Source: Nitrospiraceae bacterium (GTDB taxonomy: Bacteria > Nitrospirota > Thermodesulfovibrionia > Thermodesulfovibrionales > Dissulfurispiraceae). Taken from it: a stretch of 32,503 nt of DNA. Positions 1-32,503 of the stretch are shown here, piece by piece. Location: NCBI GenBank assembly GCA_012517735.1, contig JAAYUK010000176.1, positions 1 to 32,503 on the forward strand, given 5' to 3'. The position numbers and the translations under genes are program-made. Under the pieces are notes generated by a model that saw only the letters and a list, made by a program, of their open reading frames with translations, was not told where the DNA came from and ran no database searches. How positions within the stretch are numbered: position 1 is the stretch's first letter; each line of letters opens with the position of its first letter.

Positions 1-38
1 ATGCCGATGGGCTGTTCAAATACAAAATGCCGGATTTT

Positions 39-115
<77 letters not shown>

Positions 116-152
116 GACGTTTAATCTACCTCATGGAGGCCAGAAAAGTCAA
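116..152 (-). promoter_or_regulatory. promoter of the initiator tRNA
   Basis: On the minus strand a -35 box TTGACT (plus 147-152) is followed after 18 nt by a -10 box TAGATT (123-128). Only 7 nt (116-122) separate the -10 box from base 1 of the tRNA, so the predicted transcription start coincides with the mature tRNA 5' end, leaving little or no leader. The boxes are seen; the start site is inferred. Confidence 0.6.
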
Positions 153-235
153 ATACATGGCCCGTTTCTTGCGAGAAAAGGCGCTTCATGGTAAGCTGAA
201 ACCGTTGCTGACCACCCGCTGAGAGGAGTTCCCGT

Positions 236-826
236 ATGGAGATTGTTTTTGCGTCGAGAAACCGGAAAAAAGCAGAGGAAATTCAGAGGATTCTGGCCGG
301 CCATCCGGTAACCGTCCTGTCGCTGGCTGATTTCCCCGATTGCCCCGACGTGGAGGAGGATCGCGATACCTTTGACGGCAACGCCATCAAGAAGGCCGAG
401 GCTGTCGCAGCGTTCACCGGACGGATGGCGTTTGCCGATGACTCCGGGCTGGAAGTCGCTGCGCTCAATGGAGCCCCCGGCGTGTTCTCGGCACGATATG
501 CCGGGGAGGGGGCGACCGATATCCTCAATGTCGAAAAACTGCTTTCGGAAATGGCGGAAATCCCGGACAGTCAGCGCGAGGCCCGGTTTGTCTGCTGCAT
601 TGCGCTTGCGATTCCCGGAGAAGAGGTCCACACCTTCTGGGGGGTTGCCGAGGGGTCAATCGGCCGGGAGCCGAGGGGGGCGGCAGGGTTCGGCTATGAC
701 CCGGTTTTCTACCCTGCCGGGCATGACCGGACCTTTGCCGAAATGAGCGCGTCCGAAAAGGACGCCTTGAGCCACCGGAAAAAGGCACTTGACAAGTTCG
801 CCGAATTTATGCGATTTATTGAGTAA
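236..826 (+). CDS. rdgB: XTP/dITP diphosphatase (RdgB/HAM1 family)
   Basis: House-cleaning nucleotide pyrophosphatase that hydrolyses XTP, dITP and ITP to the monophosphate and PPi, keeping deaminated purines out of DNA and RNA. The 196-aa length is normal for the family. Family motifs are all visible: SRNRKK near residue 7, FADDSGLEV around 66-74, PGVFSARYAG, GFGYDPVF and the C-terminal SHRKKAL. The ATG is preceded by a GAGGAG ribosome-binding site about 8 nt upstream. It lies head-to-head with the initiator tRNA and upstream of the sulfate-activation cluster, separated from adk by a 123-bp AT-rich gap. It is probably not part of that operon. Nothing unusual was seen in the protein. Confidence 0.95.
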   Translation: MEIVFASRNRKKAEEIQRILAGHPVTVLSLADFPDCPDVEEDRDTFDGNAIKKAEAVAAFTGRMAFADDSGLEVAALNGAPGVFSARYAGEGATDILNVEKLLSEMAEIPDSQREARFVCCIALAIPGEEVHTFWGVAEGSIGREPRGAAGFGYDPVFYPAGHDRTFAEMSASEKDALSHRKKALDKFAEFMRFIE

Positions 827-849
827 AAACAGTAAGTTATAAACATATT

Positions 850-887
850 AGCAATTTTTATCAGCACATAATAATATTAAAATTGCT
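850..887. promoter_or_regulatory. 9-bp inverted repeat upstream of adk
   Basis: Perfect inverted repeat: AGCAATTTT at 850-858 and AAAATTGCT at 879-887, with a 20-nt spacer, in a markedly AT-rich stretch (about 827-910) between rdgB and adk. The right arm contains TTGCTT (883-888), which resembles a -35 box, but no convincing -10 box lies 16-18 nt downstream. It could be an operator controlling the adk-sat-apr cluster, or a weak hairpin after rdgB (no U tract follows). Function is inferred. Confidence 0.35.
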
Positions 888-949
888 TTAACGCCCCTCA
901 AGGATTAAGGTATATCACAAGCACATCTTTCGATTGGAGGGCTGCATTC

Positions 950-1597
950 ATGAGAATTGTTCTTCTCGGCGCACCCGGTGCCGGCAAGGGGACGCAAGCA
1001 AAAAAACTGGTCGAAAAATACGGCATTCCGCAGATTTCGACCGGTGACCTTCTGAGAGCCGCAGTATCAGCAGGCACGCCGCTCGGCAAGGAAGCAAAGT
1101 CTTACATGGACCAGGGGCAGCTGGTTCCCGACAGTGTAGTTCTCGGCATGGTCGAGGAGCGCCTCAAGCAGGATGATGTGAAAAAGGGCTATATTCTGGA
1201 CGGGTTCCCGCGGAACACCTCCCAGGCCGAGGCCCTCGACAGGATGCTCGCCGGTCTGAACATGTCGCTCGATGCAGCACTTAGTGTGGATGTTCCGTTT
1301 GAAGATCTGATGAAGCGTCTCACCGGGCGTCGCACCTGCAAGGCGTGCGGCCAGATGTATAACATTTATTATTCCCCGTCGAAGGCCGGTGACAAGTGCG
1401 ACAAATGCGGCGCCGAGCTCTACCAGCGCGACGACGACAAGGAAGAGACGATCAAGAAACGTCTCGACGTTTATACCGCATCGACCGCTCCGCTGCTCGA
1501 CTATTACCAAAAAAAGGGGATCGTGAAGTCGATCTCCGGAACCGGCAGCATCGATGAAATATTCGCTCAGGTCTGCGCTGCGCTCGGCCTGAAATAA
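950..1597 (+). CDS. adk: adenylate kinase, zinc-type LID
   Basis: Cytoplasmic AMP + ATP = 2 ADP phosphotransferase. The P-loop GAPGAGKGT is at residues 7-15, and DGFPRN marks the AMP/CORE region. The LID carries four cysteines (Cys130, Cys133, Cys150, Cys153) in CxxC...CxxC spacing, the structural zinc site found in many Gram-positive and some other adenylate kinases. Length of 215 aa is normal. The ATG has a TTGGAGG ribosome-binding site 9 nt upstream. Only 36 nt separate it from sat, so co-transcription is likely. This fits physiology: APS reductase produces AMP, and Adk is the enzyme that brings AMP back to ADP. In many genomes adk sits in a ribosomal-protein/secY operon instead, so this location is notable. 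Confidence 0.97.
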   Translation: MRIVLLGAPGAGKGTQAKKLVEKYGIPQISTGDLLRAAVSAGTPLGKEAKSYMDQGQLVPDSVVLGMVEERLKQDDVKKGYILDGFPRNTSQAEALDRMLAGLNMSLDAALSVDVPFEDLMKRLTGRRTCKACGQMYNIYYSPSKAGDKCDKCGAELYQRDDDKEETIKKRLDVYTASTAPLLDYYQKKGIVKSISGTGSIDEIFAQVCAALGLK

Positions 1598-1633
1598 CAC
1601 AAAAGAAAGAAGCATATTTCAAGGAGGTTGTGA

Positions 1634-2854
1634 ATGGCACTTGTTAATCCGCATGGCAAAGACAAAAAGCTGATGCCGCTTCTGCTCGAAGGTGCCGCAT
1701 TGGCCGCAGAAAAGGCAAAGGCAGCAACGCTCAAAAAGATCAATATCAGTTCCCGCGAGACCGGCGACCTGATCATGATGGGTATCGGCGGCTTCACTCC
1801 GCTGACCGGGTTCATGACCAAGGCAGACTGGCAGGGCGTCTGCGACAACTATACCATGGCTGACGGCACCTTCTGGCCGATCCCGATCACGGTTTCGTGC
1901 TCCAAGGCCGATGCCGACGCCATTAAGGATGGCGAAGAGATCGCCCTGTTCTCGGAAGAGTTCAACGAGATCATGGCGACCATGAAGGTCACCGAAAAGT
2001 ATACGATCGACAAGGCATATGAGTGCCAGAAGGTCTACAAGACGACCGAGGTCGAGCATCCGGGCGTCAAGATGGTCATGGATCAGGCCGAGGTCAACCT
2101 CGCCGGACCGGTCAAGGTTCTCAGCGAAGGCACGTTCCCGACCGAATACGCCGGTATCTACCAGCGTCCTGCCGAGACCCGCAAGGCGTTTGAAGAGAAG
2201 GGGTGGAGCCGGGTTGCCGCATTCCAGACCAGAAACCCCATGCATCGTTCCCATGAGTTCCTTGCCAAGATCGCGGTCGAAGTCTGCGACGGCGTTTACA
2301 TCCATATGCTCCTCGGCAAGCTGAAACCGGGCGACATTCCGTCGGATGTCCGCCAGAAATGCATCGACGTGCTGGTTGAGAAGTATTTCGTGAAGAACAC
2401 CGTTATGGTCGGCGGTTATCCGCTTGACATGCGCTATGCAGGCCCGCGTGAAGCATTGCTCCATGCCCTGTTCCGCCAGAATTACGGGTGCAGCCATCTC
2501 ATCGTCGGTCGCGACCATGCCGGTGTCGGCGAATACTATGGCCCGTTCGATGCGCAGAAGATCTTTGAAGAGATCCCGGCCGGCGCGCTCGAGACCAAGC
2601 CGCTCAAGATCGACTGGACCTTCTACTGCAACGCGTGTGAAGGCATGGCTTCCATGAAGACCTGCCCGCACGGCAAGGATGACCGCATCCTGCTGTCCGG
2701 CACGAAGCTCCGCAAGATGCTCTCCGAGGGCGAAGAGGTTACCACGAAGTTCAGCCGGCCTGAGGTTCTCGAAATCCTGAGAGAGTATTATGCCGGCTTG
2801 ACCGAGAAGGTCGAGATCAAGCTGCACAAGTACGCAGAAGGCGAAAAGAAATAA
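1634..2854 (+). CDS. sat: dissimilatory sulfate adenylyltransferase (ATP sulfurylase)
   Basis: Catalyses ATP + sulfate = APS + PPi, the activation step of sulfate respiration. It is the 406-aa homo-oligomeric type, not CysD/CysN. The nucleotide-binding signature [11 protein letters not shown] is at residues 198-208 and GRDHAGVG at 292-299. A C-terminal metal site Cys332-x2-Cys335-x8-Cys344-x-His346 is visible and resembles the metal-binding cysteines reported in dissimilatory ATP sulfurylases. The start has a perfect AAGGAGG ribosome-binding site. Context with aprBA and qmoABC on the same strand supports the reductive direction, although the enzyme is reversible. A stem-loop lies just downstream (2870-2895). 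Confidence 0.98.
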
Positions 2855-2869
2855 CGCAGTTGAATAAGC

Positions 2870-2895
2870 GGGGCAGGGCCGACGGCCCTGTCCCC
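2870..2895 (+). other. stem-loop between sat and aprB
   Basis: GGGG-CAGGGCC (2870-2880) pairs with GGCCCTG-T-CCCC (2884-2895) around a 3-nt loop, with one bulged T. That gives 11 G/C-rich base pairs. No U tract follows, so it is not a standard intrinsic terminator. It is more likely a 3'-end stabilising or processing hairpin that sets different sat and aprBA mRNA levels (inference). Confidence 0.6.
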
Positions 2896-2943
2896 ATTCG
2901 ATGTTCCGAAAGGAGGTGCAGAATCCGGAGGAGTTCATCGTTC

Positions 2944-2976
2944 ATGCGTTCGGTAGTTGAGCTGTACCCCATATAA
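2944..2976 (+). CDS. possible 10-residue leader peptide before aprB
   Basis: ATG at 2944 opens a 10-codon frame (MRSVVELYPI) ending at TAA 2974-2976. It is preceded by GGAGGAG at 2927-2933 with a 10-nt spacing, and by a second strong purine block at 2911-2916. The next real ribosome-binding site (for aprB) begins about 11 nt after the stop. The ribosome-binding site is better than chance would normally give in a gap this short, but there is no homology evidence. It could equally be spacer sequence. Confidence 0.2.
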   Translation: MRSVVELYPI

Positions 2977-3003
2977 ACAACATTCAGAAGGAGGTTTCGC
3001 TTT

Positions 3004-3432
3004 ATGCCAAGTTTTGTCATCGCTGAAAAGTGTGACGGTTGCAAGGCTCAGGACAAGACTGCCTGCCAGTACATCTGTCCGAACGACCTTATGACCCTCG
3101 ACCGGAATCTGATGAAGGCTTACAACCAGGAGCCGGAGCAGTGCTGGGAGTGCTACAACTGCGTGAAGATCTGCCCGCAGCAGGCCATTGAAGTCCGTGC
3201 GTATCAGGATTTCGCACCGCTCGGCGGCAATGTCATCCCGATGCGCGGTTCGGATTCCATCATGTGGACCGTCAAGTTCCGCAATGGTTCCCTGAAACGT
3301 TACAAATTCCCGATCCGCCTGACCGCAGAAGGCGCAAACAACGCCGATACGATTTATGCCGGTCTGCCGGAGCCGAATTTTGACGACCTCAAGAAACCGG
3401 GCTTCTTTAACGGCCCGTGCAAAGCTGAATAA
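3004..3432 (+). CDS. aprB: adenylylsulfate reductase beta subunit
   Basis: Iron-sulfur subunit of dissimilatory APS reductase, which passes electrons from the Qmo complex to the AprA flavin. Two [4Fe-4S] sites are visible: Cys10, Cys13, Cys21, Cys25 (with the family's long insertion between the second and third Cys) and Cys47, Cys50, Cys53, Cys57. Trp48, inside the second cluster motif, matches the tryptophan known to lie on the electron path to FAD in characterised AprB. The C-terminal part wraps AprA in known structures. Length of 142 aa is near the usual range. An AAGGAGG ribosome-binding site precedes ATG. aprA begins 18 nt downstream, so the two are co-transcribed. Confidence 0.98.
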   Translation: MPSFVIAEKCDGCKAQDKTACQYICPNDLMTLDRNLMKAYNQEPEQCWECYNCVKICPQQAIEVRAYQDFAPLGGNVIPMRGSDSIMWTVKFRNGSLKRYKFPIRLTAEGANNADTIYAGLPEPNFDDLKKPGFFNGPCKAE

Positions 3433-3450
3433 GGAAGGGGGATCATACTA

Positions 3451-5454
3451 ATGGAAAAAGAAACCTGTACGTTTTCATACTGCCAGAAGCCGGAAATCGT
3501 CGAAGTCGAGGCGGATCTGCTCCTCGTCGGCGGCGGTATGGCATGCTGCGGTGCAGCATATGAAGCAGCCCGCTATGCAACCCCGAAAGGCCTGAAGGTC
3601 GTGATGGTCGACAAGGCAGCTGCTGACAGAAGCGGCGCGGTCGCCATGGGTCTTTCCGCAATCAACACCTACCTGGGAGAGAACAAGGTTGCCGATTACG
3701 TCAAGTATGTCCGCGGCGACCTGATGGGCATCATCCGTGAAGACCTGGTTGCCGACCTCGGCCGCCATGTCGACAACTCCGTTCACCTTTTTGAAGAGTG
3801 GGGCCTCCCGATCTGGAAAAAAGGCGATGATGGCTTCTCGCTCGACGGCTTTCAGGCCCGCGACGAGGGCAAGGCGCTCCTGAAGGACGGCGGCACGCCG
3901 GTCCGTTCGGGCAAATGGCAGATCATGATCAACGGCGAATCCTACAAGGTTGTCGTTGCAGAAGCTGCCAAGGCAGCGCTTGAGTACAACAGAAAAGCAA
4001 CCGGCATGGCGCAGAACCTGTATGAGCGTGTCTTCTGTGTCAAGGCTTTCAAGGATGCCAACGATCCGAAGCGCATTGCGGCAGTCGCCGGCTTCAGCGT
4101 TCGTGAGAACAAGGTTTACATCTTCAAGGCCAAGGCGATCATCAACGCAGCAGGCGGCGCGGTCAACTGCTTCCGCCCGCGTTCGATTGCTGAAGGCCAG
4201 GGCCGCGCATGGTATCCGGTCTGGAACTCCGGCTCCGGTTATGCACTCGGTCTGCAGGTCGGCGCAGAGCTGACCATGATGGAAAACCGCTTCGTCCCGG
4301 CACGTTTCAAGGATGGATACGGACCGGTCGGCGCATGGTTCCTCTTCTTCAAGGCACAGGCCCGCAATGCGATGGGCGAAGACTATTGCACCGGTGAAAA
4401 CTTCGAAGCCACGAAGAAGCTCTACAGCCCCTATGCAGAGAAGATGGGTACCGCCATCCGCAACCACATGATGATGATGGACATGAAGGCCGGCAAGGGT
4501 CCGATCTGGATGAACACCCATCATGCAATGGAAGCGATCAACAAGACCTTCGTCGAGAAGTTCGGCGAAAAAGACGCACAGAAGAAGATCAAGCACCTCG
4601 AAGCAGAAGCATGGGAAGACTTCCTTGATATGGCAATCGGTCAGGCAGGCCTCTGGGCTTCCAAGAACGTCGAGCCGAACAAGGAACCGTCCGAAATCAT
4701 GCCGACCGAGCCGTATCTCCTCGGTTCGCATGCCGGTTGTGCAGGCTTCTGGGTCAGCGGACCCGGAGACATACCGGGAACGCCGCCGGAGTGGAGCTGG
4801 GGCTACAACCGCATGTCCACCGTCAAGGGTCTCTTCATGGCGGGTGACGTTGTCGGCGCATCCGGTCACAAGTTCTCGTCTGGCTCTCACGCAGAAGGCC
4901 GCCTTGCAGCCAAAGCGGCTATCGCGCTGATCCTCGATGAGCCGAACTTCAAGCCGACGATCAAGGAGACTGCCGACGAAATCTGCGCAGAACTCTATCT
5001 GCCGTTTGAGGTCTATGAGAAGTACAAAACCTACTCGACCGATCCGCTTACCAACCCGTACTACATCCGTCCGAAGATGCTCCAGGCACGTATGCAGAAG
5101 ATCGCGGACGAGTATTTCGGCGGGTGCGCCACCTGGTACATGACCTCCAAGACCCTTCTCGAAGAAGGGCTCAAGCTGCTCCAGCTGCTCAAGGAAGATG
5201 CCAACAAGATGGCGGCCGCCAATCTCCATGAGCTGCTCCGCTGCTGGGAGAACTATCATCGTATCCTGTCGGTTGAGGCGCATGCACGCCACATCCTGTT
5301 CCGTGAAGAGACCCGGTATCCGGGCTACTACTATCGCGGCGACTTCCTCCCGATCGACGACACGAACTGGAAGTGCTTCGTCAACTCGACCTATGATGCA
5401 GCAACCGACACCTATACACTCAAAAAGGTTCCGTACAAGGAGCTTTTTGCGTAA
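3451..5454 (+). CDS. aprA: adenylylsulfate reductase alpha subunit
   Basis: FAD-containing catalytic subunit that reduces APS to sulfite and AMP in the cytoplasm. It belongs to the fumarate reductase/succinate dehydrogenase flavoprotein superfamily: the FAD dinucleotide-binding motif LLLVGGG is at residues 23-29, and later FAD contacts lie in the GLFMAGDVVGASGHKFSSG segment. The 667-aa length is normal. The start has a GGGGG-type ribosome-binding site. It directly follows aprB and is followed by a strong intrinsic terminator, so sat-aprBA or aprBA can end here while the downstream qmo genes need read-through or their own promoter. No truncation or frameshift seen. Confidence 0.98.
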   Translation: MEKETCTFSYCQKPEIVEVEADLLLVGGGMACCGAAYEAARYATPKGLKVVMVDKAAADRSGAVAMGLSAINTYLGENKVADYVKYVRGDLMGIIREDLVADLGRHVDNSVHLFEEWGLPIWKKGDDGFSLDGFQARDEGKALLKDGGTPVRSGKWQIMINGESYKVVVAEAAKAALEYNRKATGMAQNLYERVFCVKAFKDANDPKRIAAVAGFSVRENKVYIFKAKAIINAAGGAVNCFRPRSIAEGQGRAWYPVWNSGSGYALGLQVGAELTMMENRFVPARFKDGYGPVGAWFLFFKAQARNAMGEDYCTGENFEATKKLYSPYAEKMGTAIRNHMMMMDMKAGKGPIWMNTHHAMEAINKTFVEKFGEKDAQKKIKHLEAEAWEDFLDMAIGQAGLWASKNVEPNKEPSEIMPTEPYLLGSHAGCAGFWVSGPGDIPGTPPEWSWGYNRMSTVKGLFMAGDVVGASGHKFSSGSHAEGRLAAKAAIALILDEPNFKPTIKETADEICAELYLPFEVYEKYKTYSTDPLTNPYYIRPKMLQARMQKIADEYFGGCATWYMTSKTLLEEGLKLLQLLKEDANKMAAANLHELLRCWENYHRILSVEAHARHILFREETRYPGYYYRGDFLPIDDTNWKCFVNSTYDAATDTYTLKKVPYKELFA

Positions 5455-5466
5455 CAATGCATACCC

Positions 5467-5500
5467 GGGAGAGGGGCTGCAGCCCCTCTCTCCTTTTTTT
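5467..5500 (+). terminator. intrinsic terminator after aprA
   Basis: A near-perfect 26-nt palindrome (5467-5492; core GGGGCTGCAGCCCC) is followed by a run of seven T (5494-5500). It begins 12 nt after the aprA stop codon. Confidence 0.9.
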
Positions 5501-5594
5501 CTCCGGCAGTGGGCAGAGCAGGGAGCGCCGGTCCCGGCGTTTCCTGGTGTGCGCAGTGCCGTCTCAGAACACAACGCAATAGAGGAGGAAGAGC

Positions 5595-6842
5595 ATGCAA
5601 ACCAGTGATAAGCCCAGTCGCATCCTGGTGATCGGCGGCGGCTTCAGCGGCCTGACGACCGCGGTCGATGCGGCCGAATCAGGGGCTGAGGTGATCATCG
5701 TCGAGAAGAATGCCTATTTGGGGGGCAGGGTTGCGCAGCTGAACAAGTACTTCCCGAAGATGTGCCCGCCGGTCTGCGGCCTTGAAATCAACTTCCGGCG
5801 CATCAAGACGAATCCGAACGTCACGTTCCATACGATGGCGGAGGTGACGTCGATTGCGGGAGAGCCCGGCAATTACGATGTGACGATTCAGGTGCATCCC
5901 CGCATGGTCAACAGCAAATGCACTGCGTGCAACGCCTGTGCGGAGGTCTGTCCGGCAACGCGGTCGAATGACTTCAACTTCGGCATGGACACGACGAAAG
6001 CTGCGTACCTGCCGTTCAACCAGGCATTCCCTCAGCACTATGTCATAGATACCAAGGCGTGCAAAAAAGACTGCGGCACGCCGTGCAAGGATGCCTGCAC
6101 ATACGGCGCGATCGATCTCGACATGAAGCCGGAGACGCTGACGCTCAAGGTAAACAGCATTGTCGTGACGACCGGCTGGAATCCGTATGATGCGGACAAG
6201 ATCGAGACGCTCGGATCCGGAAAAGTTCCGAATGTGATTTCGAACATGCAGATGGAACGGCTCGCAGCGGTGAACGGCCCGACCGGCGGCGCTATCAACC
6301 GTCCGTCCGACGGCAAGCCGGTGCAGAAGATCGCCTTTGTGCAGTGTGCGGGCAGCCGCGACGAGAATCATCTCGCCTTCTGTTCCTATATTTGTTGCAT
6401 GGCATCGCTCAAACAGACGCTGTATGTCAGGGAGCAAAATCCGGAGGCTGAGGTTTCGATTTTCTATATCGACATGCGGACGCCGGGACGGTATGAGAAG
6501 TTCCTGAACCAGATTCAGGCCGATCAGAAGGTGACGTTCATCAAGGGCAAGGTCGCAAAGATCGAGCGGGCGAAGGGCGGCGATGTGACGGTTACCGCCG
6601 AAGACATGCTGACCGGTGACAAGGTTGAGAAAACCTTCGACATGGTTGTCCTGGCGACCGGCATGGAGCCTGCGGGCATGTCTCACCAGATTCCGGGTGT
6701 GAATTATGTCGAAGGATTTGCTGCATCTGCTGCGGGCGTGTATGCCGCCGGATGCGGCAGAAACCCGATGGATGTCTCGAAGTCGGCTCAGGATGCGACG
6801 AGCGCGGCGCTCAAGGCGATCCAGGCCGGGAAGGGGAGGTAA
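5595..6842 (+). CDS. qmoA: quinone-interacting oxidoreductase subunit QmoA (HdrA-like)
   Basis: Cytoplasmic flavoprotein of the QmoABC complex, which links the menaquinol pool to APS reductase. An FAD-binding GGGFSG motif is at residues 14-19, and a second nucleotide-binding block ends with VYAAGCGRNPMDV near the C-terminus. Ferredoxin-like cysteines are inserted: Cys109, Cys112, Cys115, Cys119 in classical spacing, then Cys156, Cys160, Cys164, Cys168 in CxxxCxxxCxxxC spacing. The protein resembles heterodisulfide reductase subunit A. Length of 415 aa matches the family. GAGGAGG ribosome-binding site. qmoB starts 6 nt after the stop. Confidence 0.96.
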   Translation: MQTSDKPSRILVIGGGFSGLTTAVDAAESGAEVIIVEKNAYLGGRVAQLNKYFPKMCPPVCGLEINFRRIKTNPNVTFHTMAEVTSIAGEPGNYDVTIQVHPRMVNSKCTACNACAEVCPATRSNDFNFGMDTTKAAYLPFNQAFPQHYVIDTKACKKDCGTPCKDACTYGAIDLDMKPETLTLKVNSIVVTTGWNPYDADKIETLGSGKVPNVISNMQMERLAAVNGPTGGAINRPSDGKPVQKIAFVQCAGSRDENHLAFCSYICCMASLKQTLYVREQNPEAEVSIFYIDMRTPGRYEKFLNQIQADQKVTFIKGKVAKIERAKGGDVTVTAEDMLTGDKVEKTFDMVVLATGMEPAGMSHQIPGVNYVEGFAASAAGVYAAGCGRNPMDVSKSAQDATSAALKAIQAGKGR

Positions 6843-6848
6843 TCATCG

Positions 6849-8987
6849 ATGGAAAAGAAACTCGCACTGTATATCTGCAAGGGTTGCTCGATCGGTGACG
6901 CAATCAAGACCGAAAAGATGGAAAATCTGGCTAAAAACAAATACAAGTGCGCGATTGCCAAAACGAGCGATGCACTCTGCGGCGAAGATGGTCTGGCAAT
7001 GATCAAGGCCGACATTGCAGCGGAAGGGGTCAATACGCTGGTGCTGGCCGCCTGTTCCGGTCGCGTGAAGTATGAGGAATTCGACTTCCCCGGTTGCATT
7101 GTGGAGCGCGTGCCGGTCCGTGAGCTGGCGGTCTGGACGCAGGAAAAGTCCGACGCGCAACTTGCGTTCGAAGACTATGTCCAGATGGGCATCATCAAGG
7201 CACAGAAGGGCGACATGCCGGAGCCGTATCTCATGGAGACGGTCAAGGACATCCTCGTCATCGGCGGCGGCATTTCGGGCATGAACGCTGCACTGCAGGC
7301 GGCAGAGGCCGGATCGAAGGTTGTTCTTGTGGAAAAGGAAGCTGCTCTGGGTGGTTTTGTATCGAAGCTTTACAAAAAAATTCCCACAGCGCTTCCATAC
7401 AAGGAGCCGCTGATTGTTGATGCTGAAATCGAACCGACCATCAAGGCAGTCGAAAGCAATGCAAATATCAAGGTGTTCAAATCGGCAAAGGTCGAGAAGA
7501 TCGAGGGGCAGCCGGGCGCGTTTGATGTGACCATAACGGCCAATGGCGGTTCTGAACAGGTAAGAATCGGCGCAATCATTCTTGCAGCGGGATGGAAACC
7601 GTATGACGCGTCCAAACTCGGTCACCTCGGCTATGGAAAGTACAAGAATGTCGTCACCCAGGTGGAACTGGAAGAGATTGCCCGGAAAGGCGGGATTACC
7701 CGTCCCTCTGACGGCAAGCCGGCCAAAAAAGTCGCCTTTATCCAGTGCGCGGGCCAGCGGGACGCGAACCATTTGCCGTATTGTTCTGCAATGTGCTGCG
7801 TGACGTCGCTGAAGCAGGCGAAGTATGTGCGGCAGGACCCTGAAGCGGTTGCGATGATTCTGTACAAGGACATCCGCACCCCGGGCCGCCTTGAATATTA
7901 CTACAAGGAAGCCCAGAACGATCCGGGCGTCATGCTGACCAAAGCGGAAGTAAGCGGCGTCACGGAAGGCCCGGACGGCAATCTCTTTGTGGAGATGACC
8001 GATTCACTGCTCGGCTCGGCGGTAAAGCTGGAGGCCGACCTCGTGGTCCTGGCAACCGGCATGGTTCCGGCGACGGCGGATGATCCGGTGCTGAACCTGC
8101 AGTATCGTCAGGGACCGGGCTTGCCGGACCTCGAACTGTTCAACGGCTTTGCGGATTCCAACTTTATCTGCTTCCAGTATGAAACCCGGAGAACGGGCGT
8201 GTATGCCGCCGGAGCGGTTCGTCAGCCGATGAACATGAGCGAAGCGCAGGAAGATGCGACGGGGGCTGCGCTCAAGGCGATCCAGTCCGCCGAACATGTT
8301 GCGACCGGCATGGCGGTGCATCCGCGCGCCTGGGACCTTACCTACCCGGACCCGATGATGACACGTTGCACCTCCTGCAAGCGGTGTACGGAGGAGTGTC
8401 CGTTCGGTGCGATCGATGAAGACGAAAAGGGAACTCCCTACTTCAAGCCGGGACGCTGTCGGCGTTGCGGGACCTGCATGGGCGCCTGTCCCGAGCGAAT
8501 CGTTTCATTCAAGGATTTCCATGTGGACATGATCGGTTCGATGATGAAGGCATGCTCGGTTCCGGACGACGAAGACGAGCCACGGATTCTGGTCGTCTGC
8601 TGTGAAAACGACGCCTATCCGGCGATTGATACCGCAGCGCTGCAGAAGACAAAGATCGATCCCGCCGTCCGTTTTGTGACGCTCCGCTGCCTTGGATCGA
8701 TGAACCTTGTCTGGCTGGCTGACTCTTTCTCCCGCGGTGTTGACGGCATGCTGCTGATGGGATGCAAGTTCGGTGAGAACTATCAGTGCCACTTTGCAAA
8801 GGGCAGCGAACTGGCCAACTACCGCCTCGGCAAGGTCCAGGAAACTCTCGACCGTCTGCAGCTCGAGTCCGACCGCGTCAAGATGGTCGAAGTCGCCATC
8901 GACGAATACGGAAAAGTGCCGCAGATGATCGCGGATTTTGTAGAAAAGATCAAAGATATCGGCCCGAATCCGTTCAAGGGCATGTAG
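6849..8987 (+). CDS. qmoB: quinone-interacting oxidoreductase subunit QmoB (HdrA-MvhD-like)
   Basis: Large HdrA-like subunit of Qmo. In order: an N-terminal domain opening with LYICKGCSIG (residues 7-16), an FAD domain with GGGISG starting near 139, two [4Fe-4S] sites (Cys507, 510, 513, 517 and Cys537, 540, 543, 547), and a C-terminal MvhD-like domain with conserved cysteines in VVCC, RCLGS and GCKFGENYQCH. Length of 712 aa is in the usual range. MvhD-type domains pass electrons between partner subunits in hydrogenase/Hdr complexes, so electron transfer or bifurcation at this subunit is possible but not shown here. It lies between qmoA (6 nt) and qmoC (12 nt). Confidence 0.96.
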   Translation: MEKKLALYICKGCSIGDAIKTEKMENLAKNKYKCAIAKTSDALCGEDGLAMIKADIAAEGVNTLVLAACSGRVKYEEFDFPGCIVERVPVRELAVWTQEKSDAQLAFEDYVQMGIIKAQKGDMPEPYLMETVKDILVIGGGISGMNAALQAAEAGSKVVLVEKEAALGGFVSKLYKKIPTALPYKEPLIVDAEIEPTIKAVESNANIKVFKSAKVEKIEGQPGAFDVTITANGGSEQVRIGAIILAAGWKPYDASKLGHLGYGKYKNVVTQVELEEIARKGGITRPSDGKPAKKVAFIQCAGQRDANHLPYCSAMCCVTSLKQAKYVRQDPEAVAMILYKDIRTPGRLEYYYKEAQNDPGVMLTKAEVSGVTEGPDGNLFVEMTDSLLGSAVKLEADLVVLATGMVPATADDPVLNLQYRQGPGLPDLELFNGFADSNFICFQYETRRTGVYAAGAVRQPMNMSEAQEDATGAALKAIQSAEHVATGMAVHPRAWDLTYPDPMMTRCTSCKRCTEECPFGAIDEDEKGTPYFKPGRCRRCGTCMGACPERIVSFKDFHVDMIGSMMKACSVPDDEDEPRILVVCCENDAYPAIDTAALQKTKIDPAVRFVTLRCLGSMNLVWLADSFSRGVDGMLLMGCKFGENYQCHFAKGSELANYRLGKVQETLDRLQLESDRVKMVEVAIDEYGKVPQMIADFVEKIKDIGPNPFKGM

Positions 8988-8999
8988 GAGGGTGACGGA

Positions 9000-10127
9000 A
9001 TGTCAGATCAGATCATCAAACCGGATTTGAAGTTTACCGAAGCGATCATTGCTGCGGGCGGTGAATCACTCAAGAAGTGCTACCAGTGCTCGACCTGCAC
9101 GGTTGTCTGCGACGTCACCCCCGATCGGAAACCGTTCCCGCGCAAGGAGATGCTGTATGCCCAGTGGGGACTGAAAGACAAGCTGCTGGCGAGCCCGGAT
9201 GTCTGGCTCTGCCACCAGTGCAGCGACTGCACAGCCCATTGCCCGCGCGGCGCAAAGCCGGGCGAGGTGCTCGGAGCGGTGCGGAAGATGACGATTCAGG
9301 AATATTCGAGCCCGTCCTGCATGGGGAAAATGGTGAATGACGCAAAGTTTGCGATTCTCCTCTTCGCCATTCCGACCATCATCTTCCTGTTCGAACTCTT
9401 CATTCAGGGCCATCTGACCAACGGCATCCCGCGTATCCCGAACGGGCAGCTCATGTCGTACTCCCTCATGTTTCCGCCGACGGCCTACATTGATCCGGTG
9501 TTTGTGCTCACCGCGATATTTGCAGTGGTCATGTTCTACAAGGGAGTAAAAAAATACTGGGCCGCTATGGCGGCAAATCATCCCGAACCGCCGAGAAAAG
9601 ACGTCATTTCCGCAGTCATTGCGACGATTCAGGAAATTCTGACGCATTCGGTATTTGAAAAGTGCGGGGTGGCGAAGGATCGTTCGATCGCGCACAAGAT
9701 CGTCTTCTATTCATTTGTCGGCCTGGCGATCACAACTGCGCTTGCGGCCTCGTATATTTATGTTTTCAACTACAATGGTCCGTATCCGCAGACGAACATC
9801 GTCAAATGGATCGGCAATGTGAGCGGTATCGCGCTGCTTGTCGGCATAACCATGGTCATTCTGAACCGGTTCAAGAACCAGGAGAAGTCGGGTATCGGCA
9901 GTTATTTTGACTGGTTCTTTATCTTCATTGTGTACGGCGTTGGTCTGACCGGCATGCTGGCGCAGATTCTCCGACTGGCGAATATCCCGGTTCTCGGGTA
10001 TCCGATGTATTTTGCGCATCTGGTATTCGTATTTGTGCTGTTTGCCTATGCGCCGTACTCCAAGATGGCACATATGGTCTACCGTACCACGGCGATGGTT
10101 TTTGCCAAGTACAGCAACCGGAGCTAG
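9000..10127 (+). CDS. qmoC: quinone-interacting oxidoreductase membrane subunit QmoC (HdrC-HdrE fusion)
   Basis: Membrane anchor of Qmo. The N-terminal HdrC-like region carries two [4Fe-4S] motifs: Cys27, 30, 33, 37 and Cys71, 74, 77, 81. The C-terminal part is a heme-b type membrane domain with about six hydrophobic segments, for example FAILLFAIPTIIFLFELF and WFFIFIVYGVGLTGML, and histidines suited to heme ligation (YFAHLVF, KMAHMVY). It oxidises menaquinol and feeds electrons to QmoA/B and on to AprBA. Length of 375 aa is normal. It has an AGGAGG ribosome-binding site close to qmoB, and is the last gene of the qmo unit. Confidence 0.96.
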   Translation: MSDQIIKPDLKFTEAIIAAGGESLKKCYQCSTCTVVCDVTPDRKPFPRKEMLYAQWGLKDKLLASPDVWLCHQCSDCTAHCPRGAKPGEVLGAVRKMTIQEYSSPSCMGKMVNDAKFAILLFAIPTIIFLFELFIQGHLTNGIPRIPNGQLMSYSLMFPPTAYIDPVFVLTAIFAVVMFYKGVKKYWAAMAANHPEPPRKDVISAVIATIQEILTHSVFEKCGVAKDRSIAHKIVFYSFVGLAITTALAASYIYVFNYNGPYPQTNIVKWIGNVSGIALLVGITMVILNRFKNQEKSGIGSYFDWFFIFIVYGVGLTGMLAQILRLANIPVLGYPMYFAHLVFVFVLFAYAPYSKMAHMVYRTTAMVFAKYSNRS

Positions 10128-10137
10128 GCGGCTGTGC

Positions 10138-10166
10138 TTCAAAAAGGGAAATCATGATGGTATAAT
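10138..10166 (+). promoter_or_regulatory. promoter for hppA (extended -10)
   Basis: A perfect TATAAT at 10161-10166 is preceded by TGG (10158-10160), giving an extended -10 element. TTCAAA lies 17 nt upstream (10138-10143), a 4/6 match to the -35 consensus. It begins 10 nt after the qmoC stop and about 107 nt before the hppA start codon, so hppA can be transcribed independently of qmoABC. Confidence 0.6.
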
Positions 10167-10209
10167 GACGGTTTTGGGGAGGTGAGCGTTTCAGAGGGGG
10201 TAGCGAAGC

Positions 10210-10254
10210 ATGAAGTACAATTGGCGGATTGCAGCAAATAGACAAGAAATCTGA
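10210..10254 (+). CDS. possible 14-residue leader peptide before hppA
   Basis: ATG at 10210 opens 14 codons (MKYNWRIAANRQEI) with stop TGA at 10252-10254. The stop directly abuts the AAGGAGG ribosome-binding site of hppA. A GAGGGGG block at 10194-10200 sits 9 nt upstream of this ATG. Stop-to-ribosome-site contact would allow translational coupling. There is no homology evidence, so this is weakly supported. Confidence 0.2.
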   Translation: MKYNWRIAANRQEI

Positions 10255-10272
10255 AGGAGGAAAGGAAAAAGC

Positions 10273-12348
10273 ATGACACCGATATTGATTTTTGCTTTAA
10301 TTTGCGGTGCAATAGGTATCATTTATTCATTTGTCACGAAGTCGTGGGTCGCGAGTCTGCCGACCGGCGACAAGAAGATGGTCGCAATTTCGGAAGCGAT
10401 CAAGGAAGGCGCTGAAGCCTTCCTCGCCAGAGAGTACAAGACGGTTGCGATGGTTGCCGTCGTACTGTTCGTTATTATCGCCGTCGGCCTCGGTCTCTGG
10501 ACAGCCCTCGGCTTCATCATCGGCGTTATCGGCTCAGCCGCAGCCGGCTATTTTGGCATGATGGTTACCGTCATGTCGAACGTGCGCACCACTGAAGCAG
10601 CCAAGAAGGGTCTTCAGGACGCACTTTCGGTTGCTTTCAAGGGCGGGTCGGTGACCGGAGTCATGGTTGTTGCCCTTGGTCTTCTCGGCATCTCGATCTT
10701 CTATATGATCGCCAAGTCCATGGTCGATGTTGAAACGGCCTTTCACGCGCTTATCGGTCTCGGCTTCGGCTGTTCGCTCATGTCGGTCTTTGCCCGTATC
10801 GCCGGCGGTATTTACACCAAGGCTGCCGATGTCGGCGCCGACCTCGTCGGAAAGGTTGAAGCAGGCATTCCGGAAGACGATCCGCGCAACCCGGCGGTTA
10901 TCGCTGACAACGTCGGCGACAACGTGGGTGACTGCGCAGGCATGGCGGCCGACCTGTATGAAACCTATACCGTTACCATCGTTGCGGCCATGCTGCTCGC
11001 AAAAACCGTTTTTGGCGCAGGCAGTCTCTGGGTTGAATATCCGCTGCTGCTCGGCGGTATTTCCATTATTGCCTCGATTATCGGAACCTACTTTGTGAAA
11101 ATGGGCGCAAGCCAGTACATCATGGGCGCCCTGTATAAGGGGCTTGCCGTTGCCGGCATTCTGGCAGCAATCGCGTTCTACTTTGCCACTTCCTGGTTTA
11201 TGGGACTTCTGCCGGCAGGACAGCAGACGATGTCGGTCATGAACGTTTTCCTCTGCGCGGTCATCGGCCTCGTGCTTACCGGCCTGATCGTCTGGATCAC
11301 TGAGTACTACACCGGCAAGGAATACCGGCCGGTCAAGATCATCGCCAAGGCTTCACTGACCGGCCACGGCACCAACGTTATCGCCGGTCTCGCCATGAGT
11401 ATGGAAGCGACCGCACTTCCGGCGCTCACCATCGTCGGCGCGATCCTCGGTTCGTTTGCCCTCGGCGGAGGCTTCTCGGGCAACCCGAGCGGCGGTCTCT
11501 TCGCTATCGCGCTCTCGGCGGTCTCGATGCTTTCGATGACCGGTATTGTTGTTGCAATTGACTCCTACGGTCCGATTACGGACAACGCCGGCGGTATTGC
11601 GGAAATGTCCGAGCTTCCGGAATCTGTCCGCGCAGTCACTGATCCGCTCGATGCAGTCGGCAACACCACCAAGGCGGTCACGAAGGGCTATGCAATCGGC
11701 TCCGCTGCTCTTGCAGCACTGGTTCTGTTTGCTGAGTACTCGCGTTCGTTCCCGTCGGCAATACAGTTTGATCTCTCCAACCCCATGATCATAGCCGGTC
11801 TCTTCCTCGGCGGTCTCATTCCGTACTACTTCGGCGGTCTGCTCATGCTGGCGGTCGGAAGGGCTGCCGGCGGCGTTGTTGACGAGGTTCGCAGACAGTT
11901 CCGCGAGATCAAGGGCATCATGGAAGGCACCGGCAAACCGGAATACGGCAAGTGCGTCGACATCGTTACCCAGTCGGCAATCAAGGAAATGATGCTTCCG
12001 GCGCTCATCCCGGTTGTTGCTCCGCTGGCAGTCGGCTTTATCCTCGGCCGCGAAGCGCTTGGTGGCATGCTGATCGGCTCGATCCTCACCGGTCTGTTCC
12101 AGGCGATCGCCATGACCTCTGGCGGTGGCGCATGGGATAACGGCAAGAAGATCTTTGAAGACGGCGTAACCGACGACAAGGGCGTCATGCACAAGAAGGG
12201 CAGCGACGGCCACAAGGCTGCTGTCACCGGCGACACGGTCGGCGACCCGTACAAGGATACTGCAGGTCCGGCAATCAACCCGATGATCAAGGTCATCAAC
12301 ATCGTGGCGCTGCTGATTGCTCCGCTGCTGATCAAGTTCGGAAAGTAG
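10273..12348 (+). CDS. hppA: membrane-bound proton-translocating pyrophosphatase, K+-independent type
   Basis: Integral membrane enzyme that couples PPi hydrolysis to ion export. The catalytic signature [11 protein letters not shown] is at residues 186-196, followed by the acidic PPi/Mg site [19 protein letters not shown], and a second acidic cluster near the C-terminus ([17 protein letters not shown]). Length of 691 aa with many hydrophobic segments fits the 16-helix family. The diagnostic segment reads GNTTKAVT (463-470): Lys467 and Thr470 are the residues associated with K+-independent, H+-pumping enzymes, where K+-dependent ones carry Ala. It follows qmoC after 145 bp with its own promoter and is closed by a terminator. 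Its likely role here is recovery of the PPi made by Sat. Confidence 0.97.
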
Positions 12349-12365
12349 TAGTTCCGCTGCACCAC

Positions 12366-12401
12366 AAGAGGCCGGCAGGGTTTCCTGCCGGCCTCTTTCT
12401 T
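12366..12401 (+). terminator. intrinsic terminator after hppA
   Basis: A 14-bp stem (12366-12379 with 12384-12397; core GGCCGGCAGG/CCTGCCGGCC) with a 4-nt loop is followed by the T-rich TTTCTTT. It begins 17 nt after the hppA stop. Confidence 0.9.
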
Positions 12402-12743
12402 TGCTTTAACCCAGAAATATCATCCCAAAAAAGTCACTGGATTCGATCGAAAGCGCTCAGAGCCCGGCTGGGCTGGCAACAGAGCGGATTTATTCGGCGA
12501 AGTGACGCATACAGGACGTATGTGCGAGGCGAATACCTCGGAGGACGGCTGGACGCCGTCCGAGAAGCGGGGCCCCCGAAAATGTCCATGACTTTTCGGG
12601 GTGACAGTTGAGCGGCGTTGCCTGCCCTGCCGGGCTAATGACAATTCCGGGTTGAAAGAGCACAGTGCCTCGCCACAGGCCAGCAAGAAACCAGGAGGCT
12701 GAAGAACAACGGTTTGGAAGATTGAAGGAGTGCGGAAAGGCTG
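12399..12743. other. 345-bp gene-free stretch between hppA and the TPR lipoprotein gene
   Basis: Convergent intergenic region. Most of it is the structured repeat copy described separately (12433-12656). The remaining bases up to 12743 show no ribosome-binding site, promoter or clear hairpin. An 88-codon minus-strand frame (12420-12686) crosses it but is not judged a gene. Confidence 0.6.
12433..12656. repeat. dispersed structured repeat, copy A
   Basis: Bases 12433-12621 match 32314-32503 in the same orientation, with one 1-nt indel and roughly 25 substitutions by eye, most of them in the first 60 nt. The rest of this copy (12627-12656) also matches 16643-16671. It contains consecutive hairpins: CGCATAC/GTATGTG (12506-12524), GAGG/CCTC (12526-12539), GGACGGC/GCCGTCC (12543-12561) and CCCCGAAAA/TTTTCGGGG (12574-12601, with an inner GTC/GAC pair). 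No terminal inverted repeats, target duplication or transposase are visible, so it is not an insertion sequence. It may be a non-autonomous or structured-RNA repeat family. Confidence 0.8.
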
Positions 12744-13460
12744 CTAGTATTTCAGGATATCAAGAAGATCCTGGAGATCCTGCTCGGCATCACCGGTAGC
12801 CATGCGCAGCCTCTTGCGAACATCATCCGTGAAGCGTTCGCGGTCTCCCTGAATGTTCGGATCGAACTCCAGCGCCTTTTCCAGCGTCTCGGCAGCTTCC
12901 GACAGGCGATCCATACGGTTCAGGACAAGAGCCATTCCATACAGCGGCAGCACATACTTCGGGTTCCTCTTCAGGGCATCATTGAAAGCCTTGATCGATG
13001 CGTCGTAGCTGCCGAGACGGTACAGGGCAAGCCCGAGATTGTAGTACGCCCGTTCGGGCGCGGTGTAGAGCGGGTCTGCAAGCGCCTGACGGAAAGACTC
13101 TGCAGCTTCCTTGAACTGCCGGATATTCATCTGGGCGATGCCCATGTTGAGATACGCCTCAGTCAGCCGCGGATCCGCAGCAACCGCCTGCTGGAAATAT
13201 TTTACCGCATGATCGTACTCCTGAAACTGCAGATGCACAATGCCGAGATTGCTGAGAACACTGGCATTGCCTGGTTCCTGCTGCAGCGCCTTGTGCAGTT
13301 CAACGGAGGCAAGCTGAAAGCGTCCTTCGCTCATATACGCCTGCGCCATTTTCACATAAAAGGCAGCATCCTTTTCAGCTTCAGGCCCGGGAGTTGAGGC
13401 AACACAACCGAATGTAAGACAGCCGCAGAGCATCATTCCGATTACGATTGTTCGTTTCAT
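12744..13460 (-). CDS. TPR-repeat lipoprotein
   Basis: A 238-aa protein with a signal peptide and lipobox: MKRTIVIGMML then LTFG-Cys19, so it is predicted to be exported and lipid-anchored. The mature part is almost wholly tetratricopeptide repeats, visible as repeated A/G/Y/A patterns (for example EAYLNMGIAQMNIRQFKEAA, YYNLGLALYRLGSYDASI). TPR lipoproteins of this size include pilus-assembly PilF/PilW-like proteins and general scaffolds; which one this is cannot be told. A GTG 24 nt upstream (13484) would lengthen the frame by eight residues, but ATG 13460 gives a normal signal peptide. No ribosome-binding site is seen for either. A -10 box (TACAAT, 13468-13473) lies 7 nt before this ATG, suggesting a leaderless mRNA. 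Confidence 0.85.
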   Translation of the reverse strand: MKRTIVIGMMLCGCLTFGCVASTPGPEAEKDAAFYVKMAQAYMSEGRFQLASVELHKALQQEPGNASVLSNLGIVHLQFQEYDHAVKYFQQAVAADPRLTEAYLNMGIAQMNIRQFKEAAESFRQALADPLYTAPERAYYNLGLALYRLGSYDASIKAFNDALKRNPKYVLPLYGMALVLNRMDRLSEAAETLEKALEFDPNIQGDRERFTDDVRKRLRMATGDAEQDLQDLLDILKY

Positions 13461-13467
13461 AGTGACG

Positions 13468-13497
13468 ATTGTATCGTATTTCACTGCTCAAGGGCAA
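13468..13497 (-). promoter_or_regulatory. promoter of the TPR lipoprotein gene (leaderless type)
   Basis: Minus strand: -35 TTGCCC (13492-13497), 18-nt spacer, -10 TACAAT (13468-13473), then 7 nt to the ATG at 13460. The predicted start of transcription is the A of the start codon. Confidence 0.5.
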
Positions 13498-13667
13498 GCA
13501 GACGACAGCAGAACCTGACAATCTCCATGCGGCCTGCCGGGGTTAGGCACCGCGGCTCCACGAACGCCCCAGCAACGTCCTGAACATGTCCGGAGCCTTT
13601 CTGTCCAGCCGCCCATTGGTGTGCTGAACGGCAGAGCTTCAGGCAGCAGGGCATGTGCGGTCAAAGG

Positions 13668-13673
13668 TATAAT
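13668..13673 (+). promoter_or_regulatory. -10 box immediately before rlmN
   Basis: A perfect TATAAT lies 5 nt before the rlmN ATG (13679). No good -35 box is present and there is no ribosome-binding site, so a leaderless or near-leaderless transcript is plausible. Confidence 0.45.
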
Positions 13674-13678
13674 AACCC

Positions 13679-14761
13679 ATGATCAAAACAAACCTGAAAG
13701 CGCTTTCCCGCGAGGAACTGCCCGCATATATCCAGTCGCTCGGGCTCACAAAATTTCGCGCAAAGCAGCTGATACACTGGATTTACGAACGCCGCGCCCG
13801 GAATATCGAAGAGATAACAGAGTATTCCAAAGACCTGCGGGAACGTTTGGCTGAACAATCGTACATCAGCAATCTGAAGATGCTCGAACGGCTCGTCTCC
13901 GAAGATGGAACCGAAAAATATCTCTGGGAACTGGAAGATGGCGAAACGATCGAAAGCGTCCTGATCCCGGAAGAAGATCGTCTGACGCTCTGCATCTCTT
14001 CGCAGGTGGGGTGTGCGCTGAAGTGTGCTTTTTGCCTTACCGGCACCCTCGGGCTGAAGCGCAATCTTGAAGCGCATGAGATCGTCGATCAGGTGATCTC
14101 GGTCTCACGGCATATTGCGCCAAGGGAGCTTACGAACATTGTGCTGATGGGTATGGGCGAACCGCTCATGAATTCCGGCAATGTAATCGAAGCACTCTGG
14201 CGAATGACCGACTGGATGAAGCTTACCGCTCGTCGCATAACGCTTTCGACAGCAGGGATTGTTCCCAGAATCCGAGAATTGCCGACAAGGGCTCCTGCGG
14301 TAAATCTTGCGATTTCCTTGAATGCAACGACAGATGAGGTGCGCGACCGTGTGATGCCCGTCAACAAAACGTATCCGCTGAGAGAACTCCTCGCCGCATG
14401 CCGCAACTATCCGCTCCTGCCCCGGCGGCATATCATGTTCGAATATGTCATGCTCAAGGGCGTGAACGATACGGATGCCGATGCCCGGCGGCTCAAGGAG
14501 ATCATGAGCACCATCTCGTCGAAGGTGAATCTCATCCCGTTCAATGCCTCTCCCGGAGCTGCTTTCGAGCCGCCGGATGATGAGCGTACCCGTGCATTTC
14601 AGAAGATCCTGGTCAGTGCGGGACATTATGCCTTTATCCGGAAGAGCAAGGGGCAGGACATCCTTGCTGCCTGCGGACAACTGAAAGCGAGGAATGCCTC
14701 AGCAGCACCGGGTCTCGATCCGGACAATCCGATAGCGGGAAAGTCTTCCGACTGCGGGTAA
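13679..14761 (+). CDS. rlmN: dual-specificity 23S rRNA/tRNA adenine-C2 methyltransferase (radical SAM)
   Basis: Methylates A2503 of 23S rRNA and A37 of some tRNAs by radical SAM chemistry. The 4Fe-4S-binding CxxxCxxC motif is at Cys112, Cys116, Cys119 (CALKCAFC). The C-terminal catalytic cysteine lies in AACGQL (Cys332). The N-terminal domain (LKALSREELPAYIQSLGL and following) is the accessory RNA-binding domain of RlmN, and MGMGEPLMN is the SAM-binding GEP motif. Length of 360 aa is normal. The start fits the family and lies 5 nt after a TATAAT with no Shine-Dalgarno sequence. It ends 1 nt from the end of the convergent 67-aa gene. C-terminal residues after about 340 are Ala/Pro-rich and probably disordered. 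Confidence 0.97.
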   Translation: MIKTNLKALSREELPAYIQSLGLTKFRAKQLIHWIYERRARNIEEITEYSKDLRERLAEQSYISNLKMLERLVSEDGTEKYLWELEDGETIESVLIPEEDRLTLCISSQVGCALKCAFCLTGTLGLKRNLEAHEIVDQVISVSRHIAPRELTNIVLMGMGEPLMNSGNVIEALWRMTDWMKLTARRITLSTAGIVPRIRELPTRAPAVNLAISLNATTDEVRDRVMPVNKTYPLRELLAACRNYPLLPRRHIMFEYVMLKGVNDTDADARRLKEIMSTISSKVNLIPFNASPGAAFEPPDDERTRAFQKILVSAGHYAFIRKSKGQDILAACGQLKARNASAAPGLDPDNPIAGKSSDCG

Positions 14762-14762
14762 A

Positions 14763-14966
14763 TCAGCCCTTCACTCGCTTGATCGTCCCGTTACTCAGCA
14801 TTTCCTGAAACTGCGCAAGCAGTGCTTTTTCCTCATTGTCGATATGCCCGTCATCATGCGCGCATTGCATGATTTTGTCATACTCCTCGGGCGTTACTTC
14901 GAGATCCTGGATGGCGTGGTTGATCAATGCCTTCAGTGTGGAAGACGACGCGCTCGGCTTTCCCAT
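14763..14966 (-). CDS. small acidic helical protein of unknown function (67 aa)
   Basis: Not recognised with confidence. The N-terminus is Ser/Ala-rich (MGKPSASSST), followed by predicted helices. The segment DLEVTPEEYDKIMQCAHDDG and then HIDNEEKALLAQFQEML resembles short TerB-like or EF-hand-like 'DGxID..E' helices, and ends GTIKRVKG. A strong AAGGAGG ribosome-binding site sits 8 nt before ATG, which makes it a real gene. It is convergent with rlmN with a 1-nt gap and divergent from the kinase gene. It could be a small regulatory protein, but function is unknown. Confidence 0.75.
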   Translation of the reverse strand: MGKPSASSSTLKALINHAIQDLEVTPEEYDKIMQCAHDDGHIDNEEKALLAQFQEMLSNGTIKRVKG

Positions 14967-15057
14967 GGATACTGCCTCCTTGGTGTTGTTTTGATCAGGA
15001 TTTCTCCGTGCATCTTAAAATCAAAATCCGTTTGTCCGTGATTCTGTTACGCGTGTT

Positions 15058-15087
15058 TTGAAACATCGCCACAGTACTCTGTATGAA
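15058..15087 (+). promoter_or_regulatory. possible promoter in the 237-bp gap before the kinase gene
   Basis: TTGAAA (15058-15063) and TATGAA (15082-15087) are separated by 18 nt on the + strand. It is a moderate match that would give a leader of about 110 nt for the kinase at 15204. The remaining gap (14967-15203) must also hold the promoter of the divergent 67-aa gene, for which no clear box was seen. Confidence 0.25.
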
Positions 15088-15203
15088 TTATACCATCGGC
15101 CTTACGGAACATGAAATCAGGGAATGTGTTTGCGAGCTGCTTCCTGACAGCTGTCGGCATGGGCTGGATTGCATTTTCATCCAATCAGCGATAAGGTTGG
15201 AGT

Positions 15204-16619
15204 ATGTACAGCAAGTTTTTCAGGATCGCCGGCATGCAGAGCGATGCTTATGAGTTTCTCATGCAGAGCCGCTTCTTCAGCTCAGTCTCTGCGGAGGGGA
15301 AGCTCAGTCTCCTGATGGCGCTGAAGCACCGGCATCTGCAAGCGGGCGAGCACCTCATCCGGCAGGGCGAGCCGGGCGACTGTCTCTATCTTATCCAGAA
15401 CGGCACCTGTTCCGTTGTTGTGGAGCGTGACGACGGTATGGTCCCGATAACCGTTCTCGGACGCGAAGACATCGTGGGTGAGATGGCGTTGCTGACCGGG
15501 GAGGAGCGGAACGCTCACGTCTATGCCCAGACGGAAGCCGATGTGTGGCAGCTCGACAAGAAATCCTTTGAGGAGCTCAGTGTTCGTGATCCTGAAATCC
15601 GCCATTTTCTGACCGATATAGTGACAAGCCGCTTTTCCCGCTCACCGGTCATTGCGGAGCGGACGATCGGAAAGTATGTCGTCAACGAAATGCTCGGTCA
15701 GGGAGGGTGGAGCTTTGTCTACAAAGGAGTCCATGCCACACTCAACATGCCGGTCGCCGTCAAGATGCTCAAGCATACTATGGCGATGGAGCCAGAATTC
15801 ATGGAGACTTTTCTGCAAGAAGCGCGCATTATCGCCAACCTGAACCATGAAAATATCGTCAAGGTCTACGATATCGAACAAATATACCGGACGGTTTTCA
15901 TTGTCATGGAATACCTGGAGGGAGTGTCACTGCAGCAGGTGCTGCAGGAAACTCCCCGGCTCTCGTTGTCGGAAACGCTCAGGATAGTGCTGCAGGTCTG
16001 TCACGGGCTGGCATATGCTCATGCTTCGGGTATTGTGCATGGAGACATCAAGCCGGGCAATATTTTTATCACCACGGATGAGGTGGCGAAGATCGTGGAT
16101 TTCGGTCTTGCCTGTCCCGCCGGGGCCGAGGCTGCCGGCCTTCGGGGAACGCCATCCTACATTTCGCCTGAGCAGATTCGCATGGTGCCTGCCGATGCGC
16201 GTTCAGACATCTATTCCCTCGGGATCATGACCTATCGGCTGCTGACCGGCGAACTGCCGTTTCAGAGCGGGGAGTTGAGTGATCTTTTGAAGCAGCATCT
16301 TGATGCTCCGGTTCCTGATCCCCGCCGGCTGGTGCCAGATCTGCCGCAGGAGCTGGTGCAGTTTATCTTCAGGGCGACGGCAAAGAATCCGGAGAACCGG
16401 TATCGAAACCTGTCTGAAGTATGTGCTGCCTTGCAGCCGGTCTGGCAGCATGTCGGGGAGAAACCAGCGGGCGGGGCGTCTCGGCACTGTATGACCGGAC
16501 TGTTTCTCTTCTACCGGGACGACCAGCATGAGGTGGTCAAACGACTCGTGAAGGAGTTCACGGAGGAACTGAATAAGATCGGTGTCCGGCATCATGAGTC
16601 CGAGTATGACGACGTCTGA
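15204..16619 (+). CDS. Ser/Thr protein kinase with N-terminal cyclic-nucleotide-binding domain
   Basis: A 471-aa fusion. Residues about 15-145 form a cNMP-binding (CRP-like) domain: LIRQGEPGDCLYLIQNG, then the phosphate-binding cassette GEMALL with Arg conserved in EERNAHV. Residues about 157-425 form a Hanks-type kinase: Gly loop LGQGGWSFVYKG from 164, catalytic Lys187 (VAVKML), catalytic loop H279-G-D281-I-K283-P-G-N, and DFG 299-301, followed by GTPSYISPEQ. The catalytic loop is HGD, not HRD, so the kinase is of the non-RD type, usually not controlled by activation-loop phosphorylation. No membrane segment is seen, so it is cytoplasmic. The C-terminal tail (RDDQHEVVKRLVKEFTEEL) is helical. 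The natural reading is a kinase gated by a cyclic nucleotide; ligand and target are unknown. Confidence 0.9.
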   Translation: MYSKFFRIAGMQSDAYEFLMQSRFFSSVSAEGKLSLLMALKHRHLQAGEHLIRQGEPGDCLYLIQNGTCSVVVERDDGMVPITVLGREDIVGEMALLTGEERNAHVYAQTEADVWQLDKKSFEELSVRDPEIRHFLTDIVTSRFSRSPVIAERTIGKYVVNEMLGQGGWSFVYKGVHATLNMPVAVKMLKHTMAMEPEFMETFLQEARIIANLNHENIVKVYDIEQIYRTVFIVMEYLEGVSLQQVLQETPRLSLSETLRIVLQVCHGLAYAHASGIVHGDIKPGNIFITTDEVAKIVDFGLACPAGAEAAGLRGTPSYISPEQIRMVPADARSDIYSLGIMTYRLLTGELPFQSGELSDLLKQHLDAPVPDPRRLVPDLPQELVQFIFRATAKNPENRYRNLSEVCAALQPVWQHVGEKPAGGASRHCMTGLFLFYRDDQHEVVKRLVKEFTEELNKIGVRHHESEYDDV

Positions 16620-16642
16620 AAAGCACAGCGGTATCCGGTCAT

Positions 16643-16671
16643 CTGCCGGGCTAATGACCATTCGGGATGAA
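16643..16671. repeat. fragment of the dispersed repeat (3' tail)
   Basis: CTGCCGGGCTAATGAC and the following bases match 12627-12656 (the tail of copy A) with about three differences. It sits in the 78-bp convergent gap between the kinase gene and the HslV-like gene. GGTCAT (16637-16642) and ATGACC (16654-16659) form a hairpin around the shared core. Confidence 0.5.
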
Positions 16672-16697
16672 GCCGGAATTGTGGGAGTCCCTGCGGA

Positions 16698-17276
16698 CTA
16701 TCGTTTCCCCTGCTTGATCGTCACGACCGTCATCGGCAGACCGGTGCTGACATCGAATTCGGCAGCCGCGGTGATGCCGATGCGGGCAATGTCCTCAGCG
16801 TCTTTGTCTGCATCGTGATAGATGGCGAACATGGCTCCCATAGCGTAGTCACAGCCCTGTCCGTATGCGTAAAATTTCGAGAACTCCTGCACAACACGAT
16901 ACGAACTCACCCCGAATATGCCGTGCCTGTTTGCGACAACAGCATCGGCCTGAGAAGACTCGAACGAGTCGTCAGAATCTCCCGAGGCATTCATGTAGTA
17001 AGCGCTTTTCAGGGCTTCATGCATCTGGAGCCACGTTTTCAGGATATTTTCGACGGAGTCAAGGCGGATTTTGTTCTTGGTTGTTGCAAAGTAATTTTTC
17101 AGAATCAGCTTCAGGGAAGTCGGGCCTGCGAGGGCAATGTAGTTGTCGCCGACCTGCACGATCTTGTTGTGATTGACAACATATTCAGCGGATTCACGTG
17201 AATTGCCGGCCTTGGTCAAGGTATCGGCGGCCATCGCAATGAGCCCGTTTTTTTTGACAACAACGACGGTCGACAT
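16698..17276 (-). CDS. HslV/proteasome-beta-like Ntn hydrolase
   Basis: A 192-aa protein resembling HslV (ClpQ): after removal of Met the N-terminus reads STVVVVKKNGLIAMAADT, aligned to TTIVSVRRNG...AGDG of HslV. Ser1 replaces the catalytic Thr1; Asp17 is kept; Lys37 (NHNKIVQVGDN) stands where Lys33 of HslV (GNVKKVRR) stands, with a four-residue insertion. IALAGP matches the HslV AGFAG strand. Ser is a workable Ntn nucleophile, so activity is possible. No HslU/ClpY unfoldase gene is nearby. GGGAGG ribosome-binding site 6 nt before ATG. It is 15 nt downstream of the YkgJ-like gene on the same strand, so they are probably co-transcribed. Substrate unknown. Confidence 0.75.
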   Translation of the reverse strand: MSTVVVVKKNGLIAMAADTLTKAGNSRESAEYVVNHNKIVQVGDNYIALAGPTSLKLILKNYFATTKNKIRLDSVENILKTWLQMHEALKSAYYMNASGDSDDSFESSQADAVVANRHGIFGVSSYRVVQEFSKFYAYGQGCDYAMGAMFAIYHDADKDAEDIARIGITAAAEFDVSTGLPMTVVTIKQGKR

Positions 17277-17291
17277 GATCGGCCTCCCGGA

Positions 17292-18077
17292 TTACTTCTG
17301 GCCCGATGATGCCGTCTTGGCCTTCAGGGTTTCCTCGATGCCGAGGATGAATCTGGCATAGTCGAATCCGAACTGCAGCAGGGCTGTTTCATCGCTGCGC
17401 AAACGGTCAAGGCGCTCTGCATCCACTTCGAACAGGTTAAGGAATTGTGACTCAAAAATGAAACGCCGGAAGCGATCAGGATCATAACATGCCAGATAAA
17501 ACGCCTTCTGTTTCTTTTCATCAAGCTGGAATCCGGGTGTTTTTCTCAAAAACAGCAGGTCTTTCCAGCCGCGATTCATATCGTCGTAAATATCGACTCC
17601 CTGCTCTTCCCGCCACTGGGCGATGGTAACCGGCCGGTCTTCCTGAAAGCCGAGACAGTGGGGTTCCTTGATCAGGAAGTAAAACTCTTCGGTATACGGC
17701 AGGGAATCCTTGTCATCCTGCTTGCGCAACGATGCCTGGCCGACGGCATAGTAGCGGCAGTTTGCGGGGCGATCATCATAAATGACGCAGCCTTCAGGCG
17801 AGACAAAAGGACAGGGCCGGCCCGATTCTTCTTTCATGCGCAGGTAAACAAAGGGATAATTCGATTTTTCTTCCAGTTCAATATAGGTGTAATCGTTCAG
17901 AAATTCGCCCGACGAAATGCCGAGCCGGTTCTTCAGCCGGATAATGTCATACGGCGTAAGCATGATATCGATATTGTTACAGCACTTCGTGAAACAGGAG
18001 ATTCCCTTATAGCAACGAAAACGGAAGCGGCTGTTTGCGGTGAGCCGGACCGGCTCTACGTGCTTCATATTCTGCAT
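17292..18077 (-). CDS. YkgJ-family cysteine-cluster (zinc/iron-binding) protein
   Basis: A 261-aa protein with the conserved CYKGISCFTKCC cluster near residue 25, followed by a LTPYDIIRLKNRLGIS helix and later cysteines in CPFVSPEGCVIYDDRPANC. This is the pattern of the UPF0153/YkgJ family, thought to bind zinc or an Fe-S cluster; the biochemical role is not established. The start chosen is ATG 18077, which has a GGAGG ribosome-binding site 5 nt upstream; the frame can be extended to a GTG at 18089, but that codon overlaps the ribosome-binding site. It precedes the HslV-like hydrolase in what looks like a two-gene unit. Confidence 0.85.
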   Translation of the reverse strand: MQNMKHVEPVRLTANSRFRFRCYKGISCFTKCCNNIDIMLTPYDIIRLKNRLGISSGEFLNDYTYIELEEKSNYPFVYLRMKEESGRPCPFVSPEGCVIYDDRPANCRYYAVGQASLRKQDDKDSLPYTEEFYFLIKEPHCLGFQEDRPVTIAQWREEQGVDIYDDMNRGWKDLLFLRKTPGFQLDEKKQKAFYLACYDPDRFRRFIFESQFLNLFEVDAERLDRLRSDETALLQFGFDYARFILGIEETLKAKTASSGQK

Positions 18078-18153
18078 TGAGGCCTCCACCAGAAAGAATA
18101 TGTGCGTATGTTACCACGCCCGCAATGAAAAGACGAAGCAGGATGATTGCTCC

Positions 18154-18546
18154 TCATGCGATACGGCAGAGCACGGTTCGCGAACGCGGGCCGTCAAATT
18201 CGCAGAAGTAAATTGCCTGCCAGGTGCCGAGGAGCGGTTTCCCGTCTTCGATGAGAACCGTGACCGAACTTCCCATCAGCGATGCTTTGATATGCGAATC
18301 GGAGTTGCCTTCTGCATGCCGGTAATCACCGTGTTCGGGGAATACCCGGGAAAGCGCGGTCAGTATGTCGCGCCTGACCGATGGATCAGCTCCCTCATTA
18401 ATGGTGATGCCGGCAGTGGTATGGGTTACGAAAAGGGTACAGGTGCCGCTTTGCGTTCCTGAAGCGCGAATCAGGTCGGACACCTCAGCAGTAATGTCGA
18501 TCAATTCATTGCGGGTTCTGCTTTTTACCGCTATGGTCCTGGTCAT
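18154..18546 (-). CDS. YjbQ/UPF0047 family protein
   Basis: A 130-aa single-domain protein of the YjbQ family. Family signatures: TCTLFVTHTTAGITINEGAD, HGDYRHAEGNSDSHIKASLMG (with the conserved histidines) and the C-terminal LGTWQAIYFCEFDGPR. Members show weak thiamine-phosphate-synthase activity in vitro; the physiological role is unsettled. Its ATG overlaps the folK stop by 4 nt (ATGA), with GGGAGG about 7 nt upstream inside folK, so the two are translationally coupled. Length is normal. Confidence 0.92.
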   Translation of the reverse strand: MTRTIAVKSRTRNELIDITAEVSDLIRASGTQSGTCTLFVTHTTAGITINEGADPSVRRDILTALSRVFPEHGDYRHAEGNSDSHIKASLMGSSVTVLIEDGKPLLGTWQAIYFCEFDGPRSRTVLCRIA

Positions 18547-19001
18547 TGGTGAACCTCCCGGAAGAGTTCGCGGATGGTTTTGTTGAGCAGCGGGTGAACG
18601 GCGTCGGGGACAATTTCCGCGAGCGGTTCGAGAGCAAATGCCCGGGTATGAAGAAGCGGATGCGGAATGGTCAGTTCGCTGCTCTCCACAACCGTGGAGT
18701 CATACAGCAGGATGTCGAGGTCAATGCAGCGCGGCCCCCATGGTTTGGTCCGGATTCTGCCCAGGGACGACTCGACTGAAAGGAGCAGCTTGAGGAGGTC
18801 ATGCGGCGGGAGGACGGTTTCTACGAGCACGGCGCCATTCAAAAAAGGGGGCTGATCGGTCAGCCCCCACGGTTCTGTTTCGATGAAAGACGATATTTTG
18901 AGAATGACGCATCCGGCTGCACGAAGCCGTTCGATCGCATCCATGCAGTATGCCTGTCGGTCCCCGAGATTCGATCCGATGCCGATGCAGGCGGTCGCCA
19001 T
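18543..19001 (-). CDS. folK: 2-amino-4-hydroxy-6-hydroxymethyldihydropteridine pyrophosphokinase
   Basis: HPPK of folate synthesis: transfers pyrophosphate from ATP to 6-hydroxymethyl-7,8-dihydropterin before condensation with p-aminobenzoate. Family hallmarks: GIGSNLGDR at residues 6-14, SSFIETEPWG, FLNGAVLVET and the signature GPRCIDLDILLYD, followed by PHPLLHTRAFALEPLAEI. Length of 152 aa is normal for a single-domain HPPK. Its ATG follows the aminotransferase stop with no gap (TGAATG), and its stop overlaps the next gene start, giving a tight dapL-folK-yjbQ unit. No other folate gene is in the window. Confidence 0.96.
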   Translation of the reverse strand: MATACIGIGSNLGDRQAYCMDAIERLRAAGCVILKISSFIETEPWGLTDQPPFLNGAVLVETVLPPHDLLKLLLSVESSLGRIRTKPWGPRCIDLDILLYDSTVVESSELTIPHPLLHTRAFALEPLAEIVPDAVHPLLNKTIRELFREVHQ

Positions 19002-20168
19002 TCAGAGGACTTTCTTGATGCGCTCAACCGCCTCTCTGATGCGCCCGACCGGTTTGGTCAGGGCAAACCGGATATATCCCTCGCCCGGAGCGCCGAAACC
19101 GACGCCCGGCGTGCCGAGCACACCGGCATTGTTGAGCAAATGGGCAACAAACCCCGAAGAATCATGGCCGTCAGGAACTTTTGCCCACAGGTAGAAGGTT
19201 GCTTGCGGCTTCTGTACTTTCAGGCCGAGACTGGTGAGTCCTTCATACATGACATCGCGGCGTTCTTCGAAAATCCTGCGAAGATCCGCGAGGATTGCAT
19301 CATCGGTCCTCAGGGCGACAATCGAGGCCTCCTGAACTGCCTGGAATACGCCGGAGTCGAGGTTCGACTTGATTTTGCCGAGGCCTGCGAGCACCTGCGC
19401 ATTGCCCACGGCGAATCCGATTCTCCAGCCGGTCATATTGTATGTTTTGGAGAGTGAGTGGAATTCGATCCCGACCTCCTTCGCTCCATCGACTTCGAGG
19501 AAGCTCATTGGTCTTTCGCCGTCGAAATAGACTTCGGAATAGGCGGCATCATGACAGATAATGATGTTGTATTTCTTTGCCAAGGCAATCGCTTCTTCGT
19601 AAAACGACTTCGGAGCTCCGGCGGACGTCGGATTGTTCGGATAGTTGAGAAACATCAGCTTTGCGCGTTTCAGCACATCTTCCGGAATGATGGTGAAGTC
19701 CGGAAGATAGTTGTTCTTTTCGAGCAGCGGCATGAGGTGCGACTCGCCACCGGCAAAGAGGGTGCCGACCGGATAGACCGGATAGCCGGGGGAAGGGACA
19801 AGAACGACATCTCCCGGGTTGACGAATGCCAGCGGAATGTGACCGATACCCTCTTTCGAGCCGATGAGCGAAAGCACCTCGGTTTTGGCATCGAGTGTTA
19901 CGTTAAAACGGGCTTTGTACCATTCGGCGACAGCGGTGCGGAATGAGAGCATTCCTTCATACGATGGGTACTGATGATGTTCTGCTTTGACCACAGCAGC
20001 CTGCATTGCTTCGACAATGTGTTGCGGGGTCGGCACATCCGGGTCGCCGATGCTCAGATTGATGAGATCGACCCCCCTGGCGAGTGCTTCATCCTTCATT
20101 TTGTCAATGGTGGCGAAAAGATACGGCGGCAGACTTCTCACGCGGTCAGCAAGTTGTACGTCAATCAT
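19002..20168 (-). CDS. dapL: class I/II aminotransferase, LL-diaminopimelate aminotransferase-like
   Basis: PLP-dependent fold-type-I aminotransferase, 388 aa. The Schiff-base Lys241 lies in SLSKTYNMTGWR. Other markers: NLSIGDPDVPTP near residue 38, YPSYEGMLSFR, LNYPNNPTSA and the C-terminal IRFALTKP. Sequence style is closest to DapL, which converts tetrahydrodipicolinate directly to LL-diaminopimelate in lysine and peptidoglycan synthesis. Related alanine/aspartate aminotransferases look similar, so the substrate is inference. AAGGAG ribosome-binding site 7 nt before ATG and a good sigma-70-like promoter upstream. First gene of the dapL-folK-yjbQ unit. Confidence 0.85.
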   Translation of the reverse strand: MIDVQLADRVRSLPPYLFATIDKMKDEALARGVDLINLSIGDPDVPTPQHIVEAMQAAVVKAEHHQYPSYEGMLSFRTAVAEWYKARFNVTLDAKTEVLSLIGSKEGIGHIPLAFVNPGDVVLVPSPGYPVYPVGTLFAGGESHLMPLLEKNNYLPDFTIIPEDVLKRAKLMFLNYPNNPTSAGAPKSFYEEAIALAKKYNIIICHDAAYSEVYFDGERPMSFLEVDGAKEVGIEFHSLSKTYNMTGWRIGFAVGNAQVLAGLGKIKSNLDSGVFQAVQEASIVALRTDDAILADLRRIFEERRDVMYEGLTSLGLKVQKPQATFYLWAKVPDGHDSSGFVAHLLNNAGVLGTPGVGFGAPGEGYIRFALTKPVGRIREAVERIKKVL

Positions 20169-20225
20169 GCACGGTTCTCCTTCAATGAGATCGCTGTTCT
20201 TTGAACATCCTGAAAAACAACTGTT

Positions 20226-20255
20226 ATTTTAGCCCATACCGCAGGGGCAGGTCAA
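20226..20255 (-). promoter_or_regulatory. promoter of the dapL-folK-yjbQ unit
   Basis: Minus strand: -35 TTGACC (20250-20255), 18-nt spacer, -10 TAAAAT (20226-20231). The -35 box begins within the T tract of the terminator of the preceding gene, so termination and initiation signals overlap. Confidence 0.65.
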
Positions 20256-20287
20256 AAAAACGGGCGCTGCCTGATTCTGCAGCGCCC
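20254..20287 (-). terminator. intrinsic terminator of the 109-aa secreted protein gene
   Basis: Minus strand: GGGCGCTGC/GCAGCGCCC, a perfect 9-bp G/C stem (20262-20270 with 20279-20287) with an 8-nt loop, followed by G and seven T (20254-20260). Confidence 0.92.
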
Positions 20288-20300
20288 GCGGGATTGCAGA

Positions 20301-20630
20301 TTATTTCTTCGCCGGTTCGGCTGCGGGCTTGATGTCGATGCTCTTTGCGGTTTTGTCTTTCTCAAAGAACCACACGGTTACCCGGTCGCCCATTTTGATA
20401 TCGCCGATCGTCTTGCGTTCACGTTGCATCTTGACGAGTGTGGTATCGGTAAGAGTGACGATGATGGTGTCGTTCCGGTATTTAACCGTCATGGACTTTG
20501 CGGCTGCATCGATTGCGACCACTTCACCGGTGCGCTGAATCACCTTCAGCTTTTCCTTGGCAAAGGCGGGCGCTGCGAGGGCAAAAACCAGCAGGAAAGA
20601 ACAGGCAATCAGAACCATTTTTTTTATCAT
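20301..20630 (-). CDS. secreted/periplasmic small beta-domain protein
   Basis: A 109-aa protein with a clear Sec signal peptide (MIKKMVLIACSFLLVFALAAPAFA, cleavage before KEKLK). The mature part alternates short charged and hydrophobic strands (RTGEVVAIDAAAKSMTVKY, IKMGDRVTVWFFEKD), a pattern like small OB/beta-barrel domains (DUF5666-like). No enzyme motif. It ends AAEPAKK, nearly the same tail as the neighbouring gene product. AAAGGA ribosome-binding site. Located between two hairpins: the terminator of the upstream gene and its own. Function unknown. Confidence 0.8.
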   Translation of the reverse strand: MIKKMVLIACSFLLVFALAAPAFAKEKLKVIQRTGEVVAIDAAAKSMTVKYRNDTIIVTLTDTTLVKMQRERKTIGDIKMGDRVTVWFFEKDKTAKSIDIKPAAEPAKK

Positions 20631-20660
20631 GAGCAGAGTCCTTTGCGCGCAAGGGTGTTA

Positions 20661-20695
20661 TAAAGAGAGGGCAGATGCCTGAGCATCTGCCCTCT
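20661..20695 (-). terminator. terminator-like hairpin after the Lys/Ala-rich protein gene
   Basis: Perfect 13-bp stem (20666-20678 with 20683-20695; GAGGGCAGATGC and its complement) with a 4-nt loop, followed on the minus strand by TCTTTAT (20661-20665 and adjoining). The T tract is modest, so read-through into the 109-aa gene is possible. Confidence 0.7.
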
Positions 20696-20723
20696 TGAAA
20701 AACTCAAGCAGAACAAAGAAGTC

Positions 20724-21002
20724 TTACTTCTTTGCCGGCTCAGCCTTCTTCTCTTCAGCCTTCGGAGCGTCCTTCTTCTCCTCAGCCTTCTTGTCGGCCT
20801 TCTTGGTCTTCTTTGCCTTCTTCGCCTTCTTTTCCTTCTTCGGCTCGGCCTTCTTGTCAGCTGCTGCGTCCTTCTTCTCGTCAGCCTTTACTGCCGGAGC
20901 TGCTGCAGGCTTGTCTGCCGGCTTTGCAGCGTCAGCTGCCATAGCTGCGGTTACGGAAAGAGCGAAAAGCAGTGCAACGACGATAGCGATGATCTTCTTC
21001 AT
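20724..21002 (-). CDS. secreted Lys/Ala-rich low-complexity protein
   Basis: A 92-aa protein: signal peptide MKKIIAIVVALLFALSVTAAMA, then a mature region made almost only of Lys, Ala, Glu, Asp and Pro (for example KKAKKAKKTKKADKKAEEKK). It is highly basic with local charge alternation and is surely disordered or helical. It resembles histone-H1-like tails but is exported. Start chosen at ATG 21002 because AGGAGGT lies 10 nt upstream and the signal peptide begins there; the longer frame to 21140 crosses the promoter. A sigma-54 element stands upstream. Function unknown; envelope charge or stress-related binding is a guess. Confidence 0.8.
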   Translation of the reverse strand: MKKIIAIVVALLFALSVTAAMAADAAKPADKPAAAPAVKADEKKDAAADKKAEPKKEKKAKKAKKTKKADKKAEEKKDAPKAEEKKAEPAKK

Positions 21003-21080
21003 GTGTGTTCCACCTCCTTTTGCGTGTGATTTTTTCTTGAGAAACTTTTTGTTTTTTATCAAAACAACGTCAGATAACAA

Positions 21081-21097
21081 AGCAATCTTCATGCCAA
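21081..21097 (-). promoter_or_regulatory. sigma-54 (RpoN) -24/-12 promoter
   Basis: On the minus strand TTGGCAT (21091-21097) and TTGCT (21081-21085) are separated by five bases, giving GG-N10-GC as in the consensus TGGCAC-N5-TTGCW. The expected start is near 21070, about 68 nt before the ATG of the Lys/Ala-rich protein. The gene for an NtrC-type activator with GAFTGA ends 64 bp further upstream. Confidence 0.65.
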
Positions 21098-21112
21098 ATG
21101 TGTAGAATGCCC

Positions 21113-21129
21113 GAAAATGCAGTGTTTTC
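21113..21129. promoter_or_regulatory. possible activator-binding dyad
   Basis: GAAAA-N7-TTTTC inverted repeat, 16 bp upstream of the -24 element. It could be a binding site for the adjacent NtrC-family regulator, though enhancer sites are commonly further from the promoter. Weak evidence from symmetry alone. Confidence 0.25.
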
Positions 21130-21160
21130 TCTTTTTGCATCTTCAGGAAAAGGGAGAAAA

Positions 21161-22552
21161 CTACCTTTTATCGGGAGCATTATCCTCTTTTGAGGAACTC
21201 GTATTGATTCCGAACTTTTCGAGGCGGTACCAGAAGGTTTTATAACTCATGCCGAGCAGTCGGGCCGCTTTTGCGGCGACATTGTTGGACTTTACCATCG
21301 CTTTTTTGAGAAGCTCGCGCTCCATTTCTTCGAAGTTGATCCCCTCATCCGGAATATCCATATCGAGCAGCCCCTTTTCGAGAGACATCCGGAGTTCGTC
21401 CTTTACATCGCGAGGCTGTATGGTGTCGGTATCGCTCATGAGCACAGCGCGTTCGATTACCGCTTCGAGCTGACGGATATTGCCCGGCCAGTGGTATTCC
21501 ATGAGGGCCTTGAGCGAGCTGTCGCTGATGCCCTTGATGCGCCTGCCGAACTCTATGTTGTACTTTCCGATGAAAAAGTTGACGAGCGCTGGAATGTCTT
21601 CTTTCCGTTCACGAAGCGGCGGCAGCTCTATCTGTACCACCCTGAGCCGGTAGTAGAGGTCTTCGCGGAAGCGGCCTGCGGGAACCTCCTTTTCCAGATT
21701 CCTGTTGGTAGCGGCAATAATGCGCACATCAATTCTGATGCTCTCTTTCCCTCCGATGCGCCGGACCTCCCGATCCTGCAGCACCCGGAGGATTTTGGTC
21801 TGCATCATCAGCGGAAGGTCACCGATCTCGTCCAGGAAAAGGGTTCCTTTGTTGGCGGATTCAAAGAGGCCGATCTTGCGGGTCGTCGCGCCGGTGAAGG
21901 CGCCTGGCTCGTATCCGAAGAGCTCGCTTTCGATCAGGTTTTCAGGGATGGCCGCGCAGTTGATCGCCATGAACGGGCCGCTTTTCCGGGGGCTGTTATA
22001 ATGGACCGCCCGGGCGATCAGTTCTTTTCCGGTACCGCTCTCTCCGGAGATCAGGACGGTGACATTCGCCGGCGTGACTTTTCTGATCACCTCCATCACG
22101 TCCTGCATTTTTTTGGACTTGCCGACGATTCCTTCGATCTTGAACTTGTCGAAAAGCTGTTTGCGAAGCTGGATATTTTCTTTCAGCAGTTCCATCCGCT
22201 CCACGGCTTTCCGGACCGCCAGCACGATCTCATCCTTTTCAAGCGGCTTGGTAAGGTAGTCGAAGGCACCGTTCTTCATGGCTTCCACCGCCGACGCGAC
22301 GGTTCCGAACGCTGTCATGAGAATGAACGCCGGTTTTACGGGTTCTTCCGGCAGGGAGAGCAGCAGGTCGACGCCACTCATGCCTCCCATCTTGAGATCA
22401 CTCAAAACCACATCAGGTTTCATTTCCCTGATCAGTTCGAGACCGTCTTCAGCAGACGCCGCCACATGCGCTTCGTACCCTTCTCCTTCAAGGATGGTTT
22501 TCAGGATGTCTCTCTGGCGCTGCTCGTCGTCAATGATCACTATTACAGCCAT
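21161..22552 (-). CDS. NtrC-family sigma-54-dependent response regulator
   Basis: A 463-aa three-domain activator. Receiver domain (1-120) with the acidic pocket Asp8/Asp9, phospho-acceptor Asp52 (VVLSDLKM), Thr80 and Lys102. AAA+ domain (about 140-370) with Walker A GESGTGKE at 170-177 and the sigma-54-contacting GAFTGA at 217-222, then FLDEIGDLP (Walker B). C-terminal Fis-type helix-turn-helix (NVAAKAARLLGMSYKTFWYRLEKFGI). It should activate RpoN promoters when phosphorylated by the kinase encoded just upstream. ATG has an AAGGAG ribosome-binding site; 13 nt separate it from the kinase stop. The domains match AtoC/ZraR-like regulators; the signal is unknown. Confidence 0.96.
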   Translation of the reverse strand: MAVIVIIDDEQRQRDILKTILEGEGYEAHVAASAEDGLELIREMKPDVVLSDLKMGGMSGVDLLLSLPEEPVKPAFILMTAFGTVASAVEAMKNGAFDYLTKPLEKDEIVLAVRKAVERMELLKENIQLRKQLFDKFKIEGIVGKSKKMQDVMEVIRKVTPANVTVLISGESGTGKELIARAVHYNSPRKSGPFMAINCAAIPENLIESELFGYEPGAFTGATTRKIGLFESANKGTLFLDEIGDLPLMMQTKILRVLQDREVRRIGGKESIRIDVRIIAATNRNLEKEVPAGRFREDLYYRLRVVQIELPPLRERKEDIPALVNFFIGKYNIEFGRRIKGISDSSLKALMEYHWPGNIRQLEAVIERAVLMSDTDTIQPRDVKDELRMSLEKGLLDMDIPDEGINFEEMERELLKKAMVKSNNVAAKAARLLGMSYKTFWYRLEKFGINTSSSKEDNAPDKR

Positions 22553-22565
22553 GGGACCGTCTCCT

Positions 22566-24014
22566 TTATTGGTTACTGTCGTTTTGTCTCACCGGGAGGA
22601 TGAACCGGACCTCACTGCCCTCTCCGGGGGTGCTCAGAAATACGACTCTGCCGCCATGCTCTTCAATGACCTTTTTCGTCATGGGCAGGCCAAGTCCGAG
22701 ACCATACTCCTTGGAGGAGAAAAAGGGTTCGAAGATCCGTGCAATCTTGTCCGGCGACACGCCTTCTCCATTATCGATGACGGTTATCGTCAGATGGTCG
22801 TCCGAAAACTCCGTCCTGACTTTCAGAATGCCGCCATCCTTGCGGCTTGCCATGGCATGGAAGGCATTGGTGATGACATTCAGCAGACATGACTTGAAAA
22901 GATCGGGGTCGACCCAAATGTCCCGGTCATCAGCATACTCCTTGATGATGGTGATGCCGTCCGCTTCCGCCTTCGCCCAGACAAGGGCGACAACGTCTTC
23001 AAGCAGCGCGGTTGCCGAGACCTGCTGACGGCTCAGCTTCATCGGCTTGCTGTACATCAGAAAATCATTGACCAGCTTGTTCAGACGGTGAATCTCCTGC
23101 TTCATTCCGGACAGGATACTGGCGAACTGATTCCGGCGGATAACCTCTTCGGGCTGATACTTGTCGTTTAGGTGGTCGATGCTCAGGTTGATGAAATTGA
23201 GCGGATTCCTGATTTCGTGAGCAATGCTCCGGGAGAGTTCGCCGAGCCCCGACAGATGTTCCGCCGCGCGCAGCTTTTCTTCCAGCGCACGGCTTTCACG
23301 CAGCTTTTCGACCATGAAATTAAAGCTCTCCGACAGCTTGCCGATCTCGTCCCGGCTCTGGACGGGAATATGCTGGTTCAGATCTCCGGCGGCAACGCGC
23401 ATTGCGGCATCAACCACCGTGTTGATCGGTTGCGTATACCGTCGGGCGAGGATGAAGATGGCGATCATCCCGACACAGAAGACCACGATGGTGGCAAGAA
23501 TGCGCTGGATGGCCGTTTCCCGCTGGAGACGCGAGAAGTCCTCCAGATTGATTTTCAGGTGGATGTATCCGTATTGCGTGTCGCCGGCAATAACCGGAAT
23601 GATGACGTTGTAGGCTTTCCCCTCTTCAGATACCGGCTCGCCGAGCTCCGCCTTGATGATCAGCTCTTTACGGCGGTGCGTAATGGGGCGTCCGATTTTT
23701 GCGCGGTCGCTGCTCGCCACGATTTCGTCGGTGTTGCTGATGATCGAGATTTCCTTGACGCCGCGGGTGTTCAGGTCTTTCAGGTACTTTTCGAGCCGGG
23801 CCTCGTCGGTAGCGCCCTTTCCGGTCACTTCCTCAACGCCGACCTGGATCGCCTTGGTGAGTTCCCTGGCCTGTGTTTCCAGTTCGCTGTGCAGACGCTT
23901 TTCCGCATGGGCATAGAAAAAAAGCAGAATCAGGATCAGTGCGCAGCTCAATCCCAGCATGATCATGATGAGCTTCAGTTTCAGAGTAACCGTAAATACC
24001 TGGCGATCAAACAT
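22566..24014 (-). CDS. membrane sensor histidine kinase
   Basis: A 482-aa sensor. TM1 at about residues 12-34, a periplasmic sensing region of about 135 residues (single-Cache-like: VKEISIISNTDEIVASSD, YGYIHLKINLEDF), TM2 around 172-191 (IVVFCVGMIAIFIL), HAMP, then dimerisation helix with phospho-acceptor His266 in HEIRNPL, and HATPase with NVITNAFHAM (N box), DNGEGV (G1), FEPFFSSKEYGLGLGL (F/G2). The periplasmic domain should sense a small ligand. Start chosen at ATG 24014: the frame remains open much further upstream, but that part lies across the promoter and antisense to yggS. It is paired with the downstream NtrC-type regulator. A -10 box sits 6 nt before this ATG. Confidence 0.93.
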   Translation of the reverse strand: MFDRQVFTVTLKLKLIMIMLGLSCALILILLFFYAHAEKRLHSELETQARELTKAIQVGVEEVTGKGATDEARLEKYLKDLNTRGVKEISIISNTDEIVASSDRAKIGRPITHRRKELIIKAELGEPVSEEGKAYNVIIPVIAGDTQYGYIHLKINLEDFSRLQRETAIQRILATIVVFCVGMIAIFILARRYTQPINTVVDAAMRVAAGDLNQHIPVQSRDEIGKLSESFNFMVEKLRESRALEEKLRAAEHLSGLGELSRSIAHEIRNPLNFINLSIDHLNDKYQPEEVIRRNQFASILSGMKQEIHRLNKLVNDFLMYSKPMKLSRQQVSATALLEDVVALVWAKAEADGITIIKEYADDRDIWVDPDLFKSCLLNVITNAFHAMASRKDGGILKVRTEFSDDHLTITVIDNGEGVSPDKIARIFEPFFSSKEYGLGLGLPMTKKVIEEHGGRVVFLSTPGEGSEVRFILPVRQNDSNQ

Positions 24015-24020
24015 AGCTAC

Positions 24021-24029
24021 ACTATACCA
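24021..24029 (-). promoter_or_regulatory. extended -10 promoter of the histidine kinase gene (leaderless type)
   Basis: Minus strand TGG-TATAGT (TATAGT at 24021-24026) is an extended -10 element. Six nt separate it from the ATG at 24014. A weak -35 (TGGAGA, 24044-24049) lies 17 nt upstream. Confidence 0.5.
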
Positions 24030-24071
24030 CAGGTCTTTTGCTCTCTCCAGTGGCCTCATGGCCGTCTTTTC

Positions 24072-24100
24072 TTGCTTTAGTTTATAATTGGTACTACTAT
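24072..24100 (+). promoter_or_regulatory. promoter of yggS-proC-yggT-divIVA-hisS (leaderless type)
   Basis: -35 TTGCTT (24072-24077), 17-nt spacer, -10 TACTAT (24095-24100), then 7 nt to the yggS ATG at 24108. No Shine-Dalgarno sequence fits between. A TATAAT at 24083-24088 is a second possible -10 but has no matching -35. Confidence 0.5.
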
Positions 24101-24107
24101 AAACACC

Positions 24108-24800
24108 ATGATTCTTGCAAATGCCACCGACATACTGAGGCAGATGAGCCACGCCGCCATGCGTGCGGGCAGACCGCCCGATGCGGCACGGCTTGTTGCT
24201 GTAAGCAAGACGGTGCCGGTGGAGCGCATCCGGGAGGCAATGGATGCCGGTCTTCGAGTGTTTGCGGAGAACCGGGTCCAGGAAGCCCGGGACAAGATTG
24301 GGCATTTCGCGCAAGAACCGCACGGCCATGAGTCGGTGCAGTGGCACCTGATCGGTCATCTCCAGAAGAACAAGGCAAAATATGCGGTGCGGCTGTTTGA
24401 TCTCATCCATTCGGTCGATTCCCTTGCGCTTGCCGATGAACTTGATCGTCAGGCTGCGAAGATCGGCAAGGTGCAGCGTGTTCTGGTCGAGGTGAAGCTC
24501 TCGCCGGAAGAGAGCAAGGAGGGAGTTGCGGAGCAGGACCTGCTGCCGCTCCTCCGCCATATCGGGCAGTGCCGGAATCTGCGGCTTGAGGGATTGATGA
24601 CCATGCCCCCGTATGATCCCGACCCGGAAAAGTCGCGGCCGTATTTCCGGAGGCTTCGCGAGCTGCGTGATGAAGCTGAACGACACGGCATCAAGGTGCC
24701 GGAGCTTTCGATGGGCATGTCCCATGACTTTGGCGTTGCAATTGAAGAGGGCGCAACCATGGTGCGGATAGGCACGGCATTGTTTGGAGGGAGAGGGTGA
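24108..24800 (+). CDS. yggS: PLP homeostasis protein (YggS/PLPBP family)
   Basis: Single-domain PLP-binding protein with an alanine-racemase-like barrel but no known enzyme activity; it maintains PLP and amino-acid balance. Lys34 (VAVSKTVP) is the PLP lysine. Other signatures: FAENRVQEARDK, WHLIGHLQKNKAKYAV, GLMTMPPYDPDPE and the C-terminal LSMGMSHDFGVAIEEGATMVRIGTALFG. Length of 230 aa is normal. Its TGA overlaps the GTG of proC (GTGA). It shares a 93-bp divergent region with the histidine kinase gene. First gene of a five-gene coupled unit. Confidence 0.96.
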   Translation: MILANATDILRQMSHAAMRAGRPPDAARLVAVSKTVPVERIREAMDAGLRVFAENRVQEARDKIGHFAQEPHGHESVQWHLIGHLQKNKAKYAVRLFDLIHSVDSLALADELDRQAAKIGKVQRVLVEVKLSPEESKEGVAEQDLLPLLRHIGQCRNLRLEGLMTMPPYDPDPEKSRPYFRRLRELRDEAERHGIKVPELSMGMSHDFGVAIEEGATMVRIGTALFGGRG

Positions 24801-25591
24801 GCATGATCGGTTTTATCGGCGGCGGCAACATGGCTGAGGCATTGATCAGAGGGATGCGGCTGGAAGGCATGCGGGAGATTATGGTTTCCGAGCCGAACGA
24901 GGAGCGCCGGCACTATCTTGAAAAGCAGTATGACGTCAGGACGACCGCGTCCAATCGTGAGGTTGCCGATGCCTCTCCGATTATCATTCTTGCGGTAAAG
25001 CCGCAGAACATGGGGTCGGTGCTCGATGACATCGCCGCCGGGGTGGATGAGTCGAAGACGGTCGTCTCGATTGCTGCTGGCATTACGCTTGCCTATCTGC
25101 AATCGAAACTGAAAACAACCCGGTTGATCCGCGTCATGCCGAACACGCCCGCGCTGGTGCTCGAGGGTATGTCGGTACTCTCGCTCTGCTCCTGTCTCCC
25201 CGAGCCGGTGATCGCGCCGGTCCGCCAGATCTTCATGTCGATCGGCAGGGTAATGACGCTGCCCGAAAGGCAGATCAATGCGGTCACGGCATTGTCAGGC
25301 AGCGGCCCCGCCTTTATTGCCCTGTTTGTCGAGTGCATGATCGCTGCCGGAGAACATCTGGGGCTGAGTCCTGACAGCGCTCGCGAACTGGCAATCCAGA
25401 CGCTGGTCGGCACGGCGAAGCAGATCCATGAGGGCATGTCGCCCGAAAAAATTCGCGAGATGGTCACCTCGCCCGGCGGTACGACGGCAGCGGGGCTTAC
25501 TGCTTTCAGGGAAAAGGGGCTGAAGGAAATAACCATTGCAGCAGTCGCAGCCGCTCATCACCGTGCGGAAGAGTTGGGGAGGAAAGACTGA
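24797..25591 (+). CDS. proC: pyrroline-5-carboxylate reductase
   Basis: Last step of proline synthesis: P5C + NAD(P)H to L-proline. Rossmann motif GFIGGGNMAEALIRG at the N-terminus, VKPQNMGSVLDDI, RVMPNTPALVLEGM, and the catalytic-domain signature ALSGSGPAFIALFVECM with SPGGTTAAGL. Length of 264 aa is normal. The start is GTG 24797 overlapping the yggS stop, with GGAGG 6 nt upstream; ATG 24803 is the alternative and costs two residues. yggS-proC-yggT order is a very common bacterial arrangement. Confidence 0.96.
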   Translation: MSMIGFIGGGNMAEALIRGMRLEGMREIMVSEPNEERRHYLEKQYDVRTTASNREVADASPIIILAVKPQNMGSVLDDIAAGVDESKTVVSIAAGITLAYLQSKLKTTRLIRVMPNTPALVLEGMSVLSLCSCLPEPVIAPVRQIFMSIGRVMTLPERQINAVTALSGSGPAFIALFVECMIAAGEHLGLSPDSARELAIQTLVGTAKQIHEGMSPEKIREMVTSPGGTTAAGLTAFREKGLKEITIAAVAAAHHRAEELGRKD

Positions 25592-25893
25592 TGTCGGGCA
25601 ATTTTGTCATCGCGGCAGCCGAGATACTCAACCTGCTGCTGGAACTGTACACGTGGGTGATCATTATCGCTGCGATCATCAGCTGGGTGAATCCGGACCC
25701 GTACAACTCGATTGTGCGTTTCCTGCATCGCGTGACCGCGCCGGTGCTCAATCCGGTGCGCCGCTTGATCGGCGGACGACTCGGACCGATTGATATTTCG
25801 CCGCTCATCGTCATTTTCGCAATCTTTTTTCTCCAGAGATTTCTGGTTCGTTCGCTGATAGAATTCGGATACCGACTAAAAGGGGGTTTTTAG
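25591..25893 (+). CDS. yggT: YggT-family membrane protein
   Basis: A 100-aa protein with two hydrophobic segments (LNLLLELYTWVIIIAAIISW and ISPLIVIFAIFFLQRFLV) flanking the family core WVNPDPYNSIVRFLHRVTAPVLNPVRRLI. YggT proteins are linked to osmotic or cation balance and often sit beside yggS, proC and divIVA; the mechanism is unknown. The start codon overlaps the proC stop by one base (TGATG). A ribosome-binding site GGGGAGG lies just upstream. Confidence 0.93.
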   Translation: MSGNFVIAAAEILNLLLELYTWVIIIAAIISWVNPDPYNSIVRFLHRVTAPVLNPVRRLIGGRLGPIDISPLIVIFAIFFLQRFLVRSLIEFGYRLKGGF

Positions 25894-25894
25894 T

Positions 25895-26368
25895 ATGAGG
25901 ATTTCGCCGCTCGATATTCAGTCAAAACAGTTTCCGGTCAAGTTCCGCGGGTTCGATGTCGATGAGGTCTATTCGTTTCTCGAGCTGATCCGGGAGGAGC
26001 TCGAAGAACTGCTCCGGGAAAACGCATCGCTCAAGGAACAGCTGAACCGCGCCGATGCCCAGTTGCAGGAGTATCGTAATATGGAAGTTACGCTCCGCGA
26101 GACGCTCATGACCGCTCAGCAGATGGTCGATGAATACAAGAATAATTCGCGCAAGGAGGCCGAACTGATCATTCGCGAGGCCGAGTTGAAGGCTGACGCG
26201 ACGGTCAAGGAAGCTCAGGAGCGGGTTGTCAAGATTCACGAAGACATTGTCGAGCTGAAAGGTATCCGCCGCCATTTCAAGGAAGAGGTGCGCCGGCTGA
26301 TCGAGAGCCATCTCAGCATGCTCGAATTCGACAAGGAACGGGAGAGCGAAGGCGCTGATGAAGTATAG
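25895..26368 (+). CDS. DivIVA-domain coiled-coil protein
   Basis: A 157-aa protein with the DivIVA N-terminal lipid-binding motif: SPLDIQSKQFPVKFRGFDVDEVYSFL (residues 4-29), then a long coiled coil (LREELEELLRENASLKEQL through ELKADATVKEAQERVVKIHE). DivIVA-like proteins sense negative membrane curvature and place cell-division or polar-growth partners. Its ATG lies 1 nt after the yggT stop and its end overlaps the hisS start by 11 nt. In proteobacteria and Nitrospirota these are short and their partners are little studied. Confidence 0.92.
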   Translation: MRISPLDIQSKQFPVKFRGFDVDEVYSFLELIREELEELLRENASLKEQLNRADAQLQEYRNMEVTLRETLMTAQQMVDEYKNNSRKEAELIIREAELKADATVKEAQERVVKIHEDIVELKGIRRHFKEEVRRLIESHLSMLEFDKERESEGADEV

Positions 26369-27608
26369 CGGCTTGAAGGGCATGGAGGATATTCTTCCGC
26401 CCGATATACATGTCTGGCAAGCGGTCGAAGCGACTGCCCGCACTATTTTTGCCCGGTATGGTTTTCAGGAGATCCGGGTGCCCATCCTTGAATCAACCGA
26501 CATTTTTACCCGCGGAATCGGTGAGGCGACCGACATCGTCGAGAAGGAGATGTATACCTTTACCGACAAGGGAAATCGCAGCGTCAGCATGCGGCCGGAA
26601 GGCACCGCACCGGTCGTGCGGTGCTATGTCGAGAAAAATCTTCATACGCTTGCCTCGCCGCAGAAATACTTTTACACCGGTCCGATGTTCCGGTACGAAC
26701 GGCCGCAGAAGGGTCGCTTTCGCCAGTTCTACCAGGTCGGCGCCGAGGCATTTGGCGTGGCAACCCCGGCGATGGACGCCGAGGTCATCAGCATGCTCAG
26801 GAACCTGCTCGAGGCGATCGGTCTTGGCGGACTGAATTTTGAGCTGAATTCGATCGGATGCGCTGAATGCCGTCCCGCGTATCGTCAGGCATTGCTCGAC
26901 TTTTTCAGTGTTAAACTGGGTGAGTACTGCCCTGACTGTCAGCGGAGGTATGAGACAAACCCGCTGCGCATACTCGATTGCAAGGTGGCGCGTTGCGGGG
27001 AGTTGCGGCAGGGCGCGCCGACCGTTACCGGGCATCTCTGTGAAGGATGCCGAACCCACTTTGATGAGGTGCTGTCGTTGCTGAACGCGCTGAAGGTTCC
27101 GCATACGCTCAATCCGAATCTGGTGCGCGGGCTTGATTATTACACCAGGACGACCTTTGAGGTGACCAGCGAACATCTCGGCGCGCAGAAAGCGGTTGCA
27201 GCAGGCGGCCGCTATGATCGTCTGGTTGAAGAGTTCGGGGGACCGGCAACGCCGGCAATCGGATTTGCGATCGGCATGGAACGGATAGTCACGCTCTTGA
27301 AGGACCAGCAGGAGCCTGTGCAGCCTGAGCCTGTGGTTTTTGTGGCAACCCTCGGCAAGGAGGCCGAGATTGAGGGCTTCCGTATTGTTGAGACACTGCG
27401 CGCACGAGGCATATGGGCGGAGCAAAGTTATGGCGCGGGATCGCTCAAGAGCCAGCTACGCCGGGCTGATCGTATCGGAGCAGCGTTTGCGCTCATTATC
27501 GGAGAAAATGAACTGAAGGCGGGCCTGCTGCAATGGAAGAACATGAAGAAGGGCGAGCAGGGTGAAGTAGCTGTCGCGGACGTTGTGTCATTTTTTCAAA
27601 CTAACTGA
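26358..27608 (+). CDS. hisS: histidyl-tRNA synthetase
   Basis: Class II aminoacyl-tRNA synthetase, 416 aa. Motif 1 and start KGMEDILPPD; motif 2 region MRPEGTAPVVRCYVE and GPMFRYERPQKGRFRQFYQVG; histidine-binding loop VRGLDYYTRTTFEV; motif 3 AIGFAIGMERI; C-terminal anticodon domain from about 325. An insertion carries cysteines CPDCQRRYETNPLRILDCK, seen in many bacterial HisRS. Its ATG overlaps divIVA by 11 nt in another frame, so it is translationally coupled and there is little space for a separate ribosome-binding site. Confidence 0.97.
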   Translation: MKYSGLKGMEDILPPDIHVWQAVEATARTIFARYGFQEIRVPILESTDIFTRGIGEATDIVEKEMYTFTDKGNRSVSMRPEGTAPVVRCYVEKNLHTLASPQKYFYTGPMFRYERPQKGRFRQFYQVGAEAFGVATPAMDAEVISMLRNLLEAIGLGGLNFELNSIGCAECRPAYRQALLDFFSVKLGEYCPDCQRRYETNPLRILDCKVARCGELRQGAPTVTGHLCEGCRTHFDEVLSLLNALKVPHTLNPNLVRGLDYYTRTTFEVTSEHLGAQKAVAAGGRYDRLVEEFGGPATPAIGFAIGMERIVTLLKDQQEPVQPEPVVFVATLGKEAEIEGFRIVETLRARGIWAEQSYGAGSLKSQLRRADRIGAAFALIIGENELKAGLLQWKNMKKGEQGEVAVADVVSFFQTN

Positions 27609-27620
27609 TTTTCGGAACAG

Positions 27621-27634
27621 GCAGGCATGCCTGC
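27621..27634. other. 14-bp perfect palindrome after hisS
   Basis: GCAGGCATGCCTGC lies 12 bp after the hisS stop. It is followed by AAAATCTTT, too poor in T for a confident terminator. A related GCCTGCCTGCCTG occurs before ettA (27751 region). It may be a weak terminator or a protein-binding site. Confidence 0.4.
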
Positions 27635-27800
27635 AAAATCTTTCCCATGCAGAAATGATCTGATGCCACGGAGCGCGGTTTTCGTCAGCGTGTATTTTTC
27701 ACGTGTATGCTCCATGGCTTGCGGAAGGAATGCAGGGAAAGCTTATGAAGGCCTGCCTGCCTGTCATAATTGATTTCACAAACAAGAGGAGATTTTTTCG

Positions 27801-29483
27801 ATGAGCAATGAGCCGAACAAAGTCATATACTCCATGGTTGGAGTATCGAAATTTTACGACAAAAAACCGGTGCTGAAGGATATCTATCTTTCGTATTTCT
27901 ATGGCGCGAAGATCGGGGTGCTCGGGCTGAACGGGTCGGGGAAAAGCTCACTGCTCCGTATCCTTGCGGGGGTGGACAAGGACTTTGTCGGCGAGACGGT
28001 GCTTTCGCCGGGCCATACCGTCGGTCTTCTGGAGCAGGAACCGCAGCTGGACGACACCAAGACCGTCCGGGAGATTGTCGAGCAGGGGGTGCAGGAGACG
28101 GTCGATGCCCTGAATGAATACAACCGCATCAATGAAAAATTTGCGGAGCCGATGTCTGACGACGAGATGAACAAGCTGATCGAGCGGCAGGGCGTGGTGC
28201 AGGAGCGGCTTGAGGCGCTTGACGCATGGACGCTCGATTCCCGCCTCGAAATGGCGATGGATGCGCTCCGCTGCCCCGCGGGCGATACGCCGGTGAAGGT
28301 GCTCTCTGGCGGAGAGCGCCGCCGGGTTGCGCTGTGCCGACTGCTGCTGCAGAAGCCGGATATCCTGCTTCTTGACGAGCCAACCAACCATCTCGATGCC
28401 GAGTCGGTTGCATGGCTTGAGCATCATCTGCAGAGCTATGCCGGAACAGTCATTGCGGTGACCCATGACCGCTATTTCCTCGACAACGTTGCCGGCTGGA
28501 TTCTCGAGCTGGATCGTGGGCAGGGAATACCATGGAAAGGCAATTATTCCTCATGGCTTGAGCAGAAAAAGAATCGTCTTGCACAGGAGGAAAAGACCGA
28601 GAGCGACCGGCAGAAAACACTGCAGCGCGAACTGGAGTGGATCAGCATGTCGCCGAAGGCGCGTCATGCAAAGTCGAAGGCGCGCATCAAGGCATACGAA
28701 CAGCTGGTCAGTCAGGAGAGCGAGCGCCGCAGCCAGGAGCTTGAGATCTATATTCCGCCGGGGCCACGTCTGGGCGATGTTGTCATTGAAGCTGCGGGGG
28801 TGTCGAAGGCCTATGACGACCGGATTCTGTTTGAGGGACTGACCTTCTCACTGCCGCCGGGAGGTATCGTGGGCGTGATTGGTCCGAATGGCGCGGGCAA
28901 GACAACGCTTTTCCGGCTTATTACCGGACAGGAGATCCCTGATGCCGGAACATTCACCATCGGCGATACGGTCAAGCTGGCCTATGTCGATCAAAGCAGA
29001 AATATCCTCGATCCTGAAAAATCTGTCTGGGAGACGATTTCCGGTGGTGAAGACATGATCACGCTTGGCAGGCGCGAGGTCCAGTCCCGCGCGTATGTTG
29101 CCCGCTTCAATTTTTCGGGATCCGATCAGCAGAAGAAGGTGGGCATGCTGTCGGGCGGCGAGCGCAACCGGGTACATCTTGCGCGGATGCTGAAAGAGGG
29201 CGCCAATGTCCTTTTGCTTGATGAACCGACGAACGACCTTGACGTCAACACCATGCGTGCGCTTGAAGAGGCGCTCGAAAATTTTGCGGGCTGTGCGGTT
29301 GTCATCAGTCACGACCGCTGGTTCCTGGACCGCATTGCAACGCACATACTGGCATTTGAGGGCGACAGCAAGGTGGTCTGGTTCGACGGCAATTATACGG
29401 AATACGAAGCTGACCGGAAGGCACGGCTCGGTCATGATGCCGACCAGCCGCACCGCATCAAGTACCGCCAACTGACGCGGTAA
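27801..29483 (+). CDS. ettA: ABC-F ATPase, energy-dependent translational throttle protein EttA
   Basis: A 560-aa soluble tandem ABC ATPase without membrane domains. First Walker A GLNGSGKS at residues 42-49, ABC signature LSGGERRR and Walker [13 protein letters not shown]; a linker with the arm and P-site tRNA-interaction motif region ([19 protein letters not shown]); second Walker [10 protein letters not shown] near 350, second signature [15 protein letters not shown] and [11 protein letters not shown]. The opening ([33 protein letters not shown]) is EttA-like. It binds the ribosomal E site and gates translation by the ADP:ATP ratio, an apt function in an energy-limited sulfate respirer (inference). 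Ribosome-binding site AAGAGGAG about 10 nt before ATG; preceded by a TGTCATAAT element. Confidence 0.93.
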
Positions 29484-29517
29484 TACCGTTTCTGCCACGA
29501 GCTGAAAGATGGAAACC

Positions 29518-29551
29518 GATTGCGTGCCTGCATCCTTGTTGGCACGCAATC
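29518..29551. other. 11-bp hairpin between ettA and the MNT gene
   Basis: GATTGCGTGCC (29518-29528) pairs perfectly with GGCACGCAATC (29541-29551) around a 12-nt loop, starting 34 nt after the ettA stop. No T tract follows. It may end the ettA message by stabilising its 3' end or be a binding site for the adjacent MNT/HEPN pair. Confidence 0.5.
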
Positions 29552-29584
29552 TGAACGCTTGGGGCGGTGGTATCAACCTGAATC

Positions 29585-29593
29585 TGATATACT
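29585..29593 (+). promoter_or_regulatory. extended -10 promoter of the MNT-HEPN pair (leaderless type)
   Basis: TGA-TATACT (29585-29593) is an extended -10 element, with 6 nt to the ATG at 29600. No good -35 is present and there is no ribosome-binding site. Confidence 0.4.
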
Positions 29594-29599
29594 ATTTTC

Positions 29600-29926
29600 A
29601 TGGCACGCTCGGCATTGTTCAAAGAAATAGAGGCGTTGACCGACACGATTGTCTCGATATATAAGCCTGAAAAGATCATCCTTTTCGGTTCATATGCGTA
29701 TGGCAGGCCACATGCCGATTCCGACGTTGATATGCTGGTCATCATGCCCGTGAGAGGAAAGGCTGCCTGTAAGGCGGCCGAGATTCTCGAAAAGATCAAC
29801 CCCGCGATTCCCGTTGATCTGCTGGTCAGGTCTTCTGCGCAGATCAGAAAGCGCCTTGCCCTGAATGATTTTTTTCTGCGTGAAGTCATGACAAAAGGCA
29901 GAATCCTCTATGAAGCCACTGACTAA
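29600..29926 (+). CDS. minimal nucleotidyltransferase (MNT-type antitoxin candidate)
   Basis: A 108-aa protein of the pol-beta nucleotidyltransferase superfamily, minimal form. The signature GSYAYGRPHADSDVD (residues about 33-47) supplies GSx10DxD, and the third acidic residue lies in IPVDLLV. All three metal-binding positions are therefore present, so catalysis (nucleotidylation, for example AMP addition) is possible. It overlaps the HEPN gene by 17 nt; this MNT-HEPN order is typical of type VII-like toxin-antitoxin pairs in bacteria and archaea, where the MNT modifies the HEPN partner. Function in this strain is inferred. Confidence 0.88.
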   Translation: MARSALFKEIEALTDTIVSIYKPEKIILFGSYAYGRPHADSDVDMLVIMPVRGKAACKAAEILEKINPAIPVDLLVRSSAQIRKRLALNDFFLREVMTKGRILYEATD

Positions 29927-30296
29927 GGAGTGGGTGCGCAAGGCAGATGGAGACTTTGCAACCGCCCAGCCTGAGCTGCGCGCCCGCCGCGCTCCGAACT
30001 ATGATGCCGCATGTTTTCATGCGCAGCAATGTGCTGAAAAATATCTGAAGGCGCTTCTGCAGGAAAAGGAGATCGAGTTTGGCAAAACGCACAATCTGAC
30101 AGCCCTGCTTGATATGGTAATTGACCCCTTCCCCCTGTTGGAAAGCATAAGGCCTGCTCTTCATATGCTGAACAGCTTTGCTGTCGATTTCCGCTATCCC
30201 GGAGAGAACGCGGACAAGGAACTTGCTGCACGTGCGGTGAAGCTCTGCATGCTGGTTCGCAGGGAACTCAGGGCTTCTCTCAGAATAAAATCATAG
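29910..30296 (+). CDS. HEPN-domain protein
   Basis: A 128-aa all-helical HEPN protein: opening KEWVRKADGDFATAQ, core FHAQQCAEKYLKALLQEKEIEF and GKTHNLTALL, and a C-terminal FAVDFRYPG helix. The catalytic RNase motif of many HEPN toxins (R-x4-6-H, often followed by x-Tyr) is not evident; the closest is R-x3-H in IRPALHML. It may lack RNase activity or act as a binding partner of the MNT. Its ATG lies inside the MNT gene (17-nt overlap), so the two are made together. 27 nt downstream begins the cysteine desulfurase. Confidence 0.87.
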   Translation: MKPLTKEWVRKADGDFATAQPELRARRAPNYDAACFHAQQCAEKYLKALLQEKEIEFGKTHNLTALLDMVIDPFPLLESIRPALHMLNSFAVDFRYPGENADKELAARAVKLCMLVRRELRASLRIKS

Positions 30297-30323
30297 TCAT
30301 CAATCGTGCAAAAAGAATTCTCC

Positions 30324-31481
30324 ATGAGAAAAGTGTATCTTGATCACGCAGCGACAACGCCTGCGCATCCCGAGGTGGTGCAAGCGATGTTGCCGTATTT
30401 TTCGGAAATCTATGGTAACCCGCTGAGTGCACACGACTGGGGCAAAGAAGCGGCAAAGGGCATTGATCGTGCCCGGAAAGCGGTTGCCCGTTGCATAGGA
30501 GCCCAGACGCAGGAGATTGTCTTTACGAGCGGGGGTACCGAGAGCAATAATGCGGTACTGAAAGGCGCGGCTATGGCAGGCCGGACCCGCGGCAATCATA
30601 TCATCACTACCGCGATCGAGCATCGAGCTGTGCTGAGTCCCTGCACGTTTCTGGAGCGGCAGGGTTTTTTCGTTACGTACCTTCCGGTCGATTCCTCCGG
30701 CATGGTCGATCCCGATGCGGTTCGCAGAGCCATCCGGCCGGGAACGCTGCTGATTTCGGTTATGCATGCCAACAACGAGATCGGCACCATTCAGCCGCTT
30801 GCGGAAATCGGGGCTATCGCCCGGGAGCATGCCATCCTTTTCCATACCGATGCGGTGCAGACCGTCGGACATCTGCCCATTGATGTTGAGGCCATGCATA
30901 TCGATCTCCTGAGCGCATCGGCACATAAATTTTACGGGCCTAAGGGCGTCGGGTTCCTCTATGTAAGGAGCGGGTCAAAAATCGGCCGCTTCATGCATGG
31001 GGGCTCCCAGGAAAAGAGCCGTCGCGGTTCCACGCACAATGTGCCAGGAATCGTCGGCATGGGCAAGGCGATTGAAATTGCGGAGCAGGGTATGCGGGAT
31101 GAGATTGCGCAGCTCACTGAACTCAGGAATCGTCTTGTCAGGGGCATTCTCGAAGGTGTCAAAAAGTCATTTCTCAACGGGCATCCTGACGCAAGGCTTC
31201 CGAATAATGTCAATGTCTCGTTCCGTAAGGCACAGGGGGAAATGCTTCTGCGCCTGCTGAACGAAGAGGGTATCGGATGCTCCACTGGTTCGGCCTGCAA
31301 TTCATCCAATGTTGGACCGTCTCATGTGCTGGACGCCATAGGCCTGTCGCACGACATGATCGCCGGTTCGCTGCGACTTTCTCTCGGCAGGCAGACCACG
31401 GAAGCGGATATCGACTATGTCGTTGAAGTGCTTCCGCGTGCGGTCCGCAAGGTCCGGACATTTGTTGAAGATCTCCGATAG
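30324..31481 (+). CDS. cysteine desulfurase (NifS/IscS-like)
   Basis: PLP enzyme that takes sulfur from L-cysteine as a persulfide for Fe-S clusters and thiolation. N-terminus VYLDHAATTPAHPEVV; TSGGTESNN phosphate-binding segment; EIGTIQPL; Schiff-base Lys202 in SASAHKFYGPKG; mobile catalytic Cys325 in GSACNSS. Length of 385 aa is normal. Start chosen at ATG 30324, where family homology begins; a GTG at 30306 in frame would add six residues. No good ribosome-binding site is seen for either. No scaffold gene (iscU/nifU) follows. It may supply the many Fe-S proteins of the Qmo/Apr system, or act in tRNA thiolation; the partner is unknown. Confidence 0.93.
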   Translation: MRKVYLDHAATTPAHPEVVQAMLPYFSEIYGNPLSAHDWGKEAAKGIDRARKAVARCIGAQTQEIVFTSGGTESNNAVLKGAAMAGRTRGNHIITTAIEHRAVLSPCTFLERQGFFVTYLPVDSSGMVDPDAVRRAIRPGTLLISVMHANNEIGTIQPLAEIGAIAREHAILFHTDAVQTVGHLPIDVEAMHIDLLSASAHKFYGPKGVGFLYVRSGSKIGRFMHGGSQEKSRRGSTHNVPGIVGMGKAIEIAEQGMRDEIAQLTELRNRLVRGILEGVKKSFLNGHPDARLPNNVNVSFRKAQGEMLLRLLNEEGIGCSTGSACNSSNVGPSHVLDAIGLSHDMIAGSLRLSLGRQTTEADIDYVVEVLPRAVRKVRTFVEDLR

Positions 31482-31522
31482 CGCATGTTTATCAGTGCGC
31501 CGATATATGCCGGTATTGTTAT

Positions 31523-31528
31523 TTGACA
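31523..31528 (+). promoter_or_regulatory. perfect -35 box before the ferritin-like fusion gene
   Basis: TTGACA is present, but no good -10 box is found 16-18 nt downstream (TTAGCG). It lies 68 nt before the start codon of the fusion gene. Promoter function is uncertain. Confidence 0.25.
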
Positions 31529-31595
31529 GTCCTTTTTTCGGTTTGTTAGCGTCAAGACGCCAATAATCATCACTGGTTGGATAACAGGAGTGTCT

Positions 31596-32231
31596 ATGGT
31601 CGATCAGAACGAACGGCTTGGTGAATTCATGCTGGACAAGGGGATTATCAGCCGCAGACAGCTTGAACAGGCGCTGGATGAGCGCACAGACACAGGGGCG
31701 CCTCTCGGAGAGATTCTGCTGGGCATGGGAGCTGTCTCACACGCGGATCTTGATGAATTCGACCAGGTGCTTCAGCGGGAGCGTCTTCTGGAGCAGCTTC
31801 AGCTGATGTTCGATATGGAAATGGTTTTTTCGGATTTCTACTACCTGTGTGCCGAACACTATCCCGCTGCCGGAGACTTCTGGAAATCAATCGGTGACGA
31901 TGAGGTCCGTCATACGCTCGCTATCGGCAAAATCATCGAGGGAATTTACCGGGATCCGAACGCATATGAGTTGGGATACGGAGCGTCTCTTTCGGAGATT
32001 GAGCGGGTGATCGGACTGGTTCGCGAGGCATCCCTGCGGGTGAAGAGAGACCGGCCGCCGCTGGAGAAGGTCCTCATTATGGCGCACAATTTTGAAAGTG
32101 CCATGATGGAGAGCCGGATTTTTGAGGTGCTCTCGGTTGGTACCCGGGAAGCCCAGGAATTGATCGAGAGCATTTATCAGGAGACGACACAGCACATGCA
32201 GAAAATCATGCAGGCATATTCGGCAACATAG
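31596..32231 (+). CDS. MshEN/GspE-N-like domain fused to a ferritin-like domain
   Basis: A 211-aa two-domain protein. Residues about 6-53 (RLGEFMLDKGIISRRQLEQAL, GAPLGEILLGMGAVSHADL) match the N-terminal domain of type II/IV secretion ATPases, a fold that in MshE binds cyclic-di-GMP. Residues about 60-211 form four helices of the rubrerythrin/ferritin type: Glu75 (EMVFSDFY), Glu103-Val-Arg-His106, Glu167 (NFESAM) and Glu196/His200 (ETTQH). The last motif is one residue longer than the usual ExxH, so di-iron binding is plausible but not sure. Start chosen at ATG 31596, with AGGAG 5 nt upstream; the GTG at 31590 overlaps that site. Followed by a terminator. Function unknown. Confidence 0.75.
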   Translation: MVDQNERLGEFMLDKGIISRRQLEQALDERTDTGAPLGEILLGMGAVSHADLDEFDQVLQRERLLEQLQLMFDMEMVFSDFYYLCAEHYPAAGDFWKSIGDDEVRHTLAIGKIIEGIYRDPNAYELGYGASLSEIERVIGLVREASLRVKRDRPPLEKVLIMAHNFESAMMESRIFEVLSVGTREAQELIESIYQETTQHMQKIMQAYSAT

Positions 32232-32248
32232 TTTTTTTGAGGAGAAAT

Positions 32249-32286
32249 GAAAAAAGTCCCGGGAGGATCTGCCCAGGACTTTTTTC
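32249..32286. terminator. bidirectional terminator after the ferritin-like fusion gene
   Basis: GAAAAAAGTCC (32249-32259) pairs with GGACTTTTTTC (32276-32286), with an inner GGG/CCC pairing (32261-32263 with 32272-32274). The T run in the descending arm on one strand and the A run on the other suit termination in both directions. Confidence 0.85.
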
Positions 32287-32313
32287 ATTCAAGGGGGAAA
32301 TTATCCCGGAATT

Positions 32314-32503
32314 GTCATTGGATTTGACCCAATAACGCTCCGAGCCTGGCTGGACTGGTAATAGAGCGGATTTATTCGGCGAAGCGGCACATACAGGATG
32401 TATGTGCCAGGCGAATACCTCGGAGGACGGCTGGACGCCGTCCGGGAAGCGGGGCCCCCGAAAATGTCGATGACTTTTCGGGGTGGCAGTTGAGCGGCGT
32501 TGC
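32314..32503. repeat. dispersed structured repeat, copy B (cut by window end)
   Basis: Matches copy A (12433-12621) in the same orientation up to the last base of the window, so it probably continues. Its first hairpin is longer than in copy A: GGCACATAC/GTATGTGCC (32386-32408), nine pairs. The GGACGGC/GCCGTCC and CCCCGAAAA/TTTTCGGGG hairpins are retained. It lies directly after a terminator, like copy A. Confidence 0.8.

Follow-up and report, generated by a model that had tools for sequence, protein, structure and literature searches.

Highly Probable RpoN-Dependent Control of Secreted Lysine-Rich Proteins by a Sensor Kinase and an NtrC-Type Activator in a Nitrospirota Bacterium and Its Relatives

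We find that a membrane sensor kinase and its partner activator very probably switch on secreted Lys-rich proteins through an RpoN promoter in a Nitrospirota bacterium and its relatives. As to the regulatory part, sequence comparison makes it highly probable that an RpoN-dependent two-component circuit drives its target via a tandem operator that lies inside the gene of the regulator itself. Comparison between genomes supports the promoter, the operator, the co-variation of operator and regulator, and the further members of the regulon; we infer the steps of phosphorylation and looping, as well as the signal and what the polycationic protein does.

Organization and Conservation of the Locus

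The window (the whole 32.5-kb stretch of DNA that was analysed) is part of contig C223 of a 2.71-Mb draft genome (G000). Its minus strand carries, in this order, a kinase, a response regulator, an intergenic region, a Lys/Ala-rich secreted protein (the target, with its ATG at 21002), a second secreted protein, and a gene (20168-19002) that we take, from the appearance of its sequence, to encode an aminotransferase of the LL-diaminopimelate type (Table 1). The genomes are drafts, in which gene starts were called by simple rules. The stem-loop between the two secreted-protein genes has no T-run and was not called as a terminator; it is possibly an attenuator or an mRNA-processing point.

Table 1. 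Features of the locus, with positions in the window
Feature	Position	Strand	Evidence
Membrane sensor histidine kinase, extracytoplasmic domain and HAMP	22566..24059	-	Pfam; adjoins regulator in relatives too
NtrC-family response regulator (bacterial enhancer-binding protein), likely activator	21161..22552	-	Pfam; orthologues of 58-79% identity
Likely tandem operator (enhancer), TCCTCAAAAGAGGA-TAATGC-TCCCGATAAAAGGT	21163..21196	-	Two dyads, 20-bp period; cross-genome comparison
Dyad of the earlier note, GAAAATGCAGTGTTTTC	21113..21129	.	Present, not conserved
Sigma-54 -24/-12 promoter, TTTGGCATGAAGATTGCT	21098-21081	-	GG-N10-GC; orthologous position conserved
Ribosome-binding site of target gene, AGGAGGTG	21011..21018	-	Equally strong site in most orthologues
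Target gene, 92-aa secreted Lys/Ala-rich protein	20724..21002	-	ORF, ribosome-binding site, signal peptide, composition, same-place orthologues
Stem-loop, 13-bp, G+C-rich	20666..20695	-	Between the two secreted-protein genes; z -4.4 vs shuffles
Second secreted protein, CusF-like OB fold	20301..20630	-	Predicted structure, fold search, profile search

An earlier note, made from the DNA letters alone, had placed a GAFTGA-containing NtrC-family regulator directly upstream of the target, with its sensor kinase, and Pfam searches and translation bear this out. The regulator has the receiver domain, the sigma-54 AAA+ domain with GAFTGA, and the Fis-type HTH of an NtrC-family response regulator, all with Pfam matches above cut-off. 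Its orthologues are clearly separated from paralogues, which reach at most 50% identity. Orthologous loci in ~45 genomes, which are related by descent and so do not count as independent, keep the order of kinase, NtrC-type regulator, -24/-12 site, and Lys/Ala-rich secreted protein, although the remaining intergenic DNA is unalignable. Downstream of most regulator orthologues we find a -24/-12 element, then a strong ribosome-binding site, and then a Lys/Ala-rich protein with a signal peptide, an arrangement kept across an order and in parts of the phylum. In more distant families of the phylum (L157, L159-L161) the target and a -24/-12-like site are present, but the region checked holds no recognisable operator. 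A scan of genome contigs with the kinase gave five loci.

The sensor region of the kinase is highly conserved (63% mean column identity). Its structural model, of moderate confidence (mean pLDDT 72), has as its best fold match WalK, whose sensor is of the Cache/PAS-like extracytoplasmic type, and on this basis the kinase is predicted to have a WalK-like extracytoplasmic domain.

As the earlier note had it, the target is a secreted basic protein; it has a signal peptide. With the cleavage site judged by eye, the mature form has 70 residues, among them 26 Lys (37%), 21 Ala (30%), 8 Glu, and 7 Asp, giving a net charge of +11 and a pI of 9.8, and it shows no recognised domain and no match to a Pfam family. 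The second secreted protein is predicted to adopt an OB fold (pLDDT >90 over the core). The two are separate genes in most loci of the window's family, and in other families of the order, as well as in a few family members, the Lys/Ala-rich part is fused with the OB protein.

The RpoN Promoter

The near-perfect -24/-12 element lies 79 bp upstream of the target ATG and is the sole match to a relaxed form of the motif on either strand of the entire window. It was recognised in the earlier note as TTGGCAT-N5-TTGCT with GG-N10-GC spacing; the site is there and, like the gene and the regulator, lies on the minus strand, which that note leaves unsaid. The presence of rpoN, which that note had named as a check, is confirmed by an encoded RpoN (PF04552, E 1e-59), so that a sigma-54 promoter of the form TGGCAY-N5-TTGCW stands in a genome that has rpoN. 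The same pattern has 21 matches genome-wide vs 1 for the reversed control, showing that this motif class is enriched in an RpoN-encoding genome. In addition, a pattern joining the promoter to GGAGGTG across a variable gap has 30 sites in 21 of the 31 genomes of the family, in which its reversed control has none. By these sequence criteria the promoter upstream of the target gene is real, and we predict from the sequence that transcription of the target starts near 21070.

Several lineages (L026, L027, L029, L051, L052, L091, L093, L095, L142, and others) have TTGT rather than TTGC at -12 with the -24 element intact, and AT-rich DNA (TTGTATAAT) often follows such a -12. At L026, L027, L029, L030, L031, L036, and L040 the -24 sequence is matched 21 bp downstream by its inverted repeat (TTGGCA-N21-TGCCAA, or TTGGTA with TACCAA in L040), and a CCAAAAATTGGGGAA-like stretch follows close to where the mRNA is predicted to begin. 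We rejected this inverted repeat as a general element, as it is perfect in only 7 of 51 loci and absent in the window. The genus of G137 has a different leader element, AAACTGAAATCCCTTT, in common.

A Likely Tandem Operator within the Regulator Gene

We find two dyads at the 3' end of the gene for the regulator, 66 bp before the TGG of the -24 box; in the last codons of the regulators they typically read TCCTCAAAAGAGGA-N6-TCCYGAAAAARGGA. For counting we used a more neutral pattern, TCCYN6RGGA-N6-TCCYN6RGGA, accepted with at most 4 mismatches of 16 and within 60 nt of the regulator stop. It occurs in 41 of the 45 target-bearing loci and in none of 45 control stretches from the same genes, and in 2 of the 23 loci scored as being without a target (Fisher 1e-11, target-bearing vs not). 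Both exceptions are scoring artefacts: L042, which does have the promoter, is cut off by the end of its contig, and the fused target of L087 is a Thr/Ser-rich variant. L035 was scored as being without a target on account of the greater distance to its targets; there the tandem dyads precede the displaced targets (L168; G009) instead of lying in the regulator tail. The window operator is the best match to the pattern in its own genome.

Codon usage within the first dyad is fixed. Ser is encoded by TCC in 36/36 cases (13% elsewhere in the genes; binomial P 1e-32), Glu by GAG in 22/22 (43% elsewhere; 8e-9), and Lys by AAA in 31/31 (54% elsewhere; 4e-9), P values that overstate significance because the sequences are related. 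In 15 loci the stop TAA falls inside the second dyad, since the dyads begin 27 nt ahead of where the stop codon ends; in one genus a different reading frame runs through the dyads. Fixed synonymous codons, a shifted stop, and a change of frame show selection on the DNA. Comparison thus places a tandem dyad upstream of a -24/-12 promoter, as for an enhancer-binding protein, and by these sequence criteria it is likely to be the operator.

The earlier note had pointed to another dyad near the promoter, GAAAA-N7-TTTTC. It exists, but it has no conserved counterpart in relatives, even within the same genus (L024), and for this reason we rejected it as the probable operator. The gel-shift target proposed with it, 21097-21160, is probably the wrong one, as the conserved operator lies just beyond it.

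Regulator orthologues at L047, L048, L099, L101-L106, L143, and L152 have neither a downstream target nor the operator; there the regulator must have other targets or be decaying.

Co-variation of Regulator and Operator

We compared recognition helices and half-sites across 16 genomes of one genus. All 10 regulators with the helix SYKTFWYR have half-sites of the TTCC/GGAA type, and all 6 with S/TYDTFWYR have the TTCG/CGAA type, so that Lys-to-Asp in the helix coincides with C-to-G in the half-sites. In chemical terms, a Lys opposite G and an Asp opposite C make sense. The Asp variant may go back to a single event in one clade, and the co-variation accordingly counts as at least one event. Since recognition helix and half-sites change together, this regulator is tied to this operator.

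Further Members of the Regulon

The regulon has more than one target. In genomes of the family, tandem dyads stand 53-130 bp before -24/-12 promoters of genes for Lys/Ala-rich paralogues (G000, L172, with a weaker operator; G001, L167; G020, L162; two genes in G009, L168), small OB-like proteins ending in EGC (G026 and G013; L163, L164), and a c-type cytochrome with CxxCH motifs (G022, L126). Of the 21 exact -24/-12 sites in the window's own genome, the one in the window is accompanied by the best operator, with 1 mismatch. Next come those of the Lys/Ala-rich paralogue on contig C68 (L172), with 3, of a glycine-zipper-like protein, also with 3, and of a small protein resembling a cytochrome, with 4; all others show 5 mismatches or more. 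At 1 mismatch the operator pattern, across the family, also matches places without a promoter, in some genomes about as often as its reversed control, and so we regard the operator alone as insufficient evidence and operator plus promoter as sufficient. L111, the 2-mismatch match of the own genome that is closest in sequence, was rejected: it falls within a gene, and no -24/-12 site follows it.

The paralogue on C68 (L010 / L172 of G000) is near a gene that resembles those of membrane transporters of the YeeE/YedE type, and here too the operator seems to be placed at the 3' end of a coding frame. Another group of -24/-12 promoters (L060, L061, L064, L071, L079, L086, and L011 and L016 of the own genome) precedes genes for secreted LTPEQ-type proteins, which are Spy/CpxP/ZraP-like by appearance. 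Several of these promoters have TGCAAATATTGCA-like repeats upstream, which points to another enhancer-binding protein as their probable activator.

Discussion

Three other explanations of the locus can be set against a circuit in which the neighbouring regulator acts on the target. The -24/-12 site could be functional but activated by a different enhancer-binding protein, with the neighbouring regulator acting elsewhere: the genome has at least 13 regulators like this one, and activators of this kind can act on unlinked promoters. This would leave unexplained that the operator is present where the regulator adjoins the target and absent where the target is gone, and that recognition helix and operator vary together, and we regard it as very unlikely. 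Still less probable is a target driven by a housekeeping promoter with the -24/-12 match arising by chance. GG-N10-GC does arise by chance at a low rate, and some orthologues carry TTGTATAAT, which resembles a -10 box; yet the site is kept at the same place while its flanks diverge, and the region between regulator and target holds no sigma-70-type site that we could find.

An equally slight chance attaches to the idea that the DNA of the regulator tail is conserved on account of the C-terminal peptide (SSKED..PEKR) and not as an operator. The peptide is indeed similar across the genera of the window's family, but its frame, length, and stop vary while the DNA dyads stay and synonymous codons are fixed, and the same dyads stand before unlinked targets and accompany the displaced targets in G009. 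The dedicated circuit of kinase, regulator, RpoN promoter, and secreted basic protein put forward in the earlier note is strongly supported by the presence of rpoN, the conserved layout, and the operator-regulator co-variation; that it forms an envelope response to a periplasmic signal is something we infer.

In the circuit that we favour, an extracytoplasmic signal would activate the kinase, which would phosphorylate the NtrC-type regulator. Regulator dimers would bind the two dyads, two helical turns apart, in the last codons of their own gene, and looping over ~40-200 bp would bring RpoN-RNA polymerase to form an open complex at the -24/-12 promoter ahead of the gene for the secreted protein. 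This pair of operator and promoter would also control the unlinked genes for further Lys/Ala-rich proteins, the small OB-like secreted proteins, and the c-type cytochrome in relatives. The target, as a periplasmic protein that would be disordered and carry positive charge, most likely protects or buffers the envelope, a role to which we give slightly less than an even chance. That the circuit serves metal, acid, or cationic stress is a guess suggested by the OB fold and the polycation.

The closest known layout is that of ZraPSR, an envelope-stress two-component system of Escherichia coli and Salmonella with a membrane kinase, a sigma-54-dependent NtrC-family regulator, a small secreted target encoded alongside, and a narrow regulon (PMC7657598, PMC4987338). 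Regulator and kinase of the window, however, score far below the NCBIfam equivalog cut-offs for ZraR (389 bits vs 760) and ZraS (166 vs 479), and the regulator likewise scores below the cut-off for AtoC (484 vs 714). The target, too, differs from that of ZraPSR in being Lys/Ala-rich and outside any Pfam family. Furthermore, zraP is divergent from zraSR, whereas the window's target lies downstream and its operator inside the regulator gene.

As a small secreted basic protein rich in Lys and Ala, the target recalls Asr, the acid-shock repetitive basic protein, which is Lys/Ala/Pro-rich. It matches the Asr profile weakly over nearly its whole length, at 26.2 bits, a score below the NCBIfam cut-off of 50 that could be due to low-complexity composition alone, and its promoter is of a different type. 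The likeness to CusF/SilF concerns the second secreted protein only: its predicted OB fold can be superposed on that of CusF (TM 0.70 by target length, Foldseek E 9e-5) and it matches the CusF profile at E 1e-4, but the His/Trp/Met ligand stretch aligns to non-ligand residues, and the scores are below the Pfam and NCBIfam cut-offs, so that we did not assign it to CusF.

A role for sigma-54 in controlling the exterior of bacteria is an established theme (PMC3162934). The sigma-54 response-regulator networks of Desulfovibrio vulgaris, in the portion of that study drawn on here, likewise have regulators near their targets, sigma-54 promoters, and conserved binding motifs; the same portion shows no regulator to be that of the window and names no Lys-rich target (PMC3333781). 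In the literature searched, no such regulon is described in Nitrospirota. It is well supported that this is an undescribed RpoN regulon, ZraPSR-like in layout but with a different output, and the circuit family, the operator, and the output appear to be new.

Taking the findings together, we lean toward a phylum-level envelope regulon of Nitrospirota, whose output is polycationic disordered secreted proteins, sometimes OB-fused, whose operator overlaps the stop codon of its activator, and in which Lys-to-Asp with C-to-G is a natural specificity switch. It provides an experimentally testable regulon for Nitrospirota, with operator, promoter, and targets, whose main output is a secreted polycation. 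The operator in coding DNA means that a binding site can shape the C terminus of a protein and its stop codon. The Lys/Asp and TTCC/TTCG variants amount to a natural specificity experiment for this class of activators and, if this is true, would make directly testable the code by which the Fis-type helices of enhancer-binding proteins recognise DNA.
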